A DNA stretch of 64,000 nt, taken from an uncultured Gammaproteobacteria bacterium (GTDB lineage Bacteria; Pseudomonadota; Gammaproteobacteria; UBA6429; Thiohalophilaceae). Numbering within the stretch: the first letter of the stretch is position 1; the number at the start of each line of letters is the position of its first letter. The position numbers were made by a program, and so were the translations under genes. The stretch lies in assembly GCA_913064945.1 (NCBI GenBank), contig CAJYAN010000004.1, positions 50,001-114,000 on the forward strand, given 5' to 3'. Below are positions 1 through 64,000 of the stretch, one piece after another. The notes beneath the pieces are model-generated. The model was not told the origin of the DNA. It ran no database searches and saw nothing but the letters and a program-made list of their open reading frames with translations.

Positions 1-2460
<2,460 letters not shown>

Positions 2461-2565
2461 ATAACACCCAAGCAATTTGTTTGTGAGTGTTGTACTTACA
2501 TAAAGATTTGCTAACGCAAATAACAATGACTCGAGTCTAGACAGACAAATCATTTCCAGAATTTA

Positions 2566-2637
2566 GTAAAAAGGGGTCGGAGTCAATTTTTCACTTTGAC
2601 TCTAGTAAGAGAAAAATTGACTCCGCCCCTTTTTTAC
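2566..2637. repeat. REP/MITE-like palindrome in the 23S-5S spacer
   Basis: Two arms of 27 nt (2566-2592 and 2611-2637) are inverted copies, differing only by one shifted base, around an 18-nt centre. The core of the left arm reads GGGGTCGGAGTCAATTTTT and the right arm ends in GACTCCGCCCC. Similar GGGGTCGGAGTCAA palindromes are familiar in gammaproteobacterial genomes, often near Y1/REP-associated transposases (recalled family knowledge). No transposase gene is visible here, so any movement would depend on one elsewhere. The right arm ends only about 10 nt before the 5S gene, inside the precursor rRNA. Confidence 0.8.
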
Positions 2638-2647
2638 ATAACCAGTT

Positions 2648-2767
2648 TGCCTGGTGGCAATGGCAAGTGGGTACCACCTGATCCCATTCCGAACTCAGAA
2701 GTGAAACTGCTTAGCGCCGATGATAGTGTGGGGTCTCCCCATGTGAAAGTAGGACACTGCCAGGCTT
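2648..2767 (+). rRNA. rrf: 5S ribosomal RNA
   Basis: A 120-nt segment begins TGCCTGGTGGC and closes with the complementary ACTGCCAGGC, and carries the conserved CCGAACTCAGAAGTGAAAC and GTGTGGGGTCTCCCCATG blocks of bacterial 5S rRNA. It follows the 23S gene in the same orientation after a spacer of about 190 nt that contains a palindromic repeat. End positions were set by comparison with the E. coli 120-nt molecule and may be off by one or two bases. Confidence 0.96.
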
Positions 2768-2774
2768 TATTTAA

Positions 2775-2806
2775 GAAACCCTCAGCACGAAAGTGTTGGG
2801 GGTTTC
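2775..2806 (+). terminator. Hairpin at the end of the rRNA operon
   Basis: A 14-bp stem (2775-2788 with 2793-2806, two G-U pairs) is closed by a GAAA tetraloop directly after the 5S gene. The following bases are GTCTTTA rather than a clean T-run, so it may need help or may mark processing. The stem also lies just beyond the 3' end of the convergent gene that stops at 2850. Confidence 0.7.
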
Positions 2807-2849
2807 GTCTTTATGGGGATAATAGTTTGCTCCATTGAGATTTAGTTTT

Positions 2850-3836
2850 TCACGAGAGCGTCTGGATCCAGTTGAGTATATCGATTTTACTCTGCAGCAG
2901 TTTTTTATAGCCCAGACTTTCACTCGACATGCTTTGAATCGCGGATACTAACTGCGGCAGTCTCTGTCTATCATTTTGTAATGAGTACACGTCATAGAGG
3001 TATGTTCGAATGAGAAAAATTACGATGTTGCTTCCTTTTGGGACGGCAAGCATCTGTCGTTCCACGCGTAGATATAATTCTGGCTGATTGGCATCGAATT
3101 GGCGTCCATGCCAGGCAGCGGCCCTGCCCCCAGCAGGGGCCTCTGGGTGGTGGTTTAAATGCCTGTCCGTTGTCAGCCCCCAGGCAAAACGTACATAAGG
3201 CCCGCCTTTGCTTAGCGATGCGAGTAGCTTGTGTGATTGCTGAGTGAGTTTTTCCATGTGTGGCACGGCCTGGTGTGCCGCCATAAAACTCTGGCCAATT
3301 TTAGCTGCTGCGGACCAATGATTGGGGCTGCAGAGGTGTAAGGCGGCAATATAATCATGTCCATCCGCTGATAATTGTACAACGGAAATGTCCTCCTGAA
3401 CTTGATTCGCGATGGCATCAATAGCTGATGTATAGGCAATCGAGGTTTTTGCGTCTTCTGTTTTGATCAATCGGTATTGTTCATCGAAATACAGATTTTC
3501 ATCGGTTAGTAAACACGCCAGCGTGAAAGAATCAGCATGTGAGTATCGGCGGAATTTATCCGGGTGTTCGAGGCAAAGTTGCTCAATGAGATACTGATTA
3601 ACGCTTTGCTGGGCGTCAGAAGTAAAGTCTTTTTCGATATAAAATTTTGATAGTCGCCCCTGTCGACAGGTGAGCTTGTTTTCACGGCATTGCAGGAAGG
3701 TTTTATCAAACTGGAATATTTGCTGATCAAACGGGCCATTGCCAAAATCGGTAGACAGGCGCTTCAAGCCTGCGCTGACCTCATAGCGGCCGCTCTCCAG
3801 TGGAAAATAAAAAGCCGGGTCATTTTTCAATCGCAT
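2850..3836 (-). CDS. DUF3445 protein, heme-dependent oxidative N-demethylase-like
   Basis: The 328-residue product resembles the DUF3445 family, whose characterised members are heme-dependent oxidative N-demethylase alpha subunits. Family landmarks are visible: a PNHWSAAAKIGQSF segment followed by H-x-x-V-P (equivalent to the family's P-x-W-x-x-x-x-K-x-G...H-x-P-V-P), and LRVERQML...IRTYLY near the C-terminus, matching the R-x-E-R-Q-x-L...I-R-T-Y pattern. No signal peptide or membrane segment is seen, so it is probably cytoplasmic. It faces the rRNA operon and diverges from birA across a 50-bp gap. The substrate cannot be told from the sequence, and no partner demethylase subunit gene is adjacent. 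Confidence 0.75.
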   Translation of the reverse strand: MRLKNDPAFYFPLESGRYEVSAGLKRLSTDFGNGPFDQQIFQFDKTFLQCRENKLTCRQGRLSKFYIEKDFTSDAQQSVNQYLIEQLCLEHPDKFRRYSHADSFTLACLLTDENLYFDEQYRLIKTEDAKTSIAYTSAIDAIANQVQEDISVVQLSADGHDYIAALHLCSPNHWSAAAKIGQSFMAAHQAVPHMEKLTQQSHKLLASLSKGGPYVRFAWGLTTDRHLNHHPEAPAGGRAAAWHGRQFDANQPELYLRVERQMLAVPKGSNIVIFLIRTYLYDVYSLQNDRQRLPQLVSAIQSMSSESLGYKKLLQSKIDILNWIQTLS

Positions 3837-3886
3837 AGGGTGGAATCTACATCACTGTCAGCGTAGCAACTTGGTACACTAGGATC

Positions 3887-4879
3887 ATGTCAAATGTGCA
3901 GCAATTACTCCAGTTGTTAGCGGATGGGTGTTTCCACTCAGGTGAAACCCTGGCCGCCAGCCTGGGCATTAGTCGCTCGGCCGTCTGGAAACGCCTGCAG
4001 GTGTTACAACAGACGCTAGGGCTGGAGCTTTTTGCGGTACGGGGTAAGGGCTATAAACTGGCCAGGCCCTTGCAACTCCTCGATGCCGTGCAGCTTTGTG
4101 GACAGCTAGAACAGACACTACTGGCAGAGGTCATTCCGGATATTGAGGTCCATCTGAGTCTCGATTCAACCAATCGTCACGCCCTGGAGCTTGCCAAACA
4201 GAGGCCACAGCAGCGCCGTTTGGTCATCGCTGAAAGGCAATCGGCAGGCCGTGGTCGGCGGGGACGCCGCTGGGTTTCACCCTTTGGGCGTAACCTGTAT
4301 CTGTCGCTGTACTGGTGGTTCGATGCCATACCACCAACAGTGACGAGCCTTAGCCTTGCGATAGGTGTGGTGCTGGCGAAGTGTCTTGAGGCGGCGGGTA
4401 TTCCACACTGCGAATTAAAATGGCCCAATGATGTCCACTATCAGGGACAAAAGCTTGCCGGGATTTTGCTGGAAATGCAGGTCGAAGCGGGAGGTGGTTG
4501 TGGTGTGGTGATCGGTATTGGGGTGAATCTGGATATGCCGACGACAGCAGCCGAGGGTATCGGCCAGGCCTGGACCGATGTGAGGCGCATTACCGATAAG
4601 GAGATTGATCGTCATGAATTTACCTGTCAGCTGGTATCAGACTTGTTGAATGTCCTACAACAGTATTCGCATTCGGCGCTTCCTGACTGGCATGCCGAAT
4701 GGCAGCAACGTGATGTATTGCAGGGCCAGCAGGTCAATGTCGCACTGAACAATGAGACATTTGAGGGGATCTCACGCGGCGTGGATGCACAGGGCGCACT
4801 GTTGCTGGAACAGCATGGCCAGGTGCGACGCCTCTTCTCCGGTGACGTCAGTGTCCGCCTGGCTGAACATAATCGTTAA
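3887..4879 (+). CDS. birA: Biotin--protein ligase / biotin operon repressor BirA
   Basis: BirA activates biotin to biotinyl-AMP, transfers it to the acetyl-CoA carboxylase carrier protein and, in bifunctional forms, represses biotin genes. At 330 residues it is close to E. coli BirA (321). An N-terminal winged helix-turn-helix (about 17-45, with SRSAVWKRL) shows the bifunctional type. The catalytic core has the ATP/biotin loop GRGRRGRRW (121-129) and KWPNDV (178-183), followed by a C-terminal SH3-like domain. A TACACT -10-like box lies only 6 bp before the ATG, and the Shine-Dalgarno AGGA is very close to the start. coaX follows 18 bp downstream, probably in one operon. Confidence 0.96.
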   Translation: MSNVQQLLQLLADGCFHSGETLAASLGISRSAVWKRLQVLQQTLGLELFAVRGKGYKLARPLQLLDAVQLCGQLEQTLLAEVIPDIEVHLSLDSTNRHALELAKQRPQQRRLVIAERQSAGRGRRGRRWVSPFGRNLYLSLYWWFDAIPPTVTSLSLAIGVVLAKCLEAAGIPHCELKWPNDVHYQGQKLAGILLEMQVEAGGGCGVVIGIGVNLDMPTTAAEGIGQAWTDVRRITDKEIDRHEFTCQLVSDLLNVLQQYSHSALPDWHAEWQQRDVLQGQQVNVALNNETFEGISRGVDAQGALLLEQHGQVRRLFSGDVSVRLAEHNR

Positions 4880-4897
4880 AGTCGATACAATACCCTC

Positions 4898-5641
4898 ATG
4901 TCCCTGTTACTGATTGATGTTGGAAATACGGCTGTCCATTGGGCGGTAAAGGAACCAGCTCAGCCTCTGGGTCCCATGCAGTCTCATGTCTATTTAAATG
5001 AAGACCTGGACACGTTACCGGCAAGACTTTGGGGCGACACGATACCAACACGGGCGATCGGCATTAGCAGTGTGGCGGGTAAAGACATGACAACGCAGCT
5101 GCAGCAATGGTTTATCGGCGATTGGGGGGTGGTACCGAAAATTATCAGCACACCTGCGGACGGTAATGGTATACAGAATGCCTATCTCGAGCCTGCGAAA
5201 CTGGGTTCAGATCGCTGGTCGGCCATGGTGGGGGCGTTCCAGCAAAACAGCACGGCCTGTTGTGTCCTGGATTGCGGCACGGCGGTGACCTTTGATGTGG
5301 TGGCAGCGAGCGGTGAGCATCTAGGTGGCTGGATTACACCGGGGTATCGTCTAAATCAGCAGGTCCTGTCAGGACAGACAGCGGCTATTCACTTTAGCGA
5401 TCGGCACGAGCCAACAAAGGGGCTATTGGGACGCGCGACGCATGACTGTATCGACGTAGCTTGGCATCAGGGCATTGTGAGTCTGGTGCGACAGACCCTT
5501 CAGGCTTCGGGTTTGGTGGAGGTAAAGTGTTTTTTGACCGGCGGGGATGCCAAACGTGTACAGGCTTTGTTGGGTGAGGAATGGTGTTATGCTAAAGACC
5601 TCGTATTACAAGGACTTGCGATAATTATCTCGCAGGATTAG
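4898..5641 (+). CDS. coaX: Type III pantothenate kinase
   Basis: CoaX phosphorylates pantothenate, the first step of coenzyme A synthesis, in the cytoplasm. The 247-residue product belongs to the ASKHA fold: the N-terminal phosphate loop reads LLIDVGNTAVHWAV, LGSDRW is at 102-107 and DCGTAVTFD at 125-133, followed by GGWITPG. These are the conserved motifs of type III kinases, which are insensitive to CoA feedback. Placement directly after birA, and before a SPOR protein, is the usual arrangement in pseudomonads and relatives. The stop codon is 15 bp before the preferred start of the next gene. Confidence 0.95.
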   Translation: MSLLLIDVGNTAVHWAVKEPAQPLGPMQSHVYLNEDLDTLPARLWGDTIPTRAIGISSVAGKDMTTQLQQWFIGDWGVVPKIISTPADGNGIQNAYLEPAKLGSDRWSAMVGAFQQNSTACCVLDCGTAVTFDVVAASGEHLGGWITPGYRLNQQVLSGQTAAIHFSDRHEPTKGLLGRATHDCIDVAWHQGIVSLVRQTLQASGLVEVKCFLTGGDAKRVQALLGEEWCYAKDLVLQGLAIIISQD

Positions 5642-5656
5642 AGGTTGAGTGGCGGT

Positions 5657-6331
5657 ATGAAGTGGCTGCTGTATATTTTATTACTCGCCAATTTGGCGAC
5701 GTTCTTCTGGCACTATCAGCCGGGTTTATTCCGTATCGAGTCAGGACAACAGGCTCTGCTCGACGCCGACGGGGCATCTGTGCCACAGCTTGTTCTATTG
5801 CGTGAATATCAGGCAAAGAAACAGGTTGGGCAGAATAATGTTGTGGCGACAGCGAGTTGTTTTAATCTCGGCCCATTTTCACAGCGTAAAGATGTCCAGC
5901 AGATCAATCACGAATTAAGGGCGAAGGGTATCGCGGCAAGCATTCGGATGAGCAAGGACAAAAGTCGCCCGGGTTATTGGGTATTAATACCGGCAAGCCA
6001 GGATCGCAGGGCGGCGCGTAGAGTCATCGCCCGCCTGAAGGAAAAAAAGGTCAAAGATTATTTTCTGGTCGCCACGGGTAGCCAGAAAAATGCGATTTCA
6101 CTCGGGGTCTTTTCTCGACCGGATCTGGCACAGAAACAACTGAAAATAATCAAAAAGCTGGGGTTTGATGTCAGCGTCAGTCAAGTTGACCTGCCTAAGC
6201 GGGAATATTGGCTCGAATGGCCGGCCACAGGGACACCACTGGGGGCGGAAATGTTGAGTCGCTGGTATAAAGCGTATCCCGGTATTGGCAGTACCAGGAT
6301 CGCCTGTCATGAAATTTCACCGTCCGACTAG
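5657..6331 (+). CDS. SPOR-domain membrane-anchored protein
   Basis: The product (224 residues from ATG 5657) starts with one hydrophobic segment, WLLYILLLANLATFFWHY, so it is probably anchored in the inner membrane with the rest in the periplasm. The C-terminal half holds SPOR-like sequence: CFNLGPFSQRKDVQQI, then a second repeat-like SLGVFSRPDLAQKQL. SPOR domains bind denuded peptidoglycan glycans at division sites (family knowledge). A TTG at 5645 would add four residues, but the GAGG at 5641-5644 is better spaced for 5657. It follows coaX in the same operon and precedes the tRNA cluster. Confidence 0.8.
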   Translation: MKWLLYILLLANLATFFWHYQPGLFRIESGQQALLDADGASVPQLVLLREYQAKKQVGQNNVVATASCFNLGPFSQRKDVQQINHELRAKGIAASIRMSKDKSRPGYWVLIPASQDRRAARRVIARLKEKKVKDYFLVATGSQKNAISLGVFSRPDLAQKQLKIIKKLGFDVSVSQVDLPKREYWLEWPATGTPLGAEMLSRWYKAYPGIGSTRIACHEISPSD

Positions 6332-6339
6332 TTGTCTGG

Positions 6340-6368
6340 TTGCTATCGTGAACGCAATTGCATAAAAT
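6340..6368 (+). promoter_or_regulatory. Sigma-70 promoter for the tRNA-tuf operon
   Basis: TTGCTA (6340-6345) and TAAAAT (6363-6368) are separated by 17 bp. The bases after the -10 box, CGCGCCC, form a GC-rich discriminator of the kind seen at stringently controlled stable-RNA promoters. The first tRNA starts 42 bp further on. Confidence 0.7.
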
Positions 6369-6409
6369 CGCGCCCTCACAAATTTACATTGCTGTAGATT
6401 CCAGTGTAT

Positions 6410-6485
<76 letters not shown>

Positions 6486-6587
6486 TTTCCTGATTTTTCG
6501 TCATTTTCAGGCGAAAACGCTAAGATATTCCTCCGGTTGTTGTTGACAAGCTTGTCGTCTCTCAAGGAAAATACGCAGCTTGCTCGC

Positions 6588-6672
6588 GGAGGGGTTCCCG
6601 AGTGGCTAAAGGGATCAGACTGTAAATCTGACGGCTCCGCCTTCGGTGGTTCGAATCCACCCCCCTCCACCA
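6588..6672 (+). tRNA. tRNA-Tyr (anticodon GTA)
   Basis: An 85-nt class II tRNA with the acceptor stem GGAGGGG/CCCCTCC and encoded CCA. The anticodon arm CAGACTGTAAATCTG is the same as in E. coli tRNA-Tyr. The long variable arm is GGCTCCGCCTTC. Confidence 0.97.
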
Positions 6673-6680
6673 ATTATAGT

Positions 6681-6795
6681 GCCGAGGGACGAGGAGCGAG
6701 GGACAAGCATTGACTGATGTCGGGTGTGATTTGCGTGTAAGGCTCCCGGCTTTTGATGGGACCAGGCGCTAGAAACTCGCGACTCGATACTGAGA
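6681..6795. repeat. Heptamer-built palindromic repeat, copy A
   Basis: The left arm (6681-6707) is a run of degenerate seven-base units of the form GAGGGAC/GAGGAGC. The right arm (about 6769-6792) has the complementary units ACTCGCG, ACTCGAT and ACTGAGA. The centre between the arms is unrelated sequence. The element fills the gap between tRNA-Tyr and tRNA-Gly and is one of at least five in this window. Confidence 0.75.
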
Positions 6796-6801
6796 TTTAA
6801 A

Positions 6802-6875
6802 GCGGGTGTAGTTCAATGGTAGAACTTCAGCCTTCCAAGCTGAATACGTGGGTTCGATTCCCATCACCCGCTCCA
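6802..6875 (+). tRNA. tRNA-Gly (anticodon TCC)
   Basis: A 74-nt cloverleaf with acceptor GCGGGTG/CACCCGC, the anticodon arm CAGCCTTCCAAGCTG carrying TCC, and an encoded CCA. It lies between two copies of the heptamer palindrome. Confidence 0.97.
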
Positions 6876-6880
6876 AATTG

Positions 6881-6985
6881 CTAGGGACGAGGTACGAGGA
6901 GCGAGTGTCGAGTAAAACCACATGGGTTTTTGGACCGCAGTGAGGACAAATGAAGTTGCTCGCAACTTGTCACTCGGTACTCGAG
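6881..6985. repeat. Heptamer-built palindromic repeat, copy B
   Basis: The left arm (6881-6914) contains GGGACGA, GGTACGA, GGAGCGA and GTGTCGA. The right arm (about 6967-6985) contains CACTCGGTACTCGAGACTGA. A small GTTG-CTCG-CAAC hairpin sits at 6955-6966. It separates tRNA-Gly from the second tRNA-Thr and has the same design as copy A with a different centre. Confidence 0.72.
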
Positions 6986-6995
6986 ACTGATTTCG

Positions 6996-7070
<75 letters not shown>

Positions 7071-7135
7071 GATTTTAGAAGTTTTGTTTAAGTTGTTAGG
7101 TTTCACTTTTAATAATATAGACAGAGGGTATCACC

Positions 7136-8326
7136 GTGTCGAAGGAAAAATTTGAACGCACGAAACCCCACGTAAACGTGGGCACAATTGGTCACGTCGA
7201 CCATGGCAAGACCACCTTAACGGCCGCGATTACGAAAGTAATGGCAGAAAAGCACGGCGGTGAGTTCAAAGACTATGCGAACATCGATAGTGCACCGGAA
7301 GAACGCGCACGTGGTATCACGATTTCAACGGCACACGTCGAGTACGAATCAGACGTACGCCACTACGCGCACGTGGATTGCCCGGGCCACGCGGATTACG
7401 TCAAGAACATGATCACCGGTGCCGCGCAGATGGACGGCGCAATTCTGGTCTGTTCGGCTGCCGATGGCCCCATGCCTCAGACGCGTGAGCACATCCTGCT
7501 GTCACGTCAGGTTGGTGTCCCTTATATTGTGGTCTATCTGAACAAGGCCGACATGGTCGACGACGCCGAGCTGTTAGAGCTGGTCGAAATGGAAGTGCGT
7601 GAACTGCTGGACAGCTACGACTTCCCCGGCGACGACACGCCGATCATCACGGGTTCTGCTCTGAAGGCGCTGGAAGGTGATACATCAGATATTGGTGTTC
7701 CTTCCATTATCAAGCTGGTCGAAGCCATGGATAGCTATATCCCTGAGCCGGAACGCGCCATCGACGGTGCCTTCCTGATGCCGATTGAAGACGTGTTCTC
7801 CATCTCCGGTCGCGGTACGGTAGTGACTGGTCGAATCGAACGCGGCATCGTCAAAGTCGGCGAAGAAATTGAAATTGTCGGTATCAAAGATACCGTCAAG
7901 ACCACGGTCACCGGTGTGGAAATGTTCCGCAAGCTACTGGACCAGGGCCAGGCCGGCGACAACGTCGGTGTCCTGTTACGTGGAACCAAGCGCGAAGACG
8001 TCGAACGTGGTCAGGTGCTGTGTAAGCCGGGTTCCATCAAGCCACACACCAAGTTCGAAGCCGAAGTGTATGTCCTGAGCAAAGACGAAGGTGGCCGACA
8101 TACGCCCTTTTTCAACGGCTATCGTCCACAGTTTTACTTCCGTACGACGGATGTGACGGGTGCGTGTGACCTGCCGGAAGGCGTGGAAATGGTCATGCCG
8201 GGTGACAACGTCAAGATGACGGTTAGCCTGATTGCACCGATTGCGATGGAAGACGGTTTACGCTTCGCGATTCGTGAGGGCGGTCGTACCGTGGGTGCCG
8301 GTGTTGTGGCGAAGATCATCGAATAA
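7136..8326 (+). CDS. tuf: Elongation factor Tu, first copy
   Basis: EF-Tu carries aminoacyl-tRNA to the ribosome in its GTP form. The 396-residue product has the P-loop GHVDHGKTT, the switch sequence [13 protein letters not shown] and NKAD, followed by the two beta-barrel domains. The start is GTG with AGAGGG upstream. The predicted protein is identical to that of the gene at 23659-24849. The DNA also appears identical from about 7123 to 8319, with the first noticed difference at 8320 (ATC here, ATT there). This copy ends the tRNA transcript and is followed by a hairpin and tRNA-Trp. Confidence 0.99.
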
Positions 8327-8348
8327 GCGATAACAGTGTTGCAGTGCT

Positions 8349-8380
8349 GGGGACAGGATCTGGTTCTGTCCCCATGTTTT
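8349..8380 (+). terminator. Hairpin after tuf, possible terminator or processing site
   Basis: GGGGACAG (8349-8356) pairs with CTGTCCCC (8366-8373) around a 9-nt loop and is followed by ATGTTTTA. The T-run is short, so partial termination or 3'-end formation of the tuf mRNA just before tRNA-Trp is an inference. Confidence 0.6.
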
Positions 8381-8383
8381 ATT

Positions 8384-8459
8384 AGGCCAGTAGCTCAATT
8401 GGCAGAGCGACGGTCTCCAAAACCGTAGGTTGGGGGTTCGATTCCCTCCTGGCCTGCCA
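8384..8459 (+). tRNA. tRNA-Trp (anticodon CCA)
   Basis: A 76-nt cloverleaf with acceptor AGGCCAG/CTGGCCT, then G and CCA. The anticodon loop CTCCAAA carries CCA. It is located between tuf and secE, its usual place in Pseudomonas-like genomes. Confidence 0.97.
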
Positions 8460-8460
8460 T

Positions 8461-8841
8461 TTGACCGATAGACTGGCAGCAAAAGTAGGTTATACGTTGG
8501 ATAAGCTAAAACTGATTATTTCAGTGGTTCTCATCGCGGCAGGCATTGCGGGGTTCTACTACTATGCGGACCAGGCGTTGCTGTATCGCGTCCTTGGCCT
8601 GTTGGCAGTGCTCGGTGCTGCTACCGGGGTTGCGCTTACTACTCAAGTTGGTGGTGAGACAATTGCCTTTGGCCGTAATGCCATATTGGAAGTGAAGCGG
8701 TCTGTCTGGCCAACCCGTGCCGAGACTATTCAGACCACACTGATTGTACTGGTGATGGTCATTATCGTCGGCCTGATATTATGGCTATTTGATATGTTTC
8801 TTTTATGGGCAGTTAAACTGCTCACCGGCCAGGGGGGCTAG
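8461..8841 (+). CDS. secE: Preprotein translocase subunit SecE
   Basis: SecE is the essential small subunit of the SecYEG channel of the inner membrane. The 126-residue form is like E. coli SecE (127) in having three membrane segments: about 14-33, 39-58 and 94-118. The family signature [18 protein letters not shown] precedes the last one. The upstream start is a TTG one base after the tRNA-Trp 3' end, which leaves no room for a ribosome site outside the tRNA. A TTG at 8497, with GTAGGT upstream, is an alternative giving a shorter N-terminus. nusG follows after 5 bp. Confidence 0.92.
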
Positions 8842-8846
8842 TACGC

Positions 8847-9380
8847 ATGGCGATGCGGTGGTACGTGGTTCATGCCTACTCAGGCTTCGAGCAACATGTA
8901 AAGCGCTCTCTGGAAGAACGCATTAAGCTGGCCGACATGCAGGAACTGTTCGGCGAGATTATGGTCCCGACAGAAGAAGTCGTCGAGATGCGTGATGGTC
9001 AGAAGCGTAAGAGTGATCGCAAGTTTTTCCCCGGTTATGTGCTGGTGAAAATGGAAATGACCGATGAAACCTGGCATCTGGTTAAAGATGTGCCACGCGT
9101 GATGGGTTTCATTGGCGGCACCTCAGACAAACCGGCACCGATTAGCGATAAAGAGGCTGATGCCATTCTGAATCGTATGCAGGAAGGCGCCGAGAAGCCG
9201 CGTCCCAAGGTCCTGTTCGAGGCCGGCGAAGTGGTACGTATTATCGATGGGCCATTTAATGATTTTAACGGTGTCGTCGAGGTAGTTGATTACGACAAAA
9301 GTCGCCTGCGGGTTGAGGTGTCGATTTTTGGTCGCTCGACCCCGGTTGACCTCGAGTTTAGTCAGATAGAAAAGAGTTAG
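8847..9380 (+). CDS. nusG: Transcription termination/antitermination factor NusG
   Basis: NusG binds RNA polymerase, reduces pausing and links it to Rho or the ribosome. The 177-residue product has the NGN domain at the N-terminus ([12 protein letters not shown], later [10 protein letters not shown]) and a C-terminal KOW domain ([17 protein letters not shown]). A second ATG at 8853 is also possible. It is co-directional with secE and rplK; the 97-bp gap to rplK could hold the start of the ribosomal transcript, but no clear promoter was found there. Confidence 0.97.
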
Positions 9381-9477
9381 TTTTGTGGTGGAGGCCTTGC
9401 CCGGCAATAGCGAGGGGTAAGGGCCACGTTAAATAACAGGGGAGCCGCGAGGCGTTTGCACCCACGAGGAGTAAGCA

Positions 9478-9909
9478 ATGGCAAAGAAAATAGACGCTTA
9501 TATTAAGCTGCAGGTATCTGCACAAGAAGCGAACCCAAGTCCGCCTGTTGGTCCTGCACTGGGTCAGCGTGGTGTCAATATTATGGAATTCTGTAAGGCG
9601 TTCAATGCTCAAACACAGAGTGTTGAAAAAGGTCTGCCAATTCCCGTTGTGATCACGGTTTATAGTGATCGCAGTTTCACCTTCATCATGAAGACACCGC
9701 CGGCTTCCATTCTATTGAAGAAGGCTGTCGGTATTAAATCAGGCTCTGCCGTACCCAACCGCGACAAGGTTGGCAAGGTTACACGTGCCCAGTTGGAAGA
9801 AATTGCCAAGGCCAAAGAACCTGATCTGACCGCTGCCGATATGGACGCCGCTGTGCGTACTATCGCGGGTAGTGCCCGTAGTATGGGTATTGAAACGGAG
9901 GGTGTGTAA
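9478..9909 (+). CDS. rplK: 50S ribosomal protein L11
   Basis: L11 forms the GTPase-associated centre with 23S rRNA and is needed for RelA activation. The 143-residue product shows the N-terminal domain ([21 protein letters not shown], the proline-rich hinge region of L11) and a C-terminal rRNA-binding domain ending [19 protein letters not shown] ribosome site lies before the ATG. rplA starts one base after the stop, so the two are translationally coupled. Confidence 0.98.
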
Positions 9910-9910
9910 C

Positions 9911-10603
9911 ATGGCACAGTCAAGCAAACGTATGAAGGCCATCCGTGAAAAGATCGACCGTAATAAGCTCTATGACGCGGTCGAAGCGATGCAGGTTGTG
10001 ACGTCACTGCCACGTACCAAGTTTATCGAATCTGTTGATGTCGCCGTCAATCTGGGTGTAGACCCACGTAAGTCAGACCAGGTCGTGCGTAGTTCCAGTG
10101 TCCTGCCACACGGTACCGGTAAGTCGGTTCGAGTCGCGGTTTTTGCCCAGGGCGAGAATGCAGACAAGGCCAAGGCAGCCGGTGCGGATATTGTCGGTTT
10201 TGAAGACCTGGCGGAAGAAGTTAAAAAAGGCAACATGGAGTTCGATGTGGTCATTGCGACACCAGATGCCATGCGTGTTGTTGGTCAGCTGGGTCAAATC
10301 CTGGGACCTCGCGGCCTGATGCCTAACCCCAAAGTGGGCACTGTGACGGCAGATGTGACAACGGCGGTTACCAATGCTAAGGGTGGCCAGGTCCGTTACC
10401 GCACAGATAAGGCCGGTATCATTCACTGCTCGATTGGCAATGTCGACTTTGAACCTGTGAAGCTAAAAGAAAACCTTGAAGCACTGTTGGCTGACCTGCG
10501 TAAGGCCAAGCCATCTTCTGCCAAGGGCCAGTATATGAAGAAGATATCGGTATCTACCACCATGGGTGCCGGTATCCAGATTGATCAGGCCACGCTGGCC
10601 TGA
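9911..10603 (+). CDS. rplA: 50S ribosomal protein L1
   Basis: L1 forms the mobile stalk at the E site and in E. coli represses its own operon. The product has 230 residues from ATG 9911 ([16 protein letters not shown]). A longer frame starting at 9872 only extends into rplK and is rejected. The signature near 120-160 contains [18 protein letters not shown]. The last codons and the TGA are inside a perfect 11-bp hairpin (10581-10607). A heptamer repeat and the L10 leader follow. Confidence 0.98.
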
Positions 10604-10607
10604 TCAA
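10581..10607 (+). terminator. Perfect hairpin overlapping the rplA stop codon
   Basis: TTGATCAGGCC (10581-10591) and GGCCTGATCAA (10597-10607) form an uninterrupted 11-bp stem with a 5-nt loop; the TGA of rplA is in the descending strand. No T-run follows, so factor-independent termination is unlikely. RNase processing, Rho-related 3'-end formation or mRNA protection are alternatives. Confidence 0.6.
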
Positions 10608-10611
10608 TAGT

Positions 10612-10696
10612 AGCGAGGGGCCAGGGACGAGGGCTTAGTGTCGCTTTGCGACAACGGTATTATAAAAAACTCGTCACCCGAACCTCGTTACTTGAA
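10612..10696. repeat. Heptamer-built palindromic repeat, copy C
   Basis: The left arm contains AGCGAGGGGCCAGGGACGAG and the right arm (10668-10696) ACTCGTCACCCGAACCTCGT. A GTCGC-TTT-GCGAC hairpin occupies the centre at 10640-10652. It lies between rplA and the rplJ leader. Confidence 0.68.
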
Positions 10697-10710
10697 TTTA
10701 AAGAACTTTG

Positions 10711-10942
10711 GGTCCCTGTTAACAGCGTGTTTCGTTAACAGGGTCCATCAAAGACCGTAGGTGCTCAAGCTGTTTTTATAAAGGGCGAGCTTAATTAAGT
10801 GATTTGCCTGCGTAGATGGTGACCCTGACAGGATTCAATCCGGTACAGGTCACTGTACGAGTGAAGCGACGAGAGTCGTTTTGTATGTCCAATCCCCGGC
10901 AGGGGTGACTCTGCCAGGTAGCGAAAAAAGAGGTGCTCTCAG
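10711..10942 (+). promoter_or_regulatory. L10 leader (autoregulatory 5' region of rplJL)
   Basis: The 339-bp gap between rplA and rplJ holds structured leader RNA. A 10-bp hairpin (CCCTGTTAAC with GTTAACAGGG, 10714-10743) comes first. Then GACCGTAGGTG (10753-10763) is complementary to the later CCTGCGTAGATGGT segment near 10807-10820. These are the two halves of the conserved L10 leader fold, to which the L10-(L12)4 complex binds to repress translation (family knowledge). The kink-turn positions cannot be placed with certainty by eye. A GAGGTG Shine-Dalgarno precedes rplJ. Confidence 0.75.
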
Positions 10943-11473
10943 ATGGCATTAAGTCTTGACGAGAAAAAGGCCATTGTGGCCGAAGTCGCCGACGTAGCTG
11001 CCGATGCGCATTCTGTCGTTGCGGCAGAATACCTTGGACTGACGTCCGAGGAGATGACGACACTACGTGCAAATGCACGTAATGGCGGTGTCTATTTACG
11101 AGTAGTCAAGAATACCTTGGCGAGACGTGCGCTCGAAGGGACGGATTTTGCTTGTATGAATGATGCTCTGACAGGTCCATTGTTACTGGCCTTCTCACAG
11201 GAAGACCCCGGTGCAGCGGCTCGTGTCATTAAGGCCTTTGCCAAAGAGCATAATAAATTGGTGGTTAAGATGTTGTCAGTGGGTGGCCAGTTACTGCCAG
11301 CCAACGACATTGAGCGTCTTGCCAGTCTGCCAACGAAGGACCAGGCAATCAGTATGCTGATGTCCGTCATGCAGGCACCGATCACCAAACTGGCACGTAC
11401 TATTAACGAAGTGCCGGGCAAGCTGGTTCGTACTATTGCAGCCGTTCGCGATCAAAAACAGAGTGCCGCCTAA
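10943..11473 (+). CDS. rplJ: 50S ribosomal protein L10
   Basis: L10 anchors the L7/L12 dimers to the large subunit. The 176-residue product starts MALSLDEKKAIVAEVADVA, followed by the LRANARNGGVYLRVVKNTLARRAL rRNA-binding stretch; the C-terminal helix (from about 135) is the L7/L12 docking part. It is a little longer than E. coli L10 (165). The L10 leader is immediately upstream and rplL follows after 54 bp with its own GGAG site. Confidence 0.98.
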   Translation: MALSLDEKKAIVAEVADVAADAHSVVAAEYLGLTSEEMTTLRANARNGGVYLRVVKNTLARRALEGTDFACMNDALTGPLLLAFSQEDPGAAARVIKAFAKEHNKLVVKMLSVGGQLLPANDIERLASLPTKDQAISMLMSVMQAPITKLARTINEVPGKLVRTIAAVRDQKQSAA

Positions 11474-11527
11474 TTATTTAGCCGGTAATCGCAACGCTAC
11501 AAAGATTGAAATTTTAGGAGATAAACA

Positions 11528-11902
11528 ATGGCTGTTTCTAAAGAAGATATTCTAGACACTATTGCCAACATGTCAGTGATGGATGTTGTTGCGTTAATAG
11601 AAGCAATGGAAGAGAAATTTGGCGTTTCTGCGGCGGCGGCGGTTGCTGCTGCACCGGCGGCGGCAGCTGGCGAAGCTGCTGCTGAAGTCAAAGACGAGTT
11701 TGATGTTGTACTGACTGGTTTTGGTGACAACAAGGTTGCCGTTATCAAGGCAGTACGTGGCATCACTGGTCTTGGCCTGAAAGAAGCCAAGGACCTGGTC
11801 GAAAGCGCACCTGCACCTTTGAAAGAAGGCGCAGCCAAGGCAGAGGCCGAAGAAATGAAGAAGCAACTGGAAGAAGCTGGCGCGACTGTCGAGCTGAAGT
11901 AA
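11528..11902 (+). CDS. rplL: 50S ribosomal protein L7/L12
   Basis: L7/L12 forms the stalk that recruits translation GTPases. The 124-residue product has the N-terminal dimerisation part (to about 32), an alanine-rich hinge ([18 protein letters not shown], about 37-54) and the C-terminal factor-binding domain with [21 protein letters not shown] strong TAGGAG site precedes the ATG. The gene is followed by an 11-bp hairpin in the gap to rpoB. Confidence 0.98.
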
Positions 11903-11919
11903 GTTGTTGCAACAAAATG

Positions 11920-11955
11920 TTGCAGGTGGCCAATGTTGTATTGGCCACCTTGCAA
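11920..11955 (+). terminator. rplL-rpoB intergenic hairpin (attenuator/processing)
   Basis: AGGTGGCCAAT (11924-11934) pairs perfectly with ATTGGCCACCT (11940-11950) around a 5-nt loop, and TTGC/GCAA extends the stem past one bulged T. There is no T-run. In E. coli the same gap carries an attenuator and an RNase III site that set the rplL to rpoB expression ratio, so a similar role is likely here. Confidence 0.72.
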
Positions 11956-12094
11956 TAGCAAGGCTTCAAGACCCGGGTGACAGGCAGGCGGTAAAAACCG
12001 TCAGCCTGTTGCCCTTTGGTCGTTCGCTGCCCCCCGGCAGCAACGGAGTGCAGGTTATCTTTAGAGTGATTGGTTGACACGCGGAGCGTTCCAT

Positions 12095-15000
12095 ATGGCT
12101 TATTCTTTCACAGAGAAAAAACGAATTCGTAAAGACTTCGGTAAACGTCCCAGTGTTCTGGACGTGCCTTATCTTTTGGCAACACAGATCGAGTCTCATC
12201 GTAGTTTTCTCCAGGCTGATGTCCCTGAAGATCAACGTGAGGACAGAGGCTTACATGCAGCCTTTAAATCAGTTTTTCCTATCACCAGCTATTCTGGTGG
12301 TGCCGCACTGGAATATGTCAGTTACCGACTGGGAACGCCTGGCTTTGATGTCAAGGAATGTATTCTGCGCGGTGTGACCTACGCGGCACCGTTGCGCGTT
12401 AAAGTACGGCTGATCATTTACGACAAAGAAGCCAAAAGCCCTACTGTTAAAGACATTCGCGAACAGGAAGTCTACATGGGTGAAATGCCCCTGATGACAG
12501 ATAATGGTACCTTTGTTATTAATGGTACTGAGCGGGTTATTGTCTCCCAGTTACATCGTTCACCGGGTGTGTTCTTTGACCATGACAAGGGCAAGACACA
12601 TTCATCAGGTAAGCTCCTGTTTAATGCGCGCGTCATCCCGTATCGCGGTTCGTGGCTGGATTTTGAATTCGATCCCAAGGACTGTGTCTTTACGCGTATC
12701 GATCGTCGCCGCAAACTGCCAGTGACCATTCTGCTGCGTGCCCTTGGTTTTAACACCGAGCAAATGCTCGATATGTTTTTCGAAAAAACTGTCTTCAATT
12801 TCTCAGGCTCCACCATCAAGATGGATCTGGTCCCTGAGCGCCTGCGTGGCGAAACCGTTACCTTTGATGTCAAGATTAAAAACAAGGTGGTGGTTGAAGA
12901 AGGTCGCCGTGTTACCGCACGTCATATTAAAGAGTTTGAAAACGCGAACATCAAAGATCTGGAAGTCCCACCAGAATATCTGCTGGGTAAAGTGATCGCC
13001 CACGACATCATCAATAAAGATACAGGTGAGGTCGAGATCCCAGCCAATACTGAGATCACCGAGGAAGTCCTGGAGAAAATCAAAGAACTGGAAGTGAAGG
13101 CCCTCAATACGATCTTCACCAACGACCTTGACCATGGACCGTATATCTCCAAGACTCTCGATATTGATACCACCACCACGCAGCTTGAAGCACAGGTTGA
13201 GATTTACCGCATGATGCGTCCTGGTGAGCCGCCAACCAAAGAAGCGGCGGAGAATCTGTTTAATAACCTGTTCTTTACCTCAGAGCGCTATGACCTGTCA
13301 GTGGTCGGTCGTATGAAATTCAATCGCCGTGTCGGCCGTAAGGAAGAAGTCGGCGAAGGCACCTTGAGTAACGATGATATTATCGATGCCATCAAGGTCT
13401 TGCTGGATATCCGCAACGGCAAGGGTAATGTCGATGACATCGACCATCTGGGTAACCGTCGTGTTCGTTCTGTTGGTGAGATGGCCGAGAACCAGTTCCG
13501 CGTTGGTCTGGTGCGTGTTGAACGCGCCGTCAAAGAGCGCCTGAGCCTGGCGGAATCAGAAAATCTGATGCCGCAGGAAATGATCAATGCCAAACCGGTA
13601 TCTGCTGCGATCAAGGAATTCTTTGGCTCCAGTCAGCTGTCACAGTTTATGGATCAGAATAACCCGCTGTCGGAAATTACCCACAAGCGTCGTATCTCTG
13701 CATTAGGGCCAGGTGGTCTGACACGTGAACGTGCCGGCTTCGAAGTCCGTGACGTACATCCCACGCACTATGGTCGTGTTTGCCCGATCGAGACGCCTGA
13801 AGGTCCAAACATCGGCCTGATCAATTCGCTGGCGATCTACGCGCGGACGAATTCCTATGGTTTTCTGGAGTCGCCTTATCGCAAGGTCATTAACGGTAAG
13901 GTAACCGATGATATTGAGTATCTGTCTGCCATTGATGAAAGTGAATATGTCGTTGCCCAGGCCAGCGCCAATGTTGATGCCAAGGGTAAAATTCTGGATG
14001 AACTGGTACCCTGTCGCCATCTGAATGAATTCACCATGTCGTCGCCCGATCGGGTTGAATACATGGATGTCTCACCAAAACAGATCGTCTCTGTTGCCGC
14101 GGCGCTGATTCCCTTCCTCGAGCATGATGATGCCAACCGTGCCTTGATGGGTTCCAACATGCAGCGCCAGGCGGTACCGACACTGCGTGCGGAAAAACCA
14201 CTGGTGGGTACCGGTATTGAACGGACCGTGGCGGTTGACTCGGGCGTTACCGTGGTCGCCAAGCGTGGTGGTCATGTGGATTCGGTGGATGCGGCACGCG
14301 TTGTCGTCCGTGTGAACGATGATGAAACCGTTGCCGGTGAGTCAGGTGTCGATATCTACAACCTGACCAAGTACACGCGCTCAAATCAAAACACCTGTAT
14401 TAACCAGCGCCCGCTGGTGAAGCCTGGTGATGTCATTGCCCGTGGCGATGTACTGGCCGATGGCCCCTCTACCGATATGGGTGAATTGGCACTGGGTCAG
14501 AATATGCTGGTCGCCTTCATGCCCTGGAATGGTTACAACTTTGAGGACTCCATCCTGATCTCCGAGCGCGTGGTACAGGAAGATCGTTATACCACCATTC
14601 ATATCGAAGAACTGACCTGTGTGGCTCGTGATACCAAGCTGGGCTCGGAAGAAATCTCGGGTGATATTCCCAACGTCGGTGAAGCCGCACTCTCCAAGCT
14701 GGACGAAGCTGGTATTGTTTATATTGGCGCCGAAGTGAAGCCGGGCGATATCCTGGTCGGTAAGGTAACACCGAAGGGTGAAACCCAGTTGACACCGGAA
14801 GAGAAGCTCCTGCGTGCCATTTTCGGTGAAAAGGCCTCGGACGTTAAAGATACCTCACTGCGTGTGCCCTCCGGCATGGTTGGTACGGTTATCGGTGTTC
14901 AGGTCTTTACCCGTGACGGTCTGGAAAAAGATTCACGCGCCAAGTCGATTGAAGAGTCAGAGCTGACCAATATCAAGAAAGACTTGAATGACCAGCGCCG

Positions 15001-16171
15001 TATTATGGAAGGTGATGCCTATAGCCGTGTCGAGCAAATGTTGCTGGGCAAGGTGGCTGAAGGCGGCCCTAACAAGTTAAAGGCTGGTAGCAAAATCACC
15101 AAGGCTTATCTTGATGAGATTGAGCGCAATAAGTGGTTTGAAATTCGCCTGCGTAATGACGAAGCCAATGCCCAGCTGGAAGCGATTTCTGAACAGTTGA
15201 AGCAATTGGCAAAAGACTTCGAAGAGAAGTACGAAGAGAAAAAACGTAAAATTACCTCCGGCGATGATCTGGCACCAGGCGTCTTGAAAATGGTTAAGGT
15301 TTACATGGCCGTTAAGCGTCGCATTCAGCCGGGTGACAAGATGGCCGGTCGTCATGGTAACAAGGGTGTTATTTCCATGATCGTCCCTGTGGAAGATATG
15401 CCGCATACACCTGATGGTGAACCCGTCGATGTGGTACTCAATCCGCTAGGTGTACCTTCGCGTATGAATGTTGGTCAGGTGCTGGAAACACATCTTGGCT
15501 GGGCGGCCAAGGGACTGGGCAAGAAAATAAACGCCATGTTGAAGGTACAGGCCAAGATCGCTGATCTGCGTAAGTTTCTCGAGGAAATTTATAATAAGAG
15601 CGAAGGCCGCAAGGAAGATTTAAAGTCATTCTCAGATGATGAAATTCTGGAGCTGGCGAAGAATCTTTGTGGTGGTGTACCCATGGCAACACCGGTATTT
15701 GATGGTGTTAATGAAGAAGAGATCAAGAATCTGCTGGAGCTGGCGGGACTGCCTCGTAGCGGGCAGACACACTTGATTGATGGTCGTACCGGTGAACAGT
15801 TCGAACGTCCGGTTACCGTGGGTTATATGTATATGCTCAAGCTGAATCATTTGGTCGATGACAAGATGCATGCGCGTTCAACAGGTCCGTACAGTCTCGT
15901 TACCCAGCAGCCCTTGGGTGGTAAGGCACAGTTCGGTGGTCAGCGTTTCGGTGAAATGGAGGTCTGGGCGCTTGAGGCCTATGGCGCCGCTTACACATTG
16001 CAGGAAATGCTCACTGTTAAGTCGGATGACGTCAATGGTCGCACCAAGATGTATAAGAATATCGTCGACGGCAACCATTATATGGAAGCCGGTATGCCAG
16101 AGTCGTTCAACGTTCTGTTGAAAGAAATTCGATCGCTGGCCATCGATATTGAGCTTGAGCAAAACGATTAA
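12095..16171 (+). CDS. rpoB: DNA-directed RNA polymerase subunit beta
   Basis: RpoB forms, with RpoC, the catalytic core of RNA polymerase. The start chosen is ATG 12095 ([18 protein letters not shown]), matching the E. coli N-terminus and having GCGGAG upstream; a TTG at 12074 would add 7 residues. The product is 1358 residues (E. coli 1342). The rifampicin-pocket segment [19 protein letters not shown] followed by [13 protein letters not shown] is wild type, so no resistance substitution is seen there. rpoC follows after a repeat-bearing gap of 84 bp. Confidence 0.99.
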
Positions 16172-16173
16172 AT

Positions 16174-16237
16174 AAGGGACGAGGATCGAGGGCCCTGATT
16201 ATGTTGGGTTGCCCTCGATTCTTGATACTCGAAACTT
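16174..16237. repeat. Heptamer-built palindromic repeat, copy D
   Basis: The left arm AAGGGACGAGGATCGAGGGC (16174-16193) and the right arm GCCCTCGATTCTTGATACTC (from 16211) pair closely, with CGAGGGC/GCCCTCG perfect. This is the shortest copy, with a centre of under 20 nt, and it occupies nearly all of the rpoB-rpoC gap. Confidence 0.75.
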
Positions 16238-16255
16238 CATTATTGGAGTAGCACC

Positions 16256-19200
16256 GTGAAAGACTTATTAAAGATCTTAAAACAGCAAGGACAGATGGAC
16301 GACTTTGATGCCATTCGAATTGGTCTGGCATCGCCACAAAAGATTCGTTCCTGGTCGTATGGTGAAGTCAAAAAGCCAGAGACCATTAATTATCGAACTT
16401 TTAAGCCAGAGCGTGATGGTCTGTTCTGCGCCAAGATCTTTGGTCCGGTCAAGGACTATGAGTGTCTCTGTGGTAAATACAAGCGCCTCAAACACCGCGG
16501 TGTGATTTGCGAGAAGTGCGGCATCGAAGTGACCCTGGCCAAGGTACGCCGCGAGCGCATGGGACATATTGAACTGGCCAGTCCGGTAGCCCACATCTGG
16601 TTCCTGAAGTCGCTGCCATCCCGCATGGGTCTGTTAATCGATATGACCCTGCGCGACATCGAACGCATTCTGTACTTCGAGGCCTTCGTGGTGATCGACC
16701 CGGGCATGACCAATCTGGAACGCCGCCAGTTGCTGACGGATGAAGCCTACCTGGAGACGATTGAAGAGTACGGTGATGAATTCGATGCACGTATGGGTGC
16801 CGAGGCAATTTTTGAATTGCTGCGTACTATTAATCTCGAAAATGAGCGTGAGCAGATCCGTGAAGACATGGGTAATACGCGTTCTGAGACCAAACTGAAG
16901 AAATACGGTAAGCGACTGAAATTAATCGAGGCCTTTATCGAATCAGGCAACAAACCTGAATGGATGGTCATGACTGTGCTGCCGGTGCTACCACCGGAGC
17001 TGCGTCCCCTGGTGCCGCTGGAAGGTGGACGTTTTGCGACTTCGGATTTGAATGACCTGTATCGTCGCGTGATTAACCGAAATAACCGTCTCAAGCGTCT
17101 GCTGGACCTGAATGCGCCGGATATTATCGTGCGCAATGAAAAGCGTATGTTGCAGGAATCCGTTGATGCCCTGCTGGATAACGGTCGCCGTGGCCGCGCC
17201 ATTACCGGTTCCAACAAGCGTCCTCTGAAATCACTGGCCGACATGATCAAGGGCAAGCAGGGTCGTTTTCGTCAGAATCTGCTCGGTAAGCGTGTCGATT
17301 ATTCAGGCCGTTCGGTTATCGTGGTAGGACCAACACTGAAACTGCATCAGTGTGGTCTGCCAAAGAAAATGGCCCTGGAATTATTTAAGCCCTTTATTTT
17401 CTCCAAGCTGGAACTGCGTGGAATTGCCACTACTATCAAGCAGGCCAAAAAACAGGTCGAACGTGAAGGACCGGAAGTATGGGATATTCTCGAAGAGGTT
17501 ATTCGCGAACATCCGGTCATGCTCAACCGTGCACCGACCTTGCATCGTCTGGGTATTCAGGCCTTTGAACCGACGCTGATCGAAGGCAAGGCCATTCAGC
17601 TACATCCGCTGGTCTGTACGGCATTCAATGCCGACTTTGATGGTGACCAGATGGCAGTACACGTGCCACTGTCACTGGAAGCACAGATCGAAGCGCGTAC
17701 CCTGATGATGTCGACCAACAATATCCTGTCACCGGCCAATGGTGAGCCGATTATTGTGCCGTCACAGGACGTGGTCCTGGGGCTGTATTTCATGTCGCGC
17801 GAACGTATTAACGCCAAGGGCGAAGGGATGGTGTTTGCGGATGTGGATGAAGCGCATCGTGCCTACAGTAATGGTGCCGTGAATTTACAGGCACGCATTA
17901 AGGTGCGTATCAAACACGTTACTTTTGATGACGAAGGTAATCGCAGCGAAGTCACCCGACTGGAAGACACGACGGTTGGCCGCGCCCTGATCTGGGAAAT
18001 TGTCCCGGCAGGCATGCCCTTTGAACTGGTTAACCAGGACATGAAGAAAAAGGCCATCTCGGGTCTGATCAATGTCTCTTACCGTAAGCTGGGTCTGAAA
18101 GAGACCGTTATCTTTGCTGATCAACTGATGTACATGGGCTTTACTTATTCAACCCGGGCGGCGGTTTCCTTCGGTGTTAACGACATGGTTATCCCGGAAG
18201 AGAAATATTCTATCCTGAGTGTTGCAGAAGAGCAGGTAAAGGAAATTCAACATCAGTACACCTCGGGTCTGGTGACCTTTGGCGAACGCTACAACAAGGT
18301 TGTTGATATCTGGTCGCATACCAATGATCAGGTCTCCAAGGCCATGATGGACAAGCTGGGTAGCGAAGAAGTCGTGGACGCTGAAGGTAACACCGTCAAA
18401 CAGAAGTCCTTTAACTCAGTCTTTATGATGGCGGATTCCGGTGCTCGTGGTAGTGCCGCGCAGATTCGTCAGTTGGCCGGGATGCGCGGTCTGATGGCCA
18501 AGCCGGATGGTTCGATCATTGAAACACCGATCACGGCGAATTTCCGTGAAGGCCTGTCGGTCCTGCAGTACTTTATTTCAACACACGGTGCTCGTAAGGG
18601 TCTGGCAGATACCGCCCTGAAAACCGCCAACTCGGGTTACCTGACCCGTCGTCTGGTGGATGTCTCGCAGGATCTGGTCGTGACCGGCGATGATTGTGGC
18701 ACCGACCGTGGTCTGCAGATCGCCAGCCTGATCGAGGGTGGTGACGTCGTCGAGCCATTGAGTGAACGCGTACTGGGTCGTATTGTGGCGCAGGATGTCC
18801 TCGGTATTGACGGCAAGACCCTGATCGAAGCCGGCACCCTGCTGGATGAAAAATGGGTTGCGCAACTGGATGACCTGGCGATCGACCACATGGTGGTGCG
18901 TTCCGCCATCACCTGTGAAAACCGCCATGGCGTCTGCGCCTCCTGTTACGGTCGTGACCTGGCGCGCGGCCATAAGGTCAATATCGGTGAAGCCGTTGGT
19001 GTTATTGCGGCTCAGTCGATTGGTGAGCCCGGCACACAGCTGACCATGCGTACTTTCCATATCGGGGGTGCGGCGAGTCGTTCTGCCGCCATTAACAATA
19101 TCGAAGTGAAGACCAAGGGTGCGGTCCGTTTGCATAACATCAAGACGGTGCAGCACGCCAGTGGCAATAACGTGGCGGTTTCCCGTTCCGGTGAAGTTAC

Positions 19201-20458
19201 CGTGCTGGATGAGCAGAATCGTGAACGTGAGCGCTACAAGGTGCCATACGGTGCGACCATTTCCGTCAATGACGGAGACCCGGTAGAACCCGGTCAGCTT
19301 GTCGCCAACTGGGATCCACATACTCACCCGATTATTACGGAAGAAGCCGGTGTTATCGGTTTTGTCGATATCGTTGACGGTGTCACGGTACAGGCCGAGA
19401 CGGATGAAATTACCGGTCTGTCCAGCCTGGTTGTGATTGATCCGAAACAACGTAGCTCACAGGCCAAGGACATGCGGCCCATGGTCAAGCTGATGGATGA
19501 GCAGGGCAATGACCTGAACATCGCGGGTACCGAAATCCCGGCGAATTATGTCCTGCCCGGCGGTGCCATCATTACGATGACCGATGGCGCGGCTGTTGGG
19601 GTGGGTGATGCCATTGCGCGTATTCCGCAGGCCTCATCCAAGACCCGTGATATTACCGGTGGTCTGCCACGCGTTGCCGATCTGTTCGAAGCACGTAAAC
19701 CGAAGGAATCCTCCATTATGGCGGAAATCTCCGGTACGGTTAGTTTTGGCAAGGAAACCAAGGGTAAGCAGCGACTGGTCGTGACACCGAATGAAGGTGA
19801 TGTCTACGAAGAGCTGATCCCGAAATGGCGTCATATCACGGTATTCGAAGGTGAGCACGTCGAAAAGGGCGAGGTCATTGCCGAGGGTGAACCAAATCCG
19901 CACGATATCCTGCGTCTGCAGGGCGTTGAGGCGTTGGCGCGCTATATCGTCAAGGAAGTCCAGGATGTCTATCGTCTGCAGGGCGTTAAGATCAATGACA
20001 AGCACATCGAGGTCATTGTTCGTCAGATGCTGCGTAAGGTCGAAATCACCGATCCAGGCGATACTCGCCTGTTACAGGGTGAACAGGTTGAACGCGGTCG
20101 TCTGCAGGATGAGAATGACCGGGTGCTGGCGGAAGATAAAGACCCTGCAAAATTCGAGTATTTGCTGCTGGGTATTACCAAGGCCTCACTGGCTACGGAG
20201 TCGTTTGTCTCGGCAGCCTCTTTCCAGGAAACGACCCGTGTTCTGACCGAGGCGGCAGTGACTGGCAAGGTCGATGGCCTCCATGGCCTGAAGGAGAACG
20301 TCATAGTAGGCCGTCTGATACCCGCAGGTACCGGTCTGGCCTACCATGCAGAGCGGAAGCGCCAACGGCAGGAGAAATCACCTGAGGAGCTGCTACTACA
20401 GGCAGAAGCCGAGCTGGCAGTGGAAGAAACTGTCCATGAACCGGTCCAGGAGGGGTAA
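16256..20458 (+). CDS. rpoC: DNA-directed RNA polymerase subunit beta'
   Basis: RpoC carries the catalytic magnesium site. The product has 1400 residues (E. coli 1407) and a GTG start with GGAG 9 bp upstream. The N-terminal zinc ribbon [20 protein letters not shown] is present, the catalytic motif [12 protein letters not shown] is near residue 459, and a second cysteine cluster ([13 protein letters not shown]) is in the C-terminal half. Long antisense frames inside it have no support. The stop is 27 bp before the -35 box of a promoter for rpsL. Confidence 0.99.
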
Positions 20459-20484
20459 AACCTCAATTCTGATCTGAAAACCTA

Positions 20485-20513
20485 TTGACGCAAACAGCGG
20501 GATTACATACAAT
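20485..20513 (+). promoter_or_regulatory. Sigma-70 promoter for rpsL (str operon)
   Basis: TTGACG (20485-20490) and TACAAT (20508-20513) are 17 bp apart, a near-consensus promoter. The -10 box is followed by CTCGCGCC, a GC-rich discriminator. The predicted start is about 20520, 60 bp before rpsL. Confidence 0.8.
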
Positions 20514-20524
20514 CTCGCGCCTCA

Positions 20525-20560
20525 CGACAGGTCGGGTCATGCTCGGCCTGTCGTTTATTT
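20525..20560 (+). terminator. Terminator-like hairpin in the rpsL leader
   Basis: CGACAGGTCGGG and CTCGGCCTGTCG (20525-20553) form a 12-bp stem with two wobble pairs and a TCATG loop, followed by TTTATTTTC. It lies just downstream of the str promoter's predicted start, so it could terminate rpoC read-through, attenuate rpsL transcription, or protect the 5' end. Which of these applies cannot be decided by reading. Confidence 0.65.
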
Positions 20561-20579
20561 TCTGGAGTTTGAAAGAATT

Positions 20580-20954
20580 ATGGCAACAATCAACCAGTTA
20601 GTACGTAATCCGCGCAAGCGCAAGGTGGAAAAGAGCAATGTGCCCGCGCTGGAAGCCTGTCCACAAAAACGTGGCGTGTGTACGCGTGTATACACCACTA
20701 CGCCTAAAAAGCCGAACTCGGCAATGCGTAAGGTTGCCCGTGTACGTCTGACCAATGGTTTTGAAGTCAGTAGCTATATCGGTGGTGAAGGTCACAACTT
20801 GCAGGAACACTCGGTAGTGCTCATTCGTGGCGGTCGTGTCAAGGATTTACCTGGTGTGCGCTACCACGTCGTCCGCGGTTCTCTGGATACGGCAGGGGTT
20901 AGTGACCGTAAGCGAGGCCGTTCGAAATACGGTACCAAGCGACCTAAGTCGTAA
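20580..20954 (+). CDS. rpsL: 30S ribosomal protein S12
   Basis: S12 sits at the decoding centre. The 124-residue product is the E. coli length. The loop TTPKKPNSA keeps both lysines (43 and 44, counting Met), the positions where streptomycin-resistance substitutions usually occur, so a sensitive type is expected. The C-terminal [15 protein letters not shown] is typical. It is the first gene of the str block (rpsL-rpsG-fusA-tuf). Confidence 0.99.
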
Positions 20955-21022
20955 TTGAATTTAAAAATAAGCAGGGCTAATTGGTAGTACGATCATTGGC
21001 CTTGAGTATTGTCTAACGTTAG

Positions 21023-21502
<480 letters not shown>

Positions 21503-21529
21503 CGATTGGAATCTTAGGGAAGACCTAAG

Positions 21530-23629
21530 GTGGCGCGTAAGACCCCAATCGAACGTTATCGCAATATCGGCATCATGGCACACATTGATGCGGGTAAGAC
21601 GACAACGACAGAGCGAGTACTTTTTTACACCGGCATCTCACACAAAATAGGTGAGGTGCACGACGGTGCCGCCACCATGGACTGGATGGAGCAGGAGCAG
21701 GAGCGTGGCATTACCATCACGTCCGCAGCAACGACCTGCTTCTGGCAGGGAATGGATAAGCAGTTCTCTGAGCACCGTATCAACATTATTGATACGCCAG
21801 GGCATGTGGACTTCACCATTGAGGTCGAGCGTTCACTGCGAGTTCTGGATGGTGCCTGTGCCGTATTCTGCGCTGTTGCGGGCGTAGAGCCACAGTCAGA
21901 GACAGTCTGGCGACAGGCGAATAAGTATCACGTGCCACGTCTGGCCTTCATCAATAAGATGGACCGGGCTGGCGCCAACTTCCTGCGGGTGGTTGCGCAA
22001 ATAAAAGAACGTTTGGGTGCCAAACCTGTTCTGCTACAGATGAACATTGGTGCCGAAGAAAAGTTTCAGGGTGTCGTTGACCTGGTTCGCATGAAGGCCA
22101 TTTACTGGAATGAAGCGGATAAGGGCGTGACCTACGAAGCCAGAGAGATACCGGCGGAGTTACACAAACAGTGTGTTGAGCTTCGTGAGCAAATGGTCGA
22201 GGCCGCGGCTGAGGCCAGTGAAGAACTGATGGATAAGTACCTCGAAGAGGGCGACCTGTCAGATGCGGATATTAAGTCAGGCCTACGCATGCGTACCCTG
22301 GCGAACGAGATAGTACCTTGCCTGTGCGGCTCTGCATTCAAGAATAAGGGTGTGCAGGCCATGCTGGACGCCATAGTGGAATATATGCCGGCACCGGTTG
22401 ATGTGCCTGCTATTAAAGGTGTCCTGGACGACAAGGAAGAGACAGAAGCGGAACGCCATGCTGATGATAGCGAGCCCTTTGCGGCCCTGGCGTTCAAGAT
22501 TGCCACCGATCCCTTTGTCGGGACGTTGACATTCTTCCGGGTTTATTCCGGAGTGCTGAAATCGGGTGATGGAGTTTACAACCCGATAAAAGGCAAAAAA
22601 GAGCGCGTTGGCCGCATTGTGCAAATGCATGCCAATAGCCGGGAAGATATTAAAGAAGTGTACGCCGGAGATATTGCCGCGGCCGTTGGCTTGAAAGATG
22701 TCACCACAGGCGAAACCTTGTGTGACATTAACCATGTCATCACACTGGAGAAAATGGATTTTCCAGAGCCGGTCATCGCCGTTGCGATTGAGCCAAGAAC
22801 CACGGCCGATCAGGAGAAAATGGGTGTAGCCCTCTCCAAGTTGGCGCAGGAAGACCCGTCATTTCGTGTCCGCACGGATGAAGAATCAGGCCAGATTATT
22901 ATTGCTGGCATGGGTGAATTGCACCTGGAAATTATTGTCGATCGCCTTAAGCGTGAATTTAAGGTTGATGCGAATGTCGGTACGCCACAAGTGGCCTACC
23001 GCGAAACGATTCGCAAACGTGTCGAGCAGGAAAGTAAGTTTGTTCGACAGTCAGGTGGGCGTGGTCAGTATGGACACGTCTGGCTGCGAATCGAACCGCT
23101 GGAGCGCGGTACCGGTTATGAGTTTGTGAATGAAGTCGTCGGTGGCGTTATACCGAAAGAATTTATACCTGCTGTTGATAAAGGTGTTCAGGAGCAGTTG
23201 GGAAATGGCGTGTTAGCCGGGTTCCCGATGGTCGATGTAAAAGTCACCTTATATGACGGTTCATATCATGATGTGGATTCATCTGAAATGGCCTTCAAGA
23301 TTGCTGGCTCGATGTGTTTTAAAGAGGGAGCCAGAAATGCAGGTCCGGTATTACTCGAACCGATTATGAAGGTCGAGGTCGTGACACCGGAAGATTATAT
23401 GGGTGACGTGATGGGTGATCTAAATCGTCGACGTGGTTTGGTTGGCGGTATGGATGAAACACCCTCCGGCAAAGTGGTTCGTGCCGAGGTGCCCCTGGGT
23501 GAGATGTTTGGTTATGCCACCGACCTGCGTTCAGCGACACAGGGGCGGGCCACCTACAGTATGGAATTTGCGAAGTACGCCGAAGCACCGGCGAGTGTTG
23601 TTGAGAAGTTTGTAAAGAAAGCATCTTAA
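21530..23629 (+). CDS. fusA: Elongation factor G
   Basis: EF-G drives ribosomal translocation and, with RRF, recycling. The 699-residue product (E. coli 704) has the P-loop [13 protein letters not shown] near the N-terminus, the RGITI switch, DTPGHVDF and NKMDR, then domains II-V. The start is GTG with CCTAAGG upstream. It is the only EF-G gene in the window and is followed after 29 bp by tuf copy 2. Confidence 0.99.
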
Positions 23630-23658
23630 AATTTGAAGATTGAATAGAGGGTATCACC

Positions 23659-24849
23659 GTGTCGAAGGAAAAATTTGAACGCACGAAACCCCACGTAAAC
23701 GTGGGCACAATTGGTCACGTCGACCATGGCAAGACCACCTTAACGGCCGCGATTACGAAAGTAATGGCAGAAAAGCACGGCGGTGAGTTCAAAGACTATG
23801 CGAACATCGATAGTGCACCGGAAGAACGCGCACGTGGTATCACGATTTCAACGGCACACGTCGAGTACGAATCAGACGTACGCCACTACGCGCACGTGGA
23901 TTGCCCGGGCCACGCGGATTACGTCAAGAACATGATCACCGGTGCCGCGCAGATGGACGGCGCAATTCTGGTCTGTTCGGCTGCCGATGGCCCCATGCCT
24001 CAGACGCGTGAGCACATCCTGCTGTCACGTCAGGTTGGTGTCCCTTATATTGTGGTCTATCTGAACAAGGCCGACATGGTCGACGACGCCGAGCTGTTAG
24101 AGCTGGTCGAAATGGAAGTGCGTGAACTGCTGGACAGCTACGACTTCCCCGGCGACGACACGCCGATCATCACGGGTTCTGCTCTGAAGGCGCTGGAAGG
24201 TGATACATCAGATATTGGTGTTCCTTCCATTATCAAGCTGGTCGAAGCCATGGATAGCTATATCCCTGAGCCGGAACGCGCCATCGACGGTGCCTTCCTG
24301 ATGCCGATTGAAGACGTGTTCTCCATCTCCGGTCGCGGTACGGTAGTGACTGGTCGAATCGAACGCGGCATCGTCAAAGTCGGCGAAGAAATTGAAATTG
24401 TCGGTATCAAAGATACCGTCAAGACCACGGTCACCGGTGTGGAAATGTTCCGCAAGCTACTGGACCAGGGCCAGGCCGGCGACAACGTCGGTGTCCTGTT
24501 ACGTGGAACCAAGCGCGAAGACGTCGAACGTGGTCAGGTGCTGTGTAAGCCGGGTTCCATCAAGCCACACACCAAGTTCGAAGCCGAAGTGTATGTCCTG
24601 AGCAAAGACGAAGGTGGCCGACATACGCCCTTTTTCAACGGCTATCGTCCACAGTTTTACTTCCGTACGACGGATGTGACGGGTGCGTGTGACCTGCCGG
24701 AAGGCGTGGAAATGGTCATGCCGGGTGACAACGTCAAGATGACGGTTAGCCTGATTGCACCGATTGCGATGGAAGACGGTTTACGCTTCGCGATTCGTGA
24801 GGGCGGTCGTACCGTGGGTGCCGGTGTTGTGGCGAAGATCATTGAATAA
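23659..24849 (+). CDS. tuf: Elongation factor Tu, second copy
   Basis: This 396-residue EF-Tu is the str-operon copy, identical in predicted protein to the gene at 7136-8326. DNA identity extends from about 13 bp before the GTG (AGAGGGTATCACC) to the last isoleucine codon (ATT here, ATC there), after which the sequences diverge. Such sharp borders indicate recent gene conversion. rpsJ follows after only 22 bp, so the S10 gene set has no separate upstream leader here. Confidence 0.99.
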
Positions 24850-24871
24850 TTTAGGTACTGAGTAAAAAAAC

Positions 24872-25189
24872 ATGGCAGCTAAAAATCAAAACATTCGTAT
24901 TCGCCTTAAGGCCTTCGATCATCGTCTGATCGATCAGTCTGCCCGCGAGATTGTTGAGACCGCCAAGCGTACCGGTGCGCAGGTCAAGGGTCCAATCCCT
25001 CTGCCGACCAAGAAGGAACGCTTTACTATATTGATTTCACCGCATGTGAATAAGGATGCGCGTGATCAATACGAAATTCGTACACACAAGCGTCTGATGG
25101 ATATTGTTGATCCAACAGATAAGACAGTCGATGCGCTTATGAAGCTGGATCTGGCTGCCGGTGTGGATGTTCAGATTAAGCTGCAGTAA
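24872..25189 (+). CDS. rpsJ: 30S ribosomal protein S10
   Basis: S10 is in the 30S head and, as NusE, also acts with NusB in antitermination. The 105-residue product contains [17 protein letters not shown] and the loop [14 protein letters not shown]. coli S10 has 103 residues. The short gap to tuf (22 bp) and the lack of an S10-type leader suggest transcription from the str promoter. rplC follows after 23 bp. Confidence 0.98.
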
Positions 25190-25212
25190 GCGAGTAAGCT
25201 GGGGTTAAGAAA

Positions 25213-25854
25213 ATGACAATTGGTGTAGTCGGTCGCAAAGTAGGTATGACACGCGTCTTCACAGAAGAGGGTGCCTCCATACCTGTGACAGTTATTGAAG
25301 TAGAACCCAACCGCGTGACTCAGTTGAAAACTGAAGAAGCGGATGGCTATCGCGCCGTGCAGGTGACAACAGGGACACGTCGTGCCTCTCGCGTGACCAA
25401 GCCCATGGCAGGACATTTTGCCAAGGCGGGTGTTGAAGCGGGTCGTGGCACCTGGGAATTTCGTCTGGCACAGGGCGAGGGTGATGAACTGGCCGCCGGC
25501 GCTGAAATTAAAGTGGACATCTTTGAAGCCGGTCAGAAGATCGACGTCACAGGCACCAGTATTGGTAAAGGTTTTGCTGGTGGTGTTAAGCGACATAACT
25601 TTCACATGCAGGATGCGACTCACGGTAACTCACTATCGCATCGTGCACCTGGTTCGATAGGTCAAAATCAGACGCCGGGTCGTGTTTTTAAAGGTAAGAA
25701 AATGGCCGGCCACATGGGTAACGTACAGCGTACTGCACAAACTCTGGAAGTTGTGCGAGTAGACGCGGAACGCAACCTGATTTTGGTCAAGGGTGCTGTC
25801 CCTGGTGCGAAAGGTGGCAACGTGATTGTTAAACCAGCAATGAAAGCACGCTGA
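25213..25854 (+). CDS. rplC: 50S ribosomal protein L3
   Basis: L3 helps start 50S assembly and reaches the peptidyl-transferase centre. The 213-residue product begins [16 protein letters not shown] and has the conserved G-x-K-G-F-x-G-x-x-K-R-x-x-F ([13 protein letters not shown]) and the [21 protein letters not shown] loop. The glutamine in that loop is the residue methylated by PrmB in E. coli. Length is close to E. coli L3 (209). The stop is 10 bp before rplD. Confidence 0.98.
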
Positions 25855-25864
25855 GGGTAGGGTG

Positions 25865-26485
25865 ATGGAATTAAGTTTAACGACAGCAACGGGTAAGGCA
25901 TCAACAAAGTCAGTAAGTGTATCTGACGCTGCTTTTGACCGTGAGTTTAATGAAGGGTTAGTGCATCAAGTCGTCACTGCCTATCTGGCCGGTGCGCGTG
26001 CCGGTACGCGTGGGCATAAATCACGCTCCGATGTCAGGGGCGGTGGTATCAAGCCCTGGAGACAAAAGGGTACAGGTCGCGCACGTTCTGGTACTATACG
26101 CAGCCCCATTTGGCGTACCGGTGGTAAGACCTTTGCTGCCCGCAATCAGGATTGGTCGCAAAAGGTTAACAAGAAAATGTACCGCGCGGCGATGCAGGCG
26201 ATTTTGTCTGAGCTGGTACGTCAGGAACGTCTGATTATTGTCGATAATTTCGCCGTCGATGCGCCGAAGACAAAGGTGCTGGTTGAAAAGCTGACGGGCC
26301 TGGGTTTGAACGATGTGATGATCGTCACCGCCATGCTGGATGAAAATTTACTGCTGTCTGCTCGCAACCTGCACAAGGTAGGTATGGGGGAAGCGGACAA
26401 TATGAATCCTGTTTCACTGCTACGTCATGAGAAAGTCCTGATGACGGTCGACGCAGTGAAAAAGCTTGAGGAGATGTACGCATGA
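25865..26485 (+). CDS. rplD: 50S ribosomal protein L4
   Basis: L4 lines the exit tunnel and in E. coli represses the S10 operon. From ATG 25865 the product has 206 residues; an adjacent GTG at 25862 would add one. The tunnel loop [20 protein letters not shown] with [12 protein letters not shown] is intact, so there is no macrolide-type deletion. The TGA overlaps the ATG of rplW by four bases, a translational coupling. The E. coli-type S10 leader target is missing upstream. Confidence 0.98.
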
Positions 26486-26778
26486 ATCAGGAGCGCTTGA
26501 TGAAAGTGCTGGTAGGACCGCATGTCTCTGAAAAGGGCACAATGCTGGCCGACAAGCATAACCAGGTTGTATTTAAAGTGATTCCTGATGCAACCAAGCT
26601 GGAAGTTAAGAAAGCGGTTGAAAATTTGTTCAAGGTTGAAGTGGACAATGTTCAGGTCGTTAACGTTCGCGGCAAGATGAAGCGGACTGGTCAGAATTGG
26701 GGTAAGCGTAAGAACTGGAAAAAGGCTTACGTCAGTCTCAAGGAAGGCCAGGATATCGACTTCATCGGTGCTGAATAA
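26482..26778 (+). CDS. rplW: 50S ribosomal protein L23
   Basis: L23 sits at the tunnel exit and docks trigger factor and SRP. The 98-residue product includes [25 protein letters not shown]-type N-terminal sequence and the basic loop [22 protein letters not shown]. It overlaps rplD by four bases (ATGA). rplB follows after 20 bp. Confidence 0.97.
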
Positions 26779-26798
26779 ACGGTTTAAGGAATTTTGGT

Positions 26799-27626
26799 AT
26801 GGCAGTCGTTAAAACAAAACCAACATCTGCTGGGCGTCGTTTTGTCGTCAAGGTAGTGAATCAGGATCTGCATAAGGGTGAGCCATACGCGCCACTTCTT
26901 GAAAAGCAGAGTAAGACCGGTGGACGAAATAACCTTGGACGAATTACCACTCGTCATAAAGGTGGTGGCCATAAACAGCACTATCGTTTGATTGATTTCA
27001 AGCGAAATAAGGATGGTATCGCTGGCAAGGTCGAAAGAATTGAATATGATCCCAATCGGACCGCAAATATTGCATTAATGCTGTATGCGGATGGCGAGCG
27101 GCGGTATATAATTGCGCCCCGCGGTATCAAGGCAGGCGATGAATTAATGTCTGGCCAGGATGCGCCCATTAAGCCGGGTAACTGTATGCCACTGCGGAAT
27201 ATTCCGGTGGGTACGATTGTCCATTGTGTTGAATTACGCCCAGGTAAGGGTGCCCAGTTGGCACGCAGCGCTGGTACATCAATACAGTTTGTTGCTCGCG
27301 AAGGTCGTCATGCGACGATTCGTTTACGCTCCGGTGAGATGCGCAAGGTACTGTCAGATTGTCGCGCCACGATCGGTGAAGTTAGTAACACTGAGCATAA
27401 TTTGCGTAAGTTAGGTAAGGCCGGTGCTTCTCGCTGGCGCGGTGTTCGTCCGACCGTTCGCGGTGTGGTCATGAACCCGGTAGACCATCCACATGGTGGT
27501 GGTGAAGGTCGTACCTCTGGTGGCCGTCACCCGGTAACACCCTGGGGTGTACCAACCAAGGGTTATAAGACCCGCAAGAACAAGCGTACAAGTAAATTGA
27601 TTGTACGTCGTCGTAATCAGAAGTAA
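26799..27626 (+). CDS. rplB: 50S ribosomal protein L2
   Basis: L2 is needed for subunit association and peptidyl transfer. The 275-residue product (E. coli 273) contains [20 protein letters not shown], the RRYIIAPRG segment and the C-terminal [20 protein letters not shown], which holds the conserved histidine near the peptidyl-transferase centre. rpsS starts 16 bp downstream. Confidence 0.99.
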
Positions 27627-27642
27627 TTGAGAGAGTAGAAAC

Positions 27643-27915
27643 GTGCCACGTTCTATAAAAAAAGGACCATTCGTTGACCTGCATCTGTTGAAGAAAGTCG
27701 AGACGGCGCACGAGTCACAAAGCAAGAAGCCGATCAAGACCTGGTCGCGCCGTTCCATGATCTTGCCGGATATGATTGGCTTGACTATCGCTGTTCATAA
27801 TGGCCGTCAGCATGTCCCCGTGCTGGTCTCCGAGAACATGGTAGGTCATAAGTTAGGTGAATTTGCACCGACCCGTACTTACAAGGGTCATGTGGCAGAT
27901 AAAAAGTCTAAATAA
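27643..27915 (+). CDS. rpsS: 30S ribosomal protein S19
   Basis: S19 pairs with S13 in the 30S head. The 90-residue product starts at a GTG ([19 protein letters not shown]) with GAGAG upstream. The core [20 protein letters not shown] and the C-terminal [10 protein letters not shown] are conserved. rplV follows after 11 bp. Confidence 0.98.
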
Positions 27916-27926
27916 GAGGTTACACG

Positions 27927-28259
27927 ATGGAAGTTGCAGCTCGCTTAAAACATGCACGCATTTCTCCGCAGAAGTGTCGTCTGGTCGCTGACCAGGTGCG
28001 CGGTATGCCAGTTGAGAAAGCCTTGCAGTTATTGGCATTCAGCCCTAAAAAAGCCGCGGCGATCGTCAAGAAGCTTCTTGAGTCTGCCATTGCTAATGCA
28101 GAACACAATGAAGGTGCTGATATTGACGAATTAAAAGTCAGAAGTATCTTCGTTGACGAAGGTCCGACAATGAAGCGGTGGCGTCCACGTGCGAAAGGCC
28201 GTGTAAACCAGATTTTAAAACGTACCAGTCATATTACTGTGACGGTTGCAGAGCGGTAA
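27927..28259 (+). CDS. rplV: 50S ribosomal protein L22
   Basis: L22 extends a beta-hairpin into the exit tunnel. The 110-residue product (E. coli 110) has [20 protein letters not shown] and the hairpin [20 protein letters not shown] without insertions. The upstream site is AAGAGG. rpsC follows after 13 bp. Confidence 0.98.
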
Positions 28260-28272
28260 GAGAGAGACGGAT

Positions 28273-28944
28273 ATGGGTCAAAAAGTACATCCAACCGGCA
28301 TACGCCTCGGTATTGTAAAGGACTATACGTCCAAGTGGTTTGCCGAGACTAAGGACTATGCCAACTATCTGAATAGCGACTTGACGGTCCGCGAATTTCT
28401 GAAAAAGAAGCTGTCGCAGGCCTCGGTTAGCCGTATTCAGATTGAACGTACAGCTGGTAATGCCAACATTACGATTCATACCGCTCGTCCTGGGCTGGTC
28501 ATTGGTAAGAAGGGTGAGGACATCGAACGCCTTCGTCATGAAACCTCAAAGTTGATGGGGCTGCCAAGTGTGCACATCAATATTGAAGAGATTCGTAAGC
28601 CTGAACTGGACGCGCAGCTTGTCGCCGAAGGTATAGCACAGCAGTTAGAGCGTCGTGTTATGTTCCGCCGTGCAATGAAACGTGCCGTGCAGAACACCAT
28701 GCGTCTGGGTGCGCAAGGTGTCAAGATTAACATTGGTGGCCGTTTGAATGGTGCTGAGATTGCGCGTAGCGAATGGTATCGTGAAGGTCGCGTACCGCTC
28801 CACACACTTCGTGCGGACATTGATTATGGTTTCGCTGAAGCCAAGACGACATACGGTATTATTGGCGTTAAGGTCTGGATCTTTAAAGGCGAAGTGATTG
28901 GCAAGCAGGAAGAAGCTGAACCTGCAAAAGCAGCCGCCAATTAA
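28273..28944 (+). CDS. rpsC: 30S ribosomal protein S3
   Basis: S3 lines the mRNA entry channel and has helicase activity with S4. The start chosen is ATG 28273 ([16 protein letters not shown]), matching the family; a frame start at 28246 would run into rplV. The product has 223 residues. The KH domain with [14 protein letters not shown]-type GxxG ([13 protein letters not shown]) and the C-terminal [20 protein letters not shown] are present. Confidence 0.98.
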
Positions 28945-28961
28945 GTTAAAGGGTTAGAGAA

Positions 28962-29375
28962 ATGCTTCAACCGAAACGTACAAAATTTCGCAAACAGATG
29001 AAAGGTCGTAACCGTGGCTTAGCGGTTCGTGGCAGTAAAGTCAGTTTTGGCGAATATGGATTAAAGGCAACCGGGCGTGGTCGTATTACGGCGCGTCAGA
29101 TTGAGGCGGCACGTCGTGCAATGTCACGTCATATTAAGCGTGGCGGAAAAATCTGGATTCGTATTTTTCCGGATAAGCCAATTACCCAGAAGCCACTGGA
29201 AGTTCGTCAGGGTAAAGGTAAAGGTAATGTTGAATACTGGGTTGCTCAGATTCAACCAGGTCGTATGTTGTATGAAATGGAAGGTGTAAGTGAAGAAATT
29301 GCGCGTGAAGCCTTTCGTCTGGCGGCTGCCAAACTTCCGATAACCACAACGTTTGTAACTCGGACGGTGATGTAA
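28962..29375 (+). CDS. rplP: 50S ribosomal protein L16
   Basis: L16 helps position A-site tRNA. The 137-residue product starts [19 protein letters not shown] and carries the target arginine region ([14 protein letters not shown]) that YcfD hydroxylates in E. coli. The TAA shares its last base with the ATG of rpmC, so translation is coupled. Confidence 0.98.
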
Positions 29376-29572
29376 TGAATGCGAGCGATTTGAGAAGTAA
29401 AAGCGTCGTCGATCTTAATAAAGAATTGATGGAACGTTTACGCGAACTGTTTAGCCTGCGTATGCAAAATGGCACCGGGCAGTTAACGCGTCCACATCAG
29501 GTTAAAGTTGTACGTCGTAGTATTGCGCGTATCAAGACCATCCTGAATGAGAAAGCAGGTAAGGCAGAATGA
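29375..29572 (+). CDS. rpmC: 50S ribosomal protein L29
   Basis: L29 is a small helical protein next to L23 at the tunnel exit. The 65-residue product (E. coli 63) includes [24 protein letters not shown] and [15 protein letters not shown]. It overlaps both rplP by one base and rpsQ by four (ATGA). Confidence 0.97.
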
Positions 29573-29835
29573 GTGAAAAAGCAAAAGTAGAGCGGACCGT
29601 CACTGGTCGTGTTGTCAGCAATAAGATGGATAAATCTATCACTGTGCTGGTCGAACGCCGAGTAAAACATCCGGTTTATGGAAAGTATGTGAAGCGCTCT
29701 AGCAAGGTACATGCTCATGATGAAAAAAATGAGTGTAATGCCGGTGACCTTGTCACAGTAAAAGAGTGTCGACCACTCTCTAAAAGTAAGAACTGGACGC
29801 TGGTTACAATCGTAGAACGAGCCAGCTTGGCGTAA
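29569..29835 (+). CDS. rpsQ: 30S ribosomal protein S17
   Basis: S17 is an OB-fold primary 16S-binding protein. The 88-residue product has the motifs [20 protein letters not shown] and [14 protein letters not shown], then the S17 signature near [19 protein letters not shown]. It overlaps rpmC by four bases. A 30-bp gap leads to rplN. Confidence 0.97.
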
Positions 29836-29865
29836 GCGAACAGATTAGGAATTGCGGAGTCTGTC

Positions 29866-30234
29866 ATGATTCAGATGCAAACTATGCTCGATGTTGCTGA
29901 TAATAGCGGAGCACGTCGTGTAATGTGTATTAAAGTGTTGGGTGGTTCTCATCGCCGTTATGCGGGTGTGGGTGATGTTATTAAGGTTAGCATTAAAGAA
30001 GCTATCCCCCGAGGTAAGGTCAAGAAGGGTGATGTTTATAATGCAGTCGTTGTTCGTACCCGTAAAGGTGTGCGTCGTCCCGATGGCTCATTAATCCGTT
30101 TCGATGGCAATGCGGCCGTTCTGCTGAACACTCAGTTGCAGCCGATTGGTACACGTATCTTCGGGCCTGTGACGCGTGAGCTGCGAAATGAAAAGTTCAT
30201 GAAGATTATTTCACTGGCACCCGAAGTGTTATAG
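29866..30234 (+). CDS. rplN: 50S ribosomal protein L14
   Basis: L14 forms intersubunit bridges and is the docking site of RsfS. The 122-residue product is almost the length of E. coli L14 (123). It starts [20 protein letters not shown] and has [22 protein letters not shown]. It is the first gene of the classical spc set; no promoter is evident in the 30-bp gap before it. Confidence 0.98.
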
Positions 30235-30249
30235 GCGGAGATTGAGGCC

Positions 30250-30570
30250 ATGAAAAAGATTAAAAAAGGCGACGAGATTGTCGTTTTGACAGGTAAAGAC
30301 AAGGGCAAGCGTGGCAATGTCTCGCGTGTGATGCCTGATGCTGAACGCGTACTGGTTGATAATATTAATATTGTCAAGAAGCACCAGAAGGGCAATCCTC
30401 AGATGGGAACACCGGGTGGTATTATTGAAAAAGAAATGCCCATTCATGTTTCTAATGTGGCATTGGTAAACCCGGTAACCGGTAAAGCTGATCGTATTGG
30501 CTTTAAGGTACTTGATGATGGTCGCAAGGTACGTTGTTTTAAATCCAATGGTGAAGTAGTAGACGCGTAA
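30250..30570 (+). CDS. rplX: 50S ribosomal protein L24
   Basis: L24 starts 50S assembly through its KOW motif ([20 protein letters not shown]). The 106-residue product (E. coli 104) continues with [19 protein letters not shown] and ends before rplE. The upstream site is GGCGGAG. rplE follows after 16 bp. Confidence 0.97.
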
Positions 30571-30586
30571 GCGTTGGGTGAACATG

Positions 30587-31132
30587 ATGGCTAGGTTACA
30601 GCAATTTTATAAAGATAATGTCGTCAAGCAATTGATGGACGAGTTTAAATACAGCAGCGTGATGGAAGTTCCACGTATAACTAAAATTACGCTCAACATG
30701 GGTGTGGGCGAGGCCCTGGTTGATAAAAAGGTAATGGATAATGCCGTTTCCGATATGACCAAGATCTCCGGCCAAAAGCCTATTGTTCGTAATGCGCGTA
30801 AGTCAGTTGCGGGTTTTAAATTGCGCGAAGGCTCTGCTGTTGGCTGTAAAGTTACGCTTCGCCAGAACAAAATGTATGAGTTTCTAGATCGTCTGATATC
30901 GATTTCGCTACCTCGCGTACGTGACTTTCGCGGGCTAAATCCAAAGTCATTTGACGGTCGTGGTAACTATAGTATGGGTGTTCGTGAGCAGATTATCTTC
31001 CCAGAAATTGACTACGATAAAATCGATGCGATTCGGGGTATGGATATTACCATTACGACAACAGCTAAAACAGATGAAGAAGGGCGCGCATTGTTAGCGG
31101 CTTTCAATTTCCCTCTCAAGGGCAAGGCATAA
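30587..31132 (+). CDS. rplE: 50S ribosomal protein L5
   Basis: L5 binds 5S rRNA and contacts the P-site tRNA. From ATG 30587 ([17 protein letters not shown]) the product has 181 residues (E. coli 179). ATG 30584 and GTG 30578 are weaker alternatives; GGTG lies 7 bp before the chosen start. Conserved stretches are [16 protein letters not shown] and [16 protein letters not shown]. Confidence 0.97.
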
Positions 31133-31146
31133 GGAGCGGCGGCAAG

Positions 31147-31452
31147 ATGGCTAAAAGTTCAATGTTAGCGCGTGAAAAGAAACGCAAAAACGCTGTAGAT
31201 AAGTACGCGGACAAGCGTGCCAGCTTGAAAGCAATGATTAAAAATCCAGGCGTTAGTTTTGAAGAACGTATGGATGCACAGCAAAAACTGCAAAAATTGC
31301 CGCGTGACGCAAGTCCAAGTCGTATGCAGCGTCGTTGCCGAGTGACCGGTCGCCCACATGCGGTTTATCGTAAATTTGGTTTATGCCGCAATAAGCTGCG
31401 TGAAGCTGCAATGCGTGGCGATGTGCCTGGTTTGCACAAAGCCAGCTGGTAA
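31147..31452 (+). CDS. rpsN: 30S ribosomal protein S14
   Basis: S14 is in the 30S head. The 101-residue product is the long, zinc-free form, as in E. coli: no CxxC pairs are present, and the C-terminal part reads [26 protein letters not shown]. An AAGGAG site precedes the ATG. rpsH follows after 18 bp. Confidence 0.97.
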
Positions 31453-31470
31453 GAGTAGGAGTACACCACA

Positions 31471-31863
31471 ATGATGACTGACCCAATTGCTGATATGTTG
31501 ACACGTATTCGCAACGGACTTGCGGCTAAGAAAGCCCAGGTGATCATGCCGAGATCTATGCAAAAGCTCGCGATTGCCCAGGTATTGAAAGATGAAGGCT
31601 ATATTACCGATTACGCGCAAGATGAAGCGAATGGTAAGCCGGTAATTAATGTTGAATTAAAATACTACCAGGGTAAGCCGGTTATTGAAAAAATTCAGCG
31701 TATTAGTCGCCCAGGCCTGAGAATTTACAAAGGCAAAGATGAACTGCCGAAGGTAATGGGTGGATTAGGTGTTGCAATTATTTCCACTTCGGCCGGCGTC
31801 ATGAGTGATCGTGCTGCACGCAGTGCCGGTCATGGTGGTGAAGTACTGTGCTACGTACAGTAG
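31471..31863 (+). CDS. rpsH: 30S ribosomal protein S8
   Basis: S8 binds 16S rRNA and in E. coli represses the spc operon. The 130-residue product starts [16 protein letters not shown]; the second ATG (31474) may be the true start. The C-terminal signature [20 protein letters not shown] is conserved. The ribosome site is AGGAG. Confidence 0.98.
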
Positions 31864-31881
31864 TCGTGAAGGAATGTTGAG

Positions 31882-32409
31882 ATGGCTAGATTAAACCCGA
31901 TTTCAATTCCCTCTGGCGTTCAGGTAACGCTGAGTGAACAACAGATCTCTGTAAAGGGAAGCAAGGGTGCTATGGAGCATAATATTCACCCTTCGGTAGC
32001 AGTGTCCCAGAATGACAGTGTTATAAGTTTCGCTGCACGTGAAAATCAGATGGGTGCACAAGCCCAGGCTGGAACGGCCCGTGCAGTGATTCAAAATATG
32101 CTGACAGGTGTCAGCGCGGGTTTTGAAAAGAAACTTGAGCTGGTTGGTGTGGGTTATCGTGCCCAGGCTCAGGGTAAGATTCTGAATCTTACTTTGGGGT
32201 TCTCGCATCCGGTAAATTATGAAGCACCGGAAGGCATCACGATCGAAACACCTTCTCAGACAGAAGTACTCGTTAAAGGTATAGATAAGCAGAAGGTCGG
32301 TCAGGTGGCTGCCGAAATTCGTGCCTACCGCCCACCGGAGCCGTATAAAGGTAAAGGTGTTAAGTATGCGGACGAGCATATCGTTCGTAAAGAAGCCAAG
32401 AAGAAATAG
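31882..32409 (+). CDS. rplF: 50S ribosomal protein L6
   Basis: L6 lies near the sarcin-ricin loop. The 175-residue product (E. coli 177) contains two related domains, and the C-terminal signature AAEIRAYRPPEPYKGKGVKY is conserved. rplR starts 21 bp downstream. Confidence 0.98.
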   Translation: MARLNPISIPSGVQVTLSEQQISVKGSKGAMEHNIHPSVAVSQNDSVISFAARENQMGAQAQAGTARAVIQNMLTGVSAGFEKKLELVGVGYRAQAQGKILNLTLGFSHPVNYEAPEGITIETPSQTEVLVKGIDKQKVGQVAAEIRAYRPPEPYKGKGVKYADEHIVRKEAKKK

Positions 32410-32430
32410 TCTATTTTTTAGGATTTGGCA

Positions 32431-32784
32431 ATGGATAAGAAAGTTGCTCGTATACGTCGCGCTCGCCGCACTCGCTCTAAAATTCGCGAACTGGCAGAGG
32501 TACGTCTTTGTATTCACCGAACACCACGGCATATTTATGCGCAGGTGATTGGTGCCGATGGTGCGGCAGTCGTTGCCAGTGCCTCAACCGTGCAGGCAGA
32601 TATTCGCAGCCAGGTAAAATATACCGGCAATACGGATGCGGCGGCTGCAGTGGGTAAAGCGATTGCGGAAAAGGCAAAAGCTGCTGGTGTCACCAAAGTC
32701 GCATTTGACCGTTCCGGTTTTAAATTTCATGGCCGGGTTAAAGCGTTGGCAGACGCTGCTCGTGAAGCCGGTCTGCAATTCTAA
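32431..32784 (+). CDS. rplR: 50S ribosomal protein L18
   Basis: L18 is a 5S rRNA-binding protein. From ATG 32431 ([18 protein letters not shown]) the product has 117 residues, exactly the E. coli length; an upstream in-frame TTG (32425) is rejected because AGGA at 32419-32423 is best spaced for the ATG. The [17 protein letters not shown] motif is conserved. Confidence 0.97.
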
Positions 32785-32796
32785 AGGAAGATACCG

Positions 32797-33303
32797 ATGG
32801 CAGGTTTTGAAAATACACAGAGTTCAGACGGTCTCCAGGAACGTTTGGTCGGTATTCGTCGCGTGGCCAAAGTGGTCAAGGGTGGACGGATTTTTGGTTT
32901 CTCAGCATTAACCGTGGTTGGTGATGGACAGGGGCGTGTTGGTATCGGTCGTGGCAAGGCTCGCGAAGTACCTGTTGCTATCCAGAAGGCTATGGAAAAT
33001 GCACGTAAAAATATGGTCAATGTTGAGCTGGTAGAAGGTACGCTGCAGTATCCCATTACCTCTGAACATGGCGCAGCTAAAATTTATATGCAGCCTGCAT
33101 CAGAAGGTACCGGTGTTATTGCCGGCGGCCCGATGCGCGCCGTATTTGATGTGGTTGGTGTACACAATGTTCTGGCCAAGTGTATTGGCTCAAGCAATCC
33201 AATCAATGTGGTCCGTGCAACAATAAAAGGGCTTGCCAAAATGGCATCGCCTGAATCTGTTGCGGCTAAACGTGGCAAGCAAGTTAAAGAAATTCTGGAT
33301 TAA
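32797..33303 (+). CDS. rpsE: 30S ribosomal protein S5
   Basis: S5 supports decoding accuracy and mRNA unwinding. The 168-residue product (E. coli 167) has the double-stranded RNA-binding N-terminal domain ([20 protein letters not shown], the loop altered in spectinomycin-resistant mutants, here wild-type-like) and the C-terminal [23 protein letters not shown]. rpmD follows after 5 bp. Confidence 0.98.
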
Positions 33304-33308
33304 ACGTC

Positions 33309-33497
33309 ATGCCGGCAAATAAAACTGTGAAAGTAACTCTAACACGTAGTCCTTTCGGTAAGATCAAGTCGCATCGTGAATGTGTGCGTGGTCTGGGCTT
33401 ACGTCGGATGCATCAGACCGTTGAAGTGGAAGATACGCCTTGCACTCGCGGTATGATCAACAAAGCATATTACTTGCTGAAGGTTGAGGAGAATTAA
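33309..33497 (+). CDS. rpmD: 50S ribosomal protein L30
   Basis: L30 is a small 50S protein. The 62-residue product has the L30 signature [37 protein letters not shown] split around glycine 30. The TAA ends one base before the ATG of rplO, indicating coupled translation. Confidence 0.95.
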
Positions 33498-33498
33498 T

Positions 33499-33933
33499 AT
33501 GCGTCTGAATACAATCAAACCGGCAAAAGGTTCCAAGTCCAATGCCAAGCGCGTTGGTCGTGGTATCGGCTCCGGTCTGGGTAAGACAGCGGGTCGAGGC
33601 CACAAAGGTCAGAAGTCACGCTCAGGTGGTTTCCACAAAGTCGGTTTTGAAGGCGGTCAAATGCCATTGCAGCGTCGTTTGCCCAAGGTGGGTTTTCGCT
33701 CACGTCTGGCAATGGTCACGGCTGAAGTGCGTTTGAATGAACTGAATGATGTTGATGCTGATGTGATTGATCTGCTGGCACTGCAAAACGCCAATGTGAT
33801 AAGCAAAAGTATTAAACGTGCAAAAGTCATGTTGTCCGGGACAATTGACAAGGCCGTTACCTTAAAGGGTATCCGTGTCACCAAGGGTGCTCGTGAGGCA
33901 ATCACCGCCGCTGGCGGAAAGGTCGAAGAGTAA
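33499..33933 (+). CDS. rplO: 50S ribosomal protein L15
   Basis: L15 acts late in 50S assembly. From ATG 33499 ([18 protein letters not shown]) the product has 144 residues as in E. coli. The N-terminal glycine-rich [21 protein letters not shown] segment penetrates the subunit. A frame start at 33484 lies inside rpmD and is rejected. secY follows after 6 bp. Confidence 0.98.
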
Positions 33934-33939
33934 TAAATT

Positions 33940-35289
33940 ATGTCTACTTCGCGCTCAGCAATTGCCGAGTCAATGGCGGCAGGAAGGTTTACTGAGCTGC
34001 GGCAGCGGATATTTTTTCTGATTGGTGCCTTACTGGTTTTCCGTATTGGCTCTTTTATTACAGTACCTGGAATAGACCCCCATGCCCTGGCGGCGATGTT
34101 TGACCAGCATCAGGGTTCAATTCTTGATATGTTTAATATGTTTGGTGGTGGCGCACTGAAACGTTTATCTGTTTTTGCACTGGGGATCATGCCCTATATA
34201 TCAGCATCGATTATTATTCAGTTGTTGACCAAGGTGCATCCCAAACTGGAGCAGTTAAACAAAGAAGGTGCGGCAGGGCGTAGAAAGATTACACAGTATA
34301 CGCGTATGGCCACACTGGCACTGGCCACGTTCCAGGGGCTTGGCGTTGCGGTAGCTCTGGCTCGCCAACCGGGGCTGGTTCTGCACGATAATTTGTATAC
34401 GTTTTATTTTACTACCGTGGTAACGCTGGTCACGGGGACAATGTTTTTGATGTGGCTTGGTGAACAAGTGACTGAGCGTGGCATTGGCAACGGTATTTCG
34501 ATGATCATCTTCGCCGGTATTGTTGCTGGTCTGCCGCGGGCGATTGGTGGCACACTGGAGCTGGGTCGTACTGGTGAAATGAGTCACGGCGTGATTCTGT
34601 TGCTGTTCGTCGTCACGCTGGCTGTTATTGCCTTCGTTATCTTTATGGAGCGTGGTCAACGGCGGATTACCGTTCACTACGCCAAACGACAGCAGGGCCG
34701 AAAACTCTATGCGGCACAGTCTACACACCTGCCGTTAAAGATTAATATGGCGGGTGTTATTCCGCCGATCTTTGCCTCGGCGATTATTCTGTTTCCAGCA
34801 ACGCTCGCGGGCTGGTTTGGTGGTACTAAAGAAGGTGGAATTGGCTGGTTACAGGACGTGGCCACGATGCTGTCACCTGGACAGCCGGTCTATGTCATGT
34901 TGTATGCACTAGCAATCGTTTTTTTCTGCTTCTTCTATACGGCGTTGATGTTTAATCCGAAGGAAACGGCAGATAACCTGAAGCGTTCTGGCGCTTTTAT
35001 CCCTGGGATACGTCCTGGGGAACAAACGGCAAAACATATCGATACGATTTTAGGTCGATTAACACTGGTCGGTGCTATTTATATTACCGCGGTGTGCTTG
35101 TTACCAGAGTTTTTAATCGTAGCATGGAATGTCCCATTCTATTTTGGTGGTACTTCCCTGCTGATTATAGTGGTAGTTGTGATGGATTTTATGGCGCAGG
35201 TGCAGTCGCATCTGATGTCCCATCAGTACGAAGGCATGATGAAAAAGGCCAACCTGAAAGGGCATGGCCGTTCAGGCATGATGCGTTAG
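33940..35289 (+). CDS. secY: Preprotein translocase subunit SecY
   Basis: SecY is the protein-conducting channel of the inner membrane and partners SecE (8461) and SecG. The 449-residue product (E. coli 443) has ten predicted membrane segments, the plug-region sequence near [26 protein letters not shown] and the large cytoplasmic loop around [19 protein letters not shown]. It is the last large gene of the spc set; rpmJ follows 23 bp later. Confidence 0.98.
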
Positions 35290-35312
35290 GCCTGAGTGAC
35301 GGGAGCAGAGAA

Positions 35313-35426
35313 ATGAAAGTTCGTGCATCAGTTAAGAAAATTTGTCGTGAATGTAAGATTATCCGCCGCAACGGGGTTGTCCGGGTAATTTGCAAGGATC
35401 CACGGCACAAGCAGCGTCAGGGCTGA
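35313..35426 (+). CDS. rpmJ: 50S ribosomal protein L36
   Basis: L36 is a 37-residue zinc-ribbon protein; the start is ATG 35313 ([15 protein letters not shown]) with GGGAGC upstream. The zinc ligands C11, C14, C27 and H32 are all kept, so this is the zinc-binding form that zinc-starved bacteria replace with a cysteine-free paralogue. It is too short for typical gene finders and is embedded in a longer frame starting in secY. Confidence 0.96.
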
Positions 35427-35453
35427 TTTAGTGGTCTATGGTGAGATTATGTC

Positions 35454-35509
35454 TTGCTGTAGGGCTTGGATATAGGTAAAATTCCCCGTTTTCGCACCCT
35501 GAGGTGCGA
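35454..35509 (+). promoter_or_regulatory. Alpha-operon promoter and leader hairpin
   Basis: TTGCTG (35454-35459) and TAAAAT (35477-35482) are 17 bp apart. They are followed by a perfect 7-bp hairpin, TCGCACC-CTGA-GGTGCGA (35492-35509), in front of rpsM. In E. coli the alpha operon has its own S4-controlled leader before rpsM, so this could be the counterpart, though the E. coli pseudoknot is not obvious here. Confidence 0.6.
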
Positions 35510-35542
35510 TCGGTCGATGTATTGGGTTTTAAGGAGTGGCTA

Positions 35543-35899
35543 ATGGCCCGTATTGCTGGCATAAATATTCCAGATCAGAAACATACTGAGATAGCGCTGA
35601 CATCCATATATGGTGTTGGTCGGCATACTTCACAGCAGATTTGCCAAAACGCCGGTATTAGCCCGACAGTTAAGGTCAAAGACCTGACTGAGGCGGAACT
35701 GGAAACTTTGCGTACAGAAGTAGGCAAATTTACCGTCGAAGGCGACTTACGACGTGAAGTTTCGATGAATATCAAGCGCCTCATGGACCTTGGTTGCTAT
35801 CGCGGTATTCGTCATCGCCGTGGTCTGCCTGTCCGTGGACAGCGCACCAAGACAAATGCACGTACCCGTAAAGGTCCGCGTAAAATGGTCAAGAAGTAA
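35543..35899 (+). CDS. rpsM: 30S ribosomal protein S13
   Basis: S13 contacts the P-site tRNA and the 50S subunit. From ATG 35543 ([19 protein letters not shown]) the product has 118 residues, the E. coli length. AAGGAG lies 6 bp before. The C-terminus [20 protein letters not shown] is conserved. It is the first gene of the alpha set, with a promoter-like sequence upstream. Confidence 0.98.
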
Positions 35900-35917
35900 T
35901 TAAACAGGTCAATATTT

Positions 35918-36310
35918 ATGGCAAGCAAACCCGCATCTCGTACCCGCAAGAAAATTAAACGCGATATCTCTGATGGTATTGCCCATATTCATGCGTCTTT
36001 TAATAACACCATCGTCATGATTAGTGACCGTCAGGGTAATACGCTCTGCTGGGCTACGGCAGGCGGTTCAGGTTTCCGTGGATCGCGTAAAAGCACTCCC
36101 TTTGCCGCACAGGTGGCTGCCGAACGTGTTGCGGATACAGCCAAAGAGTATGGCATGAAAAATCTTGAGGTTTGTGTCAAGGGTCCTGGTCCTGGACGTG
36201 AATCTGCCGTACGTGCCCTGAATGCGAAGGGCTTCAAAATCACCAATATCGCGGACGTGACACCCATTCCACATAATGGTTGTCGTCCACCCAAGAAACG
36301 TCGCGTATAA
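35918..36310 (+). CDS. rpsK: 30S ribosomal protein S11
   Basis: S11 lies on the 30S platform. The 130-residue product (E. coli 129) has the conserved [23 protein letters not shown] core and ends [23 protein letters not shown]. rpsD follows after 15 bp. Confidence 0.98.
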
Positions 36311-36325
36311 TAGCGGAGAATTACA

Positions 36326-36952
36326 TTGGCTAAGTATATCGGTCCAAAGTGTCGCCAGTGCCGTCGAGAAGGCGAGAAACTGTTCCTCAAAGGCGAGAAA
36401 TGCTTTAGTAGCAAGTGCGAAATTGAAAAGCGCCCCACACCACCTGGTCAACACGGTGCTCGTCGTGGGCGTAACTCTGACTACGCAATGCAGCTACGTG
36501 AGAAACAGAAGCTACGTCGTACCTATGGTGTATTAGAAGGACAGTTCCGCAATTATTATAAAGACGCGGATCGTCAGAAAGGCTCGACAGGTGAGAATCT
36601 GTTACAGCTACTGGAAGCACGCCTGGATAACGTTATCTATCGTATGGGCTTCGGTGCCTCACGATCGGAAGCACGCCAACTGGTTCGCCATAATGGTGTC
36701 ACCGTTAATGGTCAAAAGGTTAATATCCCTTCCTACAGCGTCAAGGCTGGCGAAAAAGTCGCTGTCTCTACGAAGGCTGCAGGACAGTTACGCATTAAAG
36801 CGGCAATGGAAATGGCCCAACAGCGTGGTATTGCGGAATGGCTAGAGGTCGACGCAGATAAGCTGGAAGGTGTATTCAAAAATCTGCCTGAACGCAGTGA
36901 TCTGTCAGCAGATATCAATGAACATTTAGTAGTGGAGTTGTACTCCAAGTAA
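36326..36952 (+). CDS. rpsD: 30S ribosomal protein S4, zinc-binding (C+) form
   Basis: S4 starts 30S assembly and in E. coli represses the alpha operon. The 208-residue product starts at a TTG with GCGGAG upstream. Unlike the E. coli protein, its N-terminal segment keeps four cysteines, C9-x2-C12 and C26-x4-C31, the zinc-binding form of S4. The C-terminal S4 RNA-binding domain (about 95-160, [20 protein letters not shown]) is standard. The gap of 76 bp to rpoA has a 7-bp AACAATC/GATTGTT stem. Confidence 0.97.
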
Positions 36953-37028
36953 TCAGGTTGCTGAATAACAATCTTTAAATTTGATTGTTGTCGCAAAGGG
37001 ATTAAGTATTTAACTGAAGAGGCAATCG

Positions 37029-38042
37029 ATGCAGGGCTCAGTTACAGATTTTTTAAAACCACGCATTGTTGATGTTCAACAAATCAACGATATGCACGCC
37101 AAGGTAACGCTGGAACCGCTTGAAAGGGGTTTTGGTCATACTCTCGGGAATGCATTACGTCGTATCCTGTTGTCATCTATGCACGGCGCTGCCATTACAG
37201 AGGCGGAGATTGAAGGTGTTCTACACGAATATACTTCTATTGAAGGTGTGCAGGAAGATGTTGTTGAAATTCTTCTTAACCTGAAGAATGTAGCGATTCG
37301 TCTGAGTAATGCAAATGAAGCCCGCCTGACCATCAATAAAAAAGGTCCAGGTCCGGTCACCGCTGGTGATATTGCAGTTGACCATAATGTTGAAATTATT
37401 AATCCTGAACTCGTCATCGCAAACCTGACAAAGACAGGTGAGCTGAATATGGTATTAAAGGCTGTACGTGGCCGCGGTTACGAGCCATCTACTGTACGTA
37501 TTAACAATGATGACGAAGAAGACCGTCCTATTGGGCATTTGCAGCTCGATGCGAGTTTTAGTCCTGTTCGTCGTGTCTCCTATGTGGTGGATAGTGCCCG
37601 TGTTGAGCAACGTACGAATCTGGATAAACTGATTATCGAGCTTGAGACAAATGGTACGATCGATCCAGAAGAAGCGATTCGTACCGCCGCGACGATCCTG
37701 CAGGATCAACTGTCAGCCTTTGTCGATTTGTCGAGCAAACCTGAAGTTCAGGCAGCTGATAATGAGCCTGAGGTCGACCCAATCCTGTTACGCCCGGTTG
37801 ATGATCTGGAACTTACTGTGCGTTCAGCGAATTGCCTAAAAGCGGAACAGATCTACTATATTGGTGACCTGATTCAACGTACTGAAGTTGAACTACTCAA
37901 GACACCAAATTTAGGCAAAAAATCGCTAACAGAAATTAAGGATGTGCTGGCGACACGTGGATTGTCACTTGGCATGCGTCTGGAAAATTGGCCACCGAGC
38001 TCACTGAAAGAAAAGCGTGACGATAAAGCCGGTATCCTGTAA
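37029..38042 (+). CDS. rpoA: DNA-directed RNA polymerase subunit alpha
   Basis: The alpha dimer starts polymerase assembly. The 337-residue product (E. coli 329) has the N-terminal domain with [23 protein letters not shown] and the C-terminal domain (from about 255) that binds UP elements and activators, with [17 protein letters not shown] and [23 protein letters not shown]-contact surfaces cannot be scored by eye. rplQ follows after 35 bp. Confidence 0.99.
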
Positions 38043-38077
38043 TTATTAATCGTTTTAGAAGTCTAAGGTAAAGTATC

Positions 38078-38485
38078 ATGCGTCATCGTAAAAGTGGTCG
38101 TCAGTTAAATCGTAATAGCAGTCATCGTAAGGCTATGTATCGCAACATGTCCGCGTCACTGTTTGAGCATGAAATGATTCGTACAACCCTTCCCAAAGCC
38201 AAGGAACTGCGTCGAGTTGCAGAACGCCTTATCACTATGGCCAAGACTGACAGTGTTGCCAATCGGCGGCTTGCTTTCTCCCGTCTGCGTGATCGCGATA
38301 TGGTGACTAAATTATTTAATGAATTAGGTCCCCGTTATCAGGCAAGGCCTGGTGGTTATCTGCGTATTCTGAAGTGCGGTTTCCGCACAGGCGATAATGC
38401 ACCAATGGCAATTGTGGAGCTAGTTGATCGTGTTGTTGCGGAGTCTTCTTCAGCAGCAGACGTTGAGACAAGTGCAACCGCCTAG
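38078..38485 (+). CDS. rplQ: 50S ribosomal protein L17
   Basis: L17 lies near the tunnel exit. The 135-residue product begins [20 protein letters not shown] and has the signature [19 protein letters not shown]; a divergent acidic tail follows residue 118. It is the last gene of the 18-kb ribosomal block and is followed by a strong terminator. Confidence 0.98.
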
Positions 38486-38506
38486 ACCAAAGCTCTCATT
38501 AAGATG

Positions 38507-38535
38507 AAAAAAGCCGGGTTCTCCCGGTTTTTTTT
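38507..38535 (+). terminator. Intrinsic terminator after rplQ
   Basis: AAAGCCGGG and CCCGGTTTT form a stem around a TTCT loop, followed by a run of T residues. It closes the rpsL-rplQ block, and no other strong terminator was seen between rpsL and this point. Confidence 0.9.
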
Positions 38536-38585
38536 GGTCTATAGTTTATCGACGCCAGGTTGTTAGCAAAGATACGGGCCTTAAT

Positions 38586-39320
38586 ATGATACTTTTATTT
38601 ACTGATTTTGGGACGAATGGACCCTATGTTGGTCAGATGAAGTCGGTTCTCTATGACGCTGCACCAGATTCAGTGGTCATTGACCTGATGCACGACGCAC
38701 CCAAATTTGACCCTAAGGCCAGCGCATATTTGCTGTCTGCTCTGAGCAAGTTTGTACCGAAAGATACTATTATCCTCGCGGTAGTTGATCCAGGGGTTGG
38801 ACATCCGGCGCGTCGCCCCATCATGATTCAAACAGACTGCCACTGGTTTGTAGGGCCCGATAATGGTTTGTTTCATCGTGTCGTTAAAGACTCAAGAGAT
38901 GTTAGTTGTTATGAAATCGTTACCGACAGCAATATCTCCTCTTCATTTCATGGTCGTGATGTGTTTGCTCCAGCAGCCTCACAGTTGGTAAAGCAAAGAT
39001 TACCCAGGACACATAGGATAACAAACAGCTCCCTGCTAAAAACCAACTGGCCAGAGGAGCTGGCTGAAGTCATTTACATCGATCACTACGGCAACGCGAT
39101 GACGGGCCTGCGTGCGGCGAATATCGAGAAAACAGCAAAACTGGTGATTAGTGATGTGGTTGTCTCTTATGCAAGGACATTTTCCAGTGTAAAGAAGGGC
39201 GAGTTGTTTTGGTACAAGAACTCAATAGGACTGGTTGAAATAAGTCAAAATCTGGAGAGCGTGCACAAAGGTTTGGATATAAACATCGGTATGCCTGTCG
39301 CTTTTCATGACAAAGACTAG
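38586..39320 (+). CDS. SAM hydroxide adenosyltransferase (DUF62 family)
   Basis: This 244-residue protein belongs to the family that hydrolyses S-adenosylmethionine to adenosine and methionine and is related to fluorinases and chlorinases. Landmarks are LLFTDFGTNGPYVGQMK at the N-terminus, VVDPGVG (67-72), GPDNGL (90-95), SSFHGRDVFAPAA and IDHYGNAMTGL. The cellular role in most bacteria is unknown. It follows the rplQ terminator by 50 bp and its stop codon overlaps that of the convergent gene by four bases. Confidence 0.9.
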   Translation: MILLFTDFGTNGPYVGQMKSVLYDAAPDSVVIDLMHDAPKFDPKASAYLLSALSKFVPKDTIILAVVDPGVGHPARRPIMIQTDCHWFVGPDNGLFHRVVKDSRDVSCYEIVTDSNISSSFHGRDVFAPAASQLVKQRLPRTHRITNSSLLKTNWPEELAEVIYIDHYGNAMTGLRAANIEKTAKLVISDVVVSYARTFSSVKKGELFWYKNSIGLVEISQNLESVHKGLDINIGMPVAFHDKD

Positions 39321-40558
39321 GAAAATGCTAATAGCTTCTCTAGTGCCTCGATTTCATCACGCGCACTTTCAACTATTTTCATGCTTCCATGCGGACTTAG
39401 CTTACCAGAGGCAAATTTTCTGTATGCCGGTATGCTATCGATCGTCGGCAGAGATTGAGACGAGGGTGTGCCTATTGCCTGATGCAGGCGTGCTAAAAGG
39501 ACGACATCAGTATAGTCAGGATGGCGCTTTGGATTTCTTTGCCAGGTTGTTGACTCTAATGCAACGCTGACAATCTCATCGGTAAATCCCCACTTGCGCA
39601 GTATCATTGAGCCAACTATGGGGGTCAATTTGGCAACGACCGAATTAAGTAAGGGCAAGTTTTTTTGTAGTTCAGGGTAGATTTCAGCATGCTGTATAAC
39701 GGGCAAGGCACCAATCCGGCATAGCAAGCCAGCGAGGAATGCTCGCTCCTGATGAATGCCCTGGGCATAGGGTGCCAGTATAAAGCTTAAGGCAGCGATT
39801 CGACTATTGGCCTTCCAAAGATCATGGATATAGTGGCGAAAAACTTTAGATGGTGAGGCATACAATTGTTGTAATGTGAAGCCAACAGCCAATTGCCGGG
39901 TGATATCAAAGCCAAGATGTTCGACAGCATGGCGTATGGTGATAATTCTATTCTCTGTGCGGTAGAGAGGGCTATTAGCGGCCTGAATAATCCGTGCTGT
40001 GACGGCTGGATCAAATTGTAATAGGCGCGTCAGCTTGACAACATCCATATCGGGGTCGTCAGCGGCCCTGGTAATACGAATTGCGAGCTCTGGCATTGAG
40101 GGGATGACGAGCCTGTCTGTCATGTAATCATGCAATATTCGATATAAAACTTTCTGCTCAAGACCTGTGCTGCTGGTATTTAGTTCCTCAACAGAATAGA
40201 GTGGAAGTTTATCTTTGCTGAGAAGTAGCTCCAGCAGGTCTCGATCAATTCGCAGAAAGGTACTATCTGTCTCTGCTGTCGCCGTAACGCGGCGTGGTTG
40301 ATGCGGTGCCAATGGCAGAATAGCTTTACTATCCTGACTGGAGAACTGTTGTGCCGACTGCTGAGGGGACGTAATATTGAGCACACCATCCAGAAGATAA
40401 TAATGCCAATTATCGGTCTGGCCACGTACGAATAAATTTCTATGGGCGCTAATTGTCTCAGGATAAAGTTTCTGGGCAAGTTCCTCCAGCCCCTCATCGT
40501 CAAGTTTGTTGAGAGGCTTGAGTTTCTGGATTTGTGTAATGGATACTGCTTTTTCCAA
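39317..40558 (-). CDS. Cyclic-nucleotide-fold plus HDOD domain protein
   Basis: The 413-residue product joins two signalling modules. Residues about 15-135 have a cyclic-nucleotide-binding (Crp-like) fold: NLFVRGQTDNWHYYLLDGVLNI and RRVTATAETDSTFLRID. The usual F-G-E phosphate-cassette motif is not evident, so ligand binding is doubtful. Residues about 150-380 match HDOD, a catalytically inactive HD-related output domain (SMPELAIRITRAADDPD, LTRLLQFDPAVTARIIQAANSPLY). It lies 74 bp downstream of the riboswitch-controlled DUF1631 gene on the same strand and is probably co-transcribed. Confidence 0.85.
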   Translation of the reverse strand: MEKAVSITQIQKLKPLNKLDDEGLEELAQKLYPETISAHRNLFVRGQTDNWHYYLLDGVLNITSPQQSAQQFSSQDSKAILPLAPHQPRRVTATAETDSTFLRIDRDLLELLLSKDKLPLYSVEELNTSSTGLEQKVLYRILHDYMTDRLVIPSMPELAIRITRAADDPDMDVVKLTRLLQFDPAVTARIIQAANSPLYRTENRIITIRHAVEHLGFDITRQLAVGFTLQQLYASPSKVFRHYIHDLWKANSRIAALSFILAPYAQGIHQERAFLAGLLCRIGALPVIQHAEIYPELQKNLPLLNSVVAKLTPIVGSMILRKWGFTDEIVSVALESTTWQRNPKRHPDYTDVVLLARLHQAIGTPSSQSLPTIDSIPAYRKFASGKLSPHGSMKIVESARDEIEALEKLLAFS

Positions 40559-40632
40559 GGCGAAAAAATTTTCTGGATAGTCGGATACTAATTCTCACCC
40601 CTGGATGGTGGCCATGTCAATCAGTGAAGCAA

Positions 40633-42966
40633 CTAGGCAGTTGCCGCTGTGCCCTGGAGTCTGTTCATGATTGCAGAGAATGCTCTATCGATCAGTGGTA
40701 GGTCATCAATGACCTTCGCCTTGCCAATACGAAAATCATTCGCCAGTTCAAAAAGCTTTTTATCCGCGATAACATCAAATTTCCAGTTGAGAAAGGTGAA
40801 CTCACCTAATAAATCACTTTTCCAGGCAAGCCGCGCCCTTGTCGTTTGTTGGTCATCGTCTGTAAACTCTACCCATTTACCAGCTTCAAGATGACGTGCG
40901 AGTTCAAGATATTCATCATCGGGAAATACCTCAGACCGCTCTCCTTGATCAAACCCCTCGAGCACAATATTTTCCATAAGCTGCTTGTCGCTATCACTAT
41001 CATCCATATCCATTATATCAATATCAGGTAGTTCGTTAATCGCTGCTTGCAACTGTTCAATGGAATCTGCCAATGAATCCTTTTGTATGTCTTGTACGTC
41101 GCTTTGGAAGACGCCGTCGACGTAATCGTCGTCTTCTGTTAATAATCTGCCATGAAGGCTGGCATAGTGATAAGGTTCAAGGGCCTTGATGATTTTCTCG
41201 ATGTTTTCTTCAGGGGTTTCAATCTGTGCAAGACCCTCGTTTAGAGTCTCGATAATAAAGCGAAGGATGTTGCCAAGCTTTTTCCTATCCTGCGTGGCAA
41301 ATTTAGGTTCAATCGACCAGCAAAGTATATCAATAAATCGTTGTTGATTTTTCCAGTGAGGGCTTTGCGGACCTTTTTCAAGGTAGGTGTCAAGCATGAC
41401 ATTTTTCCATGCACCGAGCAGCAATGAAGTAAAGGGTTCTGGTAATTCCTTGGTATATATTTGGTTTTGTATGGTTTCGCTTACCCACTGTGATGCTAGA
41501 CGATATTCTTCTTTTTTATAAAATGGTTGTAGTGATTCTTCCTCAAGATGCTGGTTATTCTGATAGATTGCCTCAAGGGCCTGTTCAAACTCTTCCAGAA
41601 CTGAAGTAAAAATTGCCAGATCATTATTAAAATCACGTATGATTTTATCAACTGCATCTTGAATTGCCAGTAAGGCAGGATGCAGGCTGTCTTCATCTTC
41701 GGAGGGAAGATCCAGGCCGGCGTGTGCCAGACTGTTCAGCAATTTCCGCGCCGGATGTCCGTTGATATTAAAAAATTCTTTGTCAAGGATCGCGGCCTTA
41801 ATAATTGGAATCTGCAGTCGTGCAATACTACTTCGTGCCGTAGCGGGTATGTGTTTGTCGTCAAGCACGAACTCAAATAACATCGATACCAGGTCAATAA
41901 TATCATTGTCTATTGGGTTTATTTGTTGTGTCGGATTGCTGCTGCTTATGGCCTGTTTTACCTGCTGATTAATCGCGTTAACTGAACAATCCGCGACACC
42001 AGCCTGGAACTGTTCCTGTAGCGGTGTCAGGTTGGCAATGAGGATCTCACTGGTAAGAACTCCTGCTGCCATGTTGTTGTCATGATAGGCTGTTAATGGG
42101 TTACCAGGATTTGATAAGGCAGGTGAGCCGAGGGACGGTCCGGGCTGTTGACGGAAATGTTGAAATGCCGTGAGGACACCTTCTTGTGCTGTCCCCGGGT
42201 AAGTGTTTTTATCTGATTCTGACGGTGCTGAATTGCCTGAATGATGTGTGCTCCCTGTCGTTGTATTGTTGTTTCTTACCTTAAGCTTTAATTGTGGTAA
42301 AACGCCTGCCTGAATAAAGGTGTCATTGATATTGTGATAATGCGTGCCGATGTTACCGTTGATGTGAAAGTCGAAGAGTTTAAATAAAATGAGTTTTATT
42401 TTTATGTCAGTGTTGAGTTCTCTGGCAGCATATTGAAATGCTTTGCAAAAGGTTTCTGGTCCAAGGGGGTTGTTACTGGCATCGATTTTTTTGTTGGTGA
42501 CGATTTCTGATAATCGTTGCTCGATTGCACTGATGTCCTGCTGATAGTTTGACCTGATTTTCCTTATCAGATTTTTTATCGCCAGGTCTTCTTCCAGGTC
42601 TTGCTCCTCAATCAGACTTAGTTCGTCAGTAATAATGAATTCGCCGCTATCCTCATGGGGGGTTGATACCCAGAATTCTCTAAAGGCATCGGAAACCTGA
42701 TTAAAAAAGGCTTCTTCTATATCATTACGCTTGAAGCGCATAATACGCATGGAGTCGAAATACAGACCCTGATCCATGTCATTGACTGATGTGCCCGCCA
42801 ACTTAAAAAGTGTATCGTCAGCAGTATCGAACATCTGCTGCATTAATTCTTTCAGGTAGGCCAGGGTGAGTTTGCGGCAAGTATCTCCGAGTTGCCGTGC
42901 CTCAGAGGGTTCTATGGCAGCGGAGCTACTTTTACGTTGAAATGGAACAACCTTTTCTTCGACCAT
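40633..42966 (-). CDS. DUF1631 protein under a c-di-GMP riboswitch
   Basis: This large protein resembles the DUF1631 family, of unknown function. Recognised family-like parts are the N-terminal AYLKELMQQMFDTADDTLFKLAGT followed by YFDSMRIMRFKR, and the C-terminal beta-rich GKWVEFTDDDQQTTRARLAWKSD...FTFLNWKFDVIADKK. That C-terminal part has a vaguely PilZ-like layout but lacks the R-x3-R and DxSxxG motifs. The longest frame begins at 43059, but that start lies inside the riboswitch; ATG 42966 (MVEEKVVPFQRKSSS) with AGAGG 6 bp upstream is preferred and gives 777 residues. No membrane segment was noticed. The next gene encodes the CNB-HDOD protein. Confidence 0.82.
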   Translation of the reverse strand: MVEEKVVPFQRKSSSAAIEPSEARQLGDTCRKLTLAYLKELMQQMFDTADDTLFKLAGTSVNDMDQGLYFDSMRIMRFKRNDIEEAFFNQVSDAFREFWVSTPHEDSGEFIITDELSLIEEQDLEEDLAIKNLIRKIRSNYQQDISAIEQRLSEIVTNKKIDASNNPLGPETFCKAFQYAARELNTDIKIKLILFKLFDFHINGNIGTHYHNINDTFIQAGVLPQLKLKVRNNNTTTGSTHHSGNSAPSESDKNTYPGTAQEGVLTAFQHFRQQPGPSLGSPALSNPGNPLTAYHDNNMAAGVLTSEILIANLTPLQEQFQAGVADCSVNAINQQVKQAISSSNPTQQINPIDNDIIDLVSMLFEFVLDDKHIPATARSSIARLQIPIIKAAILDKEFFNINGHPARKLLNSLAHAGLDLPSEDEDSLHPALLAIQDAVDKIIRDFNNDLAIFTSVLEEFEQALEAIYQNNQHLEEESLQPFYKKEEYRLASQWVSETIQNQIYTKELPEPFTSLLLGAWKNVMLDTYLEKGPQSPHWKNQQRFIDILCWSIEPKFATQDRKKLGNILRFIIETLNEGLAQIETPEENIEKIIKALEPYHYASLHGRLLTEDDDYVDGVFQSDVQDIQKDSLADSIEQLQAAINELPDIDIMDMDDSDSDKQLMENIVLEGFDQGERSEVFPDDEYLELARHLEAGKWVEFTDDDQQTTRARLAWKSDLLGEFTFLNWKFDVIADKKLFELANDFRIGKAKVIDDLPLIDRAFSAIMNRLQGTAATA

Positions 42967-43035
42967 TGTCAGCCTCTGCAAATGTATAAAGCCATTGGTA
43001 GGGCAGGCAGACGTAGTCATAACGTCAACGGCTGT

Positions 43036-43124
43036 GGTAACCCCGCTATCATAAGTCATTACGACTCTCTAGACCGGTAGCTTTGCGTCCCCGACTTTCG
43101 TTCGAGTTTGCCCTTAATCTCACC
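43036..43124 (-). ncRNA. Cyclic di-GMP class I (GEMM) riboswitch
   Basis: Read on the minus strand, the segment carries the conserved GEMM-I blocks in order: GGGCAAAC, a short arm closed by a GAAA tetraloop, GGGGACGCAAAGC, CCGG with the tetraloop receptor, a second arm (AGTC/GACT), and GCGGGGTTACC. The end helix GGTGA (43124-43120) pairs with TTACC (43040-43036). The spacing fits the Vibrio Vc2 aptamer. The aptamer ends 70 nt before the ATG of DUF1631 at 42966. No T-run terminator is seen, so control is probably at translation. This is read from conserved sequence, not from a covariance search. Confidence 0.93.
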
Positions 43125-43129
43125 TTTCC

Positions 43130-43198
43130 ATCATAGGTTATCGAACGTGAGCAGGATTTTTAGAATAAACGTCTTTGGAATGTGAACTGCATCACACA
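43130..43198 (-). promoter_or_regulatory. CRP-type site and promoter of the riboswitch transcript
   Basis: AATGTGAACTGCATCACACA (43179-43198) contains TGTGA-N6-TCACA, a perfect CRP core. On the minus strand a -10-like TATGAT spans 43135-43130 with a poor -35 (AATCCT) upstream, as expected for an activator-dependent promoter. The predicted start is about 43124, so the site centre is about 64 bp upstream, near the class I activation position. No plus-strand gene starts in the next 220 bp, so the site most likely serves DUF1631. Confidence 0.75.
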
Positions 43199-43420
43199 TT
43201 CAAAAATGCTATCGGTGGATATCTCTGTTGTCCGTTACCCTGCGGACGTTTTCGGGACCAGCAACTACTTTCGGCTGACAGCCTCGTCGCGTCGTGAGGT
43301 AATGAAATGTCCTTAAAGCCATACCTTAATGCTTATTCGGTCGTCAGCCCGCTCTTCACAGGGTGTTCGCAGGTGTCCCGGGTGTTCAACGGGACATACC
43401 GATTGACGATAATGCGGTTG
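43199..43420. other. Gene-free stretch with short hairpins
   Basis: No gene is recognised in these 222 bp. There are small inverted repeats: GTCCG/CGGAC (43230-43247) and TGTCCCG/CGGGACA (43374-43396), the latter 24 nt beyond the stop of the 65-residue gene. Neither has a T-run on the minus strand. The second might end that gene's transcript. Confidence 0.4.
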
Positions 43421-43618
43421 TCAGGCGGCCTTCTTATAAATGAGACCATTGCGTAGCATCACCTCATTCTTATGGAGCTGGTCGAGGGGACAACAGCCAT
43501 CAGTGTCGCATTCGGCGATGCGGTCGAAGACAAATTGTCCGTCTTCGTTGTGAATTGATTCATAAATGGTCTTTCCCAAATGAGAGCCGATGGGGCGGCT
43601 AAAGCTAACTTGGTTCAC
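43421..43618 (-). CDS. Small cysteine-containing hypothetical protein
   Basis: A 65-residue frame starts at GTG with GGAG about 8 bp upstream. The product is hydrophilic, without a signal or membrane segment, and has three cysteines in DTDGCCPLDQ and ECD. No family was recognised. Codon use looks like that of the neighbours. It lies between uvrA and the riboswitch promoter, on the same strand as both. It could be a real small gene or a chance frame. Confidence 0.5.
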   Translation of the reverse strand: MNQVSFSRPIGSHLGKTIYESIHNEDGQFVFDRIAECDTDGCCPLDQLHKNEVMLRNGLIYKKAA

Positions 43619-43738
43619 TTTTATACTCCGTCACTGCGTCGTTTGTTTATTAACAAAGGGTTATTATGCGTATCGGACAGTTGAAAGCGGACTTTAAAAA
43701 AAATGTGAATTTAGCCTGACCGGCCGACATTGGTCGGC

Positions 43739-46591
43739 TCAGGCCTGCTGCCGACGTGACTTCTCCAGTAATGGCTTCAGGTAGTGGCCCGTATGTGAGG
43801 CCTTGTGTGCAGCGACCTGCTCCGGTGTGCCGGACATGACGACAGTCCCCCCTTTATCGCCTCCCTCCGGGCCCATATCGATTATCCAGTCGGTGGTTTT
43901 GATGACGTCAAGGTTATGTTCGATTATGACGATGGTGTTGCCGTGGTCACGTAGACGATGTAGTACGTGCAGCAACTGTTCAATATCGTGAAAGTGAAGC
44001 CCTGTGGTTGGTTCGTCCAGGATATAAAGGGTATTGCCGGTATCCCGCTTGGAAAGCTCCCTCGATAGCTTAACCCGCTGGGCCTCGCCACCGGACAGGG
44101 TGGTGGCATTTTGACCGAGGCGGATATAGGTCAGGCCGACATCGACCAGAGTCTGCAGCTTGCGCTTTACTACCGGAATGGCATCGAAGAAGCCCAGCGC
44201 ATCCTCGACGGTCATTTCCAGCACTTCATAGATACTCTTACCCTTATATTTGATCTCCAGGGTTTCGCGGTTATAGCGTTTGCCCTTGCAGACGTCGCAA
44301 GGCACATAGATATCCGGCAGGAAGTGCATCTCAACTTTGATGACGCCGTCTCCCTGGCAGGCTTCACAGCGGCCACCCTTGACGTTAAAGCTGAAGCGTC
44401 CCGGTGAATAACCACGGGCGCGGGCCTCCTGTGTGCCGGCAAATAGCTCCCTGATGGGGGTGAACAGCCCGGTATAGGTCGCTGGATTGGAGCGGGGGGT
44501 GCGGCCGATGGGGCTCTGGTCAATATCGACCACCTTATCGAATTGTTCCAGACCCTCAATGCTGTCATGAGTCGCAGGGTCCTCACCGCTACCATTGATG
44601 GCAATGGCGGAGGCGCGGTAGAGGGTATCATTGATCAAGGTGGACTTTCCTGAACCGGAGACACCGGTGACGGCGGTCATCAGGCCGATAGGGATGTCGA
44701 CATTTACGCCCTTGAGATTATTGCCTGAGGCACCGCGAATGCATAGCTGCCGGGTCACGTCCATGGCAGTACGTGTCGTCGGCAACAGGATCTGTTTCTT
44801 GCCGGACAGGTACTGGCCGGTCAGGGATGCCGGGTTCTCCATAATCTCCTGCGGGGTACCCTGGGCAATAATGTGGCCGCCATGGACGCCAGCCCCCGGG
44901 CCGATATCCACCACATGATCCGCCGCGGCAATAGCCTCCTCGTCGTGCTCGACGACGATAACGGTATTACCAAGGTCGCGAAGATAGGTCAGGGTATGCA
45001 GCAGACGACTGTTATCCCGCTGGTGCAGGCCGATAGAGGGTTCATCGAGGATATACATAACCCCCACCAGACCGGCACCGATCTGGCTGGCCAGACGGAT
45101 TCGCTGCGCCTCGCCACCAGAGAGGGTGTCAGCACTACGATCCAGGGTCAGGTAGTTGAGTCCGACATTCACCAGGAAATCCAGACGCTGACCGATTTCT
45201 TTGACGATTCGGGCGGCAATTTCGGCACGACGTCCGGTCAGGCGTAGATTCTGGAAAAACGTCTGTGCGGCATCGACCGGCATGGAGGTGATATCGGGCA
45301 AACTATACTGGTCAACAAACACATGCCGGGCACCGAGGTTCAGCCGGGTGCCGTGGCACTCCTGACAGGGCTGGTGACTGATATATTTGGCCAGTTCCTC
45401 GCGTACTACATTGGAGTCGGTATCCCGGTAGCGGCGCGACATGTTGTTGATAATGCCTTCGAAAGTCTGGCGTTTTTTGTGTTGACTACCCTGGTCGTTG
45501 ACGTAGACAAAGTTGATTTCATCAAAGCCACTACCATAGAGAATGATTTTTTGCGTGTCCTCAGCCAGATCCCGCCAGGGGCTGTCCATGTCAAATTTAT
45601 AGTGCTTCGCCAGCGAGGTCAGCATCTGGTAGTAATAAACATTACGCCGGTCCCAGCCACGAATGGCGCCGCTATTGAGAGACAGCTCGGGGTCGACCAC
45701 GACTCGATGCGGGTCAAAAAATTGCTGGATACCCAGGCCGTCGCACTCGGGACAGGCCCCGGCCGGGTTGTTGAAGGAGAATATCCGCGGTTCTAATTCT
45801 GCAAGTGAGTACCCACAAACCGGGCAGGCAAAATTGGCCGAGAAAATGATGTCGGCCGCCTTGCCGTCCATATCGGCGATAAGGGCTCGACCCTCCGCCA
45901 GTCCCAGGGCGGTTTCAAAGGAATCCGCAAGGCGCTGCTTGAGGTCTTCGCGTACCTTAAAGCGATCAATAACGACATCGATCGTGTGTTTGCGACGTTT
46001 GTCGAGCTTGGGGGCCTCATCCAGGTTCATCACCTGACCATCAATACGCGCCCGAATGAACCCATCGGCCTGTAGGCGGTCTAGTACGTGTTCGTGTTCA
46101 CCTTTGCGATCTTCAATGATGGGGGCAAGGAGCATGAGCTTGCTGCCTTCCGGCATGGCCAGGACCTGATCGACCATCTGGCTGACCGTTTGGGCATCAA
46201 GCACGATGTCATGTTCCGGGCAACGTGGCTCGCCAGCGCGAGCAAACAGCAGGCGCAGGTAATCATAGATTTCGGTAATCGTGCCGACCGTCGAGCGCGG
46301 GTTGTGGGAGGTGGACTTTTGTTCAATGGAAATGGCCGGTGACAGGCCCTCGATGTGCTCTACATCGGGTTTTTCCATGATGGACAGGAATTGACGGGCG
46401 TAGGCCGACAGGGATTCAACATAGCGGCGCTGGCCCTCGGCATAAATGGTGTCGAAGGCCAGAGAGGATTTACCCGAGCCGGATAGACCGGTTACGACAA
46501 TCAGTTTGTCGCGGGGAAGGTCAATATCAATGTTTTTCAGGTTGTGGGTTTTGGCCCCACGGATACGAATCATGTTTAGAGTGGTGTTCAT
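43739..46591 (-). CDS. uvrA: Excinuclease ABC subunit A
   Basis: UvrA finds bulky DNA damage and loads UvrB in nucleotide excision repair. The 950-residue product (E. coli 940) has two ABC ATPase units: the first Walker [10 protein letters not shown] near 35 and the second [12 protein letters not shown] near 640, each with its signature ([12 protein letters not shown] and [12 protein letters not shown]). Zinc-binding CxxC pairs are in CPVCGYS...CPEC and CEACQGDG...CDVC. A start at the second Met ([12 protein letters not shown]) is also possible. No LexA-like box was found in the 230-bp gap to the divergent transporter gene. Confidence 0.98.
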
Positions 46592-46702
46592 TTGATGTCT
46601 TTTTCGTTTAGCCGAGCAACCTGATAATATACGCTGCCTGGTAGTCGAGAAGCAAAGCTATCTGCACAGGTGTATCATTCACTAACTAACAAATGTTTGA
46701 TC

Positions 46703-46825
46703 ATGACAAATAATAACAACGTAAATCGCACGGCCGGTGGGGAAAGACGTATTGCGTTTAGACTGACCGAAGTGCATATCACCCGCCTATCTCAACCAAA
46801 GCCGTACAGGGGGAGCTGCGAATGA
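46703..46825 (+). CDS. Possible 40-residue upstream ORF coupled to the transporter
   Basis: An ATG at 46703 opens a 40-codon frame rich in Asn, Arg and Thr (MTNNNNVNRTAGGERRIAFR...). Its TGA overlaps the ATG of the next gene (ATGA), a classic coupling arrangement. No good ribosome site precedes it and no family is recognised. It could be chance. Confidence 0.3.
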   Translation: MTNNNNVNRTAGGERRIAFRLTEVHITRLSQPKPYRGSCE

Positions 46826-48216
46826 CTTCTAAAAATGCTGATATGATTTTCGCCTCCGAGCGCCGTACGGCCTTATCCCTGGCCAGTATCTACTCCTTCC
46901 GAATGCTTGGGCTGTTTATGATCCTGCCTGTGTTTTCGCTCTACGCCCACGGGCTGAAGGGTGTGACCCCGACCATGGTTGGCCTGGCACTGGGTATTTA
47001 TGGCCTGACCCAGGCGATCCTGCAGATTCCCTTTGGTATGCTGTCCGACCGGATCGGGCGTAAACCTATTATCACCCTTGGCCTGCTCATTTTCGTTGTC
47101 GGTAGTATTGTCGCTGCCCTGGCCTCGCACGCAAACAGTATCGAAGGTATTATCATCGGCCGCGCCCTCCAGGGTGGCGGTGCGATCGGTTCTGCCGTGC
47201 TGGCCCTGGCCGCGGATCTGACCCGGGAGGAACACCGTACCAAGGTCATGGCAACCATTGGTATGACCATTGGTGTGTCCTTTGCCATTGCCATGATTGG
47301 CGGCCCCTTGATCAACAACTGGCTCGGTCTGTCGGGTATTTTCTGGTTGACGGCGGTCCTGGGTTTGACGGGCATTGCCGTACTCCATTTATGGGTGCCG
47401 ACGCCGAAGCATTCACGCCTGCATCGCGACACCGAGGCGGTACCGGCCCAGTTCACCGAGGTCCTGGCCGACACCCAGCTGCTGCGTCTGGACCTGGGCA
47501 TCTTTACCATGCATCTGGTGCTAACCGCCCTGTTCGTGGCGCTGCCGGTCGCCTTACGTGACGTGGCGGGATTGCCTGCGGACCACCATTGGTACGTCTA
47601 CCTGCCCGTCATGGCGCTGGGGTTTTTCTCGATGGTGCCGTTTATCATCATCGCCGAAAAGAAACGGCGTATGAAGGAAATCTTTATCAGCGCCATAGCA
47701 TTGCTGGCCCTGGCCAATCTGGGCCTGTTTGAATTCCACCAGACCCTGACAGGCATCGTGGTGACCCTGTGGCTGTTTTTCACCGCCTTTAACCTGCTTG
47801 AGGCGACTCTGCCGTCACTGGTATCCAAGATGGCCCCGGCTCAATCGAAGGGCACAGCCATGGGGATGTATTCAAGTTCCCAGTTTCTGGGCATTTTCGT
47901 TGGGGGGTGGGCCGGCGGCTGGATGTACCAGCACCATGGTTTTAGCGGCGTTTTCCTGTTCTGTGCAGGCATGGCTGGCCTGTGGCTGGTGGTTGCCCTG
48001 ACCATGCGTAGCCCCAGTTACCTTAGTACCTTTTTGCTCAATGTCGGTGATATCGACCAGGCCAGGGCAAGAACGCTGAATGATGCGTTGAGCGGGATAC
48101 GGGGCGTGGCCGAGGCCGTGATTATCCCGGAAGACCAGGTGGCTTATTTAAAAGTGGACAATAAGATTCTGGATAAGGAGGCCTTGTATGCCTTTTCCGC
48201 GGGCAGACCGGATTAA
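46822..48216 (+). CDS. MFS transporter, YajR-like
   Basis: The 464-residue product has about 12 membrane segments and the MFS motif A GMLSDRIGRKP between segments 2 and 3. The soluble C-terminal part after about residue 395 (FLLNVGDIDQARARTLNDALSGIRGVAEAV...VDNKILDKEAL) resembles the ferredoxin-like YAM domain of E. coli YajR. The substrate is unknown. It lies between uvrA (divergent) and ssb, a common order in this class. A GGGGGAG sequence precedes the ATG. Confidence 0.85.
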   Translation: MTSKNADMIFASERRTALSLASIYSFRMLGLFMILPVFSLYAHGLKGVTPTMVGLALGIYGLTQAILQIPFGMLSDRIGRKPIITLGLLIFVVGSIVAALASHANSIEGIIIGRALQGGGAIGSAVLALAADLTREEHRTKVMATIGMTIGVSFAIAMIGGPLINNWLGLSGIFWLTAVLGLTGIAVLHLWVPTPKHSRLHRDTEAVPAQFTEVLADTQLLRLDLGIFTMHLVLTALFVALPVALRDVAGLPADHHWYVYLPVMALGFFSMVPFIIIAEKKRRMKEIFISAIALLALANLGLFEFHQTLTGIVVTLWLFFTAFNLLEATLPSLVSKMAPAQSKGTAMGMYSSSQFLGIFVGGWAGGWMYQHHGFSGVFLFCAGMAGLWLVVALTMRSPSYLSTFLLNVGDIDQARARTLNDALSGIRGVAEAVIIPEDQVAYLKVDNKILDKEALYAFSAGRPD

Positions 48217-48346
48217 GACAAATTTACGCTTGTGCCTTGCACCGCTGACGGGCTCGCCGTACCCTGTATAGTCTCTGTCGGGTCTGGTTCGACGGGGTAC
48301 ATGTCACATTGATAGTCTATGTTAAGCACTTGATTTTGGAGGATAT

Positions 48347-48805
48347 ATGGCCAGAGGGGTCAACAAAGTAATCTTGATAGGTAATCTGGGTAAAGACCCC
48401 GAGGTACGCTACTCGCCCAATGGGGCGGCAATCGCCAATGTCACCATCGCGACATCGGAGAGCTGGAAAGATAAAAATACGGGTGAGCAGCAGGAAAAGA
48501 CCGAATGGCACCGGGTGGTGTTCTTTAATCGTCTGGCCGAGATCGTGGGCGAGTATCTGAAAAAGGGCTCCAAGATCTATGTCGAGGGCCGTTTACAGAC
48601 ACGTAAATGGCAGGATCAGCAGGGTCAGGATCGCTATACAACTGAAATCGTTGCAGGTGAAATGCAAATGCTGGATTCCCGGGGAGGTGGTAGCGCTAAC
48701 TTTAATCAGGAGCCTGCCGCCGGTGGTAGCCAGTATAACCAGTCCGCGCCACAGGCAGCTTCTATGGCCCCGGCGGGTGATTTTGATGACGACATACCCT
48801 TTTAA
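48347..48805 (+). CDS. ssb: Single-stranded DNA-binding protein
   Basis: SSB covers single-stranded DNA in replication, repair and recombination. The 152-residue product has an N-terminal OB fold ([37 protein letters not shown]), a Gly/Gln-rich linker and the C-terminal tip DFDDDIPF that binds partner proteins. A GGAGGA site precedes the ATG. No LexA box was found upstream. A strong terminator follows. Confidence 0.98.
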
Positions 48806-48826
48806 GCCCAGTGACATCAACCGGAT

Positions 48827-48859
48827 AAAAAATGCCAGCTCGATGCTGGCATTTTTTTT
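48827..48859 (+). terminator. Intrinsic terminator after ssb
   Basis: AAAAAATGCCAGC and GCTGGCATTTTTTTT form a stem with the loop TCGAT and end in eight T residues. The A-run on the other side would allow termination of minus-strand transcripts too. Confidence 0.93.
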
Positions 48860-48967
48860 GCTTTTGGGCTAATTAATGAGTGAGTTTATTTGCATGCTTT
48901 TGCCTTAAAGCCGTGCTATAAACGCGCCGATAATACTGTTGGTTATGTGCTACGGAGGCGATTGTTC

Positions 48968-49171
48968 ATGGCCAGAAACAAAATCAGTACTAGCAAGCCA
49001 CAAACAGATGAAGACCTGGTTGATGATGACTTTGAAATTGATGACGGTGACTCAACACCGGAGGTCGTGGAGCATATCAGTCAGCCGGATAGATTGGTCA
49101 CGCGCCGTCGTCTTGAGGACTACTTTGAAGCGAAGCGCTTAAAAGAACAAATGGGTGATGACTATTTCTAA
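48968..49171 (+). CDS. Small acidic protein, PA3496-like
   Basis: From ATG 48968, with GGAGG 10 bp upstream, the product has 67 residues. The centre is very acidic (DEDLVDDDFEIDDGDS) and the C-terminus TRRRLEDYFEAKRLKEQMGDDYF matches the R-x-x-I/L-E-x-x-x-E-x-R-x-L-x-x-x-x pattern of the PA3496 family, described as putative envelope-integrity proteins. An in-frame start at 48890 would add 26 residues without a ribosome site and is rejected. Confidence 0.8.
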   Translation: MARNKISTSKPQTDEDLVDDDFEIDDGDSTPEVVEHISQPDRLVTRRRLEDYFEAKRLKEQMGDDYF

Positions 49172-49188
49172 CAGGGTGTGGTTGGATG

Positions 49189-49563
49189 TCATGACAGATT
49201 GAGGTGTTGTAATTTTTCTTGCAGCATGCGTTTTAAATGCCCAAGATTTTTACATGCCTCAATTGTTTTCCTGTCCATGAACATCTCCAGCGCCCCATTG
49301 TCGTCCTTGATATAGACGGCGGGTAATTCCGTGGTCTCTTTTGAGTAAAGCTTTTTAAACTCATCGCGGTGTAAAAAAGTACAGTCTGCATTCAGCTCTT
49401 GCAAAAACCCAACCCACTCCTCACGGATAGAAAAATAGCCATGCGTCAGGGAACAGAGCTGGCAGGAATAAGTCCCGGGAGAAAGTATTTTATGCGCGAT
49501 ATCACTCACGGTATTAAATAAGCCACTATCGGCATTATAGACAAAGACCAAATGAGTCTGCAT
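49189..49563 (-). CDS. Hypothetical protein with CxxC motif
   Basis: The 124-residue product begins MQTHLVFVYNADSGLFNTVSDIAHKI and has a C-x-x-C pair in SCQLCSLTHG; a further Cys (NADC) lies near residue 60. It resembles uncharacterised small proteins seen in many proteobacteria. The CxxC and the short alpha/beta layout could suggest thiol redox or metal binding, but no function is known to me. It is convergent with the PA3496-like gene, with a 17-bp gap. Its 5' region on the minus strand has an ACGGCA/TGCCGT stem near 49600-49626. Confidence 0.65.
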   Translation of the reverse strand: MQTHLVFVYNADSGLFNTVSDIAHKILSPGTYSCQLCSLTHGYFSIREEWVGFLQELNADCTFLHRDEFKKLYSKETTELPAVYIKDDNGALEMFMDRKTIEACKNLGHLKRMLQEKLQHLNLS

Positions 49564-50135
49564 TTACCAGCATCCTTTAAACAAATGATGAGATGAGAGA
49601 CGGCAGGGTATGCTCCCACATGCCGTTACTGCCCTACAGGATAACGCATAAAGGTGGGTGACTGGGGATATTCAGGAATTCTGTCATGCCCCGAACTGTC
49701 AGTGATGGACAGTAATAATGTGTGTACGGCGTCGTTGCGGGTGAAGGAGAGGCAAGTAAGTGGTTCGCGAGAGAGGGGCGAGCACGAAGGGGTTGTTCGC
49801 ATCGCCTGTTGACCGGTGATGAACACTATGTCCCAGGGCCGTGGTGGGGTATGGCGGTACTCCGCGCCACCAGTCAGTATCTGTACAGGTCGTAGACCTT
49901 AAGTTCAGGGGCGTCAGGCGGATGGCCAATAGGCGAAGACTGGGTGCGATTGACTCAGCCCGAAGCGGGTAACGATATCGGGGCACCACTGGGTGGTAAA
50001 ATACAGTGTATTTGGTGCCTGTTTAGGTTATAAATCTAGCCCAGTAAAGCGATATATTTTGATGGTAATCATTATTATTTTTGATGATTCGCTCTCGAAC
50101 ATTTAAAGCACACTTAAAACGACGTAGTACAGAAT
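49564..50135. other. Long gene-free intergenic region
   Basis: Nothing certain is seen in these 572 bp. Two overlapping minus-strand frames (66 and 96 codons, 49626-49989) match no family I recognise. Near the plus-strand gene start a nested hairpin occurs: GGCACCA/TGGTGCC (49982-50019) around AAATAC/GTATTT. It may contain the promoter regions of both flanking genes or a decayed gene. Confidence 0.4.
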
Positions 50136-50993
50136 ATGGATATTGATGCCTTAAAGACTTTTGTAGAAGTGAATCGGACCCGTCATTTTGGCCAGGCGGC
50201 AAAGAATTTATACGTTACACAATCCACGGTGAGCGCACGAATTCGTATGCTGGAAAATCGTGTAGGGGTGCCACTCTTCGTCCGGGAACGAAATAATATT
50301 CAGCTGACAGCGGCGGGTTTGAAATTGCTGCGTTATGCGGAAAATATTCTGACCACCTGGTTGCGGGCATGTCAGGAGATAAGTGTCGAGGACGAGAAGC
50401 TGATCCCCTTTGTGGCGGGTGCAACCCCGAGCCTGTGGGATGCTGGCTTGCAAGGCTGGATCCAGTATATGTATCAGGTCGAGCCGGATCTTGTCATGCA
50501 TGCCGAAGTCCATGGACCGGAAATGCTTGCCCGCCGTATCCAGGATAATACGATGGATCTTGCCTTTGTCTTTGATGCGCCGCAGCATCAGGGTATGGAG
50601 TGTATGAAGTTAACGTCGATCCCCATGGTCATGGTCTCTTCAGAAAAGGGTCTGACGGTACAACAGGCGGTAAGTGTAAACTACATTCTGATCGAATGGG
50701 GGACCAGTTTTTCAATTGCCCATGCCAAACACTTTCCTGACATGATGGTACCAAGAATTCGGGTCATGCTGGGTCGGCTGGGGCTGGATTATTTACTGGT
50801 CAATGGTGGCTCAGCCTATATGGCTGAACCCATGGTCACTAGTTTGCTGAAAAAGAAAAAACTGTTTCGGGTGAACGATGCCCCGGTAATCAGCCGCGAG
50901 GTGTATGCAATCTATCCCGGTCTGACCACCAAGGCCGACCTTGTTAAAGCGGCCTGTGATTATTTTAAGGCGACGGTAACACCAGCAACCTAG
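50136..50993 (+). CDS. LysR-type transcriptional regulator (HdfR-like)
   Basis: The 285-residue product has the N-terminal LysR winged helix-turn-helix ([36 protein letters not shown]) and a periplasmic-binding-like effector domain from about residue 90. The HTH start resembles HdfR of E. coli. The regulated genes and ligand are unknown; the long upstream gap and the CxxC gene are candidate targets. Its stop overlaps the convergent rimK stop by four bases. Confidence 0.88.
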
Positions 50994-51895
50994 CCTTTAC
51001 CTCTGGTTCGCGTGCGATGCGGGCGGGCATTCTTTTCAATGAACTGCACAATAAGCTCCGCGACATTTTTATGCGTTGCCTTTTCAATGCCCTCCAAACC
51101 GGGGGAAGAGTTGACTTCCATTACCAGTGGACCACGCTTTGAACGCAGGATATCGACACCCGCCATATTCAGGCCCATGGCCTTCGCGGCCTGGACGGCG
51201 GTGGCGCGCTCTTCCTTGCTGAGCTTGGTGACTTCGGCACTGCCACCACGATGCAGGTTGGAGCGAAACTCTCCCTCGCGCGCTGTTCGTTGCATCGCGG
51301 CGATAACTTTATCACCCAGGACAAAACAGCGCACATCCGAACCTGAGGCCTCACGGATAAATTCCTGCACGATAAAGTTGGCATCAAGTTCATGGAAAGC
51401 GTCAATGACACTCTCAGCGGCCTTGCGGGTTTCGGCCAGTACAACGCCGCGGCCTTGCGTCCCCTCGATGAGTTTGATGACGAGCGGCGTTCCACCAACC
51501 AGATTGATCAGGTCTTCGGTGTTCGAAACAGAGTGGGCAAAACCGGTCGTCGGCAGTCCAACCCCTTTGCGTGACAGGAGCTGCAGACTGCGGAGTTTGT
51601 CGCGGGAACGCACGATGGAGACGGATTCGTTAATGGGGTAGACGCCCATCATTTCAAACTGTCGCAGAACGGCGGTTGCGTAACGGGTGACAGAGGCGCC
51701 GATACGCGGAATGATGGCGTCCACATCAAGCAGGGGGATGCCTTTGTAAAAGATGGCAGGTTTTTGTGAGGTGATATCCATATAGCACTTGAGTGCATCG
51801 ATTACATAGGCCTCATGGCCACGGGCCTCAATCGCCTCTATCATTCGACGGGTGGAATAGAGTCGGGCATTACGTGACAGGATCGCAATTTTCAT
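50990..51895 (-). CDS. rimK: RimK, glutamate ligase for ribosomal protein S6
   Basis: RimK adds glutamate residues to the C-terminus of ribosomal protein S6 and can make poly-glutamate. The 301-residue product is an ATP-grasp enzyme: [18 protein letters not shown] binds the nucleotide and [14 protein letters not shown] is the metal-binding end. It matches E. coli RimK in length (300). The neighbour upstream (51899-52390) is the protease-like partner, with a 3-bp gap, so they form an operon. Confidence 0.92.
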
Positions 51896-51898
51896 TCG

Positions 51899-52390
51899 TT
51901 ATTCTTCTTCATCGTGCAGTCGACTGAGCAGGGATCGCGCCTCTGGTGTCGGGTTCGGCATACCCATCAGGTGTCGGGCGCCGGAGTCTACAAGAAAGTT
52001 GTCCATAATGGCAGTCCGGCCCAGTAACATTCGGTGCTTCATGGTGTCACGGTTGGTCAGGGTAAGTTGTATAGGCCAGGTTTCTCTGCCCAGAACGACG
52101 GCGGTCTGAATAACAAAACGTTGTTCGGAATGACCGCCGGAGTCAGTGACACTCCGTTGGTCAAGTACGATTGCCTCACAATGTTTTTCGATGCGAGTGG
52201 TTTTTTCATCGGGGTGCAGGCCAAAACGTACCATCGCCACGCCATTCAATTCATATGGTTCGACATAGAAAGCATGTAAGGCAGAGGTCTTGGCGCCCGT
52301 GTCGACCTTGCAGCGTAGCTTGTCGATCCCCAGCTCAGGCAGGGCAATCCATTCCCGCCAGCCAATAATTGGAAGTTCGTTTGGTTTCAT
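51899..52390 (-). CDS. RimB-like retropepsin-type protease
   Basis: This 163-residue protein belongs to the family annotated as putative ATP-dependent zinc proteases and related to RimB. The active-site-like KVDTGAKTSALHA near residue 31 has the Asp-Thr-Gly of retropepsin-type aspartic proteases, and LLGRTAIMDNFLVD is the second conserved element. In some pseudomonads RimB counteracts RimK on S6. The gene is co-directional with rimK and 3 bp away. Confidence 0.8.
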   Translation of the reverse strand: MKPNELPIIGWREWIALPELGIDKLRCKVDTGAKTSALHAFYVEPYELNGVAMVRFGLHPDEKTTRIEKHCEAIVLDQRSVTDSGGHSEQRFVIQTAVVLGRETWPIQLTLTNRDTMKHRMLLGRTAIMDNFLVDSGARHLMGMPNPTPEARSLLSRLHDEEE

Positions 52391-52487
52391 GTGTATGCCA
52401 GGATAAAAATGATGAACGGATTAAAGACTTGTATGTGGCTTTGTCATTGATGTCAATAGAACACGCCCGTTATGTCTTGCAATAAGG

Positions 52488-53030
52488 CTATTGGGTCATT
52501 GGTCGCTTTTGCAGTTTTCTTTGCAGGGTGCGTCGGTGCATGCTAAGGGCGCGAGCCGCCGAAGAGATATTCCCCTCGTGTTCAGTCAAGACCCGTTGCA
52601 GGTGCTCCCATTCCAGTCGATTAACGGACATAGGTTGCTGGCTGATTGCCATCTCGCTATTACCCTGAACTCTTTCAAAGGCCTTTACAATATCAACGGC
52701 CTCGGCTGGCTTTGTCAGATAATGAACCGCACCAAGCTTGATCGCCTCGACAGCCGTTGCAATGCTGGAGAAACCGGTTAGTACGACCATGCGTAATTCG
52801 GGGTGTCGATGATGCAGGGCATCGATAAGGTATAGTCCGGACTCATTGCCGATTCGGAGATCGATGACCGCGTAGTCGGCGTGATCTGATTGATGCATGG
52901 CGACCTCGCTATTCTGTGCGTTTAACACCTGATATCCCAGACGTGTCAGTGCGCGTGTCATGGTGGCGCAAAAGACTTCGTCGTCATCGACGAGTAAAAT
53001 AGTTTTCTGTGGAAGGTCAGCGTCGCTCAT
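52488..53030 (-). CDS. regA: Redox response regulator RegA/PrrA
   Basis: The 180-residue product has a receiver domain (acidic triad DDD at 15-17, phosphorylated D57 in VIDLRIG, K near 107) and a Fis-type HTH at about 133-178 (HEGNISSAARALSMHRRTLQRKLQKR). This layout and the MHRRTLQRKL recognition helix are those of RegA/PrrA/ActR, regulators of respiration, carbon fixation and energy genes in response to quinone redox state. The partner kinase starts 1 bp upstream on the same strand. RegA is not common in all gammaproteobacteria. Confidence 0.92.
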   Translation of the reverse strand: MSDADLPQKTILLVDDDEVFCATMTRALTRLGYQVLNAQNSEVAMHQSDHADYAVIDLRIGNESGLYLIDALHHRHPELRMVVLTGFSSIATAVEAIKLGAVHYLTKPAEAVDIVKAFERVQGNSEMAISQQPMSVNRLEWEHLQRVLTEHEGNISSAARALSMHRRTLQRKLQKRPMTQ

Positions 53031-53031
53031 C

Positions 53032-54303
53032 TCAGGAATGATAGCGCATCAGGGGGATAGTGATACAGGCGGTAACCCCGTGTGTCTTGCGCTCAAACAG
53101 AGTGAACTTGCCGCCGAAGCGCTCAATAATGGCATGACTCAGAAACAGGCCAATCCCCATTCCCTGTTGCTGTGGTTCGACGGGGGTCAGGCCTAATTGT
53201 TGACGGATGTCGGCATCAAGGCCAGGGCCGCGGTCATGGATTTCCAGATTTAACAGGTGGTTATCCCAGTTGGCAACGATTTCAATCTCTCCCGGTGAAA
53301 CCTGTACCGCATTGTCGAGTATATTATCGAGCGCCTGTTGCAGGGTGCGGTCCGCCAGTATGGCGGGGGACGATGTCGCCTCGGGCAGGTCGATGGTGAT
53401 GTGTGCCTGCGGGTGACGGTGATGACATTGTTGCAGCCAGTCGTTTAAAAACAGATGCACGGGCTGTGGGTGGCCGGCACTGGCGGGTAGATTGCCGGCA
53501 GCAGCGGAGAGGTTGGCGAGTGCCTCCTTGCAACGATTAACCTGTTGCTTGAGAGTCTTGAGCTGAGCCTGCTTTTCTGTCTCCGAAAGTGTCGGTTCCG
53601 ACAGCTCATCCACCAGTAGCGAGATCGTCGCCAATGGTGTGCCGAATTCGTGGGCCGTGGCGGCCGCCTGTGTTCCCAGTTCTAGCAGGCGTTCATCTCG
53701 CAGTGCCTTTTCTCTTGCCCGTGCCAGTTGTTGTTGGTGACGACGCAGGGCATTGCCCATGCCAACGACAAAATAGGCCACCAGCGTGGCGCTGACAATA
53801 AAGCCTAGCCACATACCAAAAATGTGTAGCCCAATCACCGAGGCATCATGATGGCGGTGCGGAATAATCAGTGGATAATGAAAACGGATTAGCAGGGAGT
53901 AACAGACAATGGTGGTCGCCGCGAGTATCCAGGTATGTCGTGCCGTGAGTATCGTTGCCGAGATGGTAATTGGCAGCAGGTATAAACCAGTAAAGGGGTT
54001 GCTGGCTCCGCCGGTGAGATAGAGCAACGCTGTCAGGGCGCTGACATCAACCAGCAACTGGATAAACAGCAGTGTCGGCGTGGCGGCCCGTTTACTGCGA
54101 ATAAACCACCAGGTCCAGCCATTGAACAGGGTCAATGTCCCAATGATGCCTACGGAGGAGAAATAGGGTACTTGAATTTGATAATGCAAGATGGCGATGA
54201 CAACGGCTGCGACATAGCCACTCATGGCAATGACACGGAGAAAAAACAGGCGCCACAAATTGGCATGATTCGCCTGGAGTGGCGTTTGTTCAGATCGCAG
54301 CAT
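53032..54303 (-). CDS. regB: Redox sensor histidine kinase RegB/PrrB
   Basis: The 423-residue product has about six membrane segments in residues 15-185, the ubiquinone-binding motif GGASNPF (98-104), the H-box AAATAHEFGTPLATI with His218, a cysteine at 258 in VNRCKEAL like the redox-active Cys of RegB, and an HATPase domain at the C-terminus. These are defining features of RegB. No Shine-Dalgarno precedes the ATG; a TAGAAT box ends 6 bp before it, so the mRNA may be leaderless. Two RegA-type boxes lie at 54339-54368 upstream. Confidence 0.93.
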   Translation of the reverse strand: MLRSEQTPLQANHANLWRLFFLRVIAMSGYVAAVVIAILHYQIQVPYFSSVGIIGTLTLFNGWTWWFIRSKRAATPTLLFIQLLVDVSALTALLYLTGGASNPFTGLYLLPITISATILTARHTWILAATTIVCYSLLIRFHYPLIIPHRHHDASVIGLHIFGMWLGFIVSATLVAYFVVGMGNALRRHQQQLARAREKALRDERLLELGTQAAATAHEFGTPLATISLLVDELSEPTLSETEKQAQLKTLKQQVNRCKEALANLSAAAGNLPASAGHPQPVHLFLNDWLQQCHHRHPQAHITIDLPEATSSPAILADRTLQQALDNILDNAVQVSPGEIEIVANWDNHLLNLEIHDRGPGLDADIRQQLGLTPVEPQQQGMGIGLFLSHAIIERFGGKFTLFERKTHGVTACITIPLMRYHS

Positions 54304-54338
54304 GGCGCAATTCTAACATCTGCCCGGTGCCCTCGGCT

Positions 54339-54368
54339 GCGACAATTTGTCGCGCGACACTGTGTCAC
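54339..54368. promoter_or_regulatory. Two tandem RegA-type boxes between regB and the small RNA
   Basis: Box 1 is GCGACAATTTGTCGC (54339-54353), a perfect 7-bp palindrome around one base. Box 2 is GCGAC-ACTGT-GTCAC (54354-54368), with one mismatch. Both match the GCGNC-N5-GNCGC type of consensus described for RegA/PrrA/RegR, and are exactly 15 bp apart. They lie about 43 and 58 bp upstream of the predicted regB start and about 59 and 44 bp upstream of the predicted small-RNA start. Confidence 0.7.
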
Positions 54369-54370
54369 AT

Positions 54371-54398
54371 TTGCAAACCGGGCCTCTGGCGCTAGAGT
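54371..54398 (+). promoter_or_regulatory. Plus-strand promoter of the predicted small RNA
   Basis: TTGCAA (54371-54376) and TAGAGT (54393-54398) are separated by 16 bp; the start would be about 54405. TTGCAA is palindromic. The two RegA boxes lie directly upstream. Confidence 0.6.
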
Positions 54399-54404
54399 AG
54401 CCCC

Positions 54405-54508
54405 ATCTTGTAAACATCGTTTAGGTCAAGATACTTGAACACCCCGCAACTCTACCTCTCACTTAGCGGGATCTCGCATTGCCTTTTCGAAGGGATGCGA
54501 TTTTTTTT
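54405..54508 (+). ncRNA. Predicted small RNA divergent from regB
   Basis: About 104 nt end at a strong intrinsic terminator: TCGCAT/ATGCGA with an inner CCTT-TTCG-AAGG hairpin and eight T residues (54474-54508). Upstream are two more hairpins: ATCTTG/CAAGAT enclosing TAAAC/GTTTA (54405-54432) and CCCGC/GCGGG (54443-54470), whose 18-nt loop carries the C/U-rich CTCTACCTCTCAC. No coding frame fits this span on the plus strand, and the neighbouring genes are on the minus strand, so this terminator serves no known gene. The arrangement is that of a free small RNA. Confidence 0.65.
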
Positions 54509-54520
54509 GCCTGTCGTTTG

Positions 54521-54754
54521 TTATTCAGTCGGGCGCGGCCTGACGCCAAGACTGATGAGCCTGGCGAGGAGTAAGATCCAGGGAGCGCCATGCAGGCATA
54601 GATCAAAAATATCGATGGGACGATGCAATTCACCACTGGCCAGCATGCGCAGTTTTTCCCAGACATGGGGCTCGGGTACAAAGGGTGCCAGCCCCAGGGT
54701 AAGGCAGGCAACCAGCAGCAGGCTGAGCGGGATACGATTGAGCCAGTTCAACAT
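54521..54754 (-). CDS. Small membrane protein, family of 70-80 residue 'RND transporter'-annotated proteins
   Basis: From ATG 54754 (MLNWLNRIPLSLLLVACL) the product has 77 residues with two hydrophobic segments (about 6-24 and 54-69) around a conserved polar part, EPHVWEKLRMLASGELHRPIDIFDL. Similar short proteins are often annotated as RND transporters, which the size does not support. It is 20 bp downstream of the ArsR-rhodanese gene in the same direction, so probably co-transcribed. The plus-strand small-RNA terminator ends 12 bp from its stop. Confidence 0.78.
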   Translation of the reverse strand: MLNWLNRIPLSLLLVACLTLGLAPFVPEPHVWEKLRMLASGELHRPIDIFDLCLHGAPWILLLARLISLGVRPRPTE

Positions 54755-54774
54755 AGCGATCTCATTTGTAATGT

Positions 54775-55440
54775 TTAAAGTGCGGTTTCGACAGGCATAC
54801 CCGCGGCCTTCCACTCGGGGTAGCCATCTTCCAGGCGACGAGCATCATAACCTTCACGACGCAATTTCTCCACGGCATCGTAGGACAGCATACAGTGAGG
54901 GCCACGGCAGTAAGCCACAACTTGTTGCCCGGGCGGCAACTCGGCAAGGCGCGCCTCTAGTTCATTGAGGGGGATGTTAATGGCCCCGCAAAGATGCCCT
55001 GCGCGGTACTCCTTTGCTGGCCGGACATCAACCACGGTCACCTGGGCGGTCTTGACGCGATCAAGTAATTCCCGCGCCGGGATGGCCTCAAGATCATCTT
55101 TGATGGTGAAGTAGTGGTGGATAAGTTGTTTGACCTCGGCGAGGTGGCTACTGCCAACGCGACGCAGAATCAGTAATAGCTGCACGACATCATCGCCTGA
55201 CAGGCGATAAAGGACCCGCTGGCCACGCTTGTCAGAGGTCACCAGTCCGGCCTGACGCAGTTGTTGCAGATGCTGTGAGGTATTTGCGACCGACAGGCGG
55301 CAAAGCGCCGCCAGTTCGTCGACGCCGCATTCCCGTTGCCCTAAAAACTCCAGTATTTCCAGTCGATTGGCATTACTCAGGGCCTTGCCGATACGGGCGA
55401 ATTGCTCAAATAGTTGCTGCTTGGGACCGGATTTAGGCAT
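54775..55440 (-). CDS. ArsR-family regulator fused to a rhodanese domain
   Basis: Residues about 12-105 are an ArsR winged helix (ALSNANRLEILEFLGQRECGVDEL, SVANTSQHLQQLRQAGLV) and 120-221 a rhodanese domain with the active cysteine C178 in VAYCRGPHC. C38 and C47 in the HTH part are candidate thiol or metal sites, but a pair like that of SqrR/BigR (near 41 and 107) is not seen. Such fusions are linked to sulfane-sulfur or persulfide sensing. The ATG is adjacent to an AT-rich region with three half-sites (55449-55483) that could be its operator. Confidence 0.88.
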   Translation of the reverse strand: MPKSGPKQQLFEQFARIGKALSNANRLEILEFLGQRECGVDELAALCRLSVANTSQHLQQLRQAGLVTSDKRGQRVLYRLSGDDVVQLLLILRRVGSSHLAEVKQLIHHYFTIKDDLEAIPARELLDRVKTAQVTVVDVRPAKEYRAGHLCGAINIPLNELEARLAELPPGQQVVAYCRGPHCMLSYDAVEKLRREGYDARRLEDGYPEWKAAGMPVETAL

Positions 55441-55448
55441 AAAATAAT

Positions 55449-55483
55449 ATTCAATTGATTACTTGAATTATGATTATATTCAA
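55449..55483. promoter_or_regulatory. Candidate operator of the ArsR-rhodanese regulator
   Basis: Three half-sites are regularly placed in inverted order: ATTCAA (55449-55454), TTGAAT (55463-55468) and ATTCAA (55478-55483), starting 14 and 15 bp apart. They lie in the divergent gap between the regulator (minus) and the desaturase-like gene (plus). The placement fits autoregulation, but the motif assignment is inferred. Confidence 0.5.
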
Positions 55484-55524
55484 TTTAAGCTGGGTTGCAA
55501 TATATTTTTTCACCGAGGTGTCCG

Positions 55525-56388
55525 ATGGATATTAATACATTTGTCATGCAGCACGAAAAGCTTATTCGTATGGGGTTCTTTTTCGGCATGTTGGCCGTGA
55601 TGGCACTATGGGAAATTCTGGCGCCAAGACGTGCCCTGACGGTCTCCAGGACCATCAGATGGGTGAGCAACCTGGGGCTGGTGTTTTTTAACAGTATTAT
55701 CCTACGTGTGCTGTTTCCCGCGGCCGCCGTGGGAATGGCGAGCTTTACCAGCCAGCTGGGGTGGGGGATTTTTAACTACTATGAGGCCCCCTTCTGGCTG
55801 GCCGTGGTTGTGTCTGTGGTCGCTATGGACTTTGTGATCTATCTGCAACACGTGTTAGTCCATGCGGTACCGGCACTTTGGCGCTTTCATCGCATGCACC
55901 ATGCCGATCTGGATTTTGATGTTACCACCGGGGCTCGTTTTCACCCCATTGAGATTCTTCTGTCCATGCTCATCAAGTTTGCCACTATCGTGGTGCTTGG
56001 TCCGCCTGTCGTCGCAGTAGTGATTTTTGAAGTGCTGCTGAATGCCACGGCAATGTTCAATCATAGTAATGCCCGTTTGCCATTGGGCCTGGATCGTATT
56101 TTGCGGCTGCTTGTTGTCACGCCCGACATGCACCGCGTACATCACTCTGTTGAAGATAATGAGGCCAATAGCAATTTTGGTTTTAATCTGCCGTGGTGGG
56201 ATCGCCTGTTTGGTACCTATATTGCGCAACCACGCGCGGGGCATGAGGGCATGACCATTGGTATTCACAAATACCGTGATCCCAGACAGGTGAGCTGGTT
56301 TCCCGGCATGATGTTGCTACCTTTCAAGGGTAAGGTCTCTGGTTATGCCATTAATCGGCGTGAATGGAGTAAGGCGGATGAAGCATAA
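55525..56388 (+). CDS. Sterol desaturase / fatty acid hydroxylase family protein
   Basis: The 287-residue product starts at ATG 55525 (MDINTFVMQHEKLIRMGFFF) with GAGGTG upstream; an earlier in-frame start at 55495 adds 10 residues but has no ribosome site. It has several membrane segments and the three histidine clusters of non-heme diiron membrane enzymes: HVLVH, HRMHH and HRVHH. Its substrate is unknown. It diverges from the ArsR-rhodanese gene and may be under its control. Confidence 0.87.
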   Translation: MDINTFVMQHEKLIRMGFFFGMLAVMALWEILAPRRALTVSRTIRWVSNLGLVFFNSIILRVLFPAAAVGMASFTSQLGWGIFNYYEAPFWLAVVVSVVAMDFVIYLQHVLVHAVPALWRFHRMHHADLDFDVTTGARFHPIEILLSMLIKFATIVVLGPPVVAVVIFEVLLNATAMFNHSNARLPLGLDRILRLLVVTPDMHRVHHSVEDNEANSNFGFNLPWWDRLFGTYIAQPRAGHEGMTIGIHKYRDPRQVSWFPGMMLLPFKGKVSGYAINRREWSKADEA

Positions 56389-56462
56389 TATGCGTGAAGT
56401 ATTATCGATAAGCGGCTTACATCGAGTGACAATAGTGAATTTTGTAAGGCGGAGGTGATAAG

Positions 56463-57428
56463 GTGCAGAAATTATTTCGCATGCTATTAGTGTTACTCCT
56501 GGGAGCAGGTATCATTGCCGCGATTGTCTATCGTGACCAGCTGGACGTCAGTGCACTGGAGGATTGGGTCAAAGGTGCCGGCGGTGCTGGGCCGCTTGTA
56601 TTTATGGGCATTTATATTCTTGGCACCTTGTTTTTCCTGCCCGGTTCGGTATTGACGCTGGCCGGAGGCGCCCTGTTCGGACCCGTTTTTGGTACTTTTT
56701 ATAACCTGACGGCGGCAACGATTGGGGCGATGATTTCATTTGTTATCGCCCGTTATCTGGCCCATGGCTGGGTGGAGCAGAAGACCGCGGGTCGCCTGAA
56801 ACAATTGAAGCAAGGTGTTGAAGCCGAGGGCTGGAAATTTGTGGCCTTTGTCCGCCTGGTGCCCCTGTTTCCCTTTAATCTATTGAATTATGCCCTGGGC
56901 TTAACCCGGATCAAATTCAGCCACTATTCGATTGCCACCTATATCTGCATGCTACCTGGCGCAATCGCCTATACCTATTTAGGTTATGCCGGTCGTGAAG
57001 CCATTGCGGGGGGCGAAGGTCTGGTGCAGAAAATCATGCTGGCCCTGGCGTTACTCGCCATGGTCAGTTTCTTGCCAAGCTTGATTGGACGCCTGCGACG
57101 TGGCCAGGTGATAGAGGTAACGACGTTAAAAGAAAGACAGCAGGCCAATAACGATACTCTGATACTGGATGTGCGTACACAAGCAGAGTTTGGCGGTAAT
57201 GAAGGACATATCGGAAATGCCATCAATATTCCGGTTGGTGAATTATCCCATCGTCTAGAGGAGCTAAATAGTCATATTGATAAACCTGTTGCGATTGTGT
57301 GTCATACAGACAAACGTTCCGCCAAGGCCGCCCGTATTTTGACAAAACATGGTTTTAGTCAGGTGGTTATCGTGAAAAATGGTATGACGGCCTGGAAGGC
57401 CGCGGGTTTTGATATAGTGATGATTTAG
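56463..57428 (+). CDS. VTT/TVP38-family membrane protein fused to rhodanese
   Basis: The 321-residue product has a signal-like hydrophobic start and a TVP38/TMEM64-type (VTT, formerly SNARE-associated) membrane domain to about residue 215, with FFLPGSVLTLAGGALFGPVFG and FVRLVPLFPFNLLNYALG. A C-terminal rhodanese domain (about 220-321) carries C287 in VAIVCHTDKRS. The start is GTG with GGCGGAGG upstream. The fusion puts a sulfur-transfer domain on the cytoplasmic side of a membrane protein. It is 60 bp upstream of the unknown 57488 gene on the same strand. Confidence 0.85.
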   Translation: MQKLFRMLLVLLLGAGIIAAIVYRDQLDVSALEDWVKGAGGAGPLVFMGIYILGTLFFLPGSVLTLAGGALFGPVFGTFYNLTAATIGAMISFVIARYLAHGWVEQKTAGRLKQLKQGVEAEGWKFVAFVRLVPLFPFNLLNYALGLTRIKFSHYSIATYICMLPGAIAYTYLGYAGREAIAGGEGLVQKIMLALALLAMVSFLPSLIGRLRRGQVIEVTTLKERQQANNDTLILDVRTQAEFGGNEGHIGNAINIPVGELSHRLEELNSHIDKPVAIVCHTDKRSAKAARILTKHGFSQVVIVKNGMTAWKAAGFDIVMI

Positions 57429-57487
57429 TGATATTCGCCTGTTATTCTTAAAAACAGTCAAATAGTATTCGAACGAATTGGCATCTG

Positions 57488-58045
57488 ATGAACGAGGCTG
57501 GCTTAATTAATACACCATCGTCTATTTTAGTACAGTGGCATGCCCATCCCATGAGCGCGCAGGAAGCCACGCGAGTTCTGCTTCATGGCCAGCATCTGCT
57601 TCAATCCCGCATTGGCAGAAAAAAATCGTACCTAATCCAGCTTCAGTTAATGTGCGCCCGTTATTGGCTGGGTGAGTTTGATCACTATGATTTTGAACTG
57701 ATGAGCAGGACAATGGGCTCGACGCGACGATTACAGGCACTATTATATCTCACCTATGGTCAATTGTTGATTTCCTGCAAAAGCCAGGAGGCCTTCGGTT
57801 ATCTGGACCGTGGCCAGCGTCTGGCAGATGGCATCGTCAAGCCGGAGGATTATTTTATTATTTTTAATCGTCACCATGATTTGCGTAGCCTGAAATTATC
57901 AGGAAATGCCTGCAACGGTCTCAGTTTACAGTCCTTGTTGACGGAGGCGGCGGTTATCGATAAGTTCAACCCCGGCCGTGAAGTTGAAATGATCTTCCGA
58001 CCGGCAGAAATCGACACCTTACTAAAAAATACACGGAATGAATGA
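57488..58045 (+). CDS. Uncharacterised protein ahead of the radical SAM gene
   Basis: The 185-residue product (MNEAGLINTPSSILVQWHAHP...) is soluble, with no known domain recognised. Aromatic and Arg-rich patches include QLMCARYWLGEFDHYDFELM and GYLDRGQRLADGIVKPEDYF. Its TGA overlaps the ATG of the radical SAM gene by four bases (ATGA), so it is translationally coupled. Linkage to an arsenosugar-type cluster suggests a shared pathway, but the function is unknown. Confidence 0.72.
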   Translation: MNEAGLINTPSSILVQWHAHPMSAQEATRVLLHGQHLLQSRIGRKKSYLIQLQLMCARYWLGEFDHYDFELMSRTMGSTRRLQALLYLTYGQLLISCKSQEAFGYLDRGQRLADGIVKPEDYFIIFNRHHDLRSLKLSGNACNGLSLQSLLTEAAVIDKFNPGREVEMIFRPAEIDTLLKNTRNE

Positions 58046-59007
58046 TGCACGCAACTTTGCCACTATTGCAAACGACAGACTTCCCCCCGCTTCGCCGTGG
58101 CAAACTGGAAACGCTGCAGGTTAATTTAGGTTATCGATGTAACCAGCAATGTCTTCATTGCCATGTCAATGCCGGACCGAAGCGTAAGGAAAATATGACG
58201 GCGGAGACTGTCAATGACGTTATCGAATTTGTCGCAAAGAGTGGCATAAAAAAAATGGACCTGACCGGTGGCGCACCGGAACTGAATCCTGAATATCGTC
58301 GTTTAGTGGAAACAGTCCGTGCGCTGGATGTCCATGTGATTGATCGCTGCAACCTGAGTATTTTGCTTGAGCCCGGGCAGGAGGATTTAGCCGATTTCTT
58401 TGTGACAAATAAAATTGAGGTCGTGGCTTCACTTCCTTGTTATTCAAAAGAAAATGTGGATGGTCAGCGTGGCAAGGGTGTTTTCGAAAAAAGTATTGAG
58501 GCATTGCAGAAGTTGAATCGCCTGGGGTATGGGCATACAGATCGAGAATTGAAAATTAACCTTGTCTATAACCCCACGGGCCCTTTTTTACCACCGCCAC
58601 AGCAACAACTGGAGCTGGATTATAAAAAAGAGCTTTTAGAAAAGCATGGTATCGTTTTTAATTCTCTCTATACCCTGGCCAATATGCCGATCCAGCGCTT
58701 TGGCAGTACCTTGATCTCCCGGGGTGAGTTCAAACAATATATGCAATTATTAAAGACGGCACATCAAGCTGATAATTGTCAGCACGTCATGTGTCGAAAT
58801 ATGCTGAGTATTAATTGGCAAGGCTATGTCTATGATTGCGATTTTAATCAGATGCTGGAATTACCGCTGGCAATACCTAATCGAGCACGCACACATATAA
58901 GTGAAATCGCTAATGAAGTCCTGGATAATTTGCCGGTTATAATCGCCGATCACTGTTATGGTTGCACGGCAGGTCAGGGAAGTAGCTGCGGCGGTGCCTT
59001 AACTTAA
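58042..59007 (+). CDS. arsS: Radical SAM enzyme, ArsS-like (arsenosugar biosynthesis)
   Basis: The 321-residue product has the radical SAM iron-sulfur motif C-x3-C-x2-C (CNQQCLHC) at about 33-40, the GGAPELNP segment typical of this group, and a C-terminal cysteine cluster, CYGCTAGQGSSCGG. This layout matches proteins annotated ArsS, proposed to make arsenosugar intermediates. No arsM was found in this window, so the substrate is uncertain. ATG 58042 and 58045 are both possible starts. It is followed by two glycosyltransferase-like genes. Confidence 0.85.
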   Translation: MMHATLPLLQTTDFPPLRRGKLETLQVNLGYRCNQQCLHCHVNAGPKRKENMTAETVNDVIEFVAKSGIKKMDLTGGAPELNPEYRRLVETVRALDVHVIDRCNLSILLEPGQEDLADFFVTNKIEVVASLPCYSKENVDGQRGKGVFEKSIEALQKLNRLGYGHTDRELKINLVYNPTGPFLPPPQQQLELDYKKELLEKHGIVFNSLYTLANMPIQRFGSTLISRGEFKQYMQLLKTAHQADNCQHVMCRNMLSINWQGYVYDCDFNQMLELPLAIPNRARTHISEIANEVLDNLPVIIADHCYGCTAGQGSSCGGALT

Positions 59008-59010
59008 AGA

Positions 59011-59685
59011 ATGCAGTTCTCTTTCATCATCCCCACTTTCAATGAAGCTGCAGAGTTGCCGCAGCTTGTTTCTGAGCTACAAAGAATTCATGCCCTGGGT
59101 CATGAAGTGATTATTGTTGATGGTGGCAGTCAGGACATGACTGTCGAGGTGCTTGTAAGGGAAGGTTATCATGTTATCGGCAACCCGCCTGGCAGGGCAA
59201 AACAAATGAATTCCGGTGCGTGTGAGGCAAAAAACGATGTGTTGGTATTTTTGCACGCAGACACAAGATTGCCTGTAGATGCATTCTCGAAAATGATGCA
59301 AGCATGTCAACACAACTCCTGGGGCAGATTCGATGTTGCCTTTACTGAGACGGGATTTCTTTTTAAAGTGATCGCGGCGATGATGAATTTCCGGTCTCGC
59401 ATAACTGGGGTGGCGACTGGTGATCAATGTATTTTTGTGCGAAAAAATATCTTTGAACAGGTCGGGAGATTTCCTGATATTTCTTTAATGGAAGATGTCG
59501 CATTAAGCAAGAAATTAAAAAAGATTGCCTCTCCAGCTTGTCTTGATGTCTGTGTCATCACATCTGCTCGGCGCTGGAAGCAAAAAGGTATTCTACGAAC
59601 AATCATTTTGATGTGGTATTTGAGACTGGCGTATTTTCTGGGTGTCGCGCCGAATAAACTACATCAGCTCTACTACGATAAATGA
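59011..59685 (+). CDS. Family 2 glycosyltransferase (TIGR04283-like)
   Basis: The 224-residue product has a GT-A fold start (FIIPTFNEAAELPQLVSEL), DGGSQDMT, HADTRLP and a hydrophobic C-terminus; TIGR04283 enzymes are often linked to ArsS. It starts 4 bp after arsS and its TGA overlaps the next ATG by four bases. The donor and acceptor are unknown. Confidence 0.82.
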   Translation: MQFSFIIPTFNEAAELPQLVSELQRIHALGHEVIIVDGGSQDMTVEVLVREGYHVIGNPPGRAKQMNSGACEAKNDVLVFLHADTRLPVDAFSKMMQACQHNSWGRFDVAFTETGFLFKVIAAMMNFRSRITGVATGDQCIFVRKNIFEQVGRFPDISLMEDVALSKKLKKIASPACLDVCVITSARRWKQKGILRTIILMWYLRLAYFLGVAPNKLHQLYYDK

Positions 59686-60278
59686 GCCACCGTTATCCAG
59701 ATACAGCGCTACTGGTGTTTGCCAAGGCGCCCGAACCCGGCAAGGTAAAAACACGTCTCATACCGCTGCTGGGCAAAGTAGCGGCGAGTGAATTCTATTC
59801 TAAAATGGCCTCGGATATCATTTCGCGTCTTGCCGAGAGCAAACTTTGCCCAATGATTCTTTACTGCCACCCGGATACGACGCATCTATTTTTTGAACAG
59901 CATGCAAAAAAATTTAATCTGAAGTTAAGGTCGCAACAGGGTATGAATCTTGGTGAAAGGATGTTTCATGCGGTTAAGTGGGCTCTGGATTCCTCGTCAA
60001 AAGTCATCATTATCGGTACGGACTGTCCTTCATATTCAGCACACTATATTGAAGAAGCCGTAAACCAGCTGGATAAATATGCTGTCGTTGTAGGGCCAGC
60101 AACGGATGGTGGCTATGTACTTATTGGAATGAAGCAAGCTCACCATCAACTTTTTAGCGACATCGAGTGGGGTACTAATACGGTGCTACAGGCGACAGTG
60201 ACAAAAATAAAAGAAAATAAACTAAGTTATTTTTTACTCTCACCATTGAATGATATTGATGAGCCAGGTGATTTGTAG
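59682..60278 (+). CDS. TIGR04282/DUF2064 glycosyltransferase-like protein
   Basis: The 198-residue product has the nucleotide-sugar-transferase-like start [37 protein letters not shown] and [13 protein letters not shown]. This DUF2064 layout is typical of TIGR04282 proteins that accompany TIGR04283 and ArsS. The ATG overlaps the previous stop. It is the last gene of the cluster; the tRNA-Pro and ispB follow on the opposite strand. Confidence 0.82.
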
Positions 60279-60302
60279 TTTTTATGAAGCTAAACACGTA
60301 AA

Positions 60303-60380
<78 letters not shown>

Positions 60381-60387
60381 TGTTGAT

Positions 60388-61356
60388 CTAGTACGTTCTT
60401 TTTACTGAAAACTCTGCCAGCTGTACAAGTGCATCTTTGTATTCGGAGTTCGGGATTTCCTTCAGGGCAGCAATTGCCTTGTCGGCCTCCAGTCTGGCAG
60501 CCTTGGCAGTGTAGTCGATGGCACCGGTGGATTCAATCGCCGCCATCACCTCTGTCGTATGTTCGCGGCCACCGTGTTCAATGGCGCTACGTATCGTCTG
60601 GGCCTGTTCCGCGCTACCCTGACGCATACTATATATAAGCGGGAGGGTTGGCTTACCCTCGGCCAGGTCATCGCCAATATTTTTGCCAATCTCTTCTGAG
60701 GTCGAGCTGTAATCGAGGACATCGTCGACCAGCTGAAAGGCGGTCCCCAGATGCATGCCATAGTCTGCCATGGCCTGCTCAATCTGTGGGGCTTGCAGGC
60801 TGATGACGGCAGAGAGCTGGGTGGCCGACTGGAATAGCTTGGCCGTCTTACTGCGAATTACCTGCAGGTAGTTCTCTTCCGTCGTATCCGGGTCATTGAT
60901 ATTGAGGAGCTGCTGGACCTCACCCTCAGCAATGGTATTAGTGGCCTCAGCGAGAATCTCCATGACTCGCATATTTCCTACCTCGACCATCATCTGGAAG
61001 GCGCGTGAGTAAAGAAAGTCGCCGACCAGAACGCTGGCCTCGTTGCCCCACAACGCATTGGCGGTGTCCTGACCACGGCGCATTTCGGATGAGTCGACAA
61101 CGTCATCGTGGAGCAGAGTGGCGGTATGGATAAACTCTAAAACAGCTGCAATATCAATATGTTGTCGTGCTGTATAGCCGAGCGCCTTGCAGCCCAGCAG
61201 GTGCAGCACCGGACGCAATCGTTTTCCCCCGCTGTTAACAATGTGAAAGCCAATCTGGTTGATCAGGACAATTTCCGAGTTTAGACGGGTCTGGATGCAG
61301 CGGTTAACGCCCATCATTTCATCGGCAATTAAGCCATTAATATCTTCAATATTCAT
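60388..61356 (-). CDS. ispB: Octaprenyl diphosphate synthase
   Basis: IspB makes the long prenyl chain of ubiquinone. The 322-residue product (E. coli 323) has the two aspartate-rich motifs of trans-prenyltransferases, DDVVD (84-88) and DDVLD (211-215), and the FGGKRLRP-like NSGGKRLRP. The chain length is inferred from similarity to octaprenyl synthases. A promoter lies just upstream (61389-61417), divergent from rplU. Confidence 0.93.
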   Translation of the reverse strand: MNIEDINGLIADEMMGVNRCIQTRLNSEIVLINQIGFHIVNSGGKRLRPVLHLLGCKALGYTARQHIDIAAVLEFIHTATLLHDDVVDSSEMRRGQDTANALWGNEASVLVGDFLYSRAFQMMVEVGNMRVMEILAEATNTIAEGEVQQLLNINDPDTTEENYLQVIRSKTAKLFQSATQLSAVISLQAPQIEQAMADYGMHLGTAFQLVDDVLDYSSTSEEIGKNIGDDLAEGKPTLPLIYSMRQGSAEQAQTIRSAIEHGGREHTTEVMAAIESTGAIDYTAKAARLEADKAIAALKEIPNSEYKDALVQLAEFSVKRTY

Positions 61357-61388
61357 AATGAGTTACAGCTGCAGTCACAAAGCTTGGC

Positions 61389-61417
61389 ATGCTAGAATCC
61401 ACCGCCTGGACTGTCAA
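61389..61417 (-). promoter_or_regulatory. Sigma-70 promoter of ispB
   Basis: On the minus strand TTGACA (61417-61412) and TAGCAT (61394-61389) are 17 bp apart; the start would be about 61382, 26 bp before the ATG. Confidence 0.75.
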
Positions 61418-61470
61418 GCAAGCGAATGTAGTAGCGGGGCCGAAATTCCGCTGAAAAGCGGGAATAGTCG

Positions 61471-61499
61471 TTGACCTGTCCGCGGGCAGAGGCTAAAAT
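61471..61499 (+). promoter_or_regulatory. Sigma-70 promoter of rplU-rpmA
   Basis: TTGACC (61471-61476) and TAAAAT (61494-61499) are 17 bp apart, and the predicted start is about 50 bp before rplU. The divergent ispB promoter is within 60 bp. Confidence 0.8.
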
Positions 61500-61557
61500 T
61501 GCCGACCTTTCCGACATCGTCTTCCTGACAGTTAGGAAAAACCTTGGAGAAACAATG

Positions 61558-61869
61558 ATGTACGCGGTAATCGAAACCGGTGGCAAGCAGTATCGTGTAA
61601 CTGAAGGCCAACGAATTAAAGTTGAAAAGCTGGCAGCTGACGAAGGTGCCACTATCGATCTGGATAAAGTCCTGATGGTCGCCAATGGCGACGATATCAA
61701 AGTCGGCGCACCATATGTGAGTGGTGGCAAAGTCACAGCTACCATCAAAGCGCATGGTCGTGGCAAGAAGGTTATGATCATCAAGTTCCGTCGTCGTAAG
61801 CACTCGCGCAAGACGCAGGGACACCGTCAGAGCTACACAGAAATTGAAATTACCGGCATCAAGGCCTAA
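61558..61869 (+). CDS. rplU: 50S ribosomal protein L21
   Basis: The 103-residue product from ATG 61558 ([18 protein letters not shown]) is exactly the E. coli length; an adjacent ATG at 61555 would add one Met. Longer frames run back over the promoter and are rejected. The [17 protein letters not shown] signature is conserved. A GGAGA site precedes. rpmA follows after 31 bp. Confidence 0.97.
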
Positions 61870-61900
61870 GCCGGTTAAGACAGATTTGAGGTAAACGAGC

Positions 61901-62158
61901 ATGGCACATAAAAAAGCAGGCGGTAGTACCCGTAACGGTCGCGATTCTATTTCCAAGCGTTTGGGGGTCAAGCACTTTGGTAATGAAGCGGTCATCGCCG
62001 GTAATATTTTGGTCCGCCAGCGTGGCACCAAGTTTCACCCCGGTGTCAACGTAGGGCGCGGTCGTGACGATACCCTGTATGCCAAGATTGACGGTAAGGT
62101 GGTTTTCGAAACCAAGGGTCCAAACCAGCGTAAACAGGTCAGCGTCTATCCTGCCTAA
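61901..62158 (+). CDS. rpmA: 50S ribosomal protein L27
   Basis: L27 reaches the peptidyl-transferase centre with its N-terminus. The 85-residue product starts [16 protein letters not shown], with no N-terminal extension of the firmicute type, and ends [14 protein letters not shown]. An intrinsic terminator follows at 62184-62208. Confidence 0.98.
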
Positions 62159-62183
62159 GTATTACGTCCTGGCACGATACACA

Positions 62184-62208
62184 GACCCCGTCCTTTGACG
62201 GGGTTTTT
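62184..62208 (+). terminator. Intrinsic terminator after rpmA
   Basis: ACCCCGTC and GACGGGGT form an 8-bp stem with a CTTT loop, followed by TTTTT. It separates rplU-rpmA from obgE. Confidence 0.92.
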
Positions 62209-62220
62209 TGTTTTAAAAAC

Positions 62221-62340
62221 AGCTACGAGTAGCGAGGTATAAGTAACGAGAAATGTGGTCGTGAGTGTTCCAGGTTTATTAAAAAATATATGTCGATAGT
62301 AGATATATTTAATCTCGAAACTCATCACTCGATCCTCAAT
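62221..62340. repeat. Heptamer-built palindromic repeat, copy E
   Basis: The left arm (62221-62268) contains ACGAGTA, GCGAGGT, ATAAGTA and ACGAGAA, and the right arm (about 62312-62340) AATCTCGAAACTCATCACTC. The centre is AT-rich and includes ATATATGTCGATAGTAGATATAT. It fills the rpmA-obgE gap. Confidence 0.68.
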
Positions 62341-62353
62341 ACTATATATATAA

Positions 62354-64000
<1,647 letters not shown>

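What the first reader, a model, noticed from the sequence alone, without database searches (positions are those of the whole stretch)
54339..54508. Unannotated small RNA sharing two RegA-type boxes with regB
A strong intrinsic terminator with eight T residues (54474-54508) points away from both flanking minus-strand genes and serves no known gene. Upstream are a sigma-70-like promoter (TTGCAA-16-TAGAGT), two further hairpins and, directly before the promoter, two tandem GCGAC-N5-GTCGC-like boxes. The most economical reading is a redox-controlled small RNA next to the RegB/RegA genes. The hairpins, promoter and terminator are seen directly; the RegA link is inferred.
Basis: partly seen in the sequence, partly recalled or inferred. 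Interest (0 to 1): 0.85.

Follow-up and report, generated by a model that had tools for sequence, protein, structure and literature searches.

The report
RegA-driven small RNA beside regB
A short stretch of DNA next to the redox-sensing genes regB and regA carries a switch like those found in many related bacteria and very probably makes a small RNA of about 104 letters, whose job is still unproven.

Summary
Two tandem RegA-type boxes (54339-54368), a promoter and a UUCG-loop terminator with eight T (54474-54508) are present; no plus-strand gene uses the terminator. The tandem box is conserved in 11 of 40 genomes of the order (own included), mostly beside regB, and in 25 named contig stretches. 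A -10 element lies exactly 24 nt after it in 66 of 75 sites of other genomes; the window has TAGAGT there. This sets the start near 54405.

The RNA body is different: nothing beyond the boxes aligns in relatives, and there the promoter mostly drives a protein gene. But box, promoter, short RNA and terminator recurs in three species of another genus of the family and in a large, multi-copy methanotroph RNA family absent from Rfam.

Best reading: a RegA-activated small RNA acting in trans. Main rival: a scar where the usual divergent outer-membrane gene was lost; another genome (L080) shows such a loss. The window RNA matches neither the methanotroph family nor any Rfam family. Its C/U-rich loop alone is not beyond chance. 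Expression, function and targets are untested.

The parts
54339..54353 (.). RegA-type box 1, GCGACAATTTGTCGC, perfect inverted repeat
   Evidence: sequence; conserved in relatives. Fits the R. capsulatus RegA motif SSGNVRDNHYSNCSS as quoted in PMC5506826, by hand comparison. Besides these two boxes, 9 other places of the single-box pattern in the own genome
54354..54368 (.). RegA-type box 2, GCGACACTGTGTCAC, abutting box 1
   Evidence: conserved as the second half of the tandem
54370..54376 (+). -35 element (TTTGCA 54370-54375 or TTGCAA 54371-54376), one or two bases after box 2
   Evidence: in other species the sequence after the box is mostly ATT followed by pyrimidines
54393..54398 (+). -10 element TAGAGT, exactly 24 nt after the tandem box
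   Evidence: TANNNT at offset 24 in 37 of 43 methanotroph sites and 29 of 32 other gammaproteobacterial sites (own site not counted); offsets 14-35 other than 24: at most 5
54405..54508 (+). predicted small RNA, 104 nt
   Evidence: start inferred from the -10; end from the T8 tract; fold z -2.80
54419..54440 (+). 5' hairpin of the RNA
54443..54470 (+). hairpin CCCGC/GCGGG with an 18-nt C/U-rich loop (AACUCUACCUCUCACUUA), proposed pairing region
   Evidence: C/U-richness alone is matched by 107 of 500 composition shuffles
54474..54508 (+). intrinsic terminator, UUCG loop and eight T
53032..54303 (-). regB, sensor kinase (6TM, HisKA, HATPase_c), with the boxes just upstream
   Evidence: GGASNPF and HEFGTPL read in the translation, motif meaning recalled
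52488..53030 (-). regA, response regulator with Fis-type HTH

Best explanation
The tandem RegA boxes form a class-II type activator site: RegA bound next to the -35 recruits RNA polymerase, which starts near 54405 and stops at 54508, giving a small RNA of about 104 nt. The same boxes serve regB on the other side. The RNA probably acts in trans with Hfq: its C/U-rich loop (54448-54465) pairs with purine-rich ribosome-binding sites and lowers translation of a set of mRNAs when the RegB/RegA system is active. Shown: sequence parts, conserved boxes, fixed promoter geometry, a terminator, an hfq gene in the genome. Inferred: RegA binding here, transcription, start site, pairing mechanism, targets.
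For: Tandem box conserved: 11 of 40 genomes of the order at E<=1e-4, own included; in 8 of the 10 others regB starts beside it. In 25 GTDB contig stretches (two pairs come from the same isolate) regB starts just left of the box and reads away from it in 14 of 25. Of 19 further loci (18, and L088) regB is on the left in 11. Fixed -10 spacing in 66 of 75 sites. A single box with the same 24-nt spacing to CATAAT lies before a gene that reads as SCO1/SenC-like in the own genome (L052; spacing by eye, gene label recalled). The unit box-promoter-short RNA-terminator recurs in G035, G030 and G014 of genus g15 in the same family (70, 70, 65 nt), in L209 (126 nt) and in methanotrophs: 68 of 85 box sites (up to 6 mismatches to a 30-base pattern) have T6 or more ending 60-150 nt after the expected start (one of the 68, L093, is from G065, not a methanotroph). 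The methanotroph RNAs show structure: 82.8% of cells paired, 70.1% in shuffles, at most 52.2% when slid, and an unpaired C/U-rich 9-mer in 37 of 54, 20% of shuffles. Hfq: 105.1 bits, cut-off 27.
Against: No sequence of the RNA body is found in the relatives searched. Models R1 and R2 of the methanotroph family do not match it. Its C/U-rich loop is matched by 107 of 500 composition shuffles. By the same measure two of the three g15 RNAs score nothing: their unpaired CCCUCUU is only 7 nt long. A long-complement target search gave 6 places besides the gene itself, fewer than the reversed control (7 in all, self included, against 15), and all 6 lie inside ORFs, none before a start. In many relatives the promoter drives a protein gene, so a short RNA is probably not the ancestral product. 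In Acidithiobacillus ferrooxidans RegA was reported to recognise another motif, and for PrrA no strong consensus was found (passages of PMC5506826 and PMC4263372). No expression data.
Confidence: 0.55

Rival explanations
1. Scar. The ancestral gene divergent from regB (an outer-membrane barrel protein) was lost, and the RegA promoter now meets a left-over terminator. The RNA is made but has no function.
For: Homologous barrel-type proteins stand divergent from regB in G022, G004, G016, G006, G273, G268 and G280 (homology by blastp). No match to the G022 protein in the own genome (0 candidates; that query finds 10 of 58 genomes and misses the distant versions in G016, G006 and G020, so only near homologs are excluded). 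In L080 (G065) such a loss happened: it aligns with G273 and G268 up to about +56/+64 and again from +81/+100, while both relatives hold about 1.1-1.3 kb in between with a 333-aa barrel-type gene.
Against: In L080 the retained 3' region is itself a hairpin with a C/U-rich loop plus terminator shared with its relatives, so a scar may still be an RNA gene; but its identity (78.5% and 84.1%) is only a little above that of the regB stretch (76%) and the crp-like stretch (73%), and it does not align with G280 by blastn. The window fold is better than shuffles. No relative shows the deletion joint of the window.
Confidence: 0.27
2. Firewall. RegA activates regB; the divergent start is a by-product, and the terminator only protects the converging small membrane-protein gene (ORF 54521-54814) from antisense transcription.
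For: The terminator ends 13 nt before the 3' end of the converging ORF.
Against: The divergent -10 sits at the same 24-nt spacing that other species use for genes. A terminator alone would not explain the structured RNA before it (z -2.42).
Confidence: 0.12
3. Leader or attenuator of a plus-strand gene further down, as may be the case in genus g15 where a tonB-like gene follows.
For: In G014 of g15 a gene with a TonB_C domain follows the terminator (L143).
Against: In the window the next plus-strand gene with a family match starts at 55495, behind two minus-strand ORFs.
Confidence: 0.03
4. Chance hairpins and a promoter-like sequence.
For: The generic scanners list nothing here.
Against:: fixed geometry and about 0.3% chance for a strong terminator in that stretch.
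Confidence: 0.03

Closest known systems
PcrZ (and PcrX) of Rhodobacter sphaeroides
   Same: Trans-acting small RNAs regulated by PrrA, the RegA counterpart, balancing the response to falling oxygen (passages of PMC8307010, and PMC4263372).
   Different: Alphaproteobacterial; PcrZ and PcrX also depend on FnrL and AppA. No sequence comparison was made here. The window RNA is in a gammaproteobacterium and shares its boxes with regB.
RegA-box small RNAs of methanotrophs
   Same: Tandem box of the same type, same 24-nt spacing to the -10, mostly 75-100 nt, strong terminator often followed by GCCTG as in the window; unpaired C/U-rich stretch in 37 of 54.
   Different: The RNA mostly starts with AACUCUU, pairing with AGAGU; models R1 and R2 do not match the window RNA.
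anti-hemB (RF02837), Burkholderia
   Same: Hairpin CCCCGC...GCGGG with a C/U-rich loop followed by a terminator; only Rfam match to the stretch at E<=10.
   Different: 13.0 bits, cut-off 49.5, E 1.6: not a member.
3'-UTR module of the divergent barrel gene in G273, G268, G280 and, without the gene, L080 (G065)
   Same: Hairpin with C/U-rich loop plus terminator, downstream of a RegA-type promoter.
   Different: Part of an mRNA 3' end in three of the four; similarity to the window is marginal (45 and 39 of 1000 shuffles as good for L080 and L133, 197 and 238 of 1000 for L131 and L132).

Membership tests
RegA/RegR-type regulated promoter | Inverted repeat matching the published RegA or RegR motif | tested here: met
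   By hand against motifs quoted in PMC5506826: box 1 fits SSGNVRDNHYSNCSS fully and GNGRCRTTNNGNCGC with 1 mismatch; box 2 has 3 and 2 mismatches
RegA/RegR-type regulated promoter | Site conserved next to regB and at fixed distance from a -10 | tested here: met
RegA/RegR-type regulated promoter | RegA binding and RegA-dependent expression | not testable with these tools
   needs footprint or ChIP and a regA deletion
Intergenic trans-acting small RNA | Own promoter and intrinsic terminator, no coding sequence | tested here: met
   by sequence only; among ORFs of 80 aa or more the only plus-strand one starting inside (TTG 54435) runs through the terminator; shorter ORFs not listed
Intergenic trans-acting small RNA | Conserved RNA body in related species | tested here: not met
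   only boxes align; no second genome of the genus among those searched
Intergenic trans-acting small RNA | Base-pairing targets | tested here: inconclusive
   no long complement before a start; short seeds not tested
Methanotroph RegA-box RNA family (A1) | Match to its covariance model | tested here: not met
   R1, R2 (window). R2 matches 21 of 23 methanotroph loci outside A1 at E<=1, 15 of 23 at E<=0.01; not all independent: L157 is the same place as L149, L172 carries the RNA of L171
anti-hemB RF02837 | Rfam gathering score 49.5 | tested here: not met
   13.0 bits
PcrZ | Sequence or structure homology to PcrZ | not tested
   no PcrZ sequence fetched; PMC3479615 is not held

The most novel reading that the evidence does not exclude
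RegB/RegA in gammaproteobacteria commonly works through small RNAs. A conserved class-II RegA promoter has been coupled, again and again, to unrelated short RNAs, many with C/U-rich stretches aimed at ribosome-binding sites. These RNAs (one beside regB here, several copies per genome in methanotrophs) could be the unknown intermediary through which RegA controls genes it does not bind, such as tonB and the TonB-dependent receptor in Methylomonas sp. DH-1.
Probability: 0.38. Interest if true: 0.8.

Novelty: new variant of a known kind. Interest (0 to 1): 0.6.

Why it matters
RegB/RegA is a global redox switch. In Methylomonas sp. DH-1 loss of regA lowers tonB and tbdr although ChIP showed no appreciable RegA binding at their promoters, and the authors write that the intermediary remains to be identified (passages of PMC13274454). 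A family of RegA-driven small RNAs is a direct, testable candidate; whether strain DH-1 itself carries copies was not checked here. For the window organism it predicts that switching regB on also switches on a small RNA from the same boxes.

Tried and rejected
Membership in Rfam families: only a non-significant anti-hemB match. Homology to the methanotroph RNAs: not found; one search ran with strict filters and no positive control inside that call. Homology to the barrel-gene 3'-UTR module: marginal. Long-complement target search: nothing useful. A 3'-UTR module like that of G273 behind the barrel genes of the window's family: none found; the scan (32 sources) gave 12 hits in all, of which those in the window at 54443, L080 at 2170, L131, L132 and L133 are the relevant five and the other 7 are elsewhere. 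An RNAalifold structure of A1 kept only the terminator, so the 5' stem was written by hand for R2.

Literature searches for a RegA-driven small RNA in gammaproteobacteria or for methanotroph small RNAs: (listings with starts of abstracts, several of them capped); I saw none that names one. The library holds open-licence papers only. Papers seen: outline, abstract and passages of PMC13274454; passages only of PMC4263372, PMC8307010, PMC5506826, PMC5688073 and PMC3521395.

Full report
Setting. The window is G000:C4:50001-114000 of a 3.2-Mb genome. regA (52488-53030) and regB (53032-54303) lie on the minus strand: Pfam gives 6TM_PilS, HisKA and HATPase_c for RegB, Response_reg and Fis-type HTH for RegA. 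The translation shows GGASNPF and HEFGTPL, which I recall as RegB hallmarks. To the right a small membrane-protein ORF (within 54521-54814; no Pfam match, label recalled) and an ArsR-rhodanese gene are also on the minus strand. Between them is the stretch in question.

Observation. The RNA folds better than shuffles with and without its terminator (a slightly longer version less clearly). Strong terminators are rare: 4 on both strands of the window, this one included.

The boxes. A DNA search with 54330-54520 found matches at E<=1e-3 in 12 of 58 genomes including the own one (37 of 58 at E<=1, where chance matches dominate). A repeat over the 40 genomes held for the order gave 11 of 40 at E<=1e-4. 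These matches outside the own genome cover only the boxes. In 8 of the 10 other genomes regB starts beside the box (positions; G033 has too little sequence on that side, in G015 the box stands behind regBA). A degenerate pattern without mismatches hit 25 contig stretches titled Gammaproteobacteria, Chromatiales, Thiotrichaceae, methanotrophs, Methylotenera or plain proteobacteria. regB starts just left of the box and reads away from it in 14 of 25 (3 of the others have 224 nt or less of left sequence). In a class-wide sample 16 of 369 genomes, own included, had a match at E<=1e-4; regB is on the left in 11 of 19 loci examined (18 of them, and L088).

The promoter. TANNNT stands exactly 24 nt after the tandem box in 37 of 43 methanotroph sites and 29 of 32 other sites (boxes with up to 3 mismatches, own site not counted). 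The window has TAGAGT there. A lone box in the own genome has CATAAT at the same distance before a gene that reads as SCO1/SenC-like (L052). Besides the two window boxes the single-box pattern has 9 other places in the own genome, 4 of them inside ORFs; the reversed control pattern has 3.

What the promoter drives elsewhere. In 11 of the 19 loci an ORF of 60 aa or more starts within 400 nt on the right. The products: a barrel-type protein (often with YVGLCCGKCGGNMP; Pfam Phenol_MetA_deg in one of three scanned; the versions from G022, G004, G016, G006, G273, G268 and G280 are linked by blastp), TonB, and genes that read as TonB-dependent receptors, ExbB and ferredoxins (these three labels are my reading). 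But in genus g15 three of four species have a 65-70 nt unit ending in a terminator; two of the three have an unpaired CCCUCUU; the fourth has no such terminator. L209 has a 126-nt unit. In methanotrophs 100 of 201 genomes match the query L071 at E<=1e-3, some by the box alone, often with several copies, some in tandem. Of 85 box sites in 83 fetched loci (2 of the 83 loci, L093 and L097, are from G065) 68 have the T tract at small-RNA distance.

The methanotroph family. 54 copies were aligned. The 5' stem ACUCU/AGAGU and the terminator stem together give 82.8% paired cells, shuffles 70.1%, slid versions at most 52.2%. One measure is weak: 9 pairs with changes on both sides against 7.4 in shuffles, 74 of 500 as high. 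All 7 terminator pairs change on both sides; of the 6 pairs of the 5' stem only 2 do. An unpaired C/U-rich 9-mer is present in 37 of 54, 20% of shuffles; the linker often reads UAUCCUUCU. Rfam does not name them: nothing at E<=0.5 over 13 loci but one unrelated hit; in 10 loci at E<=10 two copies in L121 reach 27.5 and 24.7 bits for suhB/MmgR, cut-off 41.

Is the window RNA one of them? Models R1 and R2 do not match it (their window matches lie near 48.8 kb and are not significant). L209 matches R2 weakly (25.4 bits, E 0.019). The window RNA is built on the same plan but is not shown to be a relative.

The scar question. No near homolog of the barrel protein is in the own genome. In L080 the gene is missing while G273 and G268 have it between the same flanks, so promoter-terminator fusions arise by gene loss. 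There the kept 3' region is a hairpin with a C/U-rich loop plus terminator, the same plan as the window's 54443-54508. Direct similarity is marginal. So loss of the gene and birth of a small RNA are not exclusive.

Mechanism. C/U-rich loops facing purine-rich ribosome-binding sites are a usual way for small RNAs to act (recalled). For the window RNA the loop is not richer than chance allows (107 of 500 shuffles). Hfq is encoded. A long-complement search found no target. PrrA-regulated small RNAs are known in Rhodobacter (passages of PMC8307010 and PMC4263372). In Methylomonas sp. DH-1 RegA affects tonB and tbdr without appreciable binding (PMC13274454: outline, abstract and passages); the intermediary is unknown.

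Verdict. The RegA link is well supported by comparison, not by experiment. A short RegA-driven RNA is likely (about 0.8); a working regulatory RNA is a little more likely than not (0.55, lowered from 0.58); a scar is the main rival (0.27).

Noticed in passing
L089-L124 (without L093 and L097), L144-L190; alignment A1: A large, multi-copy family of RegA-box-driven small RNAs in methanotrophs, some in tandem copies, not named in Rfam; models R1 and R2 built.
   Followed up: partly
window 54501-54513 and methanotroph loci: The T tract is very often followed by GCCTG or GCCTA (36 of 94 stem-bearing T6 runs in methanotroph loci), as in the window; meaning unknown.
   Followed up: partly
L080:2170-2249; L131:2034-2107; L132:3204-3277; L133:1018-1095: 3'-UTR hairpin with C/U-rich loop plus terminator behind a RegA-promoter barrel gene; in L080 the gene is gone and promoter and 3'-UTR are joined. 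A possible 3'-UTR small RNA.
   Followed up: partly
L121:1474-1554 and 1282-1363 (minus): Two methanotroph copies score below cut-off for suhB/MmgR (RF00519, 27.5 and 24.7 bits, cut-off 41), an alphaproteobacterial small RNA (recalled).
   Followed up: no
G000:C3:85386-85400 (L052:1501-1515): Single RegA-type box with a -10 at the same 24-nt spacing before a gene that reads as SCO1/SenC-like.
   Followed up: no
L142:3670, L021:1505: In G015 and G012 the tandem box precedes a ferredoxin-like gene (label by eye); in G015 it stands behind regBA rather than before regB.
   Followed up: no
window 43033-43122 (minus): c-di-GMP-I riboswitch (RF01051, 70.3 bits).
   Followed up: no
window 54310-54315 (minus): On the regB side TAGAAT lies 23 nt from box 1 and only 6 bases before the regB ATG; regB may be leaderless or start further in. 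Read by eye.
   Followed up: no
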